From: an uncultured Desulfomicrobiaceae bacterium
GTDB taxonomy: Bacteria > Desulfobacterota > Desulfovibrionia > Desulfovibrionales > Desulfomicrobiaceae
DNA: 64,000 nucleotides
Direction: 5' to 3'
Assembly (NCBI GenBank): GCA_937989665.1
Contig: CALKRN010000015.1
Span: 1-64,000, forward strand
In this document: in pieces, positions 1-64,000 of the stretch
Position numbering within the stretch: the stretch's first letter is position 1
Layout: each line of letters starts with the position of its first letter
The notes under the pieces: model-generated
Databases searched by the model: none
The model's input: the letters and a program-made list of their open reading frames with translations, nothing else
Told to the model about the DNA's origin: nothing
Made by a program: the position numbers and the translations under genes

Positions 1-1
1 T

Positions 2-334
2 GAAGCCTTTCCCAATGTGCTGGCCGAGGCGATGGCCTGTGGTACACCTTGTGTGACCACGGACGTTGGGGATGCAGCACAGATCGTCGGGGATACAGGC
101 TGGATTGTGCCGCCTCGGGACAGTGGGGCATTGGCTCAGGCCCTGAGGCGTGCAAGTGAGGCCTGGCGTGATGGTGAGGCGTGGCAGACCCGGCAAGCAG
201 CCTGCCGCGCGCGCATCGAGCACGCGTTTGGCATCGAAAAAATGGTCGATCGCTACCGGGCGGTGTGGGAGGAGGCGATACAAACAAGGCTGACAAGGAT
301 GATTAAGCATACCCAGGAGGGAGAAAATGGATGA
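2..334 (+). CDS. Glycosyltransferase, GT4-type (C-terminal end only)
   Basis: The window opens inside this gene. The open frame runs upstream of the first possible start (GTG at 17), so codons from position 2 belong to it. The visible 110 residues begin with the GT4 sugar-nucleotide-binding signature [16 protein letters not shown], with the two Glu of the E-x7-E motif, followed by VVTTDVGD-like and GWIVPPRD segments typical of the C-terminal Rossmann half of GT-B enzymes. It probably transfers a sugar to a surface polysaccharide or lipopolysaccharide precursor on the cytoplasmic face of the membrane. The stop overlaps the start of the next gene by 8 bases, so the two are co-transcribed. The donor and acceptor cannot be told. 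Confidence 0.85.
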
Positions 335-1166
335 TTTGATATCGTATGAATCGCATTTCGCATTTGGCAAGAATTGGTCAGCTTATGCGGCCAAAATCAC
401 CGCAGAGGAAATTGCAGAGGCAGAAAATGGATTATCTCGGCTCCTGGGGGGAGGGCAGCGATTGGATGGGCAGCGCTTTCTTGATATCGGCAGTGGTTCC
501 GGCCTGCATAGCTTGGCGGCCCTTCGATTGGGGGCGCGCGAAGTGTTGGCCGTCGATATCGACCCCGACAGTGTGGCCACCACGCAAGCAGTGCTCGAAC
601 GGCATGCGTCCAATGCAGGGGGTATTTGGAGAGTGGAAAAATACAGCGTCTTCGACCTGTCTCCAGAAGCTTTAGGACACTTTGATACCGTGTATTCCTG
701 GGGTGTGCTGCATCACACGGGTGACATGTCTCGGGCGATTCGCTGTGCTGCCGACTTGGTAGCCCCACAGGGGCGTTTTATATTTGCGCTCTATCGACGC
801 ATTTGGATGGATTGGTTCTGGAGACGGGAAAAACGTTGGTACGCTCATGCATCGGCTCAGTCGCAGCGGCGTGCCCGCGCCATCTACATTGCCTTTTTCA
901 AGCTCGGGCTTTGGGCGACAGGACGCCGGTTTTCCCGCTATGTCGAAAGCTACCGCGCCAATCGAGGCATGGATTTCTACCATGATGTTCATGATTGGAT
1001 GGGTGGGTGGCCTTATGAATCCATATCCGCACCTGAAGTTGAGGAGTTGATGCATGCGCTTGGATTGGTTTGTGAACGCAGCTTTGTCCGAAAGGGGCGG
1101 ATATTGGGGCGGGATTTCGGGCTCTTTGGCTCTGGATGTGATGAATACGTTTATCGCCGGCAATGA
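327..1166 (+). CDS. Class I SAM-dependent methyltransferase
   Basis: A 279-residue protein with a clear class I methyltransferase core. Motif [13 protein letters not shown], lies near residues 50-62, followed by the acidic end of the second strand (AVDIDPDS) and a motif-IV-like stretch ([12 protein letters not shown]). The ribosome-binding site AGGAGGGAGAAA precedes the ATG, and the start overlaps the preceding glycosyltransferase stop. The context (glycosyltransferases, asparagine synthase) suggests it methylates a sugar or lipid-linked glycan, but the substrate is not evident from sequence. The C-terminal 110 residues are specific to the subfamily and I do not recognise them. The stop is followed directly by restriction-system debris. 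Confidence 0.8.
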
Positions 1167-1167
1167 T

Positions 1168-1248
1168 CGATGTCTACTGCCCAAGCTGATTTCCGGCGAG
1201 CTGTGTGTGAAGGATGCCGCGGTGCTTCTGAAGGATCGCGGGTTATGA
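1168..1248 (+). pseudogene. HsdS (type I restriction specificity subunit) C-terminal remnant
   Basis: The last 26 codons of a frame that ends at 1248 read C-LLPKLISGEL-C-VKDAAVLLKDRGL. LLPKLISGEL followed by V-DA is the usual carboxy-terminal end of type I restriction-modification specificity subunits. No HsdS body lies upstream; the sequence before 1168 belongs to the methyltransferase gene. The fragment's stop overlaps the RhuM start as ATGA, the junction expected in intact hsdS-rhuM operons. It therefore looks like the scar left after deletion or replacement of the rest of the locus. Confidence 0.65.
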
Positions 1249-1640
1249 AGCCGACTGCGGAGATCGTCATTTACGAATCGGGCGAGGCGCGGGTGGCGGT
1301 GCGGCTGGAGCGAGAGAACCTGTGGCTGAGCCTGCAACAACTGGCTGAGCTGTTCGGGCGCGACAAGTCGGTGATCTCGCGCCACCCGCGCGGCATCTTT
1401 GCCAGCGGGGAGCTGGAGCGCGAGGCAACTGTTGCAAAAAATGCAACGGTTCAACGCGAAGGCGGGCGTGAAGTGGTGCGTGACATCGAGTACTACAACC
1501 TCGACGCAATCATTTTGGTGGGTTACCGGGCCAAGTCGCTGCAAGGCACGCGCTTTCGCCAGTGGGCGACCAAGGTGCTGCGCGAGCATCTGACGCGCGG
1601 TTTTAGCCTCGACCGCCAGCGCTTCGAGCAGAATGCCGTT
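1245..1640 (+). pseudogene. RhuM-family protein, truncated N-terminal part
   Basis: From ATG 1245 the frame encodes about 132 residues that match the start of RhuM (virulence RhuM family) proteins: IVIYESGEARVAV, then a DNA-binding-like LSLQQLAELFGRDKSVISRH, then DIEYYNLDAI and FRQWATKVLREHLTRGFSLD. Intact RhuM proteins are roughly 300 or more residues. Here similarity stops at about 1640, where a REP-like palindrome begins and the frame runs on into a transposase. RhuM genes are commonly found inside type I restriction operons, which fits the HsdS remnant overlapping its start. Its function is unknown even when intact, and this copy is probably dead. Confidence 0.7.
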
Positions 1641-1670
1641 GTAGGGGCGGGTTCTGAACCCGCCCCTACG
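1641..1670. repeat. REP-like palindrome, copy 1
   Basis: A perfect 14-bp inverted repeat, GTAGGGGCGGGTTC and its complement, is separated by one base. It marks the point where RhuM similarity ends. The GTAGGGGC head recurs three more times within 650 bp, next to a REP-associated transposase. Confidence 0.8.
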
Positions 1671-1689
1671 TACAATTACGCGGCATCCC

Positions 1690-1702
1690 AACCCGCCCCT
1701 AC
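1690..1702 (-). repeat. REP-like half-repeat, copy 2
   Basis: Reading on the minus strand, GTAGGGGCGGGTT occurs again 20 bases downstream of the right arm of copy 1, in the same orientation as that arm. No matching second arm is present, so it is a single arm rather than a full hairpin. Confidence 0.6.
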
Positions 1703-2018
1703 GGGTAATCGCGCCATTGCGCCCGATGGGACGGGGAATCCGGGCGCAATGAACCGCCGCCGCAGCATCCGCCTTAAAGGCTACGACTACACCCAGGCTG
1801 GCGCGTATTTCGTGACGATCTGTACACAGGGCCGGGCCTGTCTGTTTGGCGAGGTGGTGAATGGTGAGATGCGGTTGAATGAATGGGGGGAAATCGTGCG
1901 CGAGGAATGGTTTCGATCGGCGCAAATACGCCAGGAAATCCAATTGAACCTGGACGAATTTGTCGTCATGCCCAATCATATCCACGGAATCGTTTGGTTT
2001 GTGTGTGATGGCATATCC

Positions 2019-2046
2019 GTAGGGGTGCACGGCCGTGCGCCCCTAC
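2019..2046. repeat. REP-like palindrome, copy 3 (inside the transposase frame)
   Basis: GTAGGGGTGCACGG is followed by CCGTGCGCCCCTAC, a 14-bp inverted repeat with one G-T-compatible mismatch. It shares the GTAGGGG head with the other copies and is read in frame as VGVHGRAPL. Confidence 0.65.
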
Positions 2047-2268
2047 CGGTGCAACGCATACTCCGGTCATTGGCATCGTTCATTGCCGGTTTCAAATCCG
2101 CTGTTACCAAACAGATTAACGAACAATGCAGCACGCCCGGCATGCCGGTGTGGCATGCGCCATTATTACGAACACATCATCCGCAATGAGGCGTCCCTGG
2201 CCAGGATCCGCGCGTACATCGTAGATAACCCAAGGCAGTGGGCATTGGATTTGGAAAATCCGGCAAAT

Positions 2269-2293
2269 GTAGGGGCAGGTCTTGTGCCTGCCC
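2269..2293. repeat. REP-like palindrome, copy 4
   Basis: GTAGGGGCAGG, a 7-base loop, then CCTGCCC. It lies just after the recognisable end of the transposase and 18 bases before the truncated asparagine synthase start. Confidence 0.6.
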
Positions 2294-2310
2294 ATTGATA
2301 GCAATCATCG

Positions 2311-3258
2311 ATGTGTGGAATAACCGGTTTCTGGCAGCCAGATGGCTGCTCCCATGATGAAGGGGCGGCGGTGGGGCGCGCTATAGCGGATGCCTTGGCC
2401 ACCCGTGGCCCTGATGATGCTGGCGTTTGGGTAGACGATGCTGCCGGCGTAGCATTAGCCCACCGGCGCCTATCAATACTCGACCTCTCCCCCGCAGGCC
2501 ATCAGCCGATGGTGTCGCCGTCGGGGCGTTATGTGATTGCCTACAACGGCGAGATCTACAACCACCTGGAGTTACGCGCCGAGCTGGACAAAATCGGCGC
2601 TGGCGAGACGGCACCCTTTCGCTGGCGCGGGCATGCGGATACCGAAACCCTGCTGGCGGCTTTCGATGCGTGGGGAATCGAAGCCACCCTCAAAAAAGCC
2701 GTGGGCATGTTTGCGTTTGCCCTGTGGGATCGCAAGACACGCACCCTGACTTTAGCGCGTGATCGCATGGGGGAAAAACCCCTCTATTACGGCTGGGTCA
2801 AGGGGGCTTTGGTGTTTGGCTCGGAGCTCAAAGCGCTGCGGGCCTTCCCCGGCTTTGACAATCCGGTTGAACGGCAGGCGTTGGTGCTCTTTATGCGATA
2901 CAACTCCATTCCAGCGCCGTGGAGCATCTACAAGGACATCTGGAAGCTCCCACCAGGGTGTTTCGTGCAGTTTCGCCTGTCAGATGACGGCAGGCCACAA
3001 GTCGTAAGTAGCCATGAAGGTCGTTGCGACGGGGTCAAGGCCTACTGGTCGCTGAGGCAGATCGCTCAAGCCGGAATTGATCATCCCTTTGAAGGCAGTG
3101 AGGAAGAAGCCACCGCTGAGCTGGAATACCTGCTCCGGCAGAGCCTCCATGGCCAGATGCTTGCCGATGTGCCACTGGGATCCTTCCTTTTCGAGGATAT
3201 CGACTCCTCCACCGTTGTCGCCTTGATGCAGGCGATGACAGAGTCATCGCAGACCTAG
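2311..3258 (+). pseudogene. Truncated asparagine synthase copy
   Basis: The 315-residue product starts MCGITGFWQPDG, so it has the catalytic Cys2 of the N-terminal glutaminase domain, and matches residues 1 to about 310 of the complete enzyme at 5263-7269. The first ~540 bases are almost identical between the copies by eye; later sequence is more divergent. The ATP-pyrophosphatase loop, SGGIDSS in the complete copy, reads FEDIDSS here (residues 294-300). All similarity stops near 3235, followed by ESSQT and a stop. Without the synthetase domain it cannot make asparagine. At best it is a glutaminase fragment; more likely it is a decaying duplicate. Confidence 0.8.
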
Positions 3259-3568
3259 TGTTTCAGGTCGGTGCTAGGTGATGCCGGCGTGGAAGAGTAG
3301 CTAGTTAAGTCCATGGAGGGCTATGCAGATGCAGGCGTTAGCCCAAAGTAATGCAGCGTGTGATCTTAAACATCGCGGCCTAGGACAAGGTAATAGTCTA
3401 ACGCCCTAACAGTCCGCTGCAGGAAGGAGCGCAGCGGCAAGGCGTTTTAACGCGCGCGGCATGCTTGTTTTGCGTTAATCAGTAAATTAGCGCTGTACGT
3501 ATGACTGAACATGCTGCCATAAAGACGACAAGCGCCGAGCAAGCCGGAGATTACCTTGCCATAAGGCC
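3259..3568. other. Gene-free stretch with a bipartite hairpin
   Basis: No convincing gene is present. Base composition is lower in GC than the flanks. An 8-bp inverted pair, GGCGTTAG (3334-3341) and CTAACGCC (3398-3405), is present. A nested hairpin pairs AACGCC (3400-3405) with GGCGTT (3441-3446) and CCGCTGC (3414-3420) with GCAGCGG (3431-3437). The layout recalls an integron attC site, but the closing GTTRRRY box is missing. Confidence 0.4.
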
Positions 3569-4459
3569 TTGAAAATGAAAGGGTTGCAATTGATCAGCGT
3601 AAGGCAAAAAATACCCTGGTGGGCTAAGATCGGAGCCAAGCTCGTATTGAGTCGACTGCCGGTCGGTTATGCCTTTTGGCAGAAGTTGGGTTTGTTTCGG
3701 CACGGATGCATGGACGCCGTGGATTATCCGCTCAGCATTTTTTTGAGTCACGTGAAACGCTCGGGTTTCGAAGGTAAGCTTTCCGGCAAGACGATACTGG
3801 AGCTTGGTCCTGGAGACAGTGTGGCTACGGCATTGATCGCCAAGGCTTATGGGGCACGCACCGTGCTGGTTGATACGGGGTACTACGCGAGCAAGGAAAT
3901 GGATATTTATCGGCGTTTCGCCGCGACACTTGTGAAACTGGGGCTGGCCGCGCCCTCGCTGGACGGAATGAGCTCGATCGAGGAGCTTTTGGATGTTTGT
4001 GAAGCTCGTTACCTGACAGGCGGTCTTGCTAGTCTGCGCGAAATTGACGACAGCTCCATAGACATGGTTTTCTCCCAAGCCGTGTTGGAGCATATTCGAA
4101 AACACGAGTTTCTTGAAACCCAGATTCAATTGCATCGAATTCTAGCGCCTGCAGGAATCTGCTCTCATTCGGTGGATTTGCGTGACCATCTTGGTGGAGC
4201 GCTTAATCATCTGCGTTTCAGTGAGCGTCTGTGGGAATCTGATTTTTTCGCCCGTTCGGGTTTTTACACCAACCGATTGCAGATGCAAAAGATAATAGCG
4301 CTTTTTAAAGAGGCTGGATTCGATGTTGAGCTCGTAGAAGTCCGGAGATGGCAAACATTGCCCACGCCGCGCAAAAAAATGGCTAAGATGTTTGTGGATT
4401 TGTCTGAAGAGGAGTTGAACGTTTCCGGATTCGACGTGTTGTTGCGAAAAAAGCCGTGA
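3569..4459 (+). CDS. SAM-dependent methyltransferase, class I
   Basis: About 295 residues. Motif I reads TILELGPGDSVATALIAKAYGA (residues ~73-94), followed by VLVDTGYY. A motif-IV-like segment, DMVFSQAVLEHI, lies near residue 170, so the fold is a class I methyltransferase. The C-terminal part (RSGFYTNRLQM, LFKEAGFDVELVEV) resembles methyltransferases of polysaccharide clusters. The start may be TTG 3569 or ATG 3575; neither has a strong ribosome-binding site. The gene stands alone between two gene-poor stretches and is less GC-rich than most of the window, so recent transfer is possible. The substrate is unknown. Confidence 0.75.
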   Translation: MKMKGLQLISVRQKIPWWAKIGAKLVLSRLPVGYAFWQKLGLFRHGCMDAVDYPLSIFLSHVKRSGFEGKLSGKTILELGPGDSVATALIAKAYGARTVLVDTGYYASKEMDIYRRFAATLVKLGLAAPSLDGMSSIEELLDVCEARYLTGGLASLREIDDSSIDMVFSQAVLEHIRKHEFLETQIQLHRILAPAGICSHSVDLRDHLGGALNHLRFSERLWESDFFARSGFYTNRLQMQKIIALFKEAGFDVELVEVRRWQTLPTPRKKMAKMFVDLSEEELNVSGFDVLLRKKP

Positions 4460-5262
4460 ACTTGAGGGCTGCTGGGTGCTCTATGCGCCCCTATTGGCTG
4501 CAAGCGCTTGGCCTTGGGACTAGCCGCTAGGTGTGGTGGCGTTAATGCGTGTGTTAGGAAAGGAAACGCCCAAAAAATCGGCGGGCGGGATCGATCGCCG
4601 GCAAGCCGGAGCTTACAGAGGAGGTTCAAAACCGCACTTGCGGGCGATATGAAAGGCAATGGTAAGCCCGCTTGGAGAGGTCACACGCCCGAGAGCCGCA
4701 AGACATCACGTAGGGTGAGCTGAGGAAGTCGACACCGCGCAACGCATGATGCGCTCACGTAGCCTTTATTCAGCGTTTCCTTAACGATGGCTTTCGCTCG
4801 CTACTGCATAACGAAATTAAGAGGCCTGCAAAATAATTTGTTTAGATGATGTGAATGAGTGAAACGCCTGAAGATAACTTGGCTCAGTATGGTTTCCTGA
4901 GAATTTGAATACGGATTTCGATTAATACGCTAAGTTTTTTCGCGCCCGACTGGATCAGATGATCGTCTTGCGCCAGTCTTTCAGAAGCTTGCGCGCAAGC
5001 GATGCGGGCAAAGGCATGGTCTACAATCCTGATAACGACGCATCTTGGGAAGTATTGCATCACTTCCTCCAGAAGCACGAAATTTAAAGAATAGCTATCC
5101 AACACTCGATGGCAGTTAAATGGCCATCACATTCGAGTTTCGAGTACTCACTCGCACACCCGAGCCAGGCGCTGATGCAGCAGTTGCGGTACAATGCATC
5201 CGCGTAATAACGCAAAGTTCAAACTAATGACTTAATACTCATGCAATGGATGGAGTATTGTC
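4460..5262. other. Gene-poor, lower-GC intergenic stretch
   Basis: Eight hundred bases without a gene I can support. The only frame with plausible composition is on the minus strand, 4884-5105 (73 residues, starting MLDSYSLNFVLLEEVMQYF). It resembles nothing I recognise and could be a remnant. GC content falls clearly below that of the flanking genes, especially from 4740 to 5262. A GGAG ribosome-binding site for the downstream asparagine synthase lies at about 5250. Confidence 0.5.
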
Positions 5263-7269
5263 ATGTGTGGGATAACTGGGTTTTGGCAGCCAGATGGCTG
5301 CTCCCATGATGAAGGGGCGGCGGTGGGGCGCGCTATGGCGGATGCCTTGGCCACCCGTGGCCCGGATGACGTCGGGGTGTGGGTGGACGATACTGCTGGT
5401 GTAGCGTTAGCGCATCGGCGCCTTTCGGTTCTCGACCTCTCCCCCGCAGGCCATCAGCCGATGGTGTCGCCATCGGGGCGTTATGTGATCGCCTACAACG
5501 GCGAGATCTACAATCACCTAGAGTTACGTGCCGAGCTCGACAAAATCGGCGCTGGCGAGACGGCACCCTTTCGCTGGCGTGGGCATGCGGATACCGAAAC
5601 TCTGCTGGCGGCTTTCGATGTTTGGGGCATCGAAGCCACCCTCAAAAAAGCCGTGGGCATGTTTGCCTTTGCCTTGTGGGATCGCCGAACGCGCACTCTG
5701 ACATTGGCGCGTGATCGGATGGGGGAAAAACCCCTCTATTACGGCTGGGTCAAGGGGGCTTTGGTGTTTGGCTCGGAGCTCAAAGCACTTCGGGCCTTCC
5801 CCGGGTTCGACCAGGCTATCGACCGGGGGGCACTCGCACTTTTTTTGCGGCATAACTATGTGCCAGCACCCTGGTCGATCTACGAAAACATCTGGAAGTT
5901 GCCGCAAGCCTCCTTCGTGCAGTTTGCCTGTCACCCCGATACAGCAAAGCCTCAAGCGGCTGGGCGGGGGGACGTGCGTACCTATTGGTCGCTTCCCACG
6001 GTGGCCGAGCAAGGCCAGATCAATCCCTGGGCTGGTAGCGAACAAGAAGCCAGGGAAGAGCTTGAACGCCTCCTTCGCCAAAGTATTCGCGGTCAGATGC
6101 TTGCCGATGTGCCGCTGGGAGCCTTCCTTTCCGGGGGTATCGACTCGTCCACCGTCGTCGCCCTGATGCAGGCGATGTCGGACCGACCGGTCAAAACCTT
6201 CACCGTCGGTTTTCATGAGGCCCGCTACAATGAGGCCACCCATGCCAAAGCCGTAGCCCAACATCTGGGCACCGATCACACCGAGCTTTATGTGACACCG
6301 GTGGAAGCGCAAGCCGTGATTCCGCGCTTGCCGCACCTGTATGACGAACCCTTTGCCGATTCCTCGCAAATCCCAACGTTTTTGGTGGCGCAACTCGCGC
6401 GCCGGCATGTGACGGTGGCCTTGTCTGGTGACGGCGGGGATGAACTGTTTGGCGGATACAACAGGTATTTTTGGGCCTCCCGCATCTGGCGCTGGTTGGG
6501 GCCCACACCCCATACCCTACGCAAGGGACTGGCCTATGGCTTGACGCGGTTATCCCCGTCCGCGTGGAATAAGGTTTTCTCGGCGGTAGCCTTTCTCTTG
6601 CCTGCGCGCCTGCGCTATGGCAATCTCGGCGATAAGCTGCATAAGTTAGCTGGTCTCCTACAAGCCGCTTCTGCCGAAGACGTCTACTACTTTTTGGTTT
6701 CCCAATGGAAGCATCCGGAACGACTCGTTTTCGGCAGTAGCGAGCCTGCAACAGTGCTTACCGAACGGCAGCAGTGGCCAAGACTCAAAGATTTCGAGTC
6801 ACGCATGATGTATCTGGACCAGCGAAGCTATCTGCCCGATGACATCCTGGTGAAAGTGGACCGGGCGGCGATGGGGGTGAGCCTGGAGACGCGCGTACCG
6901 CTCCTCGATCACCGGCTGGTGGAATTTGCCTGGCGCGTGCCGCCTGCCATGAAAATCCGCGCTGGCCAGGGCAAGTGGCTGCTTCGGCAGGTGCTCTACC
7001 GCTATGTGCCGCGCGATTTGGTGGAGCGCCCCAAGATGGGCTTTGGTGTACCCATCGATGCCTGGCTGCGCGGGCCGCTGCGCGAGTGGGCCGAGGACCT
7101 CCTCGCTGAGGACCGTCTGCGGCGCGAAGGCTATCTCGATTCCTCGCCGATTCGGAAAAAATGGCAGGAGCACCTTTCGGGTCACCGCAACTGGGTCTAT
7201 CCTTTGTGGACTGTGCTCATGTTTCAGGCCTGGCTTGATGCCACCAGGGGGGCCGTCCATGGCTGCTGA
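5263..7269 (+). CDS. asnB: Asparagine synthase (glutamine-hydrolysing)
   Basis: A complete 668-residue AsnB-type enzyme. It hydrolyses glutamine in the N-terminal class II amidotransferase domain (Cys2 after Met removal, residues ~2-215) and uses the ammonia to amidate an ATP-activated carboxylate in the C-terminal domain. The pyrophosphatase loop SGGIDSS is intact at residues 290-296, and SGDGGDELFGGYNRY and the late VDRAAMGVSLETRVPLLDH segment are present. AsnB-like enzymes beside glycosyltransferases often act in polysaccharide clusters, sometimes amidating uronic acids, so free aspartate may not be the only substrate. It overlaps the next glycosyltransferase by 11 bases. A truncated near-copy lies 3 kb upstream. 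Confidence 0.92.
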   Translation: MCGITGFWQPDGCSHDEGAAVGRAMADALATRGPDDVGVWVDDTAGVALAHRRLSVLDLSPAGHQPMVSPSGRYVIAYNGEIYNHLELRAELDKIGAGETAPFRWRGHADTETLLAAFDVWGIEATLKKAVGMFAFALWDRRTRTLTLARDRMGEKPLYYGWVKGALVFGSELKALRAFPGFDQAIDRGALALFLRHNYVPAPWSIYENIWKLPQASFVQFACHPDTAKPQAAGRGDVRTYWSLPTVAEQGQINPWAGSEQEAREELERLLRQSIRGQMLADVPLGAFLSGGIDSSTVVALMQAMSDRPVKTFTVGFHEARYNEATHAKAVAQHLGTDHTELYVTPVEAQAVIPRLPHLYDEPFADSSQIPTFLVAQLARRHVTVALSGDGGDELFGGYNRYFWASRIWRWLGPTPHTLRKGLAYGLTRLSPSAWNKVFSAVAFLLPARLRYGNLGDKLHKLAGLLQAASAEDVYYFLVSQWKHPERLVFGSSEPATVLTERQQWPRLKDFESRMMYLDQRSYLPDDILVKVDRAAMGVSLETRVPLLDHRLVEFAWRVPPAMKIRAGQGKWLLRQVLYRYVPRDLVERPKMGFGVPIDAWLRGPLREWAEDLLAEDRLRREGYLDSSPIRKKWQEHLSGHRNWVYPLWTVLMFQAWLDATRGAVHGC

Positions 7270-8413
7270 TAGCCCATCCACCGCGCCTCGGCACATTGTG
7301 CTCATCGGCAACGCGGCGAGCTCGCTCCTCAATTTCCGCCTTCCCCTCATTCGCGATTTGGTTGCTGCTGGTTGGCAGGTGACGGCCCTTGCCCCGGACT
7401 GGGCTCCAGGGCAACTGGCACAGCTCCAGAGAGAGGGAGCCCAGGGCACGCCTTATCCCTTGGCACGCACCGGGCTTAACCCGGTTCATGACCTCTGTAC
7501 CTTCGTAGCCCTTTGTCGCGCCTTGCGCCGGATACGGCCACAGGCCGTCCTAACCATTACGGTGAAGCCCAATGTCTGGGGCATGCTTGCGGCGGCCTGG
7601 GTCGGGGTCCCGCGCCGGGTGGCCATGGTAACTGGCCTGGGGTTTGCCTTCACCGAGATGGGGGGGGATGGGCGCTCGCGGTATCGCCACTTCGTGGCCT
7701 GGGTATTGGCCAGACTCTACCGCCTGGCCTTTGGCGTGGCGCATGCTGTTGTGGTCCAAAATCCTGATGACGGAGCGTTTTTGCGAGAACGCATTGGTGT
7801 CGTCCCGCCCAAGGTGGTCGTGGGCGGTGGGACAGGGGTGCCGCTTGAGGAGTGGCCATTGCACCCGCCCCACAAGGAACCCATCACCTTCACGCTCGTA
7901 GCGCGGCTGTTGCGGGAAAAAGGCGTGCTCGAGTTTTTGGCTGCCGCCCGACAAATCAAGGCGGACTTTCCCTCGGTGCGGTTCTGGCTGCTGGGTCCGC
8001 TGGACGAGAACCCTGGCGGCTTGCGAGAGGATGATCTTCGCCCCTGGCTGGCGGACGGTACGGTGGAGTGGCCTGGGGCCGTGGATGTCAAGCCATGGCT
8101 GGCGCAAACCAGTGTCTTTGTGCTGCCGTCCTATCGGGAGGGTGTTCCGCGCAGCACGCAGGAGGCCATGGCCATGGGGCGTCCGGTCATTACCACCGAT
8201 GTTCCCGGCTGTCGGGAAACAGTGATCGACGGTCTTAACGGTTGGCTTGTGCCTCCCCGGGATGTAGCCGCTTTGGTGCGCGCCATGCGGCGATTTATCG
8301 AGCAGCCTGCGCTCATCGAGCGTATGGGCCGCGAAAGCCGCCGCCTGGCAGAAGAACGATTCGATGTCCGACGCAGCAATGCGCGGCTCCTGAGCCTGGT
8401 TACTTCGGTCTAG
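7259..8413 (+). CDS. Glycosyltransferase family 4
   Basis: 384 residues from ATG 7259, which overlaps the end of asnB. The frame continues upstream but only as a shadow of asnB. The N-terminus (HIVLIGNAASSLLNFRLPLI) and the C-terminal half (VLPSYREGVPRSTQEAMAMG, the E-x7-E donor-binding motif) are those of retaining GT-B enzymes of family 4, like those that extend O-antigen or exopolysaccharide repeat units. The linked transferases and asnB support a role in surface glycan assembly. The sugar specificity is not visible. A strong palindrome follows the stop (8416-8446) but lacks a T-run. Confidence 0.88.
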   Translation: MAADSPSTAPRHIVLIGNAASSLLNFRLPLIRDLVAAGWQVTALAPDWAPGQLAQLQREGAQGTPYPLARTGLNPVHDLCTFVALCRALRRIRPQAVLTITVKPNVWGMLAAAWVGVPRRVAMVTGLGFAFTEMGGDGRSRYRHFVAWVLARLYRLAFGVAHAVVVQNPDDGAFLRERIGVVPPKVVVGGGTGVPLEEWPLHPPHKEPITFTLVARLLREKGVLEFLAAARQIKADFPSVRFWLLGPLDENPGGLREDDLRPWLADGTVEWPGAVDVKPWLAQTSVFVLPSYREGVPRSTQEAMAMGRPVITTDVPGCRETVIDGLNGWLVPPRDVAALVRAMRRFIEQPALIERMGRESRRLAEERFDVRRSNARLLSLVTSV

Positions 8414-8667
8414 TCTTGGGCGCAGGGCAAGGATGTGCCCGCCCAAAAAGCATGTGGGAGCGCTCAGCTGGCCGCCATCTGGCGTCTGGAGATTCTGGGG
8501 GGCTGGAGGGAAGACCCTGCCACGGGAGTTGCCCCGCCTTGACAAAAGGGCATGACTGTCCCATGACCTGCGGAGGGGGTACGGCAAGAGCGCTTGGGCT
8601 GCAGTGGGAGGAGCGGCAGGCTGAAGCGCCCTCTCGACGTTTTTTTCTCGAGGTGGAGGAATGGCTA

Positions 8668-9045
8668 ATGAAGAGAAAGATGAAATATGCCATGGTGGCG
8701 CTGCTTGTTCTTCTTGGAGGGGCAGTGGCTTCGACGGTAAGGGCCAATACCCCGCAGGTGCCGGTTCCAGGTCAAGTCACGATGGTCGATTTAGGGGCGA
8801 AGCGCTGTATCCCATGCAAGATGATGGCCCCTATTTTGGAGGCATTGGAAAAAGAGTATGCGGGCCGGGCCGCTATTATCTTCATTGATGTATGGGAAAA
8901 CCCCAACGAGACCGACAAATTCAAGTTGCGTGTTATCCCGACCCAGATCTTCTATGATGCCCAAGGCCGGGAGCGTTGGCGGCATGAAGGATTTCTCGAA
9001 AAGGCTGTTATTGAAGCAAAACTCAAAGAGCTTGGAGTCCAGTGA
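8668..9045 (+). CDS. Exported thioredoxin-like protein
   Basis: 125 residues. A basic N-terminus and hydrophobic stretch (residues 5-23) form a signal peptide or anchor, followed by a thioredoxin domain with the redox motif C47-I-P-C50 and the cis-Pro segment RVIPTQIFYD. ATG 8668 is chosen because GGTGGAGGA lies 8 bases upstream; the overlapping ATG at 8661 is in another frame. It probably handles disulfides in the periplasm, receiving electrons from the membrane protein encoded immediately downstream, whose ATG directly follows this gene's stop. Confidence 0.85.
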   Translation: MKRKMKYAMVALLVLLGGAVASTVRANTPQVPVPGQVTMVDLGAKRCIPCKMMAPILEALEKEYAGRAAIIFIDVWENPNETDKFKLRVIPTQIFYDAQGRERWRHEGFLEKAVIEAKLKELGVQ

Positions 9046-9774
9046 ATGCTCGAGGAATTTTTCCTCACCATCCACCAATGGATGACCGGTGCCCATGAAT
9101 CGGCGATGGTGGTAGGCGCTCTTGGGGCCTTTTTGTGGGGCATGGTGAGCGTCCTCTTGAGCCCCTGCCATTTGGCATCCATTCCGCTCATCGTGGCTTA
9201 TGTTGGTGGACAAGAAAAGCTTGTGGCTGGGCGTCAGGCCGCGTGGTACGCTGCCCTCTTTACCGTGGGATTGTTTTGTACCATCGCCGCCCTCGGGGTC
9301 ATTGGGACCGTGCTTGGCCGATTGCTCGGCGACACCGGTCCGTACTGGAGTATTTTGGTGGGGGGCATCTTGCTCTGGGTGGCGGCCGACATGCTCGGGG
9401 TCGCCTCGTGCTCTCTGCGTAGCAGCATGGGGGGTTGGGCGGCCCGGTGGCAGTTACGGGGGGCCAAGGGGGCCTTGGTCCTGGGCCTTGCCTATGGGGT
9501 CCTCTCTGGCTCGTGCACTTTTGGGTTCATTGCCCCCATCCTCGCCCTCATTACGGTCCAAGAGCAGGTAGGCACGGGACTAACATACATCCTCCTTTTT
9601 GGCGTGGGGCACGCCATTCCCATTGCCGTTGCCGGCGGTTCCACGGCTGTGGTCAAGCGTTTGCTGGCTAGCAGTTCTTGGCAGCATGGCGGCCAGCTCT
9701 TCCGCCGTAGCGCGGGGGTGCTCATTGGCCTGTTGGGGCTTTATTTCATCCTCCAGCCTTGGATGGGCATATAG
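9046..9774 (+). CDS. CcdA/DsbD-like membrane thiol-electron transporter
   Basis: 242 residues with about six hydrophobic segments. Proteins of this family carry electrons from cytoplasmic thioredoxin across the membrane using a pair of intramembrane cysteines. The expected pair is here: C41 in SPCHLASIPL at the first helix and C157 in SGSCTFGF at the fourth. It starts at the stop codon of the exported thioredoxin, so the two very likely form one redox pathway, perhaps for cytochrome c maturation or protein disulfide reduction. The exact target is unknown. Confidence 0.85.
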   Translation: MLEEFFLTIHQWMTGAHESAMVVGALGAFLWGMVSVLLSPCHLASIPLIVAYVGGQEKLVAGRQAAWYAALFTVGLFCTIAALGVIGTVLGRLLGDTGPYWSILVGGILLWVAADMLGVASCSLRSSMGGWAARWQLRGAKGALVLGLAYGVLSGSCTFGFIAPILALITVQEQVGTGLTYILLFGVGHAIPIAVAGGSTAVVKRLLASSSWQHGGQLFRRSAGVLIGLLGLYFILQPWMGI

Positions 9775-9985
9775 TCGCAGATTTGGGACAACAGGTCCAC
9801 CAACGTCCTGCGGCACAGGGGTTGAGGCCGACCCCTCCTCGGACAACCAACGGATCACAGGCCCAGCAAGGGGCCGCTGGGAAAGAGCGTTAGGATACGC
9901 CGCTTCCTTGCCTGCCAAATGCAGCAGCATTCCTGTTGGCGTGGGCAGGAAGGGCGATTGAGGATATGCCCTGGAGGGCAACTTG

Positions 9986-10015
9986 AGGGGGGAGGACAGC
10001 GCGGCCCCCTTTTTT
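9986..10015 (+). terminator. Candidate rho-independent terminator
   Basis: AGGGGG (9986-9992) can pair with CCCCCT (10005-10010), followed by a T-run to 10015. The loop is about 12 bases. It would end the thioredoxin-CcdA transcript, though it lies 210 bases past the stop. Confidence 0.45.
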
Positions 10016-10073
10016 CTGTGATGTCTGGTAGTTCCTCCAGGCCCGCATTCGAGGGCTCTCGTTGGCGGGCAGG

Positions 10074-10089
10074 TGTTCCACATGGAACA
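10074..10089. other. parS-like centromere site (intergenic)
   Basis: TGTTCCACATGGAACA matches the Pseudomonas/Caulobacter-type parS consensus TGTTCCACGTGGAACA at 15 of 16 positions; the mismatch is at the central CG. It lies in a non-coding region about 13 kb from parB, a distance usual for chromosomal parS sites. Confidence 0.5.
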
Positions 10090-10219
10090 TTATGCCCATC
10101 GCTTCCTGTGGGATCCCTGCTCAGAGACTTGGTTGGGGGTCGGCCAGGACCTCCGGGCGATTGGCGGGTTTGCCTGCTGCAGGCCTTTCTCTATCAGGCG
10201 TGCGCGTGCGTCGCCCTGC

Positions 10220-11032
10220 TTAGCCCAAGTAAGCCTTGGCGATGAGATAGACATCGGCATAGCTGACATTGGCCTTGATGGCCGCCATCATGGTTGCCGA
10301 GAGGTTCATCTTGCGCTCGGTGGCAGCGAGGATTTCGCGTTTGACGAGGTTGAGGCGGTATTTGATGAAATCCGCATCAAATCCGTCCGCTACGAGCTCT
10401 AATCCATCCTTGAAATACGGCGAGGTAAAATAATCCCGCTGGGCCAAGACGGCCTGGATACCGCTTTTGCGCGCGAGTTTGCAGTAAAAGATGAGGTTGA
10501 TGATGAGGGATTCGATTTTTTGTTTGTGGTCGATGCGCAGGAATTTTTTTTTGTTGAAGCCCGGATCGTCGAGATGCTGGAGCATGAGGTCCGCCACCTC
10601 GAATACCTGGCGTTCGAAGATGGGCGGCATCGGGAACTTGGAGAGAAACCGCACCATGACTTTTTGGGGGTTTTCACTGGCCACCATGCCGAGCAGGGCA
10701 ATGCTCATGAGGGTGTATTTGCGGCCTAAGTCCTCGAGAAAGGTGGCCGCGCGGATGTTGGCGAGCTCTTTACTCTCGCTTGGGGCAAAGGACGAGGCCG
10801 CCAGCTCGAGAAGGTAGCGGATATAGGGTTCCTTGGTGTGGCGAGCTTCCTGCGCGAGAAAATTTTCGTCGCGGCGTTTGGTATCCAGGGTTTTTTTCAC
10901 CGACAGCCAGAAGGCGGCTACCCCTTCCAAGGGCATTTCCAGGATGTCGATCTCGGGCGGGGTCCCGGGAGAGGGCGTGACACTCGCTGCCTCAAGAAGG
11001 CGGGTGACGAGGTCATTGATGGCCGCGGGCAT
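10220..11032 (-). CDS. Soluble protein with a MotA-like C-terminal segment
   Basis: 270 residues with no signal peptide or membrane segment. The last third (ARKSGIQAVLAQRDYFTSPY, then FKDGLELVADGFDADFIKY) resembles the cytoplasmic region of MotA, where E-GI-AL and GL-LVVDG-D are conserved. The four MotA transmembrane helices are absent. It begins one base after the cheX stop, so the two are translated together. It may bind the flagellar motor or a receptor complex without being a stator, but that is inference. I cannot assign a known family name. Confidence 0.55.
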   Translation of the reverse strand: MPAAINDLVTRLLEAASVTPSPGTPPEIDILEMPLEGVAAFWLSVKKTLDTKRRDENFLAQEARHTKEPYIRYLLELAASSFAPSESKELANIRAATFLEDLGRKYTLMSIALLGMVASENPQKVMVRFLSKFPMPPIFERQVFEVADLMLQHLDDPGFNKKKFLRIDHKQKIESLIINLIFYCKLARKSGIQAVLAQRDYFTSPYFKDGLELVADGFDADFIKYRLNLVKREILAATERKMNLSATMMAAIKANVSYADVYLIAKAYLG

Positions 11033-11033
11033 G

Positions 11034-11495
11034 CTATTCCTCGAGGCAAAACTCTACGGTGAAGGTGCCGGCTTGGGTGGTAAATGGAATGGCGATGGGT
11101 TTGATGGAATTCATATGGGCGATGGTATGGCCGTCACCCATGATCACCGAGGGCGTGGACCCCTGAAGTTTGACCCCCATCTCGGCCAGTCCAGCACGGG
11201 CCTGACCGGAAATCATGTTGGAGATCTCCCCCACCGCGTCTTGGACATCTTGAAGGATGTTTTCGATGGCGTCGCCAAGCATCTGCTTCACAATGTACAC
11301 TGCCGTCGGTTTATCGAAGGAAATGGAGAAGGTACCCCGCAGATCGCCGGTGATGCCAATGACGGCCGACACATCGCCTCGGGCAATATTGTCTTTTTTG
11401 ACATACGGGGCTTCGGCAGCCACTTCGAGGCAGGCCATGGATGCCAGCACGGTCTTGGTGGCCTTGATAAACGGTTTGGCAAATTCTGGATTCAT
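11034..11495 (-). CDS. cheX: CheX-like CheY-P phosphatase
   Basis: 153 residues from ATG 11495; the open frame upstream has no matching sequence. The segment DVQDAVGEISNMISGQARAG carries the E-x-x-N pair (E-I-S-N) that attacks phospho-CheY in CheX/CheC proteins. The GDLRGTFSISFDK and MGDGHTIAHMN segments fit the CheX fold. The protein would speed loss of phosphate from CheY and so reset the flagellar motor response. It lies downstream of trmJ (59-base gap) and one base ahead of the MotA-like gene. No cheA or cheY is present in the window. Confidence 0.8.
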   Translation of the reverse strand: MNPEFAKPFIKATKTVLASMACLEVAAEAPYVKKDNIARGDVSAVIGITGDLRGTFSISFDKPTAVYIVKQMLGDAIENILQDVQDAVGEISNMISGQARAGLAEMGVKLQGSTPSVIMGDGHTIAHMNSIKPIAIPFTTQAGTFTVEFCLEE

Positions 11496-11554
11496 GGGAG
11501 ACTCCGGGGGATTGAGTTGAGGCCGCTCCTGTCTATGGGGCTTGGGGCTGGGGG

Positions 11555-12310
11555 TCAATCGGGTTGACCGTGGGCAAGACGCGCAAGGCGCCGGATTTGG
11601 CGGCATAGGCCCATGATCTGATTGAATTCGTGGCGCCGTGGGGCGAGACGATGGATAAACCGTTTGATGGAGAGCATGAAATACTCGGGGTTGTTGGGCT
11701 TGATGTAGTCGATGGCCAGGAGGGTGTCGCGCAGCGTGGCAAAAAGGATCGCTTGTTCGTCGTGGTTGATGGCTCGATCTTTGGGATAGCGCGACAGCCG
11801 GAGGGGTTTTTCCTGCGCGGCGAGGAAACATTCGTAAAGGATAAGGAGCACGGCCTGGGCAAGGTTGAGGGAGGTCAGCTCCGTACTTGTGGGGATAGTG
11901 ATGAGGGCGTTGCAGACTTCGATCTCGGTGTTGGTGAGGCCGCGGTCTTCAGGACCAAAGACAAGGGCTACGTCGCCGTATGCCCGTTGGGCAATGATGT
12001 GCGGGGCTACCTCACGCGGGGTGTGGACGACCTTGCGCCAACCACCGAGGCGAGCAGTAGTACCGTAGGAGAACGCAAAGGGGGCCAGGGCCTCGGCTAA
12101 GGTGGGGACGATGCGCAGATTGTCGATGAGGTGTTGGGCGTGGTGGGTGGCTAGAGGCAGGGCGCGCTGCGCATCAAAGTCCCAGGGGTCCACAAGGAGG
12201 ATCTGGCCGCAGCCCATGTTGGCGCAGGCCCGAGCCACGGATCCCACGTTTTCCGAATACTTGGGGCGAAAGAGGATAACGGCAATGCCATGGAGAGGGA
12301 GTTGGGTCAT
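11555..12310 (-). CDS. trmJ: tRNA/rRNA methyltransferase, TrmJ-type SPOUT
   Basis: 251 residues. The N-terminus AVILFRPKYSENVGSVARA and the knot-forming region (ALVFGPEDRGLTNTEI, then IPTSTELTSLNLAQAV) are the three SPOUT motifs of the TrmH/SpoU family. The N-rich ENVGSVARA start and the helical C-terminal tail match TrmJ, which 2'-O-methylates position 32 of tRNA. Length agrees with the family. It is upstream of cheX on the same strand, although no functional link is known. Confidence 0.85.
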   Translation of the reverse strand: MTQLPLHGIAVILFRPKYSENVGSVARACANMGCGQILLVDPWDFDAQRALPLATHHAQHLIDNLRIVPTLAEALAPFAFSYGTTARLGGWRKVVHTPREVAPHIIAQRAYGDVALVFGPEDRGLTNTEIEVCNALITIPTSTELTSLNLAQAVLLILYECFLAAQEKPLRLSRYPKDRAINHDEQAILFATLRDTLLAIDYIKPNNPEYFMLSIKRFIHRLAPRRHEFNQIMGLCRQIRRLARLAHGQPD

Positions 12311-12394
12311 GGTGTGGTTGTGGGGCTGGGCCTATCTTAGAGAGGCAGGACGTTGCAGCAAGGAACGGAGCGTTTTCCCATGGAGAGAGGCCTT

Positions 12395-13489
12395 TTAGAC
12401 GTTGAAGAGAAAGTGGATTACGTCGCCATCGCGCACGACGTAATCCTTTCCTTCGACCCGCAGCACCCCTGCGGCACGGCAGGCAGCCTCGGAGCCGTGG
12501 CGCAGGTAATCGGCAAAGGCAATGACCTCGGCACGGATAAAGCCGCGCTCGAAGTCGGAGTGGATGACCCCTGCGGCCTGGGGAGCCTTGGTCCCTTGGG
12601 GAATGGTCCAGGCCCGGACCTCCTTGGGGCCGGCGGTAAAAAAAGCGATGAGCCCGAGGGTTGCGTAGCCGGCCCGGATGACTTGAGCGAGACCGGACTC
12701 GCTCACCCCAAAGCTCGCTAAGAATTCGGCAGCTTCTTCCGGCGGGAGGGCGGCCAGTTCTTCCTCCACCCGGGCACACACGGAAATGGCCTGGGCACCG
12801 CGAGCCGCGGCCAGTTCCCGGGCACAGCGTTGGAGGTCCGTCTCGGTGGTTATACCCGCTTCATCCACGTTGAGGACAAAGATAACTGGCTTGGCCGTTA
12901 AGAGCGGGGTATCGCGGAGGAACGCTTCCACTTGCGGGTCATCCGCCATAGCGCTGGCAGGTTGGCCCGTACTCAGGGTTTCGGCGAGGCGACGGGCGAT
13001 CTCCAATTGAGCGGCGGCCTTCTTGTCCCCTTTGGCCTGTTTGGCGAGGCGATCCATGCGGCGTTCGAGGGCGGCGAGATCTGCCAGGAGGAGCTCGGTC
13101 TCGATGGTCGCGGCATCGCGCATCGGATCCACCGTGCCGTCCACGTGGACGATGTCCGGGTCTTCAAAGCAGCGCAACACGTGGACAATGGCTTGGCAGC
13201 CGCGAATATGAGCCAAGAATTGGTTGCCAAGGCCCTCGCCTTGGCTTGCGCCCCGCACGAGACCGGCGATGTCCACGAAATCCACCGTGGCTGGAATGAC
13301 CTGCTGCGGATGCACGAGTTCGGCGAGTTGGGAGAGCCGGGGATCGGGCACCGGGACGACTGCCGTATTGGGTTCGATGGTACAAAACGGGTAGTTGGCG
13401 CTGGCGGCCTTTTGGGCGCGGGTCAGGGCGTTGAAGAGGGTGGACTTGCCCACATTGGGCAGTCCGACGATGCCAATGCTGAGGGCCAT
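12395..13489 (-). CDS. ychF: Redox-regulated ATPase/GTPase YchF
   Basis: 364 residues from ATG 13489, the usual family length. The G1 motif [15 protein letters not shown] is at residues ~8-22, then [10 protein letters not shown] (switch region), [20 protein letters not shown] (G3) and LNVDE (the N-x-x-E variant that favours ATP). The TGS-like C-terminal domain ends [11 protein letters not shown]. YchF binds ribosomes and takes part in stress responses. An earlier in-frame ATG at 13702 adds only low-quality sequence. A minus-strand terminator lies 20 bases upstream (13508-13530), so transcription starts close to the gene. Confidence 0.95.
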
Positions 13490-13815
13490 AGGGTCTCCTT
13501 GGGACGCAAAAAAAGGCGGATGGCTCCGCCATGGTGGGGCGTCTCTAGCAAAGGGGAATTCGTCGGGCAAGGAGTTGCGCGGCGCACGGGCACGGCAAGC
13601 GGCGCGTGGATACGGCCCATGGATGGGGGCGCAGGCATCGGCCTTCTGTCTTGGATCGCACAGGAAGGCAGCGGGTCCTTCCACGAGGGGCAACGTCCTC
13701 ATCTTGGGTGATGGCTTGGCTCCTTCGCCTTCCTGCCTCCTTGGGCTGTACTACCGAAAGGAATGAGCGGCAATGCGGTGCCGCTTTGGCCAAGAAGAGC
13801 CTTGCTGCATGCGCG
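13490..13815. other. Intergenic region between the MCP gene and ychF, possible small transcript
   Basis: No protein gene is supported. A good minus-strand terminator (13508-13530) ends this region just before ychF, yet the MCP gene stops at 13816. About 285 bases could therefore form the tail of the MCP mRNA or an independent small RNA. AGCGGCA/TGCCGCT forms a further hairpin near 13767-13786 without a T-run. Confidence 0.4.
13508..13530 (-). terminator. Rho-independent terminator upstream of ychF
   Basis: On the minus strand GGCGGA, a 4-base loop and TCCGCC form a 6-bp stem followed by seven T. It insulates ychF from the transcript arriving from the MCP side. Confidence 0.75.
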
Positions 13816-15468
13816 CTATACTTGGAAGCGGGCCAGTATTGCCCCCAGCTTGTCCACCATCTGGGTCACGGTTTCGGAATATGATTTGACGCTCTGGCCA
13901 TGTTTGGTGAGGGCTACTGCGCCCTGCTGGACATCGCCGATGTCGCTGTGGATGGAAACGGTTCGGGTTTGCGTTTTGGTGAGGGCACCCGCAATGTCCT
14001 TGAGCCCAAGCGAAGCCTGGCCAACGTTATCCGCAATATCTCGGGTGGTGACGCTCTGTTCTTCCACCGCCGCAGCGATGGTCCCTACCATGTCATTGAC
14101 CTCGGAGATGATGGAGGCGACCTGCTGGATGTTGCCCACGGAGCTGCCAATGGCGTTTTGAATCCCTTGGATCTTGCTGTGGATCTCCTCGGTGGCTCGG
14201 GCGGTCTGTTGGGCCAATTCTTTGATTTCGTTTGCGACAACAGCAAAACCCCGACCAGCCTCGCCGGCGCGGGCAGCTTCGATGGTGGCGTTGAGGGCAA
14301 GGAGATTGGTTTGGGCTGAGATGGCGGTGATCGTCTCGGTGACCTTGCCGATTTCTACGGCTGCATCGCCGAGCTCTGCCATTTGGGCTTGGGCGTCTTG
14401 GGCAAAGCGGACGGCCTGGGCGGCTGTGTTCCTGGTGCGCTCCGTGGTGCTGGCAATTTCGGTAATCGTGGCCGTCATTTCTTCTGCTGCCGAGGCGATG
14501 GTGGAGACATTGGTCGACGCTTGCTCCATGGCAGAGGAGACCGTCTGCATTTGCTCTTGCACCTGTTCGGTGGCCGCGTAGACAGTGGCAGCGCGGTCGG
14601 TGCTTTGGCAGGCATTGGCGGCCAAGGTCTCGGACATGGAGAGGAGGTCGCTTGCGTTGCTGCGAAGCGAGGTGGAGATGGAGACGATTTCGCCCATGAC
14701 GGTGCGCAGGCGATCTCCAGTGGTGCGCAAGGCATCGGCCAAAGCGCCGATCTCGTCGGAGCGCTGGACCTCCAGGCTGGTGCGCAGATCCCCCTCGGCG
14801 AGGTCGTGGGCAAAGCGGGTAGTTGCGAGAATGGGGCGTGTGAGGCTTCGTGCAAGGAGCATTGCGATCGTTATCCCGAGGAGCATGGCCACACCAAGCC
14901 CCATGGAGACGGACGTTTGCAACCAAGCTGCCCCTTCGGCCATATCTTGGCTGGCCGTAACGAGCTGTTTTTCTGCATCCTCCTGTATGGCTGTCGCTAC
15001 CTGCGAGAGGGTGGCCTCTGCTGCGCTGAATTTCTCGATGAGGGCTTGCCACTCTCCCGCGGCACCTTCCGTTTGGAGCATCGCCGCAGTTTGGGCCGCG
15101 AGTTGGCTGTATTCCGCCACAGCCGTTTTGGCCTTGACGGCGTGGTCATGAAGCGCGGGATGGGTCTTGGTGAAAGACTCGATGTTGGTGAGGCTTTTTC
15201 GGGTTTCTTCAAGGGCATTTTGGGCAGGGGCAAGATGCTGGGGGGCCCGGGAGAAGAGGACACGAACCCAGGCAATTCGGGCTTGATTAGCGCTATTTTG
15301 GAACTGTTGGGCCAGTTGTATTTGCGGGATGCTGGTCTCGTGTATTGTTGTGCCGTCATTTGCAAAAGTGTGCGCACTGTTGAGAACGAATGCTCCGAAC
15401 AGGACCATAAGGAGCAAGAGGAGCCCAAAACCGAGAAAAATTTGGATACTCAGCTTGAAATGGAACAT
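13816..15468 (-). CDS. Methyl-accepting chemotaxis protein
   Basis: 550 residues. An N-terminal membrane helix (residues ~8-30) leads a periplasmic four-helix-bundle-type ligand domain (~30-185, alpha-helical, with paired Gln/Ala-rich segments). A second helix ([18 protein letters not shown]) and a HAMP domain ([20 protein letters not shown]) follow, then a long cytoplasmic coiled coil with the receptor tip: [17 protein letters not shown]-type sequence reading [20 protein letters not shown], then [19 protein letters not shown]. It signals to CheA through the tip. AGGAGAAATCT precedes the ATG. No ligand can be predicted. A poly-T tract lies in its upstream region. Confidence 0.95.
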
Positions 15469-15777
15469 AGATTTCTCCTGAGGACTAAATATGGAAGATT
15501 ACTGCATTTAAGAAGAATGCCTTTGCTATAAGGCGCAACATACGCTGTTCACAAAGCAAGGGCTGTTCTTAAAGAAGAATATACAGGCAATCGTTGAAAA
15601 TGTAAAGCATGGGTTGTTTTTTTTTTTTTGGATTTCAACAGGTTGCTGGATTGAGGGGTGCAAGGTGTCAAATTATAAAGACAGCGTTCCGCTTTCCGCC
15701 TGGCTTTGACGCCCTCAGAAGGAAAAGATAGCGTTCCGTACAGCGATATTGGGAGAAGGGCCTAGAGGAGGAGACGC
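15469..15777. other. Divergent promoter region with a 13-T tract
   Basis: This AT-rich region separates the MCP gene (minus) from the M48 protease gene (plus) and should hold both promoters. It contains a run of 13 T at 15617-15629, and TGTC/GACA flanking AAATTATAAA at about 15666-15683. The sequence AGCGTTCCG occurs twice (near 15683 and 15730). AGAGGAGGAG before 15778 is the ribosome-binding site of the protease gene. I cannot pick a promoter with confidence. Confidence 0.45.
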
Positions 15778-17079
15778 ATGCTGACACGACGCCAATTTCT
15801 CGTCGCCATGGCAGGGATGGGGGCCTTGGGCCTCGCAGGTTGCGCCACGAATCCAGTTACTGGAAAAAACCAACTTATGCTGGTGGGTGAGGACCAAGAA
15901 ATCCGCCTCGACCGCCAGCAATCGCCCGTGCAGTTTTCTGCTGACTTTGGCCCTGTCCCGGACGCCGCCCTCAATGCCTATGTGACCCAAGTGGGCATGG
16001 CCCTGGTGCGCCACTGCCATCGCCCCCATATGCCCTATTCGTTTCGGGTAGTGAACGCTCCCTATGTCAATGCCTATGCCTTTCCTGGGGGCAGCATTGC
16101 CGTGAGCCGCGGGATTTTGGCACGTTTGGAGAGTGAGGATGAGTTGGCGGCCTTGCTGGGGCATGAGATTGCCCATGTCAGCGCCCGGCACACAGCGGCC
16201 CGCATCTCCAGCGGGACCGTTCTCCAAGTGCTTTTGGGCGGGGCTGCGGCCGCCGTGGGTGCGGCTCAGCCCAGACTCCAGGACCTCGCGGGTACGGTGG
16301 CGGGACTAGGGGCCGGACTCCTTCTTGCCAAGTACAGCCGCGATGACGAGCGCGAGGCCGATGCCCTGGGCATGGCTTATATGACCGCAGCCGGCTATTC
16401 GCCCCAGGGTATGGTGGCGCTCATGGATATGCTCCGCGGTCTCTCCCGTCGGGACCCTGGACTCGTGGAGGTCCTCTTTTCCTCCCATCCCATGAGCAAC
16501 GAACGCTACGCCGATGCCCAAGCCCTCATGGCCCAGCAGTATGCCAGTGCCGCCCACCGACCTCTGCGCCGCGAACGCCTGCTGGAGGCCACGGCCCGGC
16601 TGCGCGCCATCCAACCCGCCTTGGCGCGCCTCGAGGAGGCCCAGCGGGCCCTCGGCCAGCGTCAAGCGGCCAAGGCCCAGGCCCTTGCCCAGCAGGCACT
16701 CTCTTTTGCCCCGGACGACTACGCAGGCCTTGTGCTCCTTGCCCGGGCCCAGCTCATGGCCGACGAACCAGCAGCGGCGCTCCACACCGCGCGCCGCGCT
16801 CAGGCCGTATCTCCTGGAGAGGCGCAGGGAAGCCTGACTGCGGGGTTGGCTGCCGTGCAGCTGCGGCGCTTCGAGGATGCGGTACGAGAGTTTACGGCGG
16901 TGCACCAGGCGCTGCCCATGACCCCATCCCCGCTCTTTCTGCGTGGCTACTCCTATGAGGGCATGGGCCGGCGGGCGGAGGCTGCCACTGACTACCGCCG
17001 CTATCTGGCCCAGGTCCATCAAGGGGAGTGGGCCAAGCACGCCCAGCGCCGGCTTTTGGAGTGGGGTTATGGGCGCTAG
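15778..17079 (+). CDS. M48-family metalloprotease lipoprotein with TPR repeats (BepA/YfgC-like)
   Basis: 433 residues. The N-terminus TRRQFLVAMAGMGALGLAGC combines a twin-arginine-like start with a lipobox (LAGC), so a lipid-anchored periplasmic protein is expected. The zinc site is H129-E-I-A-H133 with the third ligand in DDEREADALG (~189-198). After residue ~270 the sequence becomes Ala-rich helical pairs (AKAQALAQQALSFAPDDY, ALHTARRAQAVSPGE) of TPR type. This layout matches BepA, which degrades or assists assembly of outer-membrane proteins such as LptD. The stop overlaps the start of the MscS gene by 11 bases. Confidence 0.9.
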   Translation: MLTRRQFLVAMAGMGALGLAGCATNPVTGKNQLMLVGEDQEIRLDRQQSPVQFSADFGPVPDAALNAYVTQVGMALVRHCHRPHMPYSFRVVNAPYVNAYAFPGGSIAVSRGILARLESEDELAALLGHEIAHVSARHTAARISSGTVLQVLLGGAAAAVGAAQPRLQDLAGTVAGLGAGLLLAKYSRDDEREADALGMAYMTAAGYSPQGMVALMDMLRGLSRRDPGLVEVLFSSHPMSNERYADAQALMAQQYASAAHRPLRRERLLEATARLRAIQPALARLEEAQRALGQRQAAKAQALAQQALSFAPDDYAGLVLLARAQLMADEPAAALHTARRAQAVSPGEAQGSLTAGLAAVQLRRFEDAVREFTAVHQALPMTPSPLFLRGYSYEGMGRRAEAATDYRRYLAQVHQGEWAKHAQRRLLEWGYGR

Positions 17080-19393
17080 GCTGCTTTTGGCCCTCCTGCT
17101 TGTCGTCGGGGCGTCCTCGGCATGGGCGGAACCTGAGGCCGTCCCACCGGCGCAGGTCTTGGCGTCGCTGCTTCAGGTGAAGAACGTCGAATTGGATCGA
17201 CTGGCGCGGGAGGCCGATGCCCTCCAGGTCCAGGTGGATGGGGCCGAGACCACCCATGGCCAGATTCTGGAGCGCATCCTCATGCGTCTTCAGGCCTTGG
17301 AGGTCACGGCTCGGCTCGTGCGGTCCAATCCGTATGATATGCGTGCCGCCCTGGCCGAGGCCCAGTTCGTGCAAAAAAATGCGGAGAAAGAACGCGCCCC
17401 CCTGGAAGCTACGAGCAAAGAGATCGCTCTAAAAAGGGCCGCAGTGGCGGCCCTGGTGGAAGACCTCGAACGGAAGTGGGCCGCTGCCCTAGACAAAGAT
17501 ATCCGGGCTGAGGTCCTTGATATCCGAGCCCGAGGGACCAAACAGGAGCAAGCCTTCCGGAGCCTCGGAGAACGGGTGGACAAGCTGCTCTCCCAATATG
17601 CCGGTATTCAAGAGCGGGCAGGAGGCCTGGTCGCCCGGTTTCAGGCTGAGCTGCCACAAATTTGGGAGGTCGAATTTCTCGAGCCCAAACCCTTTCGGCT
17701 TTGGCCGGCATCGCCGGGGGATGTGGGGGCAGAGCTTCAGGAGTGGCTAGCCAACGTCGTGCTCTTTGTGGAGAGCCAACGGGCCTCGTTGGCGGCTGAA
17801 GCGCAGGGGATGGCCGCCGTTTTTGCGCTTTTTTGGTTGCCTTTCTCGGTCCTCGGGCTCGTCTTCTACCGACATCTAACCCCACTGTTTCCGCCGCGTG
17901 CCCCCGGGCAGCACCTCGTCACCGCGGCATCGATTCTCTGCCTCACGCTAGGCGTATCGCTCTTGGCAGCCTTTTTTTCCGGCCGGGTGAGCCAGACGTC
18001 ACTGCTGCTTGTGGGAACCCATGCCCTCATCCTGGGAGGGGCGCAGGCCTTAAGCTGGCGGTTGCGTCGGTTCGTGAACAAGGCCCAAGGTTGGCAGCCG
18101 TTGCTGCCGTTATGCCTCCTCTTTGGAGGGGCGATCTTGCTTGATGTGGCGCGTCTGCCAGCGTGGCTACACAATGGCATTTGGCTGGCGTTGGTGGCCA
18201 GCACCTCGGTGATCCTTGGGTTGGTGCGGCCCCAATTGGCGTTTGAGGCATGGGTACGGCGGCTCCATCCCGGGGTCATGTTCCTGCTTTTGGTCGTAGC
18301 CATCACCGGACGTGCGCGGCTCGCCATGCTCGGGGCAGAGCTGTGGTGTGTTGGCGCGGTGGCCGCGCAGCTCTGCCTCGGAAGCCTGGGGCTGGCGCGC
18401 CATTGGCTCGCCCAGACTCCCCGCGAGGGCTGGGCTGCCCTGCTGGCGGAGCTTGGGGTGAGTCTTTTTGCCTTGTTCGCGTGGACGGGGATGGCCCTTG
18501 CAGTCCTCGGTTGGCTGGCAGTGCAGCTGGGCACTAACATGGTCTTCGAGCGCCTTTCTGCCATGGAGCTCAACTGGGGGGAGTTTTCCTTCAATTTTCT
18601 TCGCTTGGGTGTCGTTTTCCTCCTTTTCCAGGTGGTGCGGTCCTTGGCTGCCGCCTGGCAACGGGCCCTGGAGGCTGGTGGCGCAGGTATGGGTTGGGAT
18701 CGTGGGGCAAAGGCTTCCCTGGCCCGGGTAGGGGTCTATGGCGTGTGGATCCTCTTTGCCGTGGTGGCGATGCACCTTTTAGGGCTGAGCCTGACGAATC
18801 TTGCCGTCATTGCCGGTGGCTTGTCGGTGGGTATCGGTTTTGGCCTTCAGACGCTCATCAACAACTTCGTGAGTGGGATCATTCTCTTGTTTGATCGTTC
18901 CCTGCGTCCTGGCGACATCATCGAGCTTGATGGCCTGTGGGTGGTGGTGCGCAGCGTCAACATCCGCAATACCGAGGTCCAGACCTTCGACAATGCCACG
19001 ATCCTTATCCCCAATGCAGAGCTCATTTCCCGCCGGTTGACCAATTGGACCCACAAGGATGACCCACGGATCCGCCGGGACATCACGGTTGGTGTCGCCT
19101 ACGGTTCGGATATTGCCCAGGTGCGGGCGTTGCTCCTCGAAGTAGCGCACGAGCATCCTGCGGTCCTGCCTACGCCTGCACCGCAGGTGGTGTTTGCGGC
19201 CTTTGGCGCAAGTTCCCTCGATTTTATCTTGCGGGTGTGGCTGCGGCATGTGGATTTTGCCGTGAGTGCCCCTTCGGAGCTGCGCGAGGCCATCGATGCC
19301 GCATTCCGCGAAGCAGGCGTGGAGATCGCTTTCCCTCAGCTCGATATCCACCTTCGTCCTGGGGATGGTGTCGTGCGATTTGTCCAAGACTAA
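17069..19393 (+). CDS. Large MscS-family mechanosensitive channel (MscK/MscM-like)
   Basis: 774 residues from ATG 17069, which follows the M48 gene by overlap and opens a signal peptide (LLLALLLVVGASSAWA). A helical, coiled-coil-prone periplasmic domain spans ~20-240, then about eight to ten membrane helices, then the MscS pore and beta domain: GGLSVGIGFGLQTLINNFVS, LFDRSLRPGDIIELDG and NAELISRRLTNW. The channel would open on membrane tension to release solutes during osmotic downshock. Pairing with an outer-membrane assembly protease suggests a shared envelope-stress role, but that is inference. It ends convergently, overlapping the next gene by 4 bases. Confidence 0.92.
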   Translation: MGARLLLALLLVVGASSAWAEPEAVPPAQVLASLLQVKNVELDRLAREADALQVQVDGAETTHGQILERILMRLQALEVTARLVRSNPYDMRAALAEAQFVQKNAEKERAPLEATSKEIALKRAAVAALVEDLERKWAAALDKDIRAEVLDIRARGTKQEQAFRSLGERVDKLLSQYAGIQERAGGLVARFQAELPQIWEVEFLEPKPFRLWPASPGDVGAELQEWLANVVLFVESQRASLAAEAQGMAAVFALFWLPFSVLGLVFYRHLTPLFPPRAPGQHLVTAASILCLTLGVSLLAAFFSGRVSQTSLLLVGTHALILGGAQALSWRLRRFVNKAQGWQPLLPLCLLFGGAILLDVARLPAWLHNGIWLALVASTSVILGLVRPQLAFEAWVRRLHPGVMFLLLVVAITGRARLAMLGAELWCVGAVAAQLCLGSLGLARHWLAQTPREGWAALLAELGVSLFALFAWTGMALAVLGWLAVQLGTNMVFERLSAMELNWGEFSFNFLRLGVVFLLFQVVRSLAAAWQRALEAGGAGMGWDRGAKASLARVGVYGVWILFAVVAMHLLGLSLTNLAVIAGGLSVGIGFGLQTLINNFVSGIILLFDRSLRPGDIIELDGLWVVVRSVNIRNTEVQTFDNATILIPNAELISRRLTNWTHKDDPRIRRDITVGVAYGSDIAQVRALLLEVAHEHPAVLPTPAPQVVFAAFGASSLDFILRVWLRHVDFAVSAPSELREAIDAAFREAGVEIAFPQLDIHLRPGDGVVRFVQD

Positions 19394-20805
19394 CGGGATG
19401 CCCAGGCGCTCAGGGGTGGAGGGTCCAAGAGCCCCCGCGGAGGCGGCTGCCACTCGCAACGGGTGGAGAGCTCGGCACCGTGTTGCATGATGGAAATAGG
19501 ACGGTCGGCGCTCACCACGACAACAAAGAGGTCCGGGTGTTCGGTGGAGAAACGCAGGGCCGAGTTGTAACGGGCTCCACGAGCGCGGTTTTCCCCGGGT
19601 ACGGCTTTGCCATCCATGAGGGTCGCGAAGGCGAGGAGACGCAGGTTGCGGATATCCACATGAAGGGCGCCGTCCACTTTGGCGAGGGCCTTGGCCAACT
19701 CGAGCTCCACCAGGCGGCGCAGATTGAGGGGTGTTATGAGGCGCTGTCCCGAGGGATTGGCGAGGGGTGAGCCATAGTCGAGGATGAGGGCGCAGCCGTG
19801 TTTGCGCTCTTGGGCGCTTTTGACGATCTCCAGGACCGTACGCATGACGCCGTAAATATGGTTAGGGGGCCAGCGCATTTCCACCAGGGCCTCTTCCAGG
19901 GCAACGAGGATGGGTTCTCGGTTGGTGGATAGGAAACTTCCGTGGGCAAAGCTGCAGATTTTTTGATCTTGGAGGATGACGAAGCCGTGGTGGCCGCGAA
20001 ACTCGGCGATGATGGAGTAGTCGGGCAGCCGGCCAGCACCGATGCCGATGATGTGGGTGCCGTCGCATACAAGACGATGGCGCGTATCCTCCACGGCTTG
20101 GAGGAGCTTGCGTACATGCTTGGTATCTTGGAGCAGGGGGCGTTCGATCGGTTCGAATTTAGCGAGATAGTGGATGGTATCGGCAAGGTCAGGCTCCACA
20201 AAGGCCATGTCGCCACATGGGGGGCGGCCTTCTTCTTGGGTTTTGGAGATGTCGAGAATGGCATCGAGGACCGTGTACACGCGTAGGCGGGAGTCCAGGC
20301 CGATGCTGGTGTTGCGTTCATCTACGATGGCATCGCGTACTGCGTGGACAGCAAAATTCTGGAGGACAAAGCCGGCATTTTCCACGGTAGCCGTTGGAGT
20401 CTGCATGCTATGCACCATGAGTCGGCAGGCTTCTTCGAGCCAACGCTGGGTGGGGGCTGTGGAGCAGGCGTCTGGATGATGTTCGGTAAACCACATTTGG
20501 AAGGGGAGCGCTTCTGCCCGCGCGCCAAAGGCAACGATCCCGGCAAGCTCTGGGTCTTGGCAGGGGGCAAAGCCGTCGAGGGGCTGGTCCCCACGGCATG
20601 GCGGCCAGGGAGGAGCGCCGAAGAGTTCGAGGATGCGGGGTTCATGTTCGCGCAAAAGGTCATGGGAGTCGTGGATAAATACCGGGCCGTGAGGATCGAG
20701 GGCATAGATTACGGCCACCCGACTTGGCCCCGAGAAACGGCAGAGCCCGGCCCGCAGGCCGTCGACGATATGGGAGAGGCTTTTGCGAAAAAGCAACTGG
20801 TTCAT
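19390..20805 (-). CDS. Diadenylate-cyclase (DisA_N/DAC) domain protein
   Basis: 471 residues. The last ~170 form a DAC domain, which makes cyclic di-AMP from two ATP. The DGA motif is at 378-380 (DGALHVDI). Where classical enzymes have RHR, this one has R412-Y-N in GARYNSALRFS, followed by LFVVVVSADRPISIM. The N-terminal ~280 residues are soluble and probably sensory; I do not recognise them beyond short segments such as GTHIIGIGAG. It lies 9 bases after the coiled-coil gene in one operon. Activity is likely but not assured given the changed motif. The main alternative is a nucleotide-binding, non-catalytic DAC. Confidence 0.75.
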   Translation of the reverse strand: MNQLLFRKSLSHIVDGLRAGLCRFSGPSRVAVIYALDPHGPVFIHDSHDLLREHEPRILELFGAPPWPPCRGDQPLDGFAPCQDPELAGIVAFGARAEALPFQMWFTEHHPDACSTAPTQRWLEEACRLMVHSMQTPTATVENAGFVLQNFAVHAVRDAIVDERNTSIGLDSRLRVYTVLDAILDISKTQEEGRPPCGDMAFVEPDLADTIHYLAKFEPIERPLLQDTKHVRKLLQAVEDTRHRLVCDGTHIIGIGAGRLPDYSIIAEFRGHHGFVILQDQKICSFAHGSFLSTNREPILVALEEALVEMRWPPNHIYGVMRTVLEIVKSAQERKHGCALILDYGSPLANPSGQRLITPLNLRRLVELELAKALAKVDGALHVDIRNLRLLAFATLMDGKAVPGENRARGARYNSALRFSTEHPDLFVVVVSADRPISIMQHGAELSTRCEWQPPPRGLLDPPPLSAWASR

Positions 20806-20814
20806 ACATCCCTG

Positions 20815-21288
20815 CTAGGCAGCTAAGCGGTTTTTCAGTTCGTCTACCCCTTCTTGGAGGCGGAGCACCCAGGCGCGCAGCTCCGCGACCTCGTGAGCAG
20901 TGCCCATCTTCAAGGCGAGGTCATCGAGGCGGTGGTGGGCAGCCTCAATCCGCATGGCCAGGGCATCGCGCAGCCCATCGATGCGGGCGTTGGTTTCATC
21001 GATGCGTTGGGCAATGGTAGTGAGCTGGATTTGTATTTGGCTGCCAAGCAGGTCGATGCGTTGGTTCGTCTCATCAAGGCGTTTGGCGACATCGTCAATG
21101 CGACGGTTAGTATCGTCGAGGCGTTTGCCAACGTCATCGATGCGTTGGTTCGTGGCATCGATGCGTCGGCTCTGGTCCACGAGGAGCCGCTCTACACTAT
21201 TGAGGCGTTCATTCATTGTCCGGGCTTCAATGCGGATGTTTTCCAACTCAGGGAGAAGGAACTCCTTGATTTTTTCCACGATGTCCAT
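20815..21288 (-). CDS. Coiled-coil protein
   Basis: 157 residues from ATG 21288, preceded by AGGAGGATGTC. Residues ~35-110 consist of repeated units such as RIDDVGKRLDDTNRRIDD and RLDETNQRIDLLGSQI, a near-perfect 7/11-residue repeat that should form a long parallel coiled coil. No signal or membrane segment is seen. It is the first gene of a two-gene operon with the DAC protein and may scaffold or tether it; that is inference. The upstream in-frame ATG at 21405 lies inside the divergent gene and lacks a ribosome-binding site. Confidence 0.75.
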   Translation of the reverse strand: MDIVEKIKEFLLPELENIRIEARTMNERLNSVERLLVDQSRRIDATNQRIDDVGKRLDDTNRRIDDVAKRLDETNQRIDLLGSQIQIQLTTIAQRIDETNARIDGLRDALAMRIEAAHHRLDDLALKMGTAHEVAELRAWVLRLQEGVDELKNRLAA

Positions 21289-21373
21289 GACATCCTCCTG
21301 AAAGCACTTTTTCTTTCCAAGGCAGAAGCAGCGATCAAAGTCAAGCGGGACATCGCCCTGGTGGGGAGGACTT

Positions 21374-21931
21374 ATGCATGAAGTATTTTTTGAACGGGTC
21401 ATCACCGACTATCTGACAGGGGCCACGATCCAGGACTCCACGTATGAAGACTTGCGTCAGGGGCTGGCCCGGATGCTTGTGGAGGAAAAAGGTTACCCTC
21501 GGGAATGTCTGCGGCCCAAATATGCGGTGGAAGCAGAAATCGATGGCCGCCAGGAGGCCTTTCCTATCGACATTGCGGCCTTTGCCACCGATGGCACCCC
21601 GCTGCTTGCCTTGTTCTTTTGCCCTGGCGAGGTGGGGACTTTTGTCCGCGAAAGCGTGGCCGCTGCCCGGGTGCATCAACCCCAGCCATTCCCCTTGCTT
21701 CTGGTTACGGACTCGAAGCAGATTCTTCTTGTTGCCGCGCAAAATGCTCATCTCTTGGGAGAAGGCTGGTATGCCGTGCCGCATTGGGAGGCGCTCCCTG
21801 CCCTTGCTGCGGCCCATCCTTGTCCCCCACTGCCACCCGAGCGGCTCGCCAAAGAGCGCCGGATCCTCGCGGCCTATGCTGCGCTGGGTGGGGCTTGTTG
21901 CGGCGGGGCGTGTCTTCTTGGCAACCGCTAG
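21374..21931 (+). CDS. Type I restriction R-subunit N-terminal-like domain protein
   Basis: 185 residues. YEDLRQGLARMLVEEKGYPRE followed by RPKYAVEAEIDG and PIDIAAFA resembles the HSDR_N_2 domain, a PD-(D/E)xK nuclease-like fold found alone in many bacteria without restriction genes. A Glu in EAEIDG and an Asp in PIDIA may be remnants of the metal site. No helicase part exists. It is transcribed divergently from the coiled-coil/DAC operon (85-base gap). As a standalone protein its function is unknown. Confidence 0.6.
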   Translation: MHEVFFERVITDYLTGATIQDSTYEDLRQGLARMLVEEKGYPRECLRPKYAVEAEIDGRQEAFPIDIAAFATDGTPLLALFFCPGEVGTFVRESVAAARVHQPQPFPLLLVTDSKQILLVAAQNAHLLGEGWYAVPHWEALPALAAAHPCPPLPPERLAKERRILAAYAALGGACCGGACLLGNR

Positions 21932-22035
21932 GGAGAAAGGGACATGGGTTAGCGCGGAGTGCAAAGGGAAGGCGCGTCGTTGTTCACCCAGAAGCCACGA
22001 GGAAGATCAGCGCGGCAGCGCTCGAGGCCGTTGGT

Positions 22036-23022
22036 TTACCGAGCCGGAAGCTCTGCCCACTTTTGAGGCTGGATATCTCGGCATGCGGCGGCAGCCTGAC
22101 GCAATTCTTCGCTGGTGGGGGCAGCCGTACCCAGCCGCCCCACGACGATGCCTGCAGCAATGTTGGCGAGGATGGCGGCGTCGAGCAGGTGCGCCCCGGC
22201 CCCGACACCTAAGGCTAAGGTGGCAATGACCGTATCCCCAGCGCCGGTGACGTCAAACACCTGTTGGGCCACTGTGGGGACGTGGAATATCCCTTCTCCG
22301 GGGAGAAATACCGCCATACCTTCGGCGCCAAGGGTCAAGACGAGGGTGGCAAGGCCGTAGCGCTGAAGGAGGCGCTGGCCAGCGGCGATGGCCGAGGCGG
22401 GGTCGGTGATGGCAATGCCTGCTCCTTCGCTCGCTTCTTTGGTGTTGGGAGTCATGCAATAGGCCTGGCGGTAGAGGGGGAAATGGCAGGGTTTGGGGTC
22501 AAGGAAGAGACGGGGGTGGCCAGCAAGCTCTTGGAGCAGCGCCTCGTGGACAACGCCTTTGCCGTAATCGGAAAGGATGATAGCCGCGGCCTCGGCATAT
22601 TGGCGAGCCTGGTGCCGGAGTTGGGCCGCGGTTGGTGGCGAGAGGGGGGCTGTGTTTTCGTGGTCTACCCGGAGCATCTGCTGGTGGCTGGCGATGATGC
22701 GGGTTTTACATGTCGTTGGCCGCTCCGGACACGGCACGAGATGGGCTTCAAAACCAGCAGCAGCGCAGAGGGCGCTGAGGCGTTCTCCTGCGGAATCTGT
22801 GCCACAGATGGCCACAAGGGAGGGATTGCCTCCGAGGGCCGCCACGTTTTGGGCCACGTTCCCTGCCCCTCCGAGCTTCCATTCTTGGCGAACCACCCGA
22901 ACGATGGGGACTGGTGCTTCCGGAGAGATGCGCTCGGCCTCGCCCCATTCGTAATGATCGAGCATGGCATCGCCCACTACAAGGATTTTCGTACCTGCAA
23001 GGCGGTCCATAAGGGCGTTCAT
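22036..23022 (-). CDS. hldA: D-glycero-beta-D-manno-heptose-7-phosphate kinase
   Basis: 328 residues of the PfkB/ribokinase fold. The start (TKILVVGDAMLDHYEWGEAE, then RISPEAPVPIV and LGGAGNVAQNV) is the heptose kinase domain signature, and DVTGAGDTVIA holds the catalytic Asp. It phosphorylates heptose 7-phosphate at C1 for ADP-heptose synthesis, so the cell makes a heptose-containing lipopolysaccharide core. In E. coli this domain is fused to the adenylyltransferase; here the partner is a separate gene at 29429. The start overlaps the parB stop by 4 bases. Confidence 0.93.
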   Translation of the reverse strand: MNALMDRLAGTKILVVGDAMLDHYEWGEAERISPEAPVPIVRVVRQEWKLGGAGNVAQNVAALGGNPSLVAICGTDSAGERLSALCAAAGFEAHLVPCPERPTTCKTRIIASHQQMLRVDHENTAPLSPPTAAQLRHQARQYAEAAAIILSDYGKGVVHEALLQELAGHPRLFLDPKPCHFPLYRQAYCMTPNTKEASEGAGIAITDPASAIAAGQRLLQRYGLATLVLTLGAEGMAVFLPGEGIFHVPTVAQQVFDVTGAGDTVIATLALGVGAGAHLLDAAILANIAAGIVVGRLGTAAPTSEELRQAAAACRDIQPQKWAELPAR

Positions 23023-23870
23023 GGGGCTACCTCCAGGCGCTCCAGCAAAGCGAAGAGGCGCTCGCGCTCTTCGGAAGTACGGTAGCTCAGGACCACTTGC
23101 CCTCGGCGGTGCGTGCCCCGCACCTGGACCGCACAGGGCAGACAGGCGGCGAGGCGCTCGACGACGGTCGCCGCGTCGGGGGGCAGGGCCTTGGGTTGGG
23201 GAGGACGGGGGGGGAAGCGTTTGACGAGGGCCTCGGTCTGCCGCACGGTCAGGCCACGGCGGAGGACCTCTTGGGCGGCGGCGAGGATGAGTTCCTTCTG
23301 CTCGAGGGCCAGGAGGGCCCGGGCATGGCCTGCAGAGAGCGTCCCCTCTTCTACCAGGGCCTGTACCTCTGCAGGGAGCTTAAGGAGGCGCAGGGCGTTG
23401 GCCACGGCAGGTCGGCTTTTGCCTACGCGGTCGGCAAGGGCCTCTTGGGTGAGCTCCAAGGTGGAGCGCAAGGCTTCCAGGGCTCGGGCTTCTTCCATGG
23501 GGGAAAGGTCTTCGCGCTGGAGGTTTTCCACCAGGGCCACGGCGAGGGCCTCGGCATCGTCCATGGGCCGTACCAGACAAGGAACCGTGGCTAGGCCAGC
23601 CAATTGGCAGGCACGAAACCGGCGTTCTCCGGCAATGATCTCATAGCCACCGTCCTCCATGGGACGCACGGTTAGCGGCTGGATGACGCCTTGGGCTTGG
23701 ATCGAGGTGGCCAGCTCTTGCAGGCTGGTTTCGTCGAATCGTTGCCGTGGTTGGTAGGGGCTGGGGCGTAACTGGGAGAGGGGGATTTCCACCAGGCCGT
23801 GGGGTTCGGGGGTGTCTGCCCCGAGAAGAGCATCGAGGCCACGGCCAAGGCCGCGAGGGGAAATGGTCAT
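23019..23870 (-). CDS. parB: Chromosome partitioning protein ParB
   Basis: 283 residues. The N-terminus PRGLGRGLDALLG is the ParA-stimulating Arg-rich peptide. The CTPase/ParB-N domain follows, with QPRQRFDE, VIQPLTVRP, GERRFRACQLAG and ENLQREDLSPMEEA, then a helix-turn-helix LTQEALADRVGKSRPAVANAL that reads parS, and a C-terminal dimer domain. It would load as a clamp at parS and spread. Two parS-like sites are in this window. It overlaps hldA (4 bases) and is separated from parA by 508 bases that hold an opposite-strand gene. Confidence 0.96.
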   Translation of the reverse strand: MTISPRGLGRGLDALLGADTPEPHGLVEIPLSQLRPSPYQPRQRFDETSLQELATSIQAQGVIQPLTVRPMEDGGYEIIAGERRFRACQLAGLATVPCLVRPMDDAEALAVALVENLQREDLSPMEEARALEALRSTLELTQEALADRVGKSRPAVANALRLLKLPAEVQALVEEGTLSAGHARALLALEQKELILAAAQEVLRRGLTVRQTEALVKRFPPRPPQPKALPPDAATVVERLAACLPCAVQVRGTHRRGQVVLSYRTSEERERLFALLERLEVAP

Positions 23871-23977
23871 GCGTTGTCCTCCGTGGGGGCCGCGCAGCCC
23901 TTGCCACGCGGCAGATGCGTTCTATGGGATGGACGGGGCGTTTGCGCCCCGGCAACGTTGAGCAATGAGGGGGAGTT

Positions 23978-24382
23978 ATGGATCGCAAAACGGCCATTCG
24001 GTATCTCGTTGACGCCCAAGGCCATCGCCAGGGTGTGCTTATTGATGAAGCATTGTGGCCGCATGTGGAGCGGCACGTGCTGGAGGCCCTCAATCGGCTC
24101 TGTCCCCAGCAGCGCACGATCCCTGAGCCCTTGACGGATTACGAGCTTCTTCAAAAAAACTGGGATTTTCGGTATCCGTTTTCTGAGGCCGTGGAATGTC
24201 CTACGTGCGGGGCGACGACCGTCAATTGGCGGCAGGACGAGCCGCGCAAATTTATGCTCCGCGCCGCCAACCTGGGAGGCCTGGTGGCGTATCAATGTGT
24301 CGCCTGCCAGAGTCGAATTACCCGCCGTCATTTTAAAGACAAGGTGACGGTGACCTGCACTCCCCCATGTTCCTGCCCTTAG
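23978..24382 (+). CDS. Small zinc-ribbon protein of unknown function
   Basis: 134 residues. Two CxxC pairs ([12 protein letters not shown] at ~73-84 and YQCVACQSR at ~105-113) form a zinc ribbon. A late CTPPCSCP tail adds more cysteines. The N-terminal 60 residues are charged and helical. The gene sits on the plus strand between parB and parA, which are both on the minus strand. Its stop overlaps the end of parA by 4 bases. I know no function for the family; the position might point to chromosome maintenance, but only weakly. Confidence 0.65.
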
Positions 24383-25149
24383 CGGAGTTGGGGGAGGTTG
24401 AGGATTTCTTGGGCCAGTTGGAGGTAGGCCTGGGTGCCAAGGGAGCGAATGTCATAAAGGAGTGCCGGCTGCCCGTGGCTCGGGGCCTCGGAGAGACGGA
24501 CATTGCGCGGAATAACCGTGGTCAAGGTACGGTCCCGGAAATGGTGCCGCACCTCGTGTTCCACGTGAAACGAAAGCTTGTTGCGCTTGTCAAACATGGT
24601 GAGGACGATGCCGAGGATTTTGAGGTGGGGGTTGAACCGCCCGCGTACCCGGTCCACGGTGCCGAGGAGTCGGGCCATTCCCTCCAGGGCATAGTACTCG
24701 GTTTGCAATGGAATGAGGAGCCATTGGGCGGCGCAGAGGGCATTGAGGGTAAGGAGGCCCAGGGAAGGGGGGCAATCGAGGAGAACAAACTCGTAGTTAT
24801 CCGCAACAGTCCCGACGGCTTGGGCAATAACCCCTTCGCGGTGTTCGATTTCGATGAGTTCAATCTCCGCGCCGGCGAGGTCTGGAGTGGCCGGGAGGAC
24901 ATGGAGAAAGTCCAGGGCCGTGGGACGGATGGCCCCAGGGGTGGTTTGTGGGGCCCCGAGGACCGTATAGAGGTTGGGGTGCGTTTGGCGGGGGTCAAGG
25001 CCTACCCCGCTCGTGGCGTTGGCTTGGGGGTCGCAGTCCACGAGGAGGGTGCGGCGCTCCATGGCTGCAAAAGAGGCGGCGAGGTTGACGGCGGTTGTTG
25101 TTTTGCCCACCCCGCCTTTTTGGTTGGCGATGGCAATAACGTGGGCCAT
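24379..25149 (-). CDS. parA: Chromosome partitioning ATPase ParA
   Basis: 256 residues from ATG 25149. The deviant Walker A is [18 protein letters not shown] (residues ~6-23), with the second Lys signature. [11 protein letters not shown] (Walker A') and [15 protein letters not shown] (Walker B) follow. ParA-ATP dimers coat the nucleoid and move ParB-parS complexes. Residues near 195, [12 protein letters not shown], differ from the usual LSxQVxxEV, and the codons for FHVEH contain a parS-like sequence (24557-24572). The gene is co-directional with the epimerase upstream (13-base gap). Confidence 0.96.
24557..24572. other. parS-like site inside parA
   Basis: TGTTCCACGTGAAACG matches the Bacillus-type consensus TGTTTCACGTGAAACA at 14 of 16 positions and keeps the invariant CACGTG core. 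It lies within 0.7 kb of parB, inside parA. Confidence 0.7.
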
Positions 25150-25162
25150 GAGTCCTCCTGGC

Positions 25163-26167
25163 CTAGATCTGGTGGTACTCTTGGTACCAGTCCACAAAGC
25201 GTTGAATGCCAATCTCAATGGGGGTTGCAGGGCGGAACCCGGTATCGCGCATGAGGTCGTCCACGTCGGCAAAGGTGGCAGGCACGTCCCCTGGCTGGAG
25301 ATCGAGATAGTGGCGTTGCGCTTTTTTGCCGAGAGCGGCTTCAAGGGCCTCGATAAAGGTCTCCAATTCCACCGCGTTATTGTTGCCGATGTTGTAGAGG
25401 CGGTACGGGGCCGGCGAAGTCCCGGGGTCGGGATGCGCGCCGTCCCAGGCAGGATTGGGTTGCGGGATACGGCGAAGGACCCGCCATACCCCTTCGATAA
25501 TGTCGTCGATATAGGTGAAATCACGGCGCATTTTTCCATGGTTGAAGACCGTGATGGGCTCGCCGGCAAGGATGGCCTTGGTAAAGAGGAAGAGCGCCAT
25601 GTCCGGGCGGCCCCATGGTCCATAGACCGTGAAGAAACGTAAGCCCGTCGTAGGGATCCGGTAAAGATGGCTGTAGGTGTGGGCCATGAGCTCGTTGGCC
25701 TTTTTGGTGGCAGCGTAAAGGCTCACTGGATGGTCCACGTTGTGGTGGACAGAAAACGGCATGGCTGTGTTGAGGCCGTATACCGAACTCGACGAGGCGT
25801 AGACGAGGTGCTCCACTGGGAAATGGCGGCAGCACTCGAGGAGGTGCGCAAAACCCACGAGGTTGGTCTCCACGTAGGCCTCAGGATTGGTGAGGGAATA
25901 GCGCACTCCGGCTTGCGCCGCGAGGTTGACGACGTGGGTGAATCGCGCCTCGGCAAAGAGCCCTCGCAGCGCCGTTTTGTCCGCGAGGTCGGCATGAATG
26001 AAACGAAATCGAGAAGAGGCCAATTGGGCAAGGCGAGCCTTTTTGAGATCCACACTATAGTAGGGATTCAAGTTGTCCAACCCCACGACCTCGGCCCCTT
26101 CGGCTAAGAGGCGGCGGCAGAGATGGAAGCCAATAAATCCGGCAGCGCCGGTTACAAGCACACGCAT
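25163..26167 (-). CDS. NAD-dependent nucleotide-sugar epimerase (UDP-glucuronate 4-epimerase-like)
   Basis: 334 residues, extended SDR family. The Rossmann motif is [12 protein letters not shown] at residues ~5-16, the catalytic YxxxK appears as YAATKKANE, and the Ser is in [22 protein letters not shown] and [20 protein letters not shown] are characteristic of UDP-glucuronate/galacturonate 4-epimerases (LpsL/CapI type). It would supply galacturonate for surface glycans. It stands first in the parA-side operon. The precise sugar is inferred from these motifs. Confidence 0.85.
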
Positions 26168-26224
26168 GGGCGGCTCCTGTGGTGGTAGAATGCCCCTCCC
26201 CCTACCTGAGGCTGGCGTGGGCGT

Positions 26225-26866
26225 CTAGGCTTGAGGCAGACGTCGGAGTTGTTCCCAGGCCATGGCTTTGGCCGTGGTATTGCCCTCCAGCATGGTCTTG
26301 AGATCCGGCAGGGGGACCACCGTGGCCGCATCGAGGGCAAAGGGATGGCAGGGCAGGCTTCCCTCGCGATGGAGAAGGCGGACCGCGGCTTCGCCAAAAG
26401 CAAGGATAGAACGAGGCTGGAAGTGAAGGAGGCCGGAGGACCAAAGTTCGGGCTGGGGGAGATGGCATGGCCACAGGGCCATGCGGGAGGGTTCCCAGCC
26501 AAGGTACTGGACACAGCTTGTTTGGATTTTGTGGATCAGTTCCAGTCGTGGCGAGTGGATGTGGTGGATATCTTCCCAAAGTTCGGCATAGGTCCAGAGA
26601 CTATGGAGGGGCGGTTGTTTGCCATGGATCAAGGCCCGGAGCACCTGGGGAACATCTCGCCACTCCCTTTTAGCATGCAGGGACTGGGGCTGCCTTCCTT
26701 GGGGTGCGGGTCGTGCTGGGGAAAAAGGGCGCTGGGGAGAGGGGGAGGGCCGGGGCGTCTGCGCCGCGGCCAGGTCCTCCGGCTGGGGTCGACGGGGGGC
26801 CAGGATCCAAAAGAGACCTAGGGTGCGCAGCTGCCGGACCTGCTCGCTTAGAGGCTGGCGAGCCAT
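26225..26866 (-). CDS. Protein with a degenerate uracil-DNA-glycosylase-like C-terminus
   Basis: 213 residues. The N-terminal 70 are Pro- and Gln-rich and probably disordered. The C-terminal part (RSILAFGEAAVRLLHREG, then VVPLPDLKTML and AKAMAWEQLRRL) follows the pattern of family 4/5 uracil-DNA glycosylases, in which ILALG and a late HP-YLL...K--aW-dL are conserved. The family's catalytic GEAPG loop and iron-sulfur cysteines are not evident, so activity is doubtful. The start overlaps the coaBC stop by 19 bases. The assignment is tentative. Confidence 0.45.
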   Translation of the reverse strand: MARQPLSEQVRQLRTLGLFWILAPRRPQPEDLAAAQTPRPSPSPQRPFSPARPAPQGRQPQSLHAKREWRDVPQVLRALIHGKQPPLHSLWTYAELWEDIHHIHSPRLELIHKIQTSCVQYLGWEPSRMALWPCHLPQPELWSSGLLHFQPRSILAFGEAAVRLLHREGSLPCHPFALDAATVVPLPDLKTMLEGNTTAKAMAWEQLRRLPQA

Positions 26867-28050
26867 GTGAGGAGCCTCCAGGCAATCTCTGTCTTCGGGA
26901 GGGTGGGCCAGGTTTCTTGGCGCCCAGTGCGGTCCACCACCACCATGCGGTTGGTGGGGCTAGCGAAGCCGGTTTCTGCGCCTCCGATGGGGTTGGCCGC
27001 CATGAGGTCGGCATTTTTGCGCCCCAGCTTGGTGCAGGCGGCCGTTTCCAAGCCTTCAGTTTCCGCGGCAAAGCCGAGGAGGCGCTGGTGCGCGGTCTTG
27101 GCCTTGCCCATGGAAGCAAGAATGTCAGGATTGGGGGTAAAGGTTAAGGTAAGCGGCTGGCCGTCTTTGTGATACTTGCCCGCTTGGCGGGGGGGGCGGA
27201 AGTCCGCCACGGCAGCAGTGCACAGCGCCATATTCATGGCAGGGAAAAGGTCCATGGCCGCTGCAAACATCTCCTGCGCCGAGGTCACAGGGATGGTGCG
27301 GACCATGCGCGGGAGGGAGAGGGCGATGGGACCGTGGACGGCCGTGACCTCGGCCCCGCGCAGGGCAGCAGCCACGGCGAGGCAGGCCCCCATGGTGCCG
27401 GTGGAGGGGTTGGACCAGAAACGCGCGGGGTCAAAGTATTCCCGGGTCGGGCCGAGGGTGACGAGGATGCGCTGCCCGGCAAGGTCTTGGGGGGCAAGAA
27501 GGCGAAGAATTTCGAGGAAAAGTTCTTCCACCGGGGCTAGCCGTCCGTAGCCTATTTCCCCGCAGGCCACCGGGCCCGGGTCTGGACCGATGCAGCGGAC
27601 CCCCCGCGTCTGGAGGATGGCCACATTGGCCTGCGTCGCCGGAGCGTTCCACATGCGAGGGTTCATGGCTGGGGCCACGAGGATCGGTCCGGGGGTGGCA
27701 AGGAGTTGGGTGGAGAGAAGATCGTCCGCCAAGCCATGGGCCATCTTGGCGAGGCAATTGGCACTTGCCGGGACCACAGCCACGGCGCGGGCGAGGGCTC
27801 CAGGCTCCAAGTGAGCGAAAGGATTGGCGAGATCCAAAGAGGCGGTGGCCACTGTTGCCCCCAAGGCGCGGAAGGCCATGGGAGTAACAAAGTGCGTGGC
27901 CGCCTCAGTCAATGTTACTGAGGTCTGAATCTCCAGCTGTACCAGGGCCCTGGTGAGGTCCAAGGCCTTGTATGCGGCTACCGAACCGCATACGCCAAGG
28001 TGGACCCGCTCGCCACGAAAGGTGTCAAACTGGTAATGAATTGGGATCAT
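26848..28050 (-). CDS. coaBC: Bifunctional phosphopantothenoylcysteine decarboxylase/synthase
   Basis: 400 residues. It makes 4'-phosphopantetheine for coenzyme A in two steps. The CoaC half (residues ~15-185) binds FMN: LGVCGSVAAYKALDL, the catalytic His in TEAATHFVTP, and APAMNPRMW with the Asn/Met of the active site. The CoaB half (~195-400) has LVTLGPTREYFDPARF, TAAVADFRP and the lid-Lys segment. The start overlaps the upstream lipoprotein stop as ATGA, and the end overlaps the glycosylase-like gene. Confidence 0.93.
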   Translation of the reverse strand: MIPIHYQFDTFRGERVHLGVCGSVAAYKALDLTRALVQLEIQTSVTLTEAATHFVTPMAFRALGATVATASLDLANPFAHLEPGALARAVAVVPASANCLAKMAHGLADDLLSTQLLATPGPILVAPAMNPRMWNAPATQANVAILQTRGVRCIGPDPGPVACGEIGYGRLAPVEELFLEILRLLAPQDLAGQRILVTLGPTREYFDPARFWSNPSTGTMGACLAVAAALRGAEVTAVHGPIALSLPRMVRTIPVTSAQEMFAAAMDLFPAMNMALCTAAVADFRPPRQAGKYHKDGQPLTLTFTPNPDILASMGKAKTAHQRLLGFAAETEGLETAACTKLGRKNADLMAANPIGGAETGFASPTNRMVVVDRTGRQETWPTLPKTEIAWRLLTWLASL

Positions 28051-28577
28051 TGAGTGAGGGTGCGTTCTACCTCAATGGGCTTGGGATATCCTCCTGGGGT
28101 GGACGCAGGCGCAGAAAAGCCCGGGCTGGGCGCAAAGCCAGTGGGTGCGGCGCCGATGCCGTTTTGCCGTGGGGAGACCCAGACCTCCAGCCAGGTAGAG
28201 TAAAAGGGGTCTTCTTCGATGGTGAGGACCGCCACCCGCTGTTCTTTGGTGAAGACCATGAGAAAGCGCTGGTATTTTTGGTAGGCGATAAGGGACCAGC
28301 CGTCTTTGGGCATAGAATTGGCGAAGTAGTCAAAGAGGGAGATGGGCTCGACGCGGCCTTTGAATTTGAGGACGCCATAATTTTGGCCGCTTATTGGAGT
28401 GATGGAGGATTTGTCCATTTGGATCTCCATCTCGTGGGGGATACGGATATCCCGAAAATCATAGACAAAACCTTGGGTCTCCGTGGCCGTGGGCGGCTCT
28501 GGGGAGCGGTTTCCTGGCCAAAGGGTGGTACAGCCGGTCATCGCCAGGGCGAGAAGGATGCAATACATTCGGGACAT
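28047..28577 (-). CDS. Small outer-membrane-type lipoprotein of unknown function
   Basis: 176 residues from ATG 28577; the longer frame upstream is in the neighbouring gene. MSRMYCILLALAMTGC is a lipoprotein signal with lipobox AMTGC. The mature part includes FVYDFRDIRIPHEMEI, SLFDYFANSMPKDGW and YQKYQRFLMVFTKEQRV, a small mixed alpha/beta domain seen in deltaproteobacterial lipoproteins of unknown role, and ends in a Pro/Gly/Ala tail. It overlaps coaBC by 4 bases. Confidence 0.75.
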   Translation of the reverse strand: MSRMYCILLALAMTGCTTLWPGNRSPEPPTATETQGFVYDFRDIRIPHEMEIQMDKSSITPISGQNYGVLKFKGRVEPISLFDYFANSMPKDGWSLIAYQKYQRFLMVFTKEQRVAVLTIEEDPFYSTWLEVWVSPRQNGIGAAPTGFAPSPGFSAPASTPGGYPKPIEVERTLTQ

Positions 28578-28593
28578 GGTACATATCCTTACG

Positions 28594-29367
28594 TTAGAAG
28601 TTCGTAGCCGGTGGACCGTCTTTTGCGGCTGCTCTGGTCTGTTCGTCAAGGGAGAGGCAAGGTGGCCAAGGGGGCTGGGTCGCGGCGGCTCGGGCGGCCG
28701 CGGCTTCTTCCATCCAACCACCGTCTTCAAGGGATTGGGCGGCCAAAAGGTAGAGCGGGGCAAGGCTGTCGCCATAGATGGCTTGCAAAAGCTCTGTTGT
28801 GTAGCTGCGAAAGACTCGCTCCACCAATTCGCCGTGGAGGTAGAAAAAACGGGCCAAGAGCGGATTTTCCCGGTGGCGGGGAAGATAGCGAATGAACATA
28901 CGCTTGCAGTGGAAGAGGATAAAACGCACCCGCTGCACTTCCCGACGGATGCTCTCTGAGGTCTGGCTGATGACCGCGAAAAGCTCTGCTCCCACGTGTT
29001 GCTCTTCGGGGTCCAGCCCCGGGTGGTGTTGCAATTTTTCGAATCTCGGTTTGTAATTCATCTGCTGGTAGGCATCTTCTTTGAGTTTGATGGTCTCATG
29101 GAAGATGTATCCGAGGGCCCAGTCCAGATATTCGCCGAGGACTTCGTTTTCGCCGCGGAACAGGACATGGGCGTTGTCCTTGAGGCGCCACAGGAGCCCT
29201 TTGTTGTTTTGACGACCGAGAATGTCATTTAAAAAAGGAAAACTCACTCGGCCGCTATGGTCATAGTCGAGAAAATGGGCTTCGAGGCGGCTGGCGGCGA
29301 GACAAAAGTCCCGCACAACGTCACGGACGAATCGGGGGCGCCTTGTGAGGATCCAGGTCTTGGCCAT
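28594..29367 (-). CDS. Conserved hypothetical protein, helical, cytoplasmic
   Basis: 257 residues from ATG 29367 (CAGGAGTTCTC upstream). No signal or membrane segment. The sequence is rich in aromatic and charged residues (RPRFVRDVVRDFCLAASRLE, HVLFRGENEVLGEYLDWAL, HCKRMFIRYLPRHRENPLL) and likely forms a helical bundle. I do not recognise a family. It is 16 bases upstream of the lipoprotein gene in the same operon and divergent from hldC. An envelope or regulatory role is possible but unsupported. Confidence 0.65.
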   Translation of the reverse strand: MAKTWILTRRPRFVRDVVRDFCLAASRLEAHFLDYDHSGRVSFPFLNDILGRQNNKGLLWRLKDNAHVLFRGENEVLGEYLDWALGYIFHETIKLKEDAYQQMNYKPRFEKLQHHPGLDPEEQHVGAELFAVISQTSESIRREVQRVRFILFHCKRMFIRYLPRHRENPLLARFFYLHGELVERVFRSYTTELLQAIYGDSLAPLYLLAAQSLEDGGWMEEAAAARAAATQPPWPPCLSLDEQTRAAAKDGPPATNF

Positions 29368-29428
29368 GAGAACTCCTGAGGGAAAACAAGGGCGAGGACA
29401 AGAAAAAAATGTAGAGGAGGAACACCGG

Positions 29429-29923
29429 GTGGTCAACGTCACGGCGGGAAAAATCACGAGTGTGGAGGCATGGCGGACATGGCCTCGGCCAGGGCGGGTG
29501 GTCTTCACCAACGGTTGTTTTGACCTCCTTCACCCTGGGCATGTGGAGTATCTCGAAGCGGCTCGAACTTTGGGAGACCATCTTGTGGTGGGGGTCAATG
29601 ATGACGCCTCGGTGCGACGCCTCAAAGGCCCCCAACGGCCCATCAATGACGTGCACTGTCGCACCCGCGTCCTCGCCGGCCTTGCCTGCGTGGATGCCAT
29701 CATTGTTTTTAGCGAGGATACCCCGGAACGGCTTATCGCCGAGATAGCGCCGGATGTCCTCGTCAAAGGCGGGGATTGGCCGGTGGAGGCCATTGTCGGG
29801 CGAGGGTTGGTCCTGGCCCGTGGGGGCATGGTGCGCACCATCCCTTTGGCCGTTGGGCATAGTACAACGGCCATTATCGCCCGGATCCTGCACCGCTATG
29901 GCGTAACGGAGAACGCCGCATGA
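29429..29923 (+). CDS. hldC: D-glycero-beta-D-manno-heptose 1-phosphate adenylyltransferase
   Basis: 164 residues when started at GTG 29429, which has GAGGAGG 8 bases upstream; ATG 29366 would add 21 residues of weak sequence overlapping the divergent gene. The nucleotidyltransferase motif VVFTNGCFDLLHPGHVEYL (HxGH) and the late GHSTTAIIARI (the STT-I motif) define the RfaE C-domain. It adds AMP to heptose 1-phosphate, giving ADP-heptose with the help of hldA (22036). It overlaps the downstream secretion ATPase by 4 bases. Confidence 0.92.
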   Translation: MVNVTAGKITSVEAWRTWPRPGRVVFTNGCFDLLHPGHVEYLEAARTLGDHLVVGVNDDASVRRLKGPQRPINDVHCRTRVLAGLACVDAIIVFSEDTPERLIAEIAPDVLVKGGDWPVEAIVGRGLVLARGGMVRTIPLAVGHSTTAIIARILHRYGVTENAA

Positions 29924-31698
29924 CAGCTATTACCCATCGGCGGGTCATCTACAGCCTCGTCTATTTGCTTGATGTCTTGGTGGAGGCTGGGGTGTTTGAT
30001 GCCGAGGCGCGGCGGAAGGTCCTCGAGCGGGCCAAGGCCCAAGGGGTGGATCCGCTTGCAGATGGGGGTATGGATATTCTTTTGGGTTTGGGCGTGCGGC
30101 TGCGGGCGCGTGGCGGGGAGGGGATGCGGCTTTCCGAGGAGCAGGTCCTGCGGGCCGTTGGAGCGCGTGAGGGGGTGGAGGTGCGTCGGGTCAGTCCCCT
30201 CGAGGTGGACTTCGACCCCAAATCTCGGGCTGTATCCGAGGGCTTTGCTCGTTCCAACCTTCTCGTGCCCCTTGGTTTTCAGGACGGACAATTAGTGCTT
30301 CTCGTCCACAACCCCTTTCGCCCTGAGCTGTGGTCGGACATCGCGCGCGTGTGCCCTCCGCCGTATCACATCATCCTTGGGGTCCGCGCGGACATCGAGC
30401 GACTCATTGATGATTTCTACGGCTTTCGAGCGGCCTTGGTGGCGGCTGAGGCGCGGTTTTCCGGCAGTGTGGAGCTTGGTAACCAGGAGGCACGGGTGCA
30501 GGTGGCGGAGCGCCTCGATGCCGATAGCGATCAACATATCATTAAGGCCGTGGATTATCTGCTGCGCTCTGCCCTGCGCGAGCGTGCCAGCGATATCCAT
30601 CTCGAACCTAAACGCGAGGGCGGGCATATCCGCTTCCGCATCGATGGCCTGCTCCACGATGTGCACCAGATCCCGGCCACGGTGTATGCGGCGATGATCA
30701 ATCGCCTCAAGGCCATGAGCCGACTTGATATTGCCGAGAAGCGCCGGCCTCAGGATGGTCGGGTACAGCTTCTGCTTGCAGGCGAGCCCACGGACGTGCG
30801 CGTCTCCACCATCCCGGTGGCCTTTGGGGAGAAGATGGTCCTGCGGCTTCTTTCAAGCCATTCTTCGTTGAAGCGTCCCGAGGAACTCGGCATGACCGAG
30901 GCGCAGCTCGCTCTCTTCCAACGGTTTGTCCGCCATACCCATGGGCTGATCCTCGTGACTGGTCCCACGGGGAGCGGGAAATCCACGACGTTGTACTCAA
31001 CACTCAAGACCCTGGCATCACCACATGTCAACATCGTCACTTTGGAAGATCCCATTGAAATGGTGATGGACGACTTTAACCAGGTAGGCATTCAACCCCA
31101 CATTGGGGTTACTTTTGGCGGCATGCTTCGCCATATCTTGCGCCAGGACCCGGATATCATCATGGTGGGGGAGATGCGCGACCTGGAGACCGCCGAACAG
31201 GCGGTGCAGGCTGCCCTCACCGGGCATGTCGTCTTCTCCACCCTCCACACCAACGACGCGGCCTCGGCCCTCACCCGCCTCTTGGAGCTTGGTCTTGAAG
31301 CTTATCTCATCAACGCTGCCGTGGTTGGCATTATTGCCCAGCGCCTAGTGCGGCTCGTCTGTCCCCATTGCAAGGAGCCCGTGCCGGTGGATCTCGACCA
31401 AATGCGCACGTTAGGACTGGAGCGCTTTTTTGAGAACACGCCGCACACCTGGCAGGGGCGTGGTTGCGAGGCCTGCCGGGGGACTGGGTTTTTGGGGCGG
31501 GAAGGAATTTTCGAGGTGTTACCTCTCGAAACCGATCTCAAGGACGCCCTGCGTCGCGGCGTGGACTTGGCGCAGCTGCGCGCCATGGTGCGAGCCAAGG
31601 GTATCCCCTCCTTAGTAGAGGATGGGATGGCCCGGGTGGTGGCAGGGCGCACCACCGTGGCCGAAGTCTTGCGGGTGGCTGGTGGAGCTGAAGACTAA
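29920..31698 (+). CDS. gspE: Type II/IV secretion-system ATPase (GspE/PilB family)
   Basis: 592 residues. An N-terminal T2SSE_N-like region (~60-170) precedes the hexameric ATPase. Walker A GPTGSGKST is at 348-356, followed by the Asp box (VTLEDPIE), Walker B (ILRQDPDIIMVGEMRD) and the His box (GHVVFSTLHTNDA). A zinc-binding insert has C481-x2-C484 and C516-x2-C519, typical of GspE/PilB. It powers pseudopilus or type IV pilus assembly at the inner membrane. No other secretion or pilus genes are in the window, so which system it serves is undecided. Confidence 0.9.
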   Translation: MTAITHRRVIYSLVYLLDVLVEAGVFDAEARRKVLERAKAQGVDPLADGGMDILLGLGVRLRARGGEGMRLSEEQVLRAVGAREGVEVRRVSPLEVDFDPKSRAVSEGFARSNLLVPLGFQDGQLVLLVHNPFRPELWSDIARVCPPPYHIILGVRADIERLIDDFYGFRAALVAAEARFSGSVELGNQEARVQVAERLDADSDQHIIKAVDYLLRSALRERASDIHLEPKREGGHIRFRIDGLLHDVHQIPATVYAAMINRLKAMSRLDIAEKRRPQDGRVQLLLAGEPTDVRVSTIPVAFGEKMVLRLLSSHSSLKRPEELGMTEAQLALFQRFVRHTHGLILVTGPTGSGKSTTLYSTLKTLASPHVNIVTLEDPIEMVMDDFNQVGIQPHIGVTFGGMLRHILRQDPDIIMVGEMRDLETAEQAVQAALTGHVVFSTLHTNDAASALTRLLELGLEAYLINAAVVGIIAQRLVRLVCPHCKEPVPVDLDQMRTLGLERFFENTPHTWQGRGCEACRGTGFLGREGIFEVLPLETDLKDALRRGVDLAQLRAMVRAKGIPSLVEDGMARVVAGRTTVAEVLRVAGGAED

Positions 31699-32171
31699 AG
31701 GCGACGCGAACAGCTCGAGCTCACGGTCCATTGGGCTCCCAGTGGTGTCCCGTCGCGCAACCATTCGGCTACCTCTTTGGCCGCCGCTTTAATGGCGTCG
31801 CGGATGGCCCGTACCTGGGCGAGCTTTTCTTCGTGCGTGCCGGTTACAGCACTAGGGTCCGGAAAGGGGAGGTGGCAGCGATAGGTCATGCCGGGATAGA
31901 TGGGGCAGCGGTCTTCCTCTTCCCCGCAAACCGTAATCACAACGTCAAAGATGCGGCCTTGCCGAAAAAGGTCAAAGGCAGATTGGCTGGTTTTCATGGA
32001 AAGATCAAAGCCCTCTTCTGCCATGACCTCGACCACCAGGGGGTTGATGGGTCTGGGGTCAAAGCCGGCACTTTCTACCACCCAGTTTGGTTCGCCGAAG
32101 CGGCGCAAATAGGCCTCGAACATCTGGCTGCGTGCACTGTTGTGAACGCAGATGATAAGGATACGGCGCAT
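31695..32171 (-). CDS. arsC: Arsenate reductase / low-molecular-weight phosphatase family protein
   Basis: 158 residues. The P-loop C8-VHNSA-R14-S at the N-terminus is the C-x5-R-S active site of this fold. VITVCGEEEDRCPIYPGM supplies the second and third cysteines used in thioredoxin-coupled arsenate reduction, and LPFPDPSA the general acid Asp. It therefore most likely reduces arsenate, with a tyrosine-phosphatase role as the alternative. No arsB/arsR neighbours. It ends convergently with gspE (4-base overlap). Confidence 0.85.
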   Translation of the reverse strand: MRRILIICVHNSARSQMFEAYLRRFGEPNWVVESAGFDPRPINPLVVEVMAEEGFDLSMKTSQSAFDLFRQGRIFDVVITVCGEEEDRCPIYPGMTYRCHLPFPDPSAVTGTHEEKLAQVRAIRDAIKAAAKEVAEWLRDGTPLGAQWTVSSSCSRRL

Positions 32172-32444
32172 AACGGTCCTCCCGGGAGAGAAAATAGGCC
32201 ATTATAGTGGCTTTAAACTGTGGCGGAATAACGACAATCGGGTGACGATTTGTGCTTGTTTTTGAAGACGCCAGAAGAGGGAAGAAATCAAAAGGCCGCA
32301 AGATTCCTGGTGATGCCCTTGCGCGGGGGAAAGAGACATCATGAAGGCACTTGCCGTGTGTGGCAATTTTGTGGTGCACACGGCGACGCCAGAAGATGGT
32401 CGTTTTGTTCTGCCGATACCCCCAACGAGGCTTAGCGCTGGCCA

Positions 32445-32699
32445 CTATTCCGAGCGACTGCTTTCCTGGCGGAGATGGAATTCCCGCTTGAGGATGTCTT
32501 CGAGGCAGCGGCGGCAAATATCAGTGTTGTGCACACCAGTAAGGCGCATCTCCAAAGCAGGGGCGAGTTCGCCTTTTTGGCCGCCAAGGCGGGCGAGGTT
32601 CGTGGGGTCCATGAGGGGAAGGGTGTATCGTTCCTCAAAGATCCCGTCCGTTAGGCCTTGGATCTCGACGCCACAGATGTCGCAGAAGCGGCGGATCAT
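32445..32699 (-). CDS. Small zinc-finger-like protein
   Basis: 84 residues. FCDICGVEIQG near the start and NTDICRRCLEDIL near the end give two CxxC knuckles separated by ~50 residues, which suggests one structural zinc. The start overlaps the pyrD stop by 4 bases, so it is the last gene of the recN-pyrK-pyrD operon. It looks like small proteins of unknown role conserved next to pyr genes; this is from memory of similar loci, not a database check. Confidence 0.65.
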   Translation of the reverse strand: MIRRFCDICGVEIQGLTDGIFEERYTLPLMDPTNLARLGGQKGELAPALEMRLTGVHNTDICRRCLEDILKREFHLRQESSRSE

Positions 32700-33613
32700 T
32701 GCCCAGCCTCCTTGAGGGTTCCGCGGAATTCCTCCCAGGAAGATAATCCAAGCGATTCGGCAAGGGCAGTGACTTCGTCCACGAGGGTAAAAACGCGGTC
32801 AGGTCGGGTAAACGAGGCTGTTCCTACCTGGACGGCATGGGCCCCGACGAGCAGGAATTCGAGGACATCCTCGGCGGTGGAGATTCCGCCGATGCCGATA
32901 ACGGGGATGGATACGGCCTTGGCGACCGCGTGGACCATACGCAAGGCGATGGGCTTGATGGCGGGGCCGGAGAGACCACCTGTGCCAGTGGCCAGGCGTG
33001 GGGTGCGGGTGCGGATGTCCACGGCCATACCGGTGATGGTATTGATGAGGGAGAGCATCGTGGCGCCAGCATCCTGGGCAGTGCGCGCCATGACGGTGAT
33101 GTCGGTGACGTTGGGCGAGAGCTTGACGATCACCGGCTTGCCAGCGGCGTGCGCGACGACCGCAGCGGTGACTTCGGCGAGGGCTGCGGGGTCTTGACCA
33201 AACTGCACTCCCCCCTGGCGTACGTTGGGGCACGAAACATTGATTTCCACGGCGGCGATACGCGGCGCCGTGGCCACCTGGCTCGTGAGCTGGGCAAACT
33301 CCTCGGCGCTTTGGGCATAGAGGTTGGCGATAATGGGCACCTCTGCTGGAAGGAAGGGGAGTTTTTTTTCAAGAAACTCCTCTATCCCGACGTTTTGCAG
33401 GCCAATGCTGTTGAGCATCCCGCAGGGGGTCTCAGCAATCCGTGGGGTGGGATTGCCTTGGCGAGGAGAGCGAGAGAGCCCTTTGACACAAATGGCCCCC
33501 AGGCGCCGAAGGTCACCGTATCGGGCAAATTCGAGGCCATAACCAAAGGTCCCTGAGGCCGGGATGATGGGATTTTTGAGGGTGAGTCCTGGCAGATGGA
33601 CCGTGGTATCCAT
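32696..33613 (-). CDS. pyrD: Dihydroorotate dehydrogenase B, catalytic subunit
   Basis: 305 residues. It oxidises dihydroorotate to orotate in pyrimidine synthesis using FMN. Start LTLKNPIIPASGTFGYG, active-site region VEINVSCPNVRQGG with the catalytic Cys of class 1B enzymes, VKLSPNV, SLINTITGMAVD, and the FMN phosphate site IGIGGISTAEDVLEFL are all present. Class 1B enzymes pass electrons to NAD through PyrK, which is encoded immediately upstream, an arrangement suited to anaerobic growth. Confidence 0.95.
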   Translation of the reverse strand: MDTTVHLPGLTLKNPIIPASGTFGYGLEFARYGDLRRLGAICVKGLSRSPRQGNPTPRIAETPCGMLNSIGLQNVGIEEFLEKKLPFLPAEVPIIANLYAQSAEEFAQLTSQVATAPRIAAVEINVSCPNVRQGGVQFGQDPAALAEVTAAVVAHAAGKPVIVKLSPNVTDITVMARTAQDAGATMLSLINTITGMAVDIRTRTPRLATGTGGLSGPAIKPIALRMVHAVAKAVSIPVIGIGGISTAEDVLEFLLVGAHAVQVGTASFTRPDRVFTLVDEVTALAESLGLSSWEEFRGTLKEAGQ

Positions 33614-33625
33614 GATGACCTCCCA

Positions 33626-34390
33626 TTAGTCCCAGGCAAGGGCCCGGATGTCGAACACTGGCCCATGCACGCAGCTGGGGACCCGTTCACCGGTAGCAGT
33701 CGTGGCCACGCACCCCAAACAGGCGCCGACACCGCAGCCCATGCGGTTTTCGAGCGACACCTGGCCAGGGACGCCATGTTCGAGGCAAAGTCGAGCTACG
33801 GCTCGAAGCATCGGCGTAGGACCGCAGCAGAGCACCATGCCCTTGGGACCGAGGGCCTGGATGCGGCGGGAAAGCTCCTGCGCAAAGTCTTCGATATCCG
33901 CAGGGGATGTTTGGCGTTTGGCCTCGCAGGGGATGGCGGAAGCTATTTCGGCGTAGAGGGGATAGGCCTCCAGGGGAAGGCGGTGGCCAAAGAGGAGCTC
34001 GGACTCAGGCAAGCGATGGTCCGCGGTGGCAAAGAGGCCAAAGGCCGCCAGGCCGATGCCACCGGCCAGCAGAAGATAGGGCCCAGAGGCCTTTGTTTGA
34101 AAGCCTCGGCCCAAGGGCCCCCACGCCGCCACGGTATCGCCGGGCCGAAGGGCCGCCAGGCGTTGGGTCCCGCGGCCAATTACTTGGAAGACGACGCGCA
34201 ACCCATTGGTGTCACAGCGGTAAATGGACAATGGCCGCCCCCAGGTGAGTTCGTGGCCGAACTGGTGGGGCCGAAGCATGACGAATTGCCCTGGTTTGGG
34301 CTGCCAGGGAGGAGGGCTGAGGGTGAGGTCCACGATTGTCGGATCCGGTCCCGGGCGAATGGCGTGCACGGTAAGGTCGAGGGCATTCAT
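33626..34390 (-). CDS. pyrK: Dihydroorotate dehydrogenase electron-transfer subunit PyrK
   Basis: 254 residues from ATG 34390. Ferredoxin-reductase fold: FAD site with RPLSIYR, NAD site with GGIGLAAFGLF and CCGPTPMLRAVARLC, and a C-terminal [2Fe-2S] loop MGCGVGACLGCVATT...VPSCVHGPVF with the C-x4-C-x2-C-xn-C spacing. It carries electrons from PyrD to NAD. The frame is open further upstream but only as a shadow of recN. The start overlaps the recN stop as ATGA. Confidence 0.93.
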   Translation of the reverse strand: MNALDLTVHAIRPGPDPTIVDLTLSPPPWQPKPGQFVMLRPHQFGHELTWGRPLSIYRCDTNGLRVVFQVIGRGTQRLAALRPGDTVAAWGPLGRGFQTKASGPYLLLAGGIGLAAFGLFATADHRLPESELLFGHRLPLEAYPLYAEIASAIPCEAKRQTSPADIEDFAQELSRRIQALGPKGMVLCCGPTPMLRAVARLCLEHGVPGQVSLENRMGCGVGACLGCVATTATGERVPSCVHGPVFDIRALAWD

Positions 34391-35955
34391 AGGGTCTTTT
34401 CTCCAGCCATAGAGGCGAGGATTGTCTGGCGTTCCTGTTCGCCAAGCCGATGGCAGTGGCTCACGGTGCTGCCGTTTACCACCGTTTTTTCCACATGGAA
34501 ATGGCGGGTTGCGCAACGCGCCAGTTGGGGCCAATGGGTAATGACGAGAAGTTGCTGGCGTTCTGCAAGATGGGTGAGGCGCTGGGCAACCCGAGAAAGT
34601 GTTGTTCCGCCGATACCGGTATCGATCTCGTCGAAAATGAGGGTTGGGAAATGGTCGCTGCGAACCAGCGTCGTGATGGCCAACAGAAAGCGGGAGAGTT
34701 CGCCGCCTGAGGCGATCCGATCGAGCGGCTGGGGAGGGAGTCCAGGGTTAGGGGCCCAAAGAAAGCGGGGGCGCAGTTCCTCCACCTCTGAGGCAATGCG
34801 CTGCACTTGGAATTGGGTGAGGACCTGGACTGCTTGGGGGAAGCCAAGGGCTACGAGCTCTCCGGCCAACGCGGTGGTAAGCTGCTCTGCAGCGGTTTGG
34901 CGGGCCTGGTTGAGCTCGCCTGTTGCCGCGGCCAAGGCCGCACGGGCCGCATTGGCCTCCCGGGCAAGGCGCTGGCGTTCGAGTCCCGCGGCGTCCAAGG
35001 CCGAAAGGTTGGCTTCAATTTCTTCCTCGAGGCGAACAAGGTCCTCCACCGGCCGGCGCAGGCGGCGGGCAAGGGCTTGGAGCTCGAAGAGGCGGCGCTC
35101 CACGGCGTCGAGGTCGATGGGCGCGGCCTGGCGTGCAGCTTGGGTGAGGCCTCGCTCCACAAGCCCAAGGGCCTCCCGCAGGGCCAGGAGACTGGTTTGG
35201 GTCTCTTCAAGGCCCCCGAGGCCAGGCAGCAGGCCAGTGGTTTGGCTAAGGAGACGCTCCAGGGTGGCCATTTGGGTCAGAAGTCCGGACTCCCCGCGCA
35301 GGAGGGCCTGCAGCGCAGCGGCGAGCTCTGTCAGCGTTGCCGAGGCCCGGGCCTGGTCTCGGGCGGCAAGGAGCTCCGCTTCTTCGCCGGCCTTGGGAGC
35401 CACTTTGCGGATTTCCCCCAGTTGGTATTCGAGGAGGTCGCGGCGGGCTTCGAGGTCGGCGACTCGGGCTTCCAATTCTGCTTGGGCCGCTTCCACCTGG
35501 CGCAGGGCCTCGAGGGCTTGGCGTTGATGGACAAGGACCTCAGGGGCAGCGAGCATGGCGTCCACAAGGCGGGTGTGTTCCCCTGGAGCAAGCAGCCGCT
35601 GACTGCCATGTTGGCTGGTGATGAGGACTAAATCAGAAGCCAACTCCACGAGCTTGCTTTGCGGAACGAGTTGCCCGTTGACCCAACATCGGCTCCTGCC
35701 AGTGGCGGAGAGTTCACGGCGGAGGATGGTTTCCTTGCCCTTTGGATCAACAAAGATGGCCTCAACCGCGGCGCGTTCCGCTCCAGGCCGCACCAATTCT
35801 GCTCCTCCTTTGGCACCCAATACAAGGGCGATAGCCCGGAGAATAAGGGATTTCCCTGCCCCCGACTCGCCTGTGAGGACGTTCATCCCCGGGCCAAGTT
35901 CAAGTTGAGCACCTTCAATGAGGGCAAGATTGGTAATGGAGAGGAACTCGAGCAT
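34387..35955 (-). CDS. recN: DNA repair ATPase RecN
   Basis: 522 residues, slightly short of the typical ~550. SMC-like: Walker A LTGESGAGKSLILRAI at ~28-43, two coiled-coil arms, the signature DRIASGGELSRFLLAI at ~410-425, and Walker B LIFDEIDTGIGG. It acts in recombinational repair of double-strand breaks and binds DNA ends. It heads the operon recN-pyrK-pyrD-zinc-finger, each gene linked by 4-base overlaps or a short gap. Confidence 0.94.
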   Translation of the reverse strand: MLEFLSITNLALIEGAQLELGPGMNVLTGESGAGKSLILRAIALVLGAKGGAELVRPGAERAAVEAIFVDPKGKETILRRELSATGRSRCWVNGQLVPQSKLVELASDLVLITSQHGSQRLLAPGEHTRLVDAMLAAPEVLVHQRQALEALRQVEAAQAELEARVADLEARRDLLEYQLGEIRKVAPKAGEEAELLAARDQARASATLTELAAALQALLRGESGLLTQMATLERLLSQTTGLLPGLGGLEETQTSLLALREALGLVERGLTQAARQAAPIDLDAVERRLFELQALARRLRRPVEDLVRLEEEIEANLSALDAAGLERQRLAREANAARAALAAATGELNQARQTAAEQLTTALAGELVALGFPQAVQVLTQFQVQRIASEVEELRPRFLWAPNPGLPPQPLDRIASGGELSRFLLAITTLVRSDHFPTLIFDEIDTGIGGTTLSRVAQRLTHLAERQQLLVITHWPQLARCATRHFHVEKTVVNGSTVSHCHRLGEQERQTILASMAGEKTL

Positions 35956-35971
35956 AACTCGTGGTGTGGAT

Positions 35972-36418
35972 TTAGGGCATGCGCCAGAGGATGCTGAGGA
36001 GCACGGCCAATTGGGTTATCCAGAAACCAAAACTCCAGAGGAGAATATTGGCTCGTATCCGTTCTAAATCCCCTTTAAGCTCGGCGCGCACCAGTTCGAT
36101 TTCTTTGGTGAGCCGAAGGTCCATGGCTCTCGCTTCTGTTCGGAGCTGCTCGATGTTGGCGGTAAGGTCAGCGCGGATTTCCTCAATGCGCGTGGTCAAA
36201 TCCGCCCGGACCTGCTCGATTCCAAGGCGGATTTCAGCATTGGCGTTGGTAAGGACACGTTCCGTCCTCTGGAGGTCCTGTTGGGTGACCATTTCCTGGA
36301 GTTGGGGATAGCGATCGTCCAGCATTTCAAAGGCTTCGGCAATGACCTTGGCACGAGGACGCTCATCCGGCGCCGAGGAAAGGCGTTCGTAGAGATCGAT
36401 GACCGAGGGGCGGCCCAT
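35972..36418 (-). CDS. Coiled-coil protein with a C-terminal membrane anchor
   Basis: 148 residues from ATG 36418, preceded by AAGGAGG. Residues ~55-120 are a coiled coil with repeats (IRLGIEQVRADLTTRIEEIR, ADLTANIEQLRTEARAMD). The last ~22 residues (LWSFGFWITQLAVLLSILW) form one membrane helix. The layout resembles DUF1640/CCDC90-like proteins. It resembles in style, but not in sequence, the coiled-coil protein at 20815. The function is unknown. Confidence 0.7.
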   Translation of the reverse strand: MGRPSVIDLYERLSSAPDERPRAKVIAEAFEMLDDRYPQLQEMVTQQDLQRTERVLTNANAEIRLGIEQVRADLTTRIEEIRADLTANIEQLRTEARAMDLRLTKEIELVRAELKGDLERIRANILLWSFGFWITQLAVLLSILWRMP

Positions 36419-36467
36419 AGAATCCTCCTTGGAACTGCAGCCCTCATAGACAGAGGAACGTACTGCG

Positions 36468-38087
36468 TCAAAGCTCTCTCGTGGTGGCGTCGTTTTCGGT
36501 CTCCAGGAGATGAGCCAGGCTTCCCGTGGGGTCGAGGTCATGGAGGGCGTGAGAGAATGCCTCGAGTTCCTGACACCGCGTGGCCGCGTGGTGCGCGAGG
36601 GCGAGTTCTTCGGCCGCTTCGCGTAAACGGAAGGCCCGGGCGTTGGTCAGGGCGCTCTCCAGCCCTAGGCTCCAGTCGTTGGGGGCGCGGAGGGAGAGAA
36701 ACGACAGGGCTCCTAGGCGAGTTGCTTCGTAGCCCCGCCAGGGGGCGAGGAGCTTGGCGATGCGCTGGGGGGGCTCGTAAGCCTCAGGGTCTTGTTCGTG
36801 GGCAAGGATAAGCGTTTCTAGGGCAGAGCCAGGGAGATGGCGGTGGGGGGTAAAGGGGAATCCTGGCCGGCAGGGCACCGCTATGTCCTCCCAAAATCTG
36901 GCCCACGCCAACAGGGTCGCCGTAGGTGGTGCGGCAGGATGTTGCGGCAGGGGGATGCCAGCAGCCGCGTGGAGGCGCAGGGCTGCAGGCCACGCACCAA
37001 GGTGCAGGGCCGCCAAACTGGCCTGGGCGAGAAGGCTGCGGTCTGCAGGTGGGGCCATGGCGAGTTCCTCCACAAGGGCGCGGGCACGAGCAGGTTGCGT
37101 CTCGAGCTCCAGGCGCAGGAAGGCGGCCATGGCCCCTGGATGGTGGGTGAGGGTGGCCAGATGGGGGCGGAGGCGCTCTGCAGGGACCTGGAGATGACCG
37201 GCCTCGCGGAGCACGGCAATTGCCGTCCAGAAAGCCGCTTCCGCTGTAGTGCCGCAAGCAGCCGTTCCTGAGGCCGAGAGGGCTGCCAGGAGGTGTTGGG
37301 CGCGGTGAAGAGGTAGGTGTTCGGCATGGATACGGGCGTACGCCTGGACCCCGAGGAGTCGGGCCGCCACGGGATGGCGAAGGAGATCGGCCACGGCATC
37401 GAGCATCTGCCCGCCGTGGTCATAGAGCAGGACCTCCTTGTCCGGGACAAAGAGTTCTTCCACCCCAGGAACCTGGGGCGTGACCACGGCACAGCCACAG
37501 GATGCAGCCTCAAAGAGGCGGAAATTGATCTCGCCGAGGATGGCCTCGTTGGGTGCTATTTGGGCCGTGTCGTACGCCGCGAGCATGGCCTCGAAAGAAA
37601 GGTCGGTTTCCAAACGAGCGCCTGGAATGGTGCGGAGGAGCTCGGCAAACCAACTGCGTACAGGTCGGGTCGGTCCGAGACGGCCCACGAAGAGCACCGG
37701 AGTGGTGCGCTGCTCCCAAGGGCGAAGCGACCGTGGGAGGCCAGGCCAGGGGAGCCACGCCACCGCCGGAAGATGGGCTGCAAGGAGAGGGACCCAGCCT
37801 TTTTGGGTGGTGAAGGTAAGATCAAAAAGTTGGCCATAGAATTGATGCCAATAGGCGTTGAGGTGGGTGTCGATGGACCAAAAGACTTTGGGGCAAGAAC
37901 ATTGTGGCAGGTCGGCCAGTAGGACCCGTGGCCCGAGACGCTCTTGCTGGATGAGAAGGTCCGGGGTGAAGTCGCCGAGATAGTCGGCAAGGCGGACCAC
38001 GCCTGCAGGAGGAGAGATGGGCCGCACGGTGTGCCCCAGTTGGGCGAGGGCTGGGGCGAGGCTTACGTCTACAGCAGCGATCTTCAT
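36468..38087 (-). CDS. CgeB-like glycosyltransferase with long C-terminal helical region
   Basis: 539 residues from ATG 38087 (GGAGGGGACAC upstream). The first half has FWSIDTHLNAYWHQFYGQLF, VLFVGRLGPTRPVRSWF and INFRLFEAASCGCAVVTPQVPGVEELF, the last being the donor-site E-x7 region of CgeB/glycosyltransferase 1_2 proteins. Residues ~310-539 are Ala/Leu-rich helical pairs, possibly TPR-like. Such proteins occur near flagellin or surface-glycan genes and may glycosylate proteins. The start overlaps the upstream ATPase stop as ATGA. Confidence 0.75.
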   Translation of the reverse strand: MKIAAVDVSLAPALAQLGHTVRPISPPAGVVRLADYLGDFTPDLLIQQERLGPRVLLADLPQCSCPKVFWSIDTHLNAYWHQFYGQLFDLTFTTQKGWVPLLAAHLPAVAWLPWPGLPRSLRPWEQRTTPVLFVGRLGPTRPVRSWFAELLRTIPGARLETDLSFEAMLAAYDTAQIAPNEAILGEINFRLFEAASCGCAVVTPQVPGVEELFVPDKEVLLYDHGGQMLDAVADLLRHPVAARLLGVQAYARIHAEHLPLHRAQHLLAALSASGTAACGTTAEAAFWTAIAVLREAGHLQVPAERLRPHLATLTHHPGAMAAFLRLELETQPARARALVEELAMAPPADRSLLAQASLAALHLGAWPAALRLHAAAGIPLPQHPAAPPTATLLAWARFWEDIAVPCRPGFPFTPHRHLPGSALETLILAHEQDPEAYEPPQRIAKLLAPWRGYEATRLGALSFLSLRAPNDWSLGLESALTNARAFRLREAAEELALAHHAATRCQELEAFSHALHDLDPTGSLAHLLETENDATTREL

Positions 38088-39583
38088 GTGTCCCCTCCAA
38101 AGAGTCGGCGCCAGGGGACTTGGGGCGTAACCTCCTCCCAAGGGCCGATGGCCGCTATCTGTCCATCCTCGAGGACCAGGGCATGGGTGGCGAGGGATGC
38201 GAGTCTTTGGGGGTGATGGGTGGCGATGACCAGGAGGCGTTTGGGATGTGCCAGCTTGTGGTGGAGCAGGAGGGCGAGCCGCTCTTGCCAGGAGGCGTCC
38301 AAGCCTTCGAAGGGTTCGTCGAGAAGGAGGAGAGGAGGGTCGTGGACTACGGCCCGAGCAAGGAGGACCAGACGCAGCTGGCCAAGGGAAAGGGCGCTTA
38401 TGGGCTGGTGGAGCCAATGGCATATCTCCCATTGTTGGGCGAGGGATCGGGCTGTGGCTTCGGCGCCTGGGGGCAAGGGCCGGGGACGCCCAAGGGCGCC
38501 AGAAAAGCCTGATTGTATGGCCTCTGCCACAAGGGTTGTCGGGTCAAAGGCAGGGACAAGCCAGGGGGCAAGGACGCCGATGCGCGTCTTGGCGGCGAGT
38601 ACCGACATCCCTTCCGCAAGGCGCAGGACGTGTCCCCCTGGCCAGGGATGGCGCCAGCCGGCGGCAAGCTGGAGAAGGGTTGATTTGCCAGCGCCATTGG
38701 CACCCACAACGAGCCAGACTTCCCCTGCGTGGGCACGCCAACAGAGGTCCCGAAGGAGTGTGGCTGTACCGCAACGCACCGCCACGGCCTGGAGATGCAA
38801 AAGGACTGGTCCCTGCTGGGGGGCGTGGGGCCGATTGGTGGGGAACTGGCGCTGGGGACGAGGTCGGGATGCCGGGGCGAGGGTCCCGTGGCGCAACCGA
38901 ACCCGCTGCATCGGCAGTTCAAAAGCAGGGGCGCGGTGGTGGCTTGTGAGAACGAGGAGGGCGCCGTCGGCGGCTTCTGCTTCGAGGATTTGGCGCACGA
39001 GACGGAGGCTGCGGGCATCGAGGCCAAGGCTCCATTCGTCCACGAGCAGGAGCGAAGGGCGGCCCAGGAGGGCGCGGGCAAGAAGCGTACGCTGGGTCTG
39101 CCCCGTGGAGAGCTGGGAGATGGGGCGCGGCAGGAGGTCGTCAATCTCCAGCCGGGCGGCCATGGTGTGCACTTCATGTGCCAGGGCTGGGGAAATGGGG
39201 TGGCAGAAGAAGGTCCTTCCTTCTTTTCCGGAAGCAATGACCTCGGCCACAGACGGGCGCGTCCCATGACGGGAAAGGATTTCGATTTGGAGGGGGGTAG
39301 CGAGGCGGATATGCCGACGGGCAAGAAGCGGCGAGGCGGTAGGCGATCCCTGGATGAAGTAGACTCGGGCAGGCCTTTGCCCGGGCCGCTCCACAGGCCA
39401 GATCTCGCCAGCAAGAAGGCGCAGGAGGGTCGTCTTGCCGGCGCCATTGTCGCCTTCTATCCAGAGGTGTCTTGTTACCTGAAAAGAGATGCCAGCGAGG
39501 ATGGGACGACAGCCGTGGCGTACCTCGGCGTTCTCGAAATGGACGACGAGAGGCGGGCGTTTCATGAACGGCAGCTCTAGCAT
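38084..39583 (-). CDS. ABC-type ATPase with two nucleotide-binding domains (ModF-like)
   Basis: About 499 residues if started at ATG 39583; ATG 39565 is an alternative, and neither has a strong ribosome-binding site. There are two complete ATPase domains: Walker A GDNGAGKTTLL and GANGAGKSTLL, signatures ISQLSTGQTQR and ISALSLGQLRL, Walker B LLLVDEWSLG and LLLLDEPFEG. No membrane segment. The order fits ModF/PhrA-type soluble double ATPases, which link to molybdate uptake or lyase complexes. No permease is nearby, so the partner is unknown. Confidence 0.8.
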   Translation of the reverse strand: MLELPFMKRPPLVVHFENAEVRHGCRPILAGISFQVTRHLWIEGDNGAGKTTLLRLLAGEIWPVERPGQRPARVYFIQGSPTASPLLARRHIRLATPLQIEILSRHGTRPSVAEVIASGKEGRTFFCHPISPALAHEVHTMAARLEIDDLLPRPISQLSTGQTQRTLLARALLGRPSLLLVDEWSLGLDARSLRLVRQILEAEAADGALLVLTSHHRAPAFELPMQRVRLRHGTLAPASRPRPQRQFPTNRPHAPQQGPVLLHLQAVAVRCGTATLLRDLCWRAHAGEVWLVVGANGAGKSTLLQLAAGWRHPWPGGHVLRLAEGMSVLAAKTRIGVLAPWLVPAFDPTTLVAEAIQSGFSGALGRPRPLPPGAEATARSLAQQWEICHWLHQPISALSLGQLRLVLLARAVVHDPPLLLLDEPFEGLDASWQERLALLLHHKLAHPKRLLVIATHHPQRLASLATHALVLEDGQIAAIGPWEEVTPQVPWRRLFGGDT

Positions 39584-39628
39584 GGGGAGGGGTGGGTGAC
39601 CAGTCGAGAAAAAGTGGGCTTGGACCAG

Positions 39629-39656
39629 TTGACAATGGCCGCGCTTTGCCTCAAAT
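39629..39656 (+). promoter_or_regulatory. Candidate promoter of tRNA-Ala
   Basis: TTGACA at 39629-39634, a 16-base spacer and TCAAAT at 39651-39656 form a sigma-70-like promoter. It would start transcription about 13 bases before the tRNA. Confidence 0.45.
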
Positions 39657-39676
39657 GCCCCTTCGCTACGTCGCGT

Positions 39677-39752
<76 letters not shown>

Positions 39753-39796
39753 CGAAGAAGGCGACGTTGTCCAAGAGTCCCTTGAATGCCGCGAGA

Positions 39797-39825
39797 GGCC
39801 GCTGTGAGGCGGCCTTTTCGTTTTT
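39797..39825 (+). terminator. Rho-independent terminator of tRNA-Ala
   Basis: GGCCGC, a 6-base loop and GCGGCC, then TTTTCGTTTTT. It lies 45 bases after the tRNA's CCA end. Confidence 0.8.
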
Positions 39826-40028
39826 CGGGGCGTTCGGGGGCGAGCCGGCGTTCTTCTTTGGCACAACGCAGGCGGTTTTTTGTTTCTTAAGGAGTTACGT
39901 CTGGGGCAGACCAGCGGTGCAGCAGGGCCGCAGGGAGGTATGCGGCGGGCATTTGGTCTGGTGCAGGCCCACGATGCCCTTGAGGGCAGAGGAATAGCTC
40001 CTGGCTAGCCATGGGAGTGCGTGGGAGA

Positions 40029-41036
40029 TTATTCTGTCTTGGCCGCCGGAGAGGCCTCCTGCCATACGACACAGTTCCGTCCCGCTTGCTTGGCGCGGTA
40101 GAGTTGGGCGTCGGCTTGGCGGAGGAGATCGTCGACGCTCCCTTCGTGGTGAGGCCAGGCCGTTACTCCACCGATGCTGATGGTGAGCACCCCGAAGGGA
40201 GAACCGGTGTGCGGGATGGCGAGTTTTTCTACCCGGAATCGTGCTTGGCGGCACAGTTTGCGTGCTCCGCGCATGGGGGTGTGGGGGAGGAGCAGGACAA
40301 ATTCTTCCCCGCCATAGCGGGCGGCCAGGTCTCCCGGGCGTTTGGCGGCTTCGGCCAAGGTCTGCGCGACTTGGCGCAGGGCCAGATCGCCGGCGCCATG
40401 GCCATAGGTATCGTTGAAGGCCTTGAAATGGTCGATATCCACCATGGCAAGGGAGATGGGCTGGTGGATGCGCTGGCAGCGGGCCCATTCCTGGTTGAGG
40501 GTTTGGTCCAAGGCGCGGCGGTTGGGGATCTCTGTCAGGGAGTCCAGGAGTACCATTTCTTCGAGGATTTCCCGTTGCCGAACCATGGTGAGGATATTTC
40601 GCACCCGGGCGCGCAGGATCCCTGCGCGCAGGGGCTTGGTGAGGTAGTCGATGGCGCCAAGATTGAGTCCCTCTTCTTCGTCCTCTTCAGATTCGAGGGC
40701 CGTGACAAAAATGACAGGGATAGCGCTGGTCGCAGGGTTGGCCTTCAAACGCTTACAGACTTCGTAGCCAGAGATGCCAGGCATAAGGACATCGAGGATG
40801 ATGAGGTCAGGGCGCCGCTGTTCGGCCAAAGCGAGGGCGGCCTCGCCGCTCGCGGCGGTGAGGACTTCATATTCTTCACGGAAGATGCTCTCCATAAAGA
40901 GGAGATTGACGGGCTCGTCATCGGCGAGGAGGAGGATGCGGCGGCGGGCCGGCGAGGGGTGAAGCATAGGTGCCATGGTCATAGACGTAGCGGCAGGGGC
41001 TTCATTTGCCAAGAGGTTTCCTTTATTTTTGGCCAT
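40029..41036 (-). CDS. Response-regulator diguanylate cyclase
   Basis: About 335 residues from ATG 41036; in-frame starts near 40985 are possible because the first ~30 residues are not conserved. A receiver domain (LLLADDEPVNLLFM, phospho-acceptor in LIILDVLMPGISG, Lys in YLTKPL) is joined to a GGDEF domain with an intact active site (DIDHFKAFNDTYGH, ARYGGEEFVLLLP). The R-x-x-D inhibitory site is not obvious. It would make cyclic di-GMP when phosphorylated. No kinase is adjacent. It is divergent from the RND operon. Confidence 0.92.
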   Translation of the reverse strand: MAKNKGNLLANEAPAATSMTMAPMLHPSPARRRILLLADDEPVNLLFMESIFREEYEVLTAASGEAALALAEQRRPDLIILDVLMPGISGYEVCKRLKANPATSAIPVIFVTALESEEDEEEGLNLGAIDYLTKPLRAGILRARVRNILTMVRQREILEEMVLLDSLTEIPNRRALDQTLNQEWARCQRIHQPISLAMVDIDHFKAFNDTYGHGAGDLALRQVAQTLAEAAKRPGDLAARYGGEEFVLLLPHTPMRGARKLCRQARFRVEKLAIPHTGSPFGVLTISIGGVTAWPHHEGSVDDLLRQADAQLYRAKQAGRNCVVWQEASPAAKTE

Positions 41037-41212
41037 TGCTGGACCACCGTTCGGCCGTCTTCTGGAAGAAAGAGCCCCGTATGGGCGGAGCAAGAGGCTT
41101 GTGCTTTCAAGGTCGAAGGGGTTTTTGCAGGACGATGTCCAAGACTGTGGAAAACCAGAGAGTTGTTGCTTATGCTTGGGGGTACGGGTTAAGGAGAATT
41201 TTGGAGGTGTGT

Positions 41213-42322
41213 ATGCAGCGATGGCGGCATGTGGCGGTGGCAGGCGGAGTGGCTGCTGTTTTGCTTGGGGGGCTTGGGGGCATCAAATGGGCCCAGATTG
41301 CAGCCATGATCGCCCAGGCCCAGCAGGTGCAGATGCCGGCAACTTCGGTGGCAGTGGTCGAGGTCCAACGGATGCCATGGCCGGAAACCATTGACGCCGT
41401 GGGCACGGTGACCGCGAGCCAAGGGACAATAGTCCGTGTGGAAGTGCCGGGCAAAGTGGCCCAGCTATTGTTCGATTCTGGGGATCGGGTGCAGGGCGGG
41501 CAGCCCCTTCTTGTGCAGGAGGCGAGGGAAGAAACGGCCCAGCTTCAAGCTGCCCGTGCTGCTGCGGAGCTTGCCCGTCTCGATCTCGCCCGTGGCCAGC
41601 GCTTGGCTGCCGAAAGGGTGATTGCCCGCGCTGAGCTGGACCGCCTTGAGGCCGCAGCCCGGCAAACCCAAGCCCAAGCTGAGGCCTTGGCGGCGCTCGT
41701 GGCCAAGAAGACTGTTCGCGCCCCGTTTGACGGCGTGCTGGGTATCCGCCGCGTCAGCCTCGGCCAAATGCTGTCTTCAGGCGACCCTGTCGTGGATATC
41801 CAGCAACAGGGTGAGCTGCGGGTGGAATTTTCTGTGCCCCAAGAGGATGCTGGCCGGCTGCAGCCTGGGATGCCGGTGGAGGTCATTGGCGGCCAGGTGG
41901 CTGGAGAAGGCCGGATCCTGAGCGTTGAACCGCAGGCCGATCCTGCGACGCGCACGGTGCGGGCGGTGGCCCGTCTCGAAGGCCCGCCATCTTCGCTGCG
42001 GCCAGGGATGTTCGTGCGGGTCGTTGTTCGCCGTGACGTCCAGCGGGATGTGGTGGTAATCCCTGCGACTGCCGTGCGTACCGCGCCGTATGGCGATTCG
42101 GTATTTGTGGTAGAAGAAACGAGTAATGGCACCTTGGCCCGACAGACCTTTGTGCGTCTCGGCGATCGCCGTGGCGATTACATCGCAGTGGTCGCTGGCC
42201 TTGAGGTCGGAAAGCGTGTGGTTGCCAGCGGCGTATTCCGCCTCCGTTCAGGGCAACCTGTGGCCATAACGGATGCCCATGCTCTTCCCTTCCAAATACA
42301 GCCCAAACCTGCCAACGAGTAA
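41213..42322 (+). CDS. RND efflux periplasmic adaptor (membrane fusion protein)
   Basis: 369 residues from ATG 41213, with TTGGAGGTG 6 bases upstream. One N-terminal hydrophobic segment anchors or exports it. A lipoyl-like domain (ASQGTIVRVEVPGKVAQLLF) and its second half (KKTVRAPFDGVLGIRRVSLG) flank an alpha hairpin (~90-160, Ala/Gln-rich). A beta-barrel and membrane-proximal domain follow. It bridges the pump encoded 3 bases downstream to an outer-membrane channel not found here. Confidence 0.93.
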   Translation: MQRWRHVAVAGGVAAVLLGGLGGIKWAQIAAMIAQAQQVQMPATSVAVVEVQRMPWPETIDAVGTVTASQGTIVRVEVPGKVAQLLFDSGDRVQGGQPLLVQEAREETAQLQAARAAAELARLDLARGQRLAAERVIARAELDRLEAAARQTQAQAEALAALVAKKTVRAPFDGVLGIRRVSLGQMLSSGDPVVDIQQQGELRVEFSVPQEDAGRLQPGMPVEVIGGQVAGEGRILSVEPQADPATRTVRAVARLEGPPSSLRPGMFVRVVVRRDVQRDVVVIPATAVRTAPYGDSVFVVEETSNGTLARQTFVRLGDRRGDYIAVVAGLEVGKRVVASGVFRLRSGQPVAITDAHALPFQIQPKPANE

Positions 42323-42325
42323 CGC

Positions 42326-45300
42326 ATGCGTCTTACCGATATTTTTATTCGTCGGCCGGTGCTCGCCTTGGTGATCAACATCCTTATTGTTGTCGCCGGC
42401 GTCCAAGCCATTCGCGGGTTGTCCGTGCGTCAGTATCCGCGCAGCGAAAACAGCGTCGTCACGGTGCGCACGGTGTATATTGGCGCCAGTCCTGAGCTTG
42501 TGCGCGGCTTTGTCACTACCGTGCTCGAGCGGGCTATCGCTGCTGCTGACGGTATTGAATACATCGAATCCCAAAGCAGCCAAAACCTCTCCCTCATTCA
42601 GGCCCGACTCAAAATCAACTACGACCCCATCAAGGCCCTCGCCGACATCAGCGCCAAGGTGGATCAAGTCCGCGGCGACCTTCCTCCAGAGGCCGAGGTG
42701 CCCGTCATCCAGGTGGAGTCTGCAGATACCCAGTTCGCCTCGGCCTATCTCAGCTTCACCTCCACGGTACTCGAGCGCAACCAAGTGACCGACTACCTGG
42801 TGCGGGTGATCCAACCACGCCTCTCGGCCCTGCCGGGGGTGCAGCGGGCGGATATCCTTGGAGGGCGCACCTTTGCCATGCGTATCTGGCTCGATCCAAG
42901 ACGCATGGCCGCCTTTGGGGTTGGACCCACGGATGTCCGGATGGCCCTTGCGACGCGCAACGCGTTGGCCGCAGTGGGGCAAACAAAAGGCAATTTGGTC
43001 CAAGTCAATCTGGCCGCCACGTCGGATCTGACAAGTGCCCGGGAATTTGAAGAACTGGTGGTGCGCGATGACGGGGATCGCCTCGTGCGCTTGCGGGATA
43101 TCGCCGAGGTCGTGCTTGGGGCCGAAGACTATGATGCGGAGGTGCGCTTTTCCGGCCAGGAGGCAGTGTTCATGGGTGTGTGGCCATTGCCCACCGCCAA
43201 TTCCCTTGAAGTCATCGACCTCGTGCGTCGGGAGATGGAAGACCTCCAGCGCAATTTGCCCGAAGGCATGACCGCCCGCATTGCCTACGATGCCACCGAC
43301 TATATCCGGACAGCTATCCGGGAGGTCTTGGTGGCCCTGGCCCAGACGCTGACCATTGTGGTGGTGGTCGTCTATCTTTTTCTTGGTCGGGTGCGCTCGG
43401 CGTTGGTGCCGGCAGTCACCATCCCCTTGTCGCTTGTGGGGGCCGCCTTTCTCATGAGCCTTTTAGGGTTTACCATCAACCTTCTCACCTTGCTTGCCTT
43501 GGTGCTCTGTGTCGGATTGGTCGTGGATGACGCCATTGTGGTGGTGGAAAACGTGGAGCGCCATGTGCGCCTGGGCAAGCCGCCGCGGGAGGCAGCGTTG
43601 GTGGCTGGCCGGGAGCTTGCCATGGCCCTCATTGCCACGACCATAGTCCTTGTCGCGGTGTACGCACCCATTGCCTTTCAAGGCGGGCTCACTGGCGCCT
43701 TGTTTCGTGAATTTGCCCTCACCTTGAGCGGGGCGGTGTGTGTCTCCACCGTAACGGCCATCACCTTGTCCCCCGTTATGTCGTCATGGCTTTTGGCTGG
43801 CAGACGGCTCGATGGCCCATTCGTCCAGCGGATTACGAAAGGCTTTACCCGCTTCGAATCGTGGTATGCTCGTCTCCTTGGCCGGGTCGTGGAGGGCCGG
43901 GCCGGGATGTATGTCCTCTGGGTTGTCCTTTCTGCCGCCTGTGTCCCCATGTTCGTCCTCTCTCCCAAAGAGCTGGCGCCAGCAGAGGATCAGGGGGTGA
44001 TTTTTGGAATTCTCGATGCCCCAGCCGATGCCTCCCTCCAGCAGACGAGCCGTTTTGCCCAAGCGGTGAACGATGTCTTTTTTGCCGTCCCAGAAGCCCA
44101 GTTTTCCTTCCAGGTGACGTTTCCTTCCAGCGGGTTCAGTGGGCTCGTCCTGCGGCCCTGGGAAGAGCGCACGCGGTCCGTGTTTACCATCCTCCCGCAG
44201 GTCCAGCGGGGGCTTGACGCCATTCCCGGCATCCAGATGTTTGCGGTCTCCCCGCCCCCCCTGCCAGGCGGGGGTGATTTCCCTGTGGAATTCATCGTTG
44301 CCTCCACGGACGAACAGGACCGGGTCTTGGAATTGGCCCAGGAAATCCAAGGCCGAGCTGCGGCCAGTGGTATCTTCGCTTTTCCCCCGCTTATCGATGT
44401 GAAGATAGATCAGCCCACGGCACGGCTCGTGCTCGATCGGGACAAGATCGCTGCCCTCGGGCTCTCTTTGGCCCAAGTGGCGGCTGATATCAGCGTCATG
44501 ACCGGTGGCAATTACGTCAATCGCTTCAGTATGGAAGGTCGCAGCTACAAGGTCATCCCGCAGGTGCAACGGGTGGATCGGCTGACGGCTGAGGATTTAG
44601 GGCGCATCTATCTGCGGACACCCCAAGGGATGGTCCCCCTGTCGGCAGTGGCGCGGGTGGAGTACACTGCTGGGCCGCGAGCACTCCAGCGTTTCCAGCA
44701 GCTCAATGCCGTAAAGCTCAGTGGCATCCCCATGCGTCCCTTGGACGAGGCCCTGCGCTTTCTCGAGACGCAGGCAGCCGAGGTATTGCCTAAAGGCTAT
44801 AGGGTTGATTATAAAGGCGATTCTCGCCAGCTGCGCACCGAAGGCAATACCTTTCTCCCGGCCATGGCCCTCGCCGTGCTCTGCGCCTTTCTCGTGCTGG
44901 CCGCCCAGTATGAAAGCTTCCGGGACCCGCTCATTATCCTTGCCGGCTCCGCGCCCCTGGGACTTTTTGGCGCCCTGGTGTTTACCTTCCTCAAAATGCC
45001 GGACCCCAGCGTCCCGTTCTGGACGACCCCGTTCACCACCACCCTCAACATCTATTCGCAGGTGGGGCTAGTGACCCTCGTGGGCTTGGTGGCGAAAAAC
45101 GGTATCCTGCTGGTGGAGTTCGCCAACCAGCTCCAGGAGGAGGGCAAGGGCAAACTGGAGGCGGCTATAGAAGCGGCGCGGACGCGGTTGCGGCCTATTG
45201 TCATGACCTCGGCCTCCACAGTGGCGGGATTTGTCCCCTTGGTCCTGGCCACAGGTGCTGGGGCGGCGGCCCGTTTTTCCATCGGCATCGTCCTGGTGGG

Positions 45301-45400
45301 AGGCATGATCATCGGCACGGTCTGCTCGCTGTTCTTTGTGCCGTGCCTCTATCTCCTTTTGGCCCGACCTCGGCAGGCGGCACCCTTGGCCGATGGATAG
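42326..45400 (+). CDS. RND family efflux transporter, HAE-1 type (AcrB-like)
   Basis: 1024 residues, the normal length. The start LTDIFIRRPVLALVINILIV, the family motif GLVVDDAIVVVENVERH in the middle of the first helix set (with the DD proton-relay pair), and the second-half MTSASTVAGFVPLVLATGAG are diagnostic. Two large periplasmic loops hold porter domains. It should pump hydrophobic or amphiphilic compounds using the proton gradient, with the adaptor upstream. The substrate range is not predictable. No regulator is adjacent. Confidence 0.95.
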   Translation: MRLTDIFIRRPVLALVINILIVVAGVQAIRGLSVRQYPRSENSVVTVRTVYIGASPELVRGFVTTVLERAIAAADGIEYIESQSSQNLSLIQARLKINYDPIKALADISAKVDQVRGDLPPEAEVPVIQVESADTQFASAYLSFTSTVLERNQVTDYLVRVIQPRLSALPGVQRADILGGRTFAMRIWLDPRRMAAFGVGPTDVRMALATRNALAAVGQTKGNLVQVNLAATSDLTSAREFEELVVRDDGDRLVRLRDIAEVVLGAEDYDAEVRFSGQEAVFMGVWPLPTANSLEVIDLVRREMEDLQRNLPEGMTARIAYDATDYIRTAIREVLVALAQTLTIVVVVVYLFLGRVRSALVPAVTIPLSLVGAAFLMSLLGFTINLLTLLALVLCVGLVVDDAIVVVENVERHVRLGKPPREAALVAGRELAMALIATTIVLVAVYAPIAFQGGLTGALFREFALTLSGAVCVSTVTAITLSPVMSSWLLAGRRLDGPFVQRITKGFTRFESWYARLLGRVVEGRAGMYVLWVVLSAACVPMFVLSPKELAPAEDQGVIFGILDAPADASLQQTSRFAQAVNDVFFAVPEAQFSFQVTFPSSGFSGLVLRPWEERTRSVFTILPQVQRGLDAIPGIQMFAVSPPPLPGGGDFPVEFIVASTDEQDRVLELAQEIQGRAAASGIFAFPPLIDVKIDQPTARLVLDRDKIAALGLSLAQVAADISVMTGGNYVNRFSMEGRSYKVIPQVQRVDRLTAEDLGRIYLRTPQGMVPLSAVARVEYTAGPRALQRFQQLNAVKLSGIPMRPLDEALRFLETQAAEVLPKGYRVDYKGDSRQLRTEGNTFLPAMALAVLCAFLVLAAQYESFRDPLIILAGSAPLGLFGALVFTFLKMPDPSVPFWTTPFTTTLNIYSQVGLVTLVGLVAKNGILLVEFANQLQEEGKGKLEAAIEAARTRLRPIVMTSASTVAGFVPLVLATGAGAAARFSIGIVLVGGMIIGTVCSLFFVPCLYLLLARPRQAAPLADG

Positions 45401-45402
45401 CC

Positions 45403-46425
45403 ATGCGTCTGTGGTGGTATGTGGCCGACTACCTCAGCCACGCCCGGGCGGCCCGTGCCTACCATGAGGCCGCGAGGGGAGCTGGGCTTTGTCTCGTGGA
45501 AGACCCTGCCCTTGCCGATCTCTGTGTCCTCCATGAAGATCCGGTCTTTTGGCCAACGCTCTTTGCTCGGTTCCCCCTCCTTCGGGAACGGCCTCGGGTG
45601 GGGTATGCGGTATGGGAGGCCCAGACCCTCTCCCCAGCCCATGCCCCCCATCTGCCGCTAGTGGATGCGGTGTGGACGGCCTCCCATTTTTCGGCCCATG
45701 GCCTGCGCCAAGGGCATCCGTGGGTGGAGGTCCTGCCCCATGTGGTGCAGGCACTTTCCCCCTCACCAGAAGCAGTGGCGTGGGTCAAAAAGCGGGTTGG
45801 GGAAGCGCCATATTTTCTTGTGGTCACCGACAGCATCAACCCGCGCAAAAACCTGCCGGCCGTCCTGCGCGCCTTTGCTCGTGTGCGCCATGGTCTGCAG
45901 GGTGCTCGCCTGGTGGTCAAACACTACCGCCAGGCCGTGGACCTGGGAGGGCTACCCCAGGTCGTCAGCATCCCGGAGGAGGTGAGCGATGGCCAAATGG
46001 CAGCGCTCATGACTGGGGCTGTGGCCGTGGTGAGCGCCCACCGTGCCGAGGCCTGGGGGCTGGTGCTCTCCGAGGCCATGGCCCTGGGGGTCCCGGTGGT
46101 CGCCACTGGTTGGTCAGGGAATCTCGAATTTATGGATGCGGGAAACGCCCTTCTTCTTCCCTATGCGTTGGTCCCGGTGGGGCAGTCCATGGCCACCATG
46201 CTGCCGCATTTTACGCCAGAGATGCGCTGGGCCGAAGTGGATGAAGCGGCCCTCGGCCGGGCGTTGGTCCGCTTGGTCCGCTTCGGGGCAGATCCGCTCA
46301 TGCTCCAGCGTGCTCGGGCTGTGGCAGAGCGGTTCTCTCCGGCCCACGTGGGCGCCCGTCTGCGGCAGCTGGCCGAGGCGGTGTTCCATCGGTACGGCAG
46401 GGGAAAGGACCGCGCCATCCCGTAA
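45403..46425 (+). CDS. Glycosyltransferase family 4
   Basis: 340 residues from ATG 45403, 2 bases after the pump stop. The sequence VVTDSINPRKNLPAVLRAFA and the donor-site AEAWGLVLSEAMALGVPVVA (E-x7-E) mark a GT-B enzyme of family 4. Its N-terminal domain (ADYLSHARAARAYHEAARG, YAVWEAQTLSPAHA) resembles mannosyl- or glucosyltransferases of polysaccharide clusters. Its link to the RND pump is positional only. The 197 bases after it, up to ycaO, hold no gene. Confidence 0.85.
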   Translation: MRLWWYVADYLSHARAARAYHEAARGAGLCLVEDPALADLCVLHEDPVFWPTLFARFPLLRERPRVGYAVWEAQTLSPAHAPHLPLVDAVWTASHFSAHGLRQGHPWVEVLPHVVQALSPSPEAVAWVKKRVGEAPYFLVVTDSINPRKNLPAVLRAFARVRHGLQGARLVVKHYRQAVDLGGLPQVVSIPEEVSDGQMAALMTGAVAVVSAHRAEAWGLVLSEAMALGVPVVATGWSGNLEFMDAGNALLLPYALVPVGQSMATMLPHFTPEMRWAEVDEAALGRALVRLVRFGADPLMLQRARAVAERFSPAHVGARLRQLAEAVFHRYGRGKDRAIP

Positions 46426-46622
46426 TATCGTTTCCGTTCAGCGTCCCTGAGCCCGTGCAGGCAGGGCCGACGCTTCTCCCAAGGACTATGGGCATCTGGC
46501 AAGGATGGATGGGCCATGTCGTGGCGCAATAGACGGCCGTCCTTTCGGCCCCACCGAGAAAGATGCCTTCGTATCCCTGCTTGCCACGGCGCGGCACACG
46601 AGAGGGTTGGGTCTCTCAGCAA

Positions 46623-48278
46623 TTAGGGTTCGGGCAGGGTTCTTTGACCGAGCGCTGCGGCTGCTGCGGCAGCGAGGCGGGGGCTGATGCGCGAGAACTC
46701 ATCGAGGTCCGTGGCCGTTTCTAGTCCTGGCACAAGGGCACGCACGACGGGGATGCCGATATCGTCGCGGGTGAGGTCGGCATAGATGGGCTCGTAGCCG
46801 TGGGCAGAGAGGATGGCCTCGAGGAGGCGAACATCGCCGCTCGCCGAGCCGGTGGACAGGTCGGGGAGGTCCTCGATGTGGCGCTCGGGCAAGGGGGACG
46901 GGAACGTGGCCGAGGCTGGGCCGTGGGGAAAGGGGAACGGCACTTCGGTGATGGCGGCGAGGGCCGCGTGGGGTCCACAGAGGTCGGCGGCGGTGGCCTT
47001 GGCAAAGCCACCGCCTGGCAGGGGGACAAGGGCCTTGAAGGCAGGGATGCCGAATTCGGTGGTGATGTCGTGCAGGATTAGGTCAACCCCTTGGGCACGG
47101 TAGGCAGCAAGGAGTCGCTGGAGTAAGGGGGTGCGGCTGCGGGGGCGGAAGGCGCGCTCAGGATTCCAGGGGGAGGTGATTTCGGCATCGCGTTCCAGGA
47201 CTTCAAGTAGTCCGGCGCGCCGGGCTTCATCGAAAGTGCTCCCTGATGCCAGACCCGTAGACCCCAGGGCGCCAAAGAGTTTGGGTTCATCGAGGTTGGC
47301 AAAGAGGAATACGGCCTGTACCGGCACCCAGATGGTGGCACCGAGGGCTGTGGTTGCTGGCATCCAGGCGAGGGGCGCATCTGGGGCTGGGGCCTCGAGG
47401 CAGAGCGTGTTGAGGTCAAGGGCTGGGGCCTCGAGTTCCGTTGCCCGGGCCGTGCGCACCGTGCCGCCGCGGACAAGGCCGGGGATGTGGTCCTCTTCCA
47501 CGGAAGCAAAAGAGCAGACTCGCTCCACTATTTCCATGGCAAGGGAGACGCGGGCGGCCTCGAGGGTGGTCCCCCGGCCGTAGCTCGTCATCGTTCCCTG
47601 GAGGGTGTAGCTGAGGCGACCGTGGACGACCGAGCGCTGAAGGCGCCAGGAGCGGGTGAGTCCAACGGGGGCCAAGGAGGCTTGGTGCCGCAGCTCAGGA
47701 CCCGCGAGGACGCCAATGGTTTCTAAGGCGCTCAGGGCGCGGTGGAGGACTTCAGGGAGTGGAGGACGAGGAGCGGGGTCGGGAAAGGAGATTTGGGCCT
47801 GCAGGGTGGCAGGATCGATGGTGCGGGGGAAGGCGGGTGCGGTGGGCAGAGGTGGCAGATCAAGGGGCAAGGGGCGGCCTTGGAACACCGCGTCTGCGAG
47901 GGCCAGGCTCCAGGCGCGGTGGGTTTCGGCATCGGCCTGACTTCGGTTGCGGAGAAAGACAAGGGGGGAGGCGGCAGCGAGCTCGGCCAGGCGTGGGGTG
48001 GCAAGCAGGGGGCTTAGCGCCGCAAGGCCAGGGTTGAGGAGCACGGTTTCCAGGGCAAGGGCGGCTCGGCTCAGGTCGGGGTGCTGGGCGAGGTCTTGGA
48101 TGGCTTTTGTCCCGGCGGTAGCAAGGATGCGTCGGGCCTCGGCGCGCAAGAAGGCGTCGTTGGGTGTGGCCGCGACGAGATCTATGATTGCAGTAAGTCC
48201 TGGGCATGGCCGAAGCCGAGGGGCGAAGAAGGCTACGCCCAGGTGGCTGTGGTGGTGTTCGAGGCAATACTGGTGCAT
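46623..48278 (-). CDS. ycaO: YcaO-family ATP-dependent backbone-modifying enzyme
   Basis: 551 residues. The catalytic YcaO domain fills about residues 200-540. The ATP-site glutamates are in EAARVSLAMEIVERVCSF and FDEARRAGLLEVLERDA, with GTTL and STGLASG between. Residues 1-195 form a helical, repeat-like N-domain of unknown role. YcaO enzymes activate peptide amides to make azolines, thioamides or amidines. The C-terminus ends LPEP rather than the PxPxP of cyclodehydratases. No partner TfuA, E1 or precursor peptide is near. It is the last gene of the hisS-rsmB translation operon. Confidence 0.85.
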   Translation of the reverse strand: MHQYCLEHHHSHLGVAFFAPRLRPCPGLTAIIDLVAATPNDAFLRAEARRILATAGTKAIQDLAQHPDLSRAALALETVLLNPGLAALSPLLATPRLAELAAASPLVFLRNRSQADAETHRAWSLALADAVFQGRPLPLDLPPLPTAPAFPRTIDPATLQAQISFPDPAPRPPLPEVLHRALSALETIGVLAGPELRHQASLAPVGLTRSWRLQRSVVHGRLSYTLQGTMTSYGRGTTLEAARVSLAMEIVERVCSFASVEEDHIPGLVRGGTVRTARATELEAPALDLNTLCLEAPAPDAPLAWMPATTALGATIWVPVQAVFLFANLDEPKLFGALGSTGLASGSTFDEARRAGLLEVLERDAEITSPWNPERAFRPRSRTPLLQRLLAAYRAQGVDLILHDITTEFGIPAFKALVPLPGGGFAKATAADLCGPHAALAAITEVPFPFPHGPASATFPSPLPERHIEDLPDLSTGSASGDVRLLEAILSAHGYEPIYADLTRDDIGIPVVRALVPGLETATDLDEFSRISPRLAAAAAAALGQRTLPEP

Positions 48279-48295
48279 ACGCAGGCCTCCACGGG

Positions 48296-49537
48296 TTAGG
48301 CTTTGCGCTCCAAGAGTGCAAAAAAGAAAACTTCACCGAGCTCACGCGGGGTTGTGCCTTGGGTGCGGGGGTAAAACTGGGGATGGCGCTGGAGGAAGGC
48401 CTCGATTTGCCCCTCGTTTTCCATGCGTGTGAGGGTACAGGTGAGGTAGGCAATGACGCCTTTGGCCGGGACGAGTGAGGCCGCTGCGTCCAGGAGTGCG
48501 CGCTGGGTTTGGGCCAGGGCCACCATGTCCTGCGGGGAGCGCTTCCAGCGAATATCGGGCCGGTGAGCGAGGACGCCGAGGCCCGTACAGGGGACGTCGA
48601 GGAGGATGGAGCCAGGACGGCGCTGCAGCGGTGGCCGGCGGGCATCGGCGCGAAACATAGGAAGAAAGAGGCCAAGGCGGTGGGCCTGGGCGCGAAGCCC
48701 TGCCATGCGGCCAGCATGGAGGTCGGAGGCCCAGACCGCTTTGCCGAGGTCGGCAAGGAGGGTGGCCTTGCCGCCGTGGCCAGCACAGGCATCCCACACC
48801 GGCTCTGGCCAGGAGGCGGGGTCCAAAGCGGCTACGGCCTCCTGGCTGGCAAGGCTGAGGCGGCAGAGGTCCCCTTGGTTTTCGGCAACCGCAAACCGTT
48901 TCTCCCAACCAGGGAGAGCAAATCCGTAGCGACCGGTGGCGCAAGCTATCGGGGCGAGTTCCTGACGCACGTCTGCAGCTCTCGGGCTCGGCCGAACGCG
49001 TACGCCCACCGGGGCAGGGTCAAGGCTCATGGCGGCCATCTGGCGTGCTCCTTCCAAGCCGACTTCCTCTACCCAGAGATTCCATATCCAAGGCGGTAAA
49101 GAGAACCATTGGGCAGGCGTCCCCCCAGCGGCAGCGAAGGCGGCCTCGTCGTGGAGGCATGGGGCGAGCGCCTCAAGGCGATGGAGGGCCGCGTGGGTAA
49201 GGGCCGCGAGGCGGGGGCCAAGGAGGCGCTTGGCGGCGTCGTGGAGCCAGGCATAGGTGGCATGGGGAGGGACGCGCAAAAAGTGGCGCTCGTAGGCGGC
49301 GAGCTCGAGGAGCCGTTGTGTCAGGTGAGAGAGGGCGTAAAAGCGCGGGAGGATGAGGGAGAGGAGGACATTGATGCGGCCACGGAGCCGGACCGTGCCG
49401 TAGGTGAGCTCCGTGGCGAGACGGGCGTCGCGGGGGCTGAGGTGGAGGCGTTGGGCTTCGAGGGCCGCTTGAAGGTCGTGGCCGCGGTCCAGCGTCGCCC
49501 GCAGGGCAGTAAGGGCAGCGCGGCGGGCAGGGGTCAT
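48296..49537 (-). CDS. rsmB: 16S rRNA m5C methyltransferase RsmB-like
   Basis: 413 residues from ATG 49537. An N-terminal NusB-like RNA-binding domain (RRAALTALRATLDRGHDLQA, ATELTYGTVRLRGRIN) precedes the methyltransferase: motif I VWDACAGHGGKATLLAD, motif IV LLDVPCTGLGVLAHRPDIRW and motif VI YLTCTLTRMENEGQIEAF, with the two cysteines used for C5 methylation. It methylates C967 of 16S rRNA in E. coli. The start overlaps the DUF116 gene as ATGA. The ORF is open further upstream but as a shadow. Confidence 0.93.
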   Translation of the reverse strand: MTPARRAALTALRATLDRGHDLQAALEAQRLHLSPRDARLATELTYGTVRLRGRINVLLSLILPRFYALSHLTQRLLELAAYERHFLRVPPHATYAWLHDAAKRLLGPRLAALTHAALHRLEALAPCLHDEAAFAAAGGTPAQWFSLPPWIWNLWVEEVGLEGARQMAAMSLDPAPVGVRVRPSPRAADVRQELAPIACATGRYGFALPGWEKRFAVAENQGDLCRLSLASQEAVAALDPASWPEPVWDACAGHGGKATLLADLGKAVWASDLHAGRMAGLRAQAHRLGLFLPMFRADARRPPLQRRPGSILLDVPCTGLGVLAHRPDIRWKRSPQDMVALAQTQRALLDAAASLVPAKGVIAYLTCTLTRMENEGQIEAFLQRHPQFYPRTQGTTPRELGEVFFFALLERKA

Positions 49538-50325
49538 ATCCGGAAACGCTCCACCGCCGTGCGGACCTCGTCGATAAGGACGCGGGTGTCGCGGCAGGGG
49601 CCGAGGGGGCGTTGGTTGAGGATGCCCCAGACAGGAATGGGGTAGGTGTCCTGAATGCCGTGGGCGAGGTCCCGTTCGCAGGCTACGGCAATGATGAGCT
49701 GGGGGCGGTTTTCGACGACGATGCGCCGGGCGATGGTGCCGCCTGTGGCTACGGCTAGACGCAGGCCGTAGGTGTCCCGCAAGGCGAGGAGGGCGCCGAT
49801 GTCGCACAGGCCACAGCGGCGGCAATGGTCTACCTCATAGGTGAGGCGCTGGGGGCAGCGACTCTGCTGGAGGCAATGGGGCAGCAGGATGAGGATGCGC
49901 TCTGCCGGCACGCGTCGGCCTTCGGCGGCCACGAGCTCGTTATTGACCCGAATAAACGAGGCCTGGACATCGGTGGCGGAGATACCCAAGGCGCGGCCAA
50001 GGACGGTCATGAGGGGAAGAAAGACGCGCACCGTAATTCCCCGCAGCCGTTTCCCTCCCAGGACAGGCCGGCCAAGGAGGATGTTGAGAACAAGGGCGAG
50101 GCTGGCCCAGGCCACGGTGAGGATAGCCGCCAGGATGAAGAGGCCGAAGATCCATGGGGCCCAGGGATGGATGGTGCCAAGGCCTACCGTGGGAATGGCC
50201 CAAAGACCCACAAGCAGCAGACAGACGAGCAGGGAAGTGCCGGTAATGAGGCCGATGAAGAGGCGTTTGCGCGCCTGGGGACAGGGGGGGGGAGTGGTTA
50301 TTTTGCTGACCATGACCTTGGGCAT
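49534..50325 (-). CDS. DUF116 membrane protein
   Basis: 263 residues from ATG 50325 (ATG 50313 possible). Two hydrophobic helices (~22-46 and ~58-85) anchor a cytoplasmic domain. That domain has a cysteine cluster, PHCLQQSRCPQRL, then CRRCGLCDIGALLAL, whose C-x2-C-x2-C pattern suggests an iron-sulfur or zinc site. VACERDLAHGIQDTYPIPV is the family core. Its biochemical role is unknown. It sits between fmt and rsmB in the same order found in relatives, so a link to translation or start-site formylation is plausible. Confidence 0.85.
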   Translation of the reverse strand: MPKVMVSKITTPPPCPQARKRLFIGLITGTSLLVCLLLVGLWAIPTVGLGTIHPWAPWIFGLFILAAILTVAWASLALVLNILLGRPVLGGKRLRGITVRVFLPLMTVLGRALGISATDVQASFIRVNNELVAAEGRRVPAERILILLPHCLQQSRCPQRLTYEVDHCRRCGLCDIGALLALRDTYGLRLAVATGGTIARRIVVENRPQLIIAVACERDLAHGIQDTYPIPVWGILNQRPLGPCRDTRVLIDEVRTAVERFRI

Positions 50326-50372
50326 CGACTTGAGCGTCGGGGAGGAAAAGGGCTTGGGGTGTCCATTTGGTC

Positions 50373-51335
50373 CTAAGCGCAGGAGCGCAGGTAGCCACAG
50401 GCAAAGGCGCGTCCGCTCATGGGCTTGCCGCCTTCAGGGGTCAGGTGTTCTATGAGATAGGCGCGGTCCTGGCATGCGATGGCGATGGCGTCGCCATGCA
50501 CGCCGAGGAAGCTCCCGGGTAGGGTATGGGAGGGTAACGGGTCGCCAATGGTTCCGGGATGGACGTTGATGCGCAAGGTTCGATCGCCGTCTTGCCAGAA
50601 AAACCAGGTGCCAGGCCAAGGGTGGAAGGCGCGGATGTGGTTGTGCACGGTTAGCGCTGGCCGCTCCCAGCAGAGAAGCCCTTCTTCCTTGCGCAGCTTC
50701 GGGGCGTAGGTGGCGCGGCTATGGTCTTGGGGCAGGCGCAGAAGCCCCCCATGGCGAAGGCGGTGGAGGGCCTCCACCAGGAGTCGGCCGCCGAGTTGGG
50801 CCAGCTCGTCATGGAGGCTGGCGGCGGTATCGTGGATGCCGATGGCCAGGGCGCGCTGGAGGAGGATGTCGCCGGTGTCCATGCCTGCGTCCATCTGCAT
50901 GATGGTGATGCCAGTGACCGGAGCGCCATCTTGAATGGCACGCTGGATGGGGGCAGCGCCCCGGTAGGCAGGCAGCAGCGAAGCATGGACGTTGATGGCG
51001 CCCAAAGGAGGGATATGGAGGACGTCCTGCGGCAAGAGGAGCCCATAGGCGACGACGACAAAGAGATCCGCCGTAAGCTGGCGAAGGGCTTCGTGGACCT
51101 CGGGGGTCTTGAGGGTCTCGGGCTGGAGGACCGTCAGGCCGTGTTCCAGGGCAAGGACCTTGACGGGTGCGGACTGGCAGCGCTGTCCTCGGCCAGCGGG
51201 GCGGTCAGGTTGCGTGACGACGGCCACTACTTCCGCATCTGTGGCATCCAGCAGATGCCGCAGCACCATTGCGGCAAAGTGTGGCGTGCCGAAAAATACT
51301 ACTCGGAGGGGGTGCGCTGCTGCTGTTTGATCCAT
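50373..51335 (-). CDS. fmt: Methionyl-tRNA formyltransferase
   Basis: 320 residues, normal length. It formylates initiator Met-tRNA using 10-formyl-tetrahydrofolate. RVVFFGTPHFAAMVL starts the Rossmann domain. INVHASLLPAYRGAAPIQRA carries the catalytic Asn and His and the SLLP loop, and MQMDAGMDTGDIL the Asp. The C-terminal OB fold begins near residue 205. The first codons overlap the def gene by 37 bases, an unusually long but clear overlap. Confidence 0.95.
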   Translation of the reverse strand: MDQTAAAHPLRVVFFGTPHFAAMVLRHLLDATDAEVVAVVTQPDRPAGRGQRCQSAPVKVLALEHGLTVLQPETLKTPEVHEALRQLTADLFVVVAYGLLLPQDVLHIPPLGAINVHASLLPAYRGAAPIQRAIQDGAPVTGITIMQMDAGMDTGDILLQRALAIGIHDTAASLHDELAQLGGRLLVEALHRLRHGGLLRLPQDHSRATYAPKLRKEEGLLCWERPALTVHNHIRAFHPWPGTWFFWQDGDRTLRINVHPGTIGDPLPSHTLPGSFLGVHGDAIAIACQDRAYLIEHLTPEGGKPMSGRAFACGYLRSCA

Positions 51336-51820
51336 TTGTGCACCCGTTTGTCGTAGAGGGCGCGCTTAAGACGGCTGATACGATCGATGAAGAGGATGCC
51401 ATCGAGGTGGTCAATTTCATGCTGAAGGCAGATGGCCAACAGCCCATCACAGTCTTCTTCGATGGCATTGCCCTCGAGGTCGGTGGCAGAAAGGTGCACC
51501 CGTTCGGCGCGGGGGACAGTGGTGCGGTAGCCGCGTACGGACAGACAGCCTTCCTCGGACTCGACCTGTCCTTCGTGGCCAGAAAGCACCGGGTTGACAA
51601 GCACCCGCGGGGCTTCCCGTTTCTTGGGACCAGAGAGGTCGAGGGTGACGAGGCGGACCGCTTCGCCCACCTGGGGTGCGGCCAGGCCGATGCCGTCGTG
51701 GGCGTACATGAGCTCCAGCATCTCTGCGGCCAGTTGGCGGATGGTGTCGGTCACTTCGGAGATGGGCTGGGCTTTTTGGGCCAGCACCGGGTCAGGGTAG
51801 GTGCGGATCGTCCGGGCCAT
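51299..51820 (-). CDS. def: Peptide deformylase
   Basis: 173 residues. It removes the formyl group from nascent N-termini and is paired with fmt downstream. All three motifs are present: GIGLAAPQVG (~44-53), EEGCLSV (the Cys metal ligand) and QHEIDHLDG (HExxH ligands and catalytic Glu). The metal is Fe2+ in most members. It begins 5 bases after the aspS stop. Confidence 0.96.
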   Translation of the reverse strand: MARTIRTYPDPVLAQKAQPISEVTDTIRQLAAEMLELMYAHDGIGLAAPQVGEAVRLVTLDLSGPKKREAPRVLVNPVLSGHEGQVESEEGCLSVRGYRTTVPRAERVHLSATDLEGNAIEEDCDGLLAICLQHEIDHLDGILFIDRISRLKRALYDKRVHKWIKQQQRTPSE

Positions 51821-51825
51821 GGTCG

Positions 51826-53625
51826 TTACCCTTCAGGGGTTGTCTCGCGTACGCGCAGACTGAGCTCGCGGAGCTGTCGGGGGGCAACGGTGGAGGGGGC
51901 TTCGGTCATAAGACAAACCCCTTTTTGGGTCTTGGGGAAGGCGATGACATCGCGGATGCTCCGGCATCCCGCCAGGAGCATGACGAGCCGGTCCAGGCCA
52001 AAGGCGATACCGCCGTGGGGCGGGGCACCGAAGGAGAGGGCCTCAAGGAGAAAGCCGAACTTGGCCTGGGCTTCTTCAGGGCTAATCCCTAAGGCGGCGA
52101 ACATGCGCCTTTGGGTTTCGGGGTCATGGATGCGGATGGAGCCGCCGCCAACTTCGTTGCCGTTGAGGACCAGGTCATAGGCGCGGGCCGTTGCCGAAGC
52201 GGGGTTATGGACCAAGGCTTGCGGGTCGTTGGGGGCTGTAAAGGGGTGGTGCATGGCTACCCAGCGTTTGTCTTCGTCGTCCCACTCCAGGAGGGGGAAG
52301 TCCGTAACCCAAGTGAGGGCAAGTTGGGATTCGTCGATGAGCTGGAATCGTTCGGCGAGACGCAGGCGCAGGGCACCGAGGGCTGCGTGCACGACGGCTG
52401 GGCTTGCGGCTTGGAAGAAGACGATGTCCCCAGGTTGGAGCTGGAGGGCCTGGGTGAGGCCGTCCTGTTCGGCGGGGGAGAGGAATTTGGCGATGGGCGA
52501 CTGCCAGCCGTCATCGCGGATTTTGATCCAGGCAAGGCCCGTGGCGCCATAGGTCTTCACCATCTCTGTGAGGTCGTCGATCTCTTTGCGGGAGAGTTCG
52601 CCTCCACCAGGGACGGCGATGGCCTTCACCAGGGGCGCTTCGGCGAAGAGTTTGAAAGAGGACCCCTGGACAATGGAGGTGACATCCACGAGCTCGAGGC
52701 CAAAGCGCAGATCGGGTTTATCCGAACCAAAGCGTCCCATGGCCTCGCGGTAGGTGAGGCGAGGAAGCGGCAAGCTGATGTCTTTTCCCAAGGCTTCGCG
52801 GATGAGGGCAGCCATTAAGCCCTCGGCCATTTCCATGACCCCGGCTTCGTCCACAAAGGCCATTTCGATATCGATTTGGGTGAATTCAGGCTGGCGGTCA
52901 GCGCGGAGGTCTTCGTCCCGGAAGCAGCGGGCGATCTGGTAGTAGCGATCGAGCCCGCCGCACATGAGGAGCTGTTTGAAGAGTTGGGGCGACTGGGGCA
53001 GGGCGTAGAACATGCCCGGGGAGAGGCGGCTGGGGACGAGAAAGTCCCGCGCCCCTTCGGGGGTGGATTTGGTAAGGGTTGGGGTCTCGACCTCCACGAA
53101 GGCATGGCTGTTGAGATAGGTGCGGGCCGCTTGGGTGAGGCGGTGGCGCATGAGGAGGTTTTGGGTCATGCTTGACCGGCGCAGGTCGAGATAGCGGTAT
53201 TTGAGGCGGAGGGCCTCGGTGACGTCCACTCGATCCTCGATGGGAAACGGTGGGGTCTTGGCCGTGGCGAGGATCTTGAGCTCCTGGACATACACTTCCA
53301 CTTCGCCGGTGACGAGGTTGGGGTTGTGCATATCGGCGGGCCGCAGGCGGACCTCCCCGCGCACGGCGAGGACATACTCGGCGCGCAGGTGGTGGGCGCG
53401 TTGGTGGGCCTGAGGGGCGAGTTCCGGGGAGAAAACCACTTGGGTAAGGCCTTGGCGGTCACGCAAGTCGATGAAGATAAGCCCCCCGTGGTCGCGGCGG
53501 TACTGCACCCAGCCCATGAGACAAACCGTTTGGCCGGCGTGGGCTGCGGTGAGTTCGCCGCAGCTGTGGGAACGGTGCCAGCCGTCTAGGGAGTCGAGAA
53601 CAACGGGAGAAGAAGGCGTTTCCAT
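51826..53625 (-). CDS. aspS: Aspartyl-tRNA synthetase, probably non-discriminating type
   Basis: 599 residues, bacterial-type class II enzyme. It has an N-terminal anticodon-binding OB fold (~15-115), motif 2 in RYYQIARCFRDEDLRADRQPE-type sequence, a GAD insertion (~290-420) and motif 3 (GGIAFGLDRLVMLL). In the anticodon-binding region the sequence is RRDHGG with H46, where discriminating E. coli-like enzymes have Leu. His here is associated with non-discriminating enzymes that also charge tRNA-Asn for GatCAB. It lies between hisS and def. Confidence 0.95.
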   Translation of the reverse strand: METPSSPVVLDSLDGWHRSHSCGELTAAHAGQTVCLMGWVQYRRDHGGLIFIDLRDRQGLTQVVFSPELAPQAHQRAHHLRAEYVLAVRGEVRLRPADMHNPNLVTGEVEVYVQELKILATAKTPPFPIEDRVDVTEALRLKYRYLDLRRSSMTQNLLMRHRLTQAARTYLNSHAFVEVETPTLTKSTPEGARDFLVPSRLSPGMFYALPQSPQLFKQLLMCGGLDRYYQIARCFRDEDLRADRQPEFTQIDIEMAFVDEAGVMEMAEGLMAALIREALGKDISLPLPRLTYREAMGRFGSDKPDLRFGLELVDVTSIVQGSSFKLFAEAPLVKAIAVPGGGELSRKEIDDLTEMVKTYGATGLAWIKIRDDGWQSPIAKFLSPAEQDGLTQALQLQPGDIVFFQAASPAVVHAALGALRLRLAERFQLIDESQLALTWVTDFPLLEWDDEDKRWVAMHHPFTAPNDPQALVHNPASATARAYDLVLNGNEVGGGSIRIHDPETQRRMFAALGISPEEAQAKFGFLLEALSFGAPPHGGIAFGLDRLVMLLAGCRSIRDVIAFPKTQKGVCLMTEAPSTVAPRQLRELSLRVRETTPEG

Positions 53626-53643
53626 GCGTATTCCTTGGACGCG

Positions 53644-54891
53644 TTAGGCGGTACGGAAGCCCAAAGCTTGGGCGAGGTCGTCCTGGGCGACAGTTGTTTG
53701 GACGCCAGTGGCCATGTCTTTGACCACAATAACGCCGCGGGCCATCTCGTCCTCCCCCAAAAGGAGGCAGGTTTTGACACCGAGCTTGTTGGCTTGGCGC
53801 AGGTGGGCCTTGGGGCTTTTGGCCTCAAAGGCCGTTTCTCCGCGGAAGCCATGGCGGCGCAATGTTTGTCCGACGAGCAGCGCCGTGTCCAGGGCGGCCG
53901 CATCGAGCACGGCCAAATAAAAATCCATGGGCTGCGGTCGGTGGGGAGGAAGGAGGAGGGCGAGGCGTTCCATCCCACAAGCAAAGCCAATGCCGGGCAC
54001 ATCTGGCCCGCCGAGGGCGGCCACCAGACCATCGTAGCGACCTCCGCCGGCGACTGCGCTTTGGGCACCGATGGCGCCGGAGAGGATCTCGAAGGTCGTG
54101 CGCTGGTAGTAATCAAGGCCGCGTACGAGCCGGTGGTTGATGGTCGCCGGGACGGCAGCGGCTTGGAGGATGGCGCGCACCTGGGCAAAGTGGGTAGCGC
54201 ACTCTGGGCAAAGGTGGTCGAGGAGGCGCGGGGCGTTTACCGTGGCCGTGCGGCACGTGGGCACCTTGCAATCAAGCACCCGCAGGGGGTTGGTCGTCGT
54301 GCGGCGCTGGCAGTCTTCGCAGAGGGATGCCAGGTCGATGCCCTCCAGAAACGAGCGCAAAGCCGCGTGGAACGCCGGGCGGCAGGCTGGGCAGCCGAGG
54401 GAATTGATCTCGAGGGTCAGGTCCACGACCTGAAGGCGCTCAAGAAAGGTCCAGAGCATGAGGATGACCTCGGCATCGGCCTGCGGGGTCTTGGCACCAA
54501 GGACTTCGACGTCCAGTTGGTGGAATTGGCGCATGCGCCCTTTTTGGGGCCGCTCGTAACGGAACATGGGGCCGCAGGTGAAGAGTTTGGTGACCCCCTC
54601 GTGCCCGCCAGCCTCGATGAAGGCTCGAAGCACACCGGCTGTGGCCTCAGGTCGTAGGGTAAGGGACCGGCCTTTGCGGTCCGTGAAGGTGTACATCTCT
54701 TTTTGGACGACATCGGTCTCTTCGCCAATGGAGCGGGCAAAGAGCTCGGTGCGTTCCAGGATGGGGATGCGAACTTCTTGGCAGCCGTAAGCGCCGAAGA
54801 CCTCGCGGGCCACGGTTTCCATGTACGTAAATGCCGTGCTCTCTGGCGGGAAGAGGTCGGCAAAGCCTTTGATACGCTGGATTCTTGACAT
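53644..54891 (-). CDS. hisS: Histidyl-tRNA synthetase
   Basis: 415 residues, class II. The N-terminus IKGFADLFPPES (motif 1 region) is followed by motif 2 (LRPEATAGVLRAFIEAGG and FRYERPQKGRMRQFHQLD). The histidine-binding sequences LVRGLDYYQRTTFEI (HisA) and GGRYDGLVAALGG follow, then motif 3 GIGFACGMERLALLL and a C-terminal anticodon domain. It heads the seven-gene minus-strand translation operon. The mobB gene starts divergently 109 bases away. Confidence 0.96.
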   Translation of the reverse strand: MSRIQRIKGFADLFPPESTAFTYMETVAREVFGAYGCQEVRIPILERTELFARSIGEETDVVQKEMYTFTDRKGRSLTLRPEATAGVLRAFIEAGGHEGVTKLFTCGPMFRYERPQKGRMRQFHQLDVEVLGAKTPQADAEVILMLWTFLERLQVVDLTLEINSLGCPACRPAFHAALRSFLEGIDLASLCEDCQRRTTTNPLRVLDCKVPTCRTATVNAPRLLDHLCPECATHFAQVRAILQAAAVPATINHRLVRGLDYYQRTTFEILSGAIGAQSAVAGGGRYDGLVAALGGPDVPGIGFACGMERLALLLPPHRPQPMDFYLAVLDAAALDTALLVGQTLRRHGFRGETAFEAKSPKAHLRQANKLGVKTCLLLGEDEMARGVIVVKDMATGVQTTVAQDDLAQALGFRTA

Positions 54892-55000
54892 AGGAAAGCG
54901 ACACCTTGAAGGAACGGCAGACGTGCCGACGGCACGTTGTCGAGGATCAGAAAGCGGCTTCAGCTAGTGCAGAGTGCTGCTGTTGTCAAAAGGAGGAAAG

Positions 55001-55705
55001 ATGCGCGCTGTTGCCCTGGTAGGGTGGAAGAAATCTGGCAAAACAACGCTGGCGGTGGCCTTGGCAGAGGAGCTGGCACGGCGAGGGGTGCGGGTGGGAG
55101 CCCTCAAGCACTCTCATCATGGATTCGATAGTCCTGGCACCGATACCGCACGCCTAGGAGCGGTGTGCCCGGTCGTGGCTGGCCTCTCCCCGCGCCACAC
55201 GATGGTTGGGTGGAACGAGGCCAAGTCGCCCCAAGACCTTTTCCCGTTGTTGGGGGCAGAGGTTGTGCTCGTGGAGGGGGGAAAAGATTGGGGATGGCTG
55301 CCGCGTATCCTCGTGGTTCCAGGGGGAGGGGAGGACCCGATGTCCCTGGTGGCCGGACGGGAGCTGGGAGTGTTTGGGCCATCGTCCGTGGCGGGGCTGC
55401 CGGCCACGGAGGATGTGGCTGTCGTGGCCGATTGGGTCCTCTCCCGGGGATTTCTCCTGGCTGGGCTGGATTGCGAGGCCTGTGGTCGGGCCTCGTGTGC
55501 AGAGCTGGCCGCGGCCATTGTGGCCGGTGAGGCCCAACCCGAGGATTGCGTCGCACGGCAGCCGCGCTTACGGGTGGCCTGTGGTGGACAGGAATTGGCG
55601 TTAGGTCCTTTTGTGGAGCGACTGGTGCGCTCCACGTTGGTCGGATTGATGTCGGAGCTCAAGGGGTACGTGCCGGGGCAGCCGGTACGCATCGAAATGG
55701 AGTAA
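55001..55705 (+). CDS. mobB: MobB-like molybdopterin-dinucleotide protein with a C-terminal cysteine cluster
   Basis: 234 residues from ATG 55001 (AGGAGGAAAG upstream). The first ~155 residues are MobB: Walker A VGWKKSGKTTLAVALA, GALKHSHHGFDSPGTDTARL and VVLVEGGKDW. MobB helps attach GMP to molybdopterin. Residues ~160-234 add LDCEACGRASCAELAAAIV and EDCVARQPRL, four cysteines that could hold an iron-sulfur cluster. This extension is absent from E. coli MobB. It is followed by a MoaD/E1 pair, so the operon is for pterin cofactor assembly. Confidence 0.85.
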   Translation: MRAVALVGWKKSGKTTLAVALAEELARRGVRVGALKHSHHGFDSPGTDTARLGAVCPVVAGLSPRHTMVGWNEAKSPQDLFPLLGAEVVLVEGGKDWGWLPRILVVPGGGEDPMSLVAGRELGVFGPSSVAGLPATEDVAVVADWVLSRGFLLAGLDCEACGRASCAELAAAIVAGEAQPEDCVARQPRLRVACGGQELALGPFVERLVRSTLVGLMSELKGYVPGQPVRIEME

Positions 55706-55709
55706 GGCT

Positions 55710-55934
55710 ATGCGGGTACAGGTCAAATGTTTTGCCACGCTCAGTCGCTACGCCCCGGCTTCCGGGGCTGTGGACTTGGCGGAAGGGGCGTCCGTAGCCG
55801 ACCTTCTGGCTGCTTTGGGTCTTGCCCAGGACGAGGTAAAGCTCATCTTTCGCAACAACCGCCATTGCGCGGTGGATGCGTCCCTTGCTGATGGCGACGA
55901 GGTGCGTCTTTTTCCCGCAGTGGGAGGGGGCTGA
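55710..55934 (+). CDS. moaD: MoaD/ThiS-family sulfur-carrier protein
   Basis: 74 residues of ubiquitin fold ending in the diglycine tail (LFPAVGGG) that is adenylated and thiocarboxylated by an E1 enzyme. VKCFATLSRYAP and LADGDEVRLFP fit MoaD. It donates sulfur for molybdopterin. Its stop overlaps the start of the E1 gene. Confidence 0.88.
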   Translation: MRVQVKCFATLSRYAPASGAVDLAEGASVADLLAALGLAQDEVKLIFRNNRHCAVDASLADGDEVRLFPAVGGG

Positions 55935-56740
55935 TGGATGCTGGCTCTATCCGGGACCGAGCTGTGCCCGATGCGCGGCGCGGCGTCCTGGCGATTCCAT
56001 TGGCAGATTTGGAGGCCTTGGGGGTCACGCCCCTTGACGCCTTGGCCTGCGGGGTGGTGCCTGCCTTGTGGGTGCGCAGTGCCCACTCCCTCAATGCCGA
56101 GGCCCTGGCGCGGCTCGCCCGGGCACGGGTCCTTGTGGTGGGTGCGGGTGGCTTGGGAGGATACCTTCTCGAGCTCGTGGCCCGGGCGGGGGTTGGTTTT
56201 CTTCGTATCGTGGATGGAGATGCTTTTGAGGAGACCAACATGAACCGCCAACTCTTGGCCGAGCCAGCCACTTTGGGCCGTTGGAAGGTGGAGGTGGCAG
56301 CAGAACGACTGGTCCGCGTCGCCCCGTTCTGTCAGGTGGACCCTCGGGCGGTGGCTTTGGATGCGGCCAATGCGCCATCGCTTTTTGCAGGGATGGACCT
56401 GGTGGTGGACTGTTTGGGTGGGGTTGATGTGCGCCGCCCGCTCCATGAGACCGCAGCAGCGGCAGGACTGCCCATTGTGGCTGCGGCAGTGGCTGGATGG
56501 ACTGCTGTTGTGGGTTCGGAGCGCCCTGGGATGCCCGGGATCTCGCTTTTGTGGCAGGACGAGAAGGCCGGAGATGCCGAAGAACACCTTGGCAGCCTCG
56601 CCCCAACGGTGGCCTTGGCCGCCAGTCTCCAAGCTGCCGAGGTGGTGCGCTTTTTGGCCACGGGAGAGCTTTCCTTGGCAGGAAAGCTCCTCCATGCAGA
56701 CCTTTCGTCTTGGGAGTTCTCCCTTTACCACCTTACCTAA
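55934..56740 (+). CDS. E1-like ThiF/MoeB/HesA adenylyltransferase
   Basis: 268 residues. ATP site VLVVGAGGLGGYLLELVARAG, acidic end VDGDAFEETNMNRQLL (with the R-Q catalytic pair) and VDCLGGVDVRRPLHE. It should activate the C-terminal Gly of the upstream MoaD. It has no CxxC zinc pairs and no clear catalytic cysteine, unlike E. coli MoeB, so thiolation must use another cysteine or partner. About 45 residues precede the fold and are not recognised. Confidence 0.85.
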   Translation: MDAGSIRDRAVPDARRGVLAIPLADLEALGVTPLDALACGVVPALWVRSAHSLNAEALARLARARVLVVGAGGLGGYLLELVARAGVGFLRIVDGDAFEETNMNRQLLAEPATLGRWKVEVAAERLVRVAPFCQVDPRAVALDAANAPSLFAGMDLVVDCLGGVDVRRPLHETAAAAGLPIVAAAVAGWTAVVGSERPGMPGISLLWQDEKAGDAEEHLGSLAPTVALAASLQAAEVVRFLATGELSLAGKLLHADLSSWEFSLYHLT

Positions 56741-56749
56741 GGAGCGGTC

Positions 56750-57379
56750 ATGGAGCTCGTGGTGGCGACGGGAAATGCCGGCAAAGTTCGGGAAATGGCG
56801 GCGTTTTTAAGCCAATACTTCCCTGGGGTGCGCGTGCTGGGGTTGCGTGAAGTCGGTTGGACTGAGGACATCCCTGAGACCGGGACGACCTTTGCGGCCA
56901 ATGCCCGCATCAAGGCCCATACCGTGGCCAAGGGCACGGGCCTTGTGGCCTTGGCTGATGACTCTGGGTTGTGCGTGGACGCCTTGGGGGGAGGGCCGGG
57001 GGTTTATTCGGCGCGGTATGCCGGCCCAGGGGCGACGGATGCCGACAATGTGGCTAAGGTCTTGGCGGCCCTCCGTGATGTCCCTGAAGCCCAGCGCGGC
57101 TGCGCCTTCCACTGTGTTCTCGTGGTTGCGGCCCCTGATGGTCGGGAGCTTATAGCTCAGGGGCAGTGGCAGGGACGGGTTCTGTCGGCCCCACGCGGCA
57201 GCGGCGGTTTTGGCTATGACCCCATCTTTTTTGACGAGACCTTGGGCTTGAGCGCTGCCGAACTGCCCCTTGAGGTCAAAAACGAGCGCAGCCACCGTGG
57301 CCAGGCCCTGCGTCATCTGCTGGCGCAGCGGGAGGCGCTGGCAGCACTTTTGGGCATTTCGCCCCAAGAAGGAGCATAA
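56750..57379 (+). CDS. rdgB: dITP/XTP pyrophosphatase (RdgB/HAM1)
   Basis: 209 residues. It hydrolyses ITP, dITP and XTP to monophosphates and keeps deaminated purines out of DNA and RNA. The signature [13 protein letters not shown] at the start, the [13 protein letters not shown] loop, [25 protein letters not shown] and [12 protein letters not shown] are all present. It is 9 bases after the E1 gene and 4 bases before glmS. Confidence 0.95.
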   Translation: [209 protein letters not shown]

Positions 57380-57383
57380 GCGT

Positions 57384-59195
57384 ATGTGTGGTATTATTGG
57401 ATATACCGGTCATCGGCCCGCCGTGCCGGTAATTATGGATGGGCTGCGGCGCTTGGAATATCGCGGTTATGACTCGGCGGGGCTCGCGGTGGTGGAGGGG
57501 CAGCAGCTGCGGGTGGTGCGGGCCGAGGGCAAGCTCTCGGCCCTGGATGCCTGCCTCGAAGGACTCGACTGTGGTCTTGCCCTCACGGGGGTCGGCCACA
57601 CCCGTTGGGCGACCCATGGCTTGCCGGTGGTGCGCAATGCCCATCCCCACCAGGATGCTTCGGGGCGGTTTGCTCTCGTTCACAATGGGATCATTGAAAA
57701 CTACGCGGAACTGAAGGCCATGCTCCAGGCGGAGGGGGTTATCTTTGTCTCCGAAACCGACACGGAGGTCCTTGTCCAGCTCATAGCGCGCGAGATCGCA
57801 AGCTGCGGGGACGTGCGTCAGGGGATTGCTGCGGCCTTGGGCCAGGTGGAGGGGGCGTATGCCTTTGCCCTCATCGATCGGCAGACCCCAGACACCCTGT
57901 GGGCGGGTCGTCAGGCGAGTCCGTTGGTGCTCGGCCTTGGCGTGGCCGAGCATTTTGTGGCCTCGGATATCCCGGCGTTTTTGCCTTTTACCCGAGAGGT
58001 GGTCTTTCTTGAAGACGGCGAGATTGTCGAGATTCGTCCCCATACCTGGGCGGTATTCGATGCCCGTTCCTTGGGCGTCAAGGACAAGACCATTTCTCGC
58101 ATCACCTGGGATGTGCAGGCGGCCCAAAAGGGTGGGTTTAAGCATTTCATGCTGAAGGAGATTTTCGAGCAGCCCCAGGTGGTGCGCGACGCATTGGCGG
58201 GCCGGCTTCGGGGAGGCGGTGTGGTGGTGCCGGAGCTTGATGGACTCGCTCGTCCGGAACGAGTGGTCGTCATTGCCTGTGGGACCTCGTGGCACGCTGG
58301 GCTGTGGGGCCGCTATCTCTTGGAGTCCATGGCCGGGATTCCCACCCAGGTGGAGACAGCCTCGGAGTTCCGCTATGGCGGGTTTGTTGTCCGGCCCACG
58401 GATACGGTGGTGGCCATCAGCCAATCTGGGGAAACGGCCGATACCTTGGCGGCGTTGCGCTTGGCCCGTCAGGCAGGGGCAACCGTCCTTGGGCTCTGCA
58501 ACGTGGTGGGTTCTTCCATTGCCCGGGAGTCAAACCGGGTGCTTTACACGCAGGCCGGGCCAGAGATCAGCGTTGCCTCCACGAAGGCCATGACCTCGCA
58601 GATGGTCGTTTTGCTCCTCCTGGCCCTCCATTGGGGGCGGGAGCGGATTGGAGGCTCGCGCACCGAAACGATCCTCCATGGCCTCGCGGCCCTGCCCGAG
58701 GTCCTTGAGGCGACTCTCCCGGGCCTACGCCATCAGGCCCAGGCATTGGCGCGGACCTACGCCGGTTGCCGGGGGTGTTTTTACCTGGGACGGGGGCCGA
58801 TGTATCCTTTGGCCTTGGAGGGGGCCCTCAAATTAAAGGAAATTTCTTACATTCATGCTGAAGGGTATGCGGCGGGTGAGATGAAACATGGCCCCATTGC
58901 CCTCATTGATCGGGACTTTCCGACAGTAGCCCTTGTGCTGCGCGATGAGCTTTTGCCGAAGATGCGCTCCAATCTCCAGGAGGTAGTCGCCCGTGGAGGA
59001 CGGATCCTCGCCATCACCAATCCAGGCGTCGAGGTTCCGGCCACCGACCTGTGGGCCGTACCCGAGGCCCCGGCCCCCTTGGGAGGACTGCTCGTCTTGC
59101 CGGCCTTGCAGCTCTTAGCCTACGAGATTGCCGTGCACTTGGGCTGTGATGTGGACCAACCACGGAACCTCGCCAAGAGCGTGACGGTGGAATGA
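57384..59195 (+). CDS. glmS: Glucosamine-fructose-6-phosphate aminotransferase
   Basis: 603 residues from ATG 57384. A glutaminase domain with Cys2 (MCGIIGYTGHR) channels ammonia to two SIS domains (CGTSWHAGLWGRYLLESMAG and SQSGETADTLAALRLAR), ending DVDQPRNLAKSVTVE. It makes glucosamine-6-phosphate for peptidoglycan and lipopolysaccharide. I see no glmS ribozyme upstream, since only 4 bases separate it from rdgB. It overlaps the amidase gene. Confidence 0.96.
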   Translation: MCGIIGYTGHRPAVPVIMDGLRRLEYRGYDSAGLAVVEGQQLRVVRAEGKLSALDACLEGLDCGLALTGVGHTRWATHGLPVVRNAHPHQDASGRFALVHNGIIENYAELKAMLQAEGVIFVSETDTEVLVQLIAREIASCGDVRQGIAAALGQVEGAYAFALIDRQTPDTLWAGRQASPLVLGLGVAEHFVASDIPAFLPFTREVVFLEDGEIVEIRPHTWAVFDARSLGVKDKTISRITWDVQAAQKGGFKHFMLKEIFEQPQVVRDALAGRLRGGGVVVPELDGLARPERVVVIACGTSWHAGLWGRYLLESMAGIPTQVETASEFRYGGFVVRPTDTVVAISQSGETADTLAALRLARQAGATVLGLCNVVGSSIARESNRVLYTQAGPEISVASTKAMTSQMVVLLLLALHWGRERIGGSRTETILHGLAALPEVLEATLPGLRHQAQALARTYAGCRGCFYLGRGPMYPLALEGALKLKEISYIHAEGYAAGEMKHGPIALIDRDFPTVALVLRDELLPKMRSNLQEVVARGGRILAITNPGVEVPATDLWAVPEAPAPLGGLLVLPALQLLAYEIAVHLGCDVDQPRNLAKSVTVE

Positions 59196-60556
59196 TGCGA
59201 CGTTGGCTTCTTTTGGTCATTGTCCTTGGGATTATCCCCTCGTCTGTGTGGGGGGCGGATACCCTTACCAAGGCGGTGAAGGACTTTCAGGCCCTTGAGG
59301 GGGATTCGGTTCGCGCCTTGCGTCGGGATCTCTGGCTTGCCCTCGCCGAGCGCATGGTCACCTTGAGCACAACTGCCCCCACTGCGGACGATGGCGTGCG
59401 CGCCCTGTGGTATGCGGCCCGGGCCTGGGAAGAAGTGGCCCGGCGATCCGCCCTCCCGATGGATGCTCGCCGGGCGGCAGGGGCCTTTGCCCGGGTACCG
59501 CAAAAGGCCCCTGCCCATCCCTTGGCCGATGACGCCCTGTTGCGCCAGGCGCAGAACCTGTTGCGGGCGGGAGATCCCGCGGCGGCTCGGCAGGTCTTGG
59601 AGCAGGTGCTTGCCAAGTATCCGCAAGGAGACATGGCCCCTCAGGCGAGGCAAGAGCTGGCGCGGATCCGCAGTAAACCCGCGCCAAACGCTTCTGGCGC
59701 CCCACCACCTCCAGGGGCATCCCCTCCATCGGCCGCGCTGCCGCACAAGGAATCTTTACGTTCTCCTTCGCCATCGTCCTCTCCAAAAGGGGCAGCTTCC
59801 CCCCTGCGCCCGCCGCCGCAGAAAAAGCAGGAGGGCAACCTGGTAGAACAGCTGGGATTATCCGTTCGCACTGTGGTACTTGATGCTGGTCACGGTGGGA
59901 GCGATCCCGGGGCCATGGCCTTTGGGTTGCGAGAAAAAGATATCAATTTGCGCATGGTTCGGATGTTGGCCCCGTTGCTTGAAGCCCAGGGCTTTCGCGT
60001 CGTGCAGACGCGCACGAAAGATCAGTATCTCTCTCTTGACGAGCGCACCCGTCGCGCCAACGCCGCCAAAGGCGATCTCTTTCTCTCCATCCACTGTAAT
60101 GCCCACTACGATGCCGCGATCCATGGATTTGAACTCTATTTTCTTGATTTGGCCACGGACAAACAGGCCATTCGGGTGGCGGCGCGGGAAAATGGGGTCT
60201 CCGAGAGTAAAATCAGTGACATGCAGATGATTCTTTCCGATTTGCTCCTCCATGCGAAGATTGAGGAATCTAAGACCCTCGCCCGGGTTGTGCAACGAGA
60301 GGTCATGGCAGGAGCAGGGGCGCGGTTTGCTCTTCGGGATCATGGTGCCCGCGGGGCGTTTTTCTACGTTCTTACTGGGGTTCGTATGCCGGCCATCCTT
60401 GTGGAGCTCGGCTACATCACCAACCCCGAGGAGGCACGGCTGCTAGCGAGCGACAGCTACCTGTCTGCCCTCGCTCAAGGTCTCACTCAGGGGGTCGTGG
60501 CCTACGTCAAGCAGCTTGATCGGTTTGCTTTGGGTGAGGGCAAGGGAGGGTCATGA
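59192..60556 (+). CDS. N-acetylmuramoyl-L-alanine amidase (Amidase_3, AmiC-like)
   Basis: 454 residues with a signal peptide (LLLVIVLGIIPSSVWGA). Residues ~20-160 include TPR-like helices (QNLLRAGDPAAARQVLEQVL), then a Pro/Ser-rich linker. The catalytic domain from ~225 has VVLDAGHGGSDPGA and the Glu and His zinc ligands in FLSIHCNAHYD, and the late ILVELGYITNPEEARLL carries the active-site Glu. It splits septal peptidoglycan in the periplasm. It is placed between glmS and a DUF554 gene. Confidence 0.93.
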   Translation: MMRRWLLLVIVLGIIPSSVWGADTLTKAVKDFQALEGDSVRALRRDLWLALAERMVTLSTTAPTADDGVRALWYAARAWEEVARRSALPMDARRAAGAFARVPQKAPAHPLADDALLRQAQNLLRAGDPAAARQVLEQVLAKYPQGDMAPQARQELARIRSKPAPNASGAPPPPGASPPSAALPHKESLRSPSPSSSPKGAASPLRPPPQKKQEGNLVEQLGLSVRTVVLDAGHGGSDPGAMAFGLREKDINLRMVRMLAPLLEAQGFRVVQTRTKDQYLSLDERTRRANAAKGDLFLSIHCNAHYDAAIHGFELYFLDLATDKQAIRVAARENGVSESKISDMQMILSDLLLHAKIEESKTLARVVQREVMAGAGARFALRDHGARGAFFYVLTGVRMPAILVELGYITNPEEARLLASDSYLSALAQGLTQGVVAYVKQLDRFALGEGKGGS

Positions 60557-61242
60557 TGCATTTTCCTACAGGAGCTGTTCTGAATGCCGCGGCCATCGTT
60601 GTTGGTTCCTGCATTGGCCTGGCGCTTCATGGTCGATTGCCTGAGCGGATTCGCACAGTAGTGTTTCAGGGGCTGGGGTTGTGTGTGCTTGTTATCGGCA
60701 TGCAGATGGCCTTGGAGGCCTCCAATGGGCTCCATGTAGCGATGAGCATCCTTGTGGGGGGGATTTTGGGAGAGCTCGGCCGTCTCGAAGATCGCCTTGA
60801 GGCCATGGGCGAGGCGGTGAAACGGCTAACGCGCTCTTCCAATGCCCAATTTACGGAGGGCTTGGTGAGTGCTTCACTGCTTTTTTGTGTCGGTGCCATG
60901 GCCATTGTTGGGTCGCTGGATGAGGGATTGCGCGGTGATGGCACCGTGCTCGCTACGAAGAGTCTATTGGATGGCGTCTCCTCGGTGGCCTTGGCTTCTA
61001 CCTATGGTCTTGGGGTGGCATTTTCCGCGGTGCCGGTGCTCCTTTATCAGGGAGGCATCGCCCTTGGCGCAAGTCTTGTGCAGGACCTGGTCTCGCCCCA
61101 GCTCATGGCCCAGATGACCGGCACCGGCGGGGTCCTCATTGCGGGCATTGGTCTGTCGCTTTTGGGTGTCGTGCGTATCCGCATTGCAAGCCTCCTCCCC
61201 GCGTTGCTTGTGATCGTTCCTCTTTCCCTCTGGCCGGCGTAG
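60553..61242 (+). CDS. DUF554 membrane protein (YqgA-like)
   Basis: 229 residues with six or seven membrane helices. LGLCVLVIGMQMALEASNG, ILVGGILGELGRLEDRL and the late GGVLIAGIGLSLLGVVRIR fit the DUF554 family of predicted membrane transport-like proteins, whose substrate is unknown. ATG 60553 overlaps the amidase stop; ATG 60556 is equally possible. Confidence 0.85.
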   Translation: MMHFPTGAVLNAAAIVVGSCIGLALHGRLPERIRTVVFQGLGLCVLVIGMQMALEASNGLHVAMSILVGGILGELGRLEDRLEAMGEAVKRLTRSSNAQFTEGLVSASLLFCVGAMAIVGSLDEGLRGDGTVLATKSLLDGVSSVALASTYGLGVAFSAVPVLLYQGGIALGASLVQDLVSPQLMAQMTGTGGVLIAGIGLSLLGVVRIRIASLLPALLVIVPLSLWPA

Positions 61243-61257
61243 AGAGGGGGGAGGGAG

Positions 61258-62250
61258 ATGGACAGCAAGCTCGATTTCTCTTTTCTTCGCCGATTGCGGC
61301 TACACACCATCTTTCTCGCCATAGTGGTTGCCGCTGGGGTGGCGGGGGGGATTTCCGCCCTCCAGCTCTCCCATGATCTGAGGCACATCGAGGCCCAGGA
61401 ACAGGAAATTCGTGACGTCTATCTTCCTCACGTAGCACGGGCCGTCTGGTTCCTGGACGAGGAGCTCATGCGCCAAATGGCGGACGGCTTGGCCCGCTTG
61501 TATCTCGTGCGGGGTGTCCGCTTGCACCTGCAAGGAGGCGTGCGCATTGATGCTGGTCAGCCTGGGGAGGGGCGCGTGTTTTTCCTGGCGGTAGAATATC
61601 CTGTCGGTGGCCAGGTCTTTCATCTGGGTACACTCACGGTATGGTTGGACACGCGGGCATTGTGGCGATCCGCTGGGCTGCGTTGGCTCGCTGTTATGGG
61701 GATGATCGTTACGGGGGTGATCGTCGGAGTGGGATGGATGCTGCGGCTCATCTCCCGACAGGTGGGGGAACCGGTGTTTTTCTTGGCGCAAGAAATCCAC
61801 CGCCTTGGTAACGGGGATTGGGATATCCAGGAGCGACAGAAAGGGTTAGGTCTTGAGAATTGGGGACAGATAGTCGCACCCTTGGAACAGCTTCGCCATA
61901 CCTTGCGGCAGCAGGCGGACACTCTCCAGCGGGTCAAGCAGCGCTTGGCCGTGCGGGAGCGCTTGCTCGATTGTCTTTCCATGTACGTGTGGTTGGCAGA
62001 TACCGACAGTCGCATTCGCTACGCCAATGCTGCGGCCCAGACCCTAAGCGGTGGGAGGATAGATCTGCCGCTGCCGTCGGTGCTTCCCCCTTCTTGGGAT
62101 GCGGTGCGGGCCATCATCGAGGCAGTCTTTGCGGACCTGCCTCCTGAGGGAGGGCTCCAACGCACCGTTCTCCTGGAAGGTCGCGAAGCGGATCTTCGTG
62201 TCTTCGTTTGCCTTGAAGGTGTTGCTGTGACGCTCCAAACCAAGGGATGA
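61258..62250 (+). CDS. Membrane sensor with HAMP and PAS-like domains, no kinase
   Basis: 330 residues. A helix at ~17-38, a short periplasmic domain (~40-135), a second helix (LAVMGMIVTGVIVGVGWML), then a HAMP-like linker (ISRQVGEPVFFLAQEIHRLG) and coiled coil (RVKQRLAVRERLLDCLS) lead to a PAS-like end (YVWLADTDSRIRYANAAAQT). No histidine kinase, cyclase or receptor tip follows. It starts 15 bases after the DUF554 gene and overlaps the receiver gene, so it probably modulates the kinase downstream. Confidence 0.7.
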   Translation: MDSKLDFSFLRRLRLHTIFLAIVVAAGVAGGISALQLSHDLRHIEAQEQEIRDVYLPHVARAVWFLDEELMRQMADGLARLYLVRGVRLHLQGGVRIDAGQPGEGRVFFLAVEYPVGGQVFHLGTLTVWLDTRALWRSAGLRWLAVMGMIVTGVIVGVGWMLRLISRQVGEPVFFLAQEIHRLGNGDWDIQERQKGLGLENWGQIVAPLEQLRHTLRQQADTLQRVKQRLAVRERLLDCLSMYVWLADTDSRIRYANAAAQTLSGGRIDLPLPSVLPPSWDAVRAIIEAVFADLPPEGGLQRTVLLEGREADLRVFVCLEGVAVTLQTKG

Positions 62251-62627
62251 ACGCCATGACCGCGATCCTGATTGTGGACGATGAGGCGGCGATTCGGGAA
62301 AGCCTGGCGGGTTTTTTCCAAGATTTGGGATTTGAGACCATCTTGGCCGCTTCGACAGAGGAGGCGCTCTCCCTGCCAGGTTTGGAAGGCGTTCAGGCTG
62401 CCATCGTGGATATTCGCTTGCCGGGCCAAGATGGGGTGTTCTGTCTTCGGGCGCTTGCAGCGCGCTATCCAGCAATGCGTTTGGTGGTGCATACGGGTTC
62501 GCTCGATTTTGAACTCGATCCAGATATCCAGCAGCTCGGCATCGGCGAGGAACAAGTCCTGCTCAAACCCGTGCCGAATTTGGACATGTTTCGTGCTCTC
62601 TTGGAGCGGTTGGGGGTGTATCCCTAG
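62247..62627 (+). CDS. Single-domain response regulator
   Basis: 126 residues of receiver domain only. The acidic pair is in ILIVDDEAAIRESL, the phospho-acceptor Asp in AAIVDIRLPGQDG and the Lys in LLKPVPN. There is no output domain, so it works by phosphotransfer or protein contact. It overlaps the HAMP-PAS gene by 4 bases; ATG 62256 is an alternative start. The terminator follows immediately after. Confidence 0.88.
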   Translation: MNAMTAILIVDDEAAIRESLAGFFQDLGFETILAASTEEALSLPGLEGVQAAIVDIRLPGQDGVFCLRALAARYPAMRLVVHTGSLDFELDPDIQQLGIGEEQVLLKPVPNLDMFRALLERLGVYP

Positions 62628-62656
62628 GAGTCGCGACGAGCGGGCGGCTCTTTTTT
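62628..62656 (+). terminator. Rho-independent terminator after the receiver gene
   Basis: GAGTCGC pairs with GCGGCTC (one G-U) across a 9-base loop and is followed by six T. It separates the receiver gene from the histidine kinase gene, which must have its own promoter or rely on readthrough. Confidence 0.7.
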
Positions 62657-62716
62657 CTTGTGAGTGGCATATCCTCTGCAAAGAGGGGGCATCCTGTCAT
62701 ATTGCAAGGAGGTCCC

Positions 62717-64000
62717 ATGGCCGTGGCCCTTTCGTTGCGCAAAGCGATTATTGGCACGGTGTTCGGTTTTTCCTTTGTGCCGCTCTTTTTGTTGGGCTGG
62801 GTAGTCTATGGGATGTTTGCCTCGGTGTATCACGCAAAAGTGCGAGAAAATCTCGCCATTTTGGCCGAGGACAAGCGCAACGCCATAGACCTTTTTTTGC
62901 GCGATCAGGCTACCCAGCTGCGCGTTTTGGCGTATAGCCAACCGGTGGAACGGCTGTCTTCTCAGGAAGTTATGGATTCCTTGCTTGTCCTTCTGCAGCA
63001 GCGTTCACATGTGATTGTTGATCTCGGGCTTATTGACGAAGAAGGGAATCATATCGTTTATAGTGGACCATATAATCTTCGCAATGTAAACTATAAAAAT
63101 GAAGAGTGGTTTCATTTAGTTCGTATGAAAAATTTGTATATAAGTGATGTTTTTACTGGGTTTAGAGGATTTCCTCATATTATCATTGCTGTAGCTAAAA
63201 AAGAAAATGGAAAAGATTGGATATTAAGGGCAACAATTAATTCAGAAATTTTTGATTCTTTTGTCCGTACGTTACAGATTGGCAAAAAAGGAGACGCATA
63301 TATTGTCAATAAATATGGAGAGATTCAGACAAAGCCTCGATTTTCTGGAAAAAACACATCGATTGTAAAAGATATTATTGAATCTAATTTTTCCGGAGTT
63401 CGCTTAGTAGAAGGTGAAATGGACGGCCGTGCTGTGTACATTGCTGGAGTATGGCTGCAGGAAAAAGATTGGATCGTGATTGTGGAAGAGGATAAGCATA
63501 GCGAGCTTGAGCCCCTCATGCGGACCCGAACCATGACTATCCTGGTTAGCGGTGGGGGATTGTTGTGTGTATTGGTGGGGGTTTTTGTGGTCAGTCGGAT
63601 GATCGTGGCCCACCAAGAGCGCCATGACCGGGAGCAAGCACGGCTCAATGAGGAGTTGGTCCAGTCGAGTAAGATGGCGGCGTTAGGGAAGCTTGCGGCT
63701 GGTGTGGCCCATGAAGTCAATAACCCGCTCGCGGTGATTCGCGAACAAGCGGGCTGGATTCGGGATCTGTTGGAAGAGCAGGACGTCCAGTCGAGTCCCA
63801 ATTTTCAGGAACTATACGATGCTGTGGTGAAAATTGAACAACATGTAGAACGGGCTGGAAATGTCGTTCATCGGATGCTTGGATTTGCTAGGCGCATGGA
63901 GCCAGTACGCATCGAAGTTTCAATACCAGATATTATGCGGCAAACAGTACTTTTCTTAGAAAATGAAATGCACTTTCGAAATATCAATCTTCATTGGGAT
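62717..64000 (+). CDS. Sensor histidine kinase (runs off the window)
   Basis: At least 428 residues from ATG 62717, with AAGGAGG 7 bases upstream; the frame is still open at the window end. A helix (~9-34), a dCache-type periplasmic sensor (~38-275; LIDEEGNHIVYSGPYNLRN), a second helix (MTILVSGGGLLCVLVGVFVV) and a HisKA domain with the phospho-accepting His in LAAGVAHEVNNPLAVIREQ. The ATPase part is beyond the edge. The sensor half from ~63050 to 63420 is far more AT-rich than the rest of the gene. Confidence 0.92.
   Translation, partial: MAVALSLRKAIIGTVFGFSFVPLFLLGWVVYGMFASVYHAKVRENLAILAEDKRNAIDLFLRDQATQLRVLAYSQPVERLSSQEVMDSLLVLLQQRSHVIVDLGLIDEEGNHIVYSGPYNLRNVNYKNEEWFHLVRMKNLYISDVFTGFRGFPHIIIAVAKKENGKDWILRATINSEIFDSFVRTLQIGKKGDAYIVNKYGEIQTKPRFSGKNTSIVKDIIESNFSGVRLVEGEMDGRAVYIAGVWLQEKDWIVIVEEDKHSELEPLMRTRTMTILVSGGGLLCVLVGVFVVSRMIVAHQERHDREQARLNEELVQSSKMAALGKLAAGVAHEVNNPLAVIREQAGWIRDLLEEQDVQSSPNFQELYDAVVKIEQHVERAGNVVHRMLGFARRMEPVRIEVSIPDIMRQTVLFLENEMHFRNINLHWD

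Follow-up and report, generated by a model that had tools for sequence, protein, structure and literature searches.

The window, a stretch of 64,000 nucleotides from an uncultured Desulfomicrobiaceae bacterium, contains a ycaO gene (Table 1) whose product passes the superfamily cut-off of Pfam PF02624 (159.2 bits, cut-off 25.7). This gene, hereafter A, like its protein and family, stands last in the same-strand order hisS-aspS-def-fmt-DUF116-rsmB-ycaO, in which the six upstream genes were confirmed by Pfam and NCBIfam. A DUF116 gene (49534-50325) is placed between fmt and rsmB. The rsmB stop lies at 48296 and the ycaO ATG 17 nucleotides on, at 48278; within this gap, a GGAGG sequence spaced 7 nucleotides from the ATG is the likely ribosome-binding site, and no terminator-like site was found there in a scan of 45300-55200, over which such sites were as numerous as in shuffled sequences. 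The neighbour beyond ycaO, a glycosyltransferase gene (45343-46425, + strand), is convergent, which agrees with an earlier, sequence-only reading that had put ycaO at the end of a translation operon, within 17 bases of rsmB; open reading frames, Pfam and NCBIfam agree with the gene order given there as well.

Table 1. Features of the ycaO locus (window coordinates), with paralogue B and two groups of A loci
Feature	Position	Strand	Basis or members
ycaO (A family)	46623..48278	-	ORF, ATG to TAA, 551 aa; Pfam PF02624, E 2e-46
N-terminal domain, residues 1-166, beta hairpin and helices	47781..48278	-	AF2 models
YcaO catalytic domain, residues 167-543	46650..47780	-	Z 25.7 to M. jannaschii YcaO 6pe3; Foldseek E 5.9e-19
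First ATP-site motif GRG..E..ER, residues 234-253	47520..47579	-	alignment A2
Second ATP-site motif STGLASG...E..ERD, residues 340-364	47187..47261	-	alignment A2
GGAGG, likely ribosome-binding site	48286..48290	-	read in 17-nt gap after rsmB
rsmB (start inferred)	48296..49537	-	Pfam RsmB-F, E 2e-35; below NCBIfam equivalog cut-offs
DUF116 protein	49534..50325	-	PF01976, E 3e-53
fmt	50373..51335	-	TIGR00460, 281.8 bits, over NCBIfam cut-off
def	51299..51820	-	TIGR00079, over NCBIfam cut-off
aspS	51826..53625	-	TIGR00459, over NCBIfam cut-off
hisS	53644..54891	-	TIGR00442, over NCBIfam cut-off
Glycosyltransferase, next gene beyond ycaO, convergent	45343-46425	+	ORF list, Pfam
Paralogue B, host contig C16	L001:925-2640	-	571 aa, C-terminal TPRs
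tatC-ycaO loci			L040, L041, L042, L044, L046, L047, L053, L054, L060, L065, L068, L075, L079, L090, L098
ycaO-tRNA-Leu(UAA) loci			L043, L050, L057, L063, L069, L070, L071, L073, L074, L078, L081, L089, L092, L093, L099, L113

Protein architecture and relation to known YcaO families

The AF2 model of the full protein has a pLDDT of 95.1, and that of the N-terminal domain modelled alone has one of 92.7. With the Pfam match starting at residue 234 and the modelled YcaO fold at about residue 167, the N-terminal domain of ~195 residues proposed from sequence was about right. This domain has no Pfam match, and PDB searches with it returned nothing at E ≤ 0.001 in Foldseek and nothing at Z 8 in VIA (best Z, 5.4), the weak matches being mostly to HEAT, VHS and similar helical arrays. 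As modelled, it is a helical array without a clear PDB counterpart, which does not in itself imply a new fold. The chain ends with the YcaO domain, without a C-terminal TPR domain in either Pfam or the AF2 model, and has a pI of 5.75 (A-family median, 5.66; range, 4.94-7.36; 77 of the 80 loci, 3 partial ones having been dropped).

Alignment A2 comprises 83 rows, namely, 75 of the 77 long loci (L083 and L107 were left out), 7 further loci and the window protein. Invariant in all 83 are G234, G236, E249, E252 and R253 of the first ATP-site motif, T341, G342, G346, E359, E362 and R363 of the second and, in addition, E445. We take E249, E252, R253, E359, E362, R363 and E445 to be ATP/Mg-site residues, in line with their alignment to the motifs. 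A is a full-length YcaO with an intact ATP/Mg site and is probably active. In the second motif, A has Ala where the published motif, as quoted in PMC7774982, has Gln.

Structural comparison of the catalytic domain gave Z scores of 25.7 for M. jannaschii YcaO (Mj; 340 residues superposed on the A model, rmsd 3.2), 25.2 for LynD, 24.6 for M. kandleri YcaO (Mk) and 21.8 for E. coli YcaO (EcYcaO); since scores differing by less than 1 were regarded as tied, Mj and LynD are inseparable by structure. In a profile search of the PDB, MJ1094 was clearly the best match (E, 2e-31), with LynD at 2e-19 and EcYcaO absent from the matches at E ≤ 0.01. The best NCBIfam model was that of the SagD family (TIGR03604; 108.7 bits, below the cut-off of 219.25), the McrA-YcaO model TIGR03266 scored 103.5 bits (below the cut-off of 365), and the EcYcaO equivalog NF040716 gave no match at E ≤ 0.01. 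In its catalytic domain, A comes nearest to those archaeal YcaOs that form thioamides without TfuA, with a structural tie to the azoline-forming LynD. A family tree had been proposed as a check on the sequence-only reading. In the tree of 41 of 44 rows (three TfuA-linked YcaOs failed the motif cut and were left out), A is a single clade (support, 100/100), and EcYcaO, the model for that reading, groups with B, the second YcaO of the host, at 97/91 and on a very long branch; in AU tests of the deep placement, none of A+Mj/Mk (p 0.292), A+B (p 0.15) and A+EcYcaO (p 0.113) was rejected.

Among known systems, the M. jannaschii and M. kandleri enzymes (6pe3, 6ci7; McrA thioglycine) are the best profile and structural match to the catalytic domain of A and, like A, stand alone without TfuA; unlike these, A has an additional N-terminal domain, forms a separate clade and stays below the TIGR03266 cut-off. 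EcYcaO (P75838) resembles A as a stand-alone enzyme with an accessory helical domain and without TfuA or a precursor, but it carries C-terminal TPRs and has a pI of 4.38, whereas the extra domain of A is N-terminal and not recognized as TPR. LynD, TruD and SagD (TOMM and cyanobactin cyclodehydratases) share the fold and ATP site of A, but no TOMM N-domain, E1 or dehydrogenase of those systems was found in the 80 A loci, and no precursor was evident. YcaO-TfuA pairs (thioamitides, rhizobial plasmids) match A weakly in sequence over the YcaO core and, in contrast to A, include TfuA, which was found in none of the 61 genomes and 80 loci; a tblastn search of plasmids with A recovered distant YcaOs only. 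No paper on clade A was found in the PubMed Central open-licence set.

Distribution, gene neighbourhoods and paralogue B

With a best E value below 1e-40 as our cut for presence, A was found in 32 of 61 relatives and was absent from 29; under the stricter limit of E ≤ 1e-60, 20 of 297 genomes sampled from the whole phylum had it. Of 150 genomes belonging to the order, 142 encode a YcaO of one kind or another. Among the named carriers of A are Desulfovibrio, Pseudodesulfovibrio, Humidesulfovibrio, Desulfomicrobium, Desulfosarcina and Syntrophobacteraceae. A Desulfomicrobiaceae metagenome-assembled genome (L034) is the nearest named relative, and the A1 set is 35-67% identical to the window protein. 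A is a distinct, well-conserved, stand-alone YcaO clade of sulfidogenic Desulfobacterota. Since the 29 genomes without A include the near-complete G011 and G013 (99% complete, of the same genus as the Desulfomicrobium-type genomes), which have B, any role of A must be dispensable. The host genome (2.1 Mb, 86% complete) encodes two YcaO proteins, A in the window and B. It is also among the 57 of 61 genomes with dsrA over cut-off, so the cell probably makes sulfide; as dsrA is about equally common with and without A (31/32 and 26/29 genomes, respectively), the presence or absence of A is not accounted for by sulfide supply. As a separate observation, some Desulfovibrionales genomes (G085, G013 and G128; L145-L147) contain clusters of several further YcaO genes, near the azoline-forming YcaOs in the tree, and these are probably RiPP clusters.

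Neighbourhoods were counted in the best 80 of 143 A loci, which favours the loci most like the query, with genes called by a home-made codon-usage caller. The adjacency of rsmB and ycaO was seen in all three genomes of the host genus (G000, G001 and G002). Conservation of the operon, which the sequence-only reading had suggested as a check, did not extend further: by tblastn, the six operon proteins were found in 1 of the 80 loci, L034, which is of the same genus, and in other single-contig relatives, rsmB and ycaO lie far apart (about 520 kb in G009, for example). We considered the operon as functional evidence and rejected it, the six proteins being found together only in L034 and G002, both of the host genus. 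With the rsmB adjacency confined to one genus, gene position says little about the target of A. Elsewhere, the gene immediately upstream of A is rpsI in 16 of 80 loci, tatC in 15 and a GGDEF gene in 11, the remainder forming smaller groups. In the tatC loci, the two genes mostly overlap or lie within a few base pairs, and tatB precedes tatC in most. In Desulfomicrobium, A is convergent with ybeY-phoH, and in one branch, a tRNA-Leu(UAA) gene follows A on the same strand; ARAGORN detected a tRNA-Leu(UAA) in 17 of the 24 loci scanned. No partner gene is common to all 80 loci, the contexts being lineage-bound, and the rsmB, rpsI and ybeY neighbours, found in one lineage each, argue weakly for a translation target.

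Of the 16 single-contig genomes with both genes, 13 have A and B separated by no more than 160 kb (10-160 kb, by eye), one of the 13 distances assuming a circular chromosome. The separation is some 10 kb in two genomes of the Desulfomicrobium type (G005 and G009, with gaps of 7-8 kb) and 810 kb in G002, of the host genus. The simplest account is that of an old, shared A-B neighbourhood from which the host genus moved A to its place behind rsmB; that place is a genus-level relocation, which speaks of co-expression with translation genes and does not identify a target. B itself matches the EcYcaO equivalog NF040716 weakly (47 bits, cut-off 700). DVU2210, a YcaO-TPR protein of the B type from Desulfovibrionales, shares its superfamily and range of organisms with A, and the two types are often both present, but it has TPRs and belongs to a clade other than A, and its motif, as given in PMC7774982, resembles by eye that of B and not that of A. 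According to the same paper, loss of DVU2210 together with sat leads to molybdate resistance in D. vulgaris; besides this protein, of type B by motif and TPRs, we found no sulfate-reducer YcaO with data. The analogy with E. coli drawn in the sequence-only reading therefore suits B, with its TPRs and its place beside EcYcaO, better than A, which misses the NF040716 model, the low pI and the TPR domain. If any YcaO of these organisms has an EcYcaO-like role on uL16, it is more likely B than A.

Partners, candidate substrates and the likely reaction

TfuA was found in none of the 61 genomes (the control, M. acetivorans, was positive), and tblastn searches of the 80 A loci gave no match to TfuA, SagB, ThiF or TOMM N-domains (control loci were positive for TfuA). 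No precursor-like ORF was evident within 2.5 kb of A, a search that sequence-divergent precursors would escape; the conserved small ORFs near A are, by our reading, tRNA-like, tatB or inside neighbouring genes. The absence of azole or thioamide partners and of a precursor, first remarked for the window, thus extends to the 80 loci, and no RRE/E1 partner was found either. TfuA or a precursor clustered with close homologues had been named earlier as what would speak against a cellular modifier; TfuA was found in none of the 61 genomes and 80 loci, and no precursor was evident within 2.5 kb of A.

A link to methylthiolation of ribosomal protein S12 had also been proposed, and the results do not support it. 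RimO is over cut-off in 28 of 32 genomes with A and in 27 of 29 without, so co-variation of the two was rejected, RimO being present whether or not A is. Moreover, PMC13063428 treats the older link of EcYcaO to uS12 (S12) as unclear and reports that EcYcaO thioamidates uL16 at Met82, using ATP and sulfide and without TfuA. Among 50 Desulfovibrionales genomes (L213-L262), the uL16 residue matching E. coli Met82 is Gln in 43, including the host, and Met in 7, and the Arg preceding position 82 is kept in all 50. Met82 was rejected as a marker for A, since the position is mostly Gln in both sets (22 of 24 genomes with A, 21 of 26 without). The largest difference between the sets is at uL16 residue 79 (L/A), which may reflect lineage. 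Because uL16 M82A is still modified (PMC13063428), Gln in the host neither supports nor excludes modification of uL16.

What remains of the sequence-only reading is its core: a stand-alone YcaO without RiPP partners and with an N-terminal domain is most naturally taken to modify a cell protein, although the operon, E. coli and S12 arguments offered for this are not supported. The target of A is probably some conserved cell protein. At a probability of about 0.5, we favour A as a TfuA-independent enzyme that introduces a thioamide, from sulfide, into the backbone of such a protein. A would bind the folded protein, partly through its N-terminal domain, and would phosphorylate a backbone amide with ATP, whereupon the backbone oxygen would be replaced by sulfur from the sulfide that these cells make. 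That sulfide may be why A needs no TfuA; M. jannaschii and M. kandleri have thioglycine without TfuA (PMC5589413), so TfuA is not needed for a thioamide. From the absence of TfuA, the TfuA-free thioglycine of these archaea and the sulfidogenic hosts, we infer ATP-dependent thioamidation; a thioamide and not an azoline, a protein and not a peptide, and the role of the N-terminal domain all belong to this inferred part. Against thioamide chemistry stand the SagD model, slightly above the McrA-YcaO model (108.7 versus 103.5 bits, both far below cut-off), and the tie of the azoline-forming LynD with Mj (Z, 25.2 versus 25.7).

These same two observations, the SagD-family model as best NCBIfam match (below cut-off) and the LynD tie, together with the distant precursors described in PMC4603692, would suit a RiPP enzyme forming azolines or amidines on a precursor encoded elsewhere. 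We think this improbable: no E1, SagB, TfuA or TOMM N-domain was found in the 80 loci and no conserved precursor-like ORF was evident within 2.5 kb of A, and most RiPP enzymes show neither the steady conservation (35-67% identity) nor the broad occurrence within a single phylum that A does. It is unlikely, too, that the substrate of A is a ribosomal protein, a target suggested in the sequence-only reading, with A placing a thioamide in uL16 or another such protein in the manner of EcYcaO and standing behind rsmB for that reason. Translation-related neighbours are seen, with rsmB in the three host-genus genomes, rpsI in 16 of 80 loci, ybeY-phoH convergent in Desulfomicrobium and tRNA-Leu(UAA) downstream in another lineage, and with M82A still thioamidated by EcYcaO (PMC13063428), Gln is no bar. 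However, each adjacency belongs to one lineage and they may thus represent perhaps 2 same-strand events, tatC is upstream about as often as rpsI, and uL16 residue 82 has no clear link to A; in addition, A has no TPR domain and a pI of 5.75 (median, 5.66; n = 77) versus 4.38 for EcYcaO, and it is B that is EcYcaO-like.

The 15 tatC loci could instead place A on the Tat or respiratory side, as a modifier of TatC or of a Tat-exported redox enzyme, tatBC-ycaO being an old operon of the Desulfobacterales branch. Yet no tat adjacency was seen in Desulfovibrionales A loci (assigned by record titles), and few genomes across the phylum carry clade A (20 of 297, E ≤ 1e-60), and we give this scenario little credence. 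Cooperation of A with B, on a shared substrate or as a heteromer, is very improbable; while no more than 160 kb separates the two genes in 13 of the 16 single-contig genomes with both, and some 10 kb in two of the Desulfomicrobium type, this closeness likely reflects shared old gene order. Several families have B and no A, and B lies 810 kb away in G002 and belongs to a different clade.

According to PMC13063428, protein backbone thioamides are known in two cases only, McrA and uL16, and further YcaO protein substrates are probably still unfound. Clade A may, as we tentatively suggest, be a third protein-thioamidating YcaO lineage besides the McrA and uL16 enzymes, sulfide-fed, TfuA-free and equipped with an N-terminal substrate-docking domain, that marks one conserved house-keeping protein of sulfate reducers not known to carry a thioamide. 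Its target should not be named from the operon or from the label "S12 accessory factor." As a candidate, clade A is clearly delimited: it mostly occurs in one copy, in culturable sulfate reducers and with no partner genes found, and it is absent from close relatives, features that allow a direct comparison of proteomes with and without A or of wild type and mutant.
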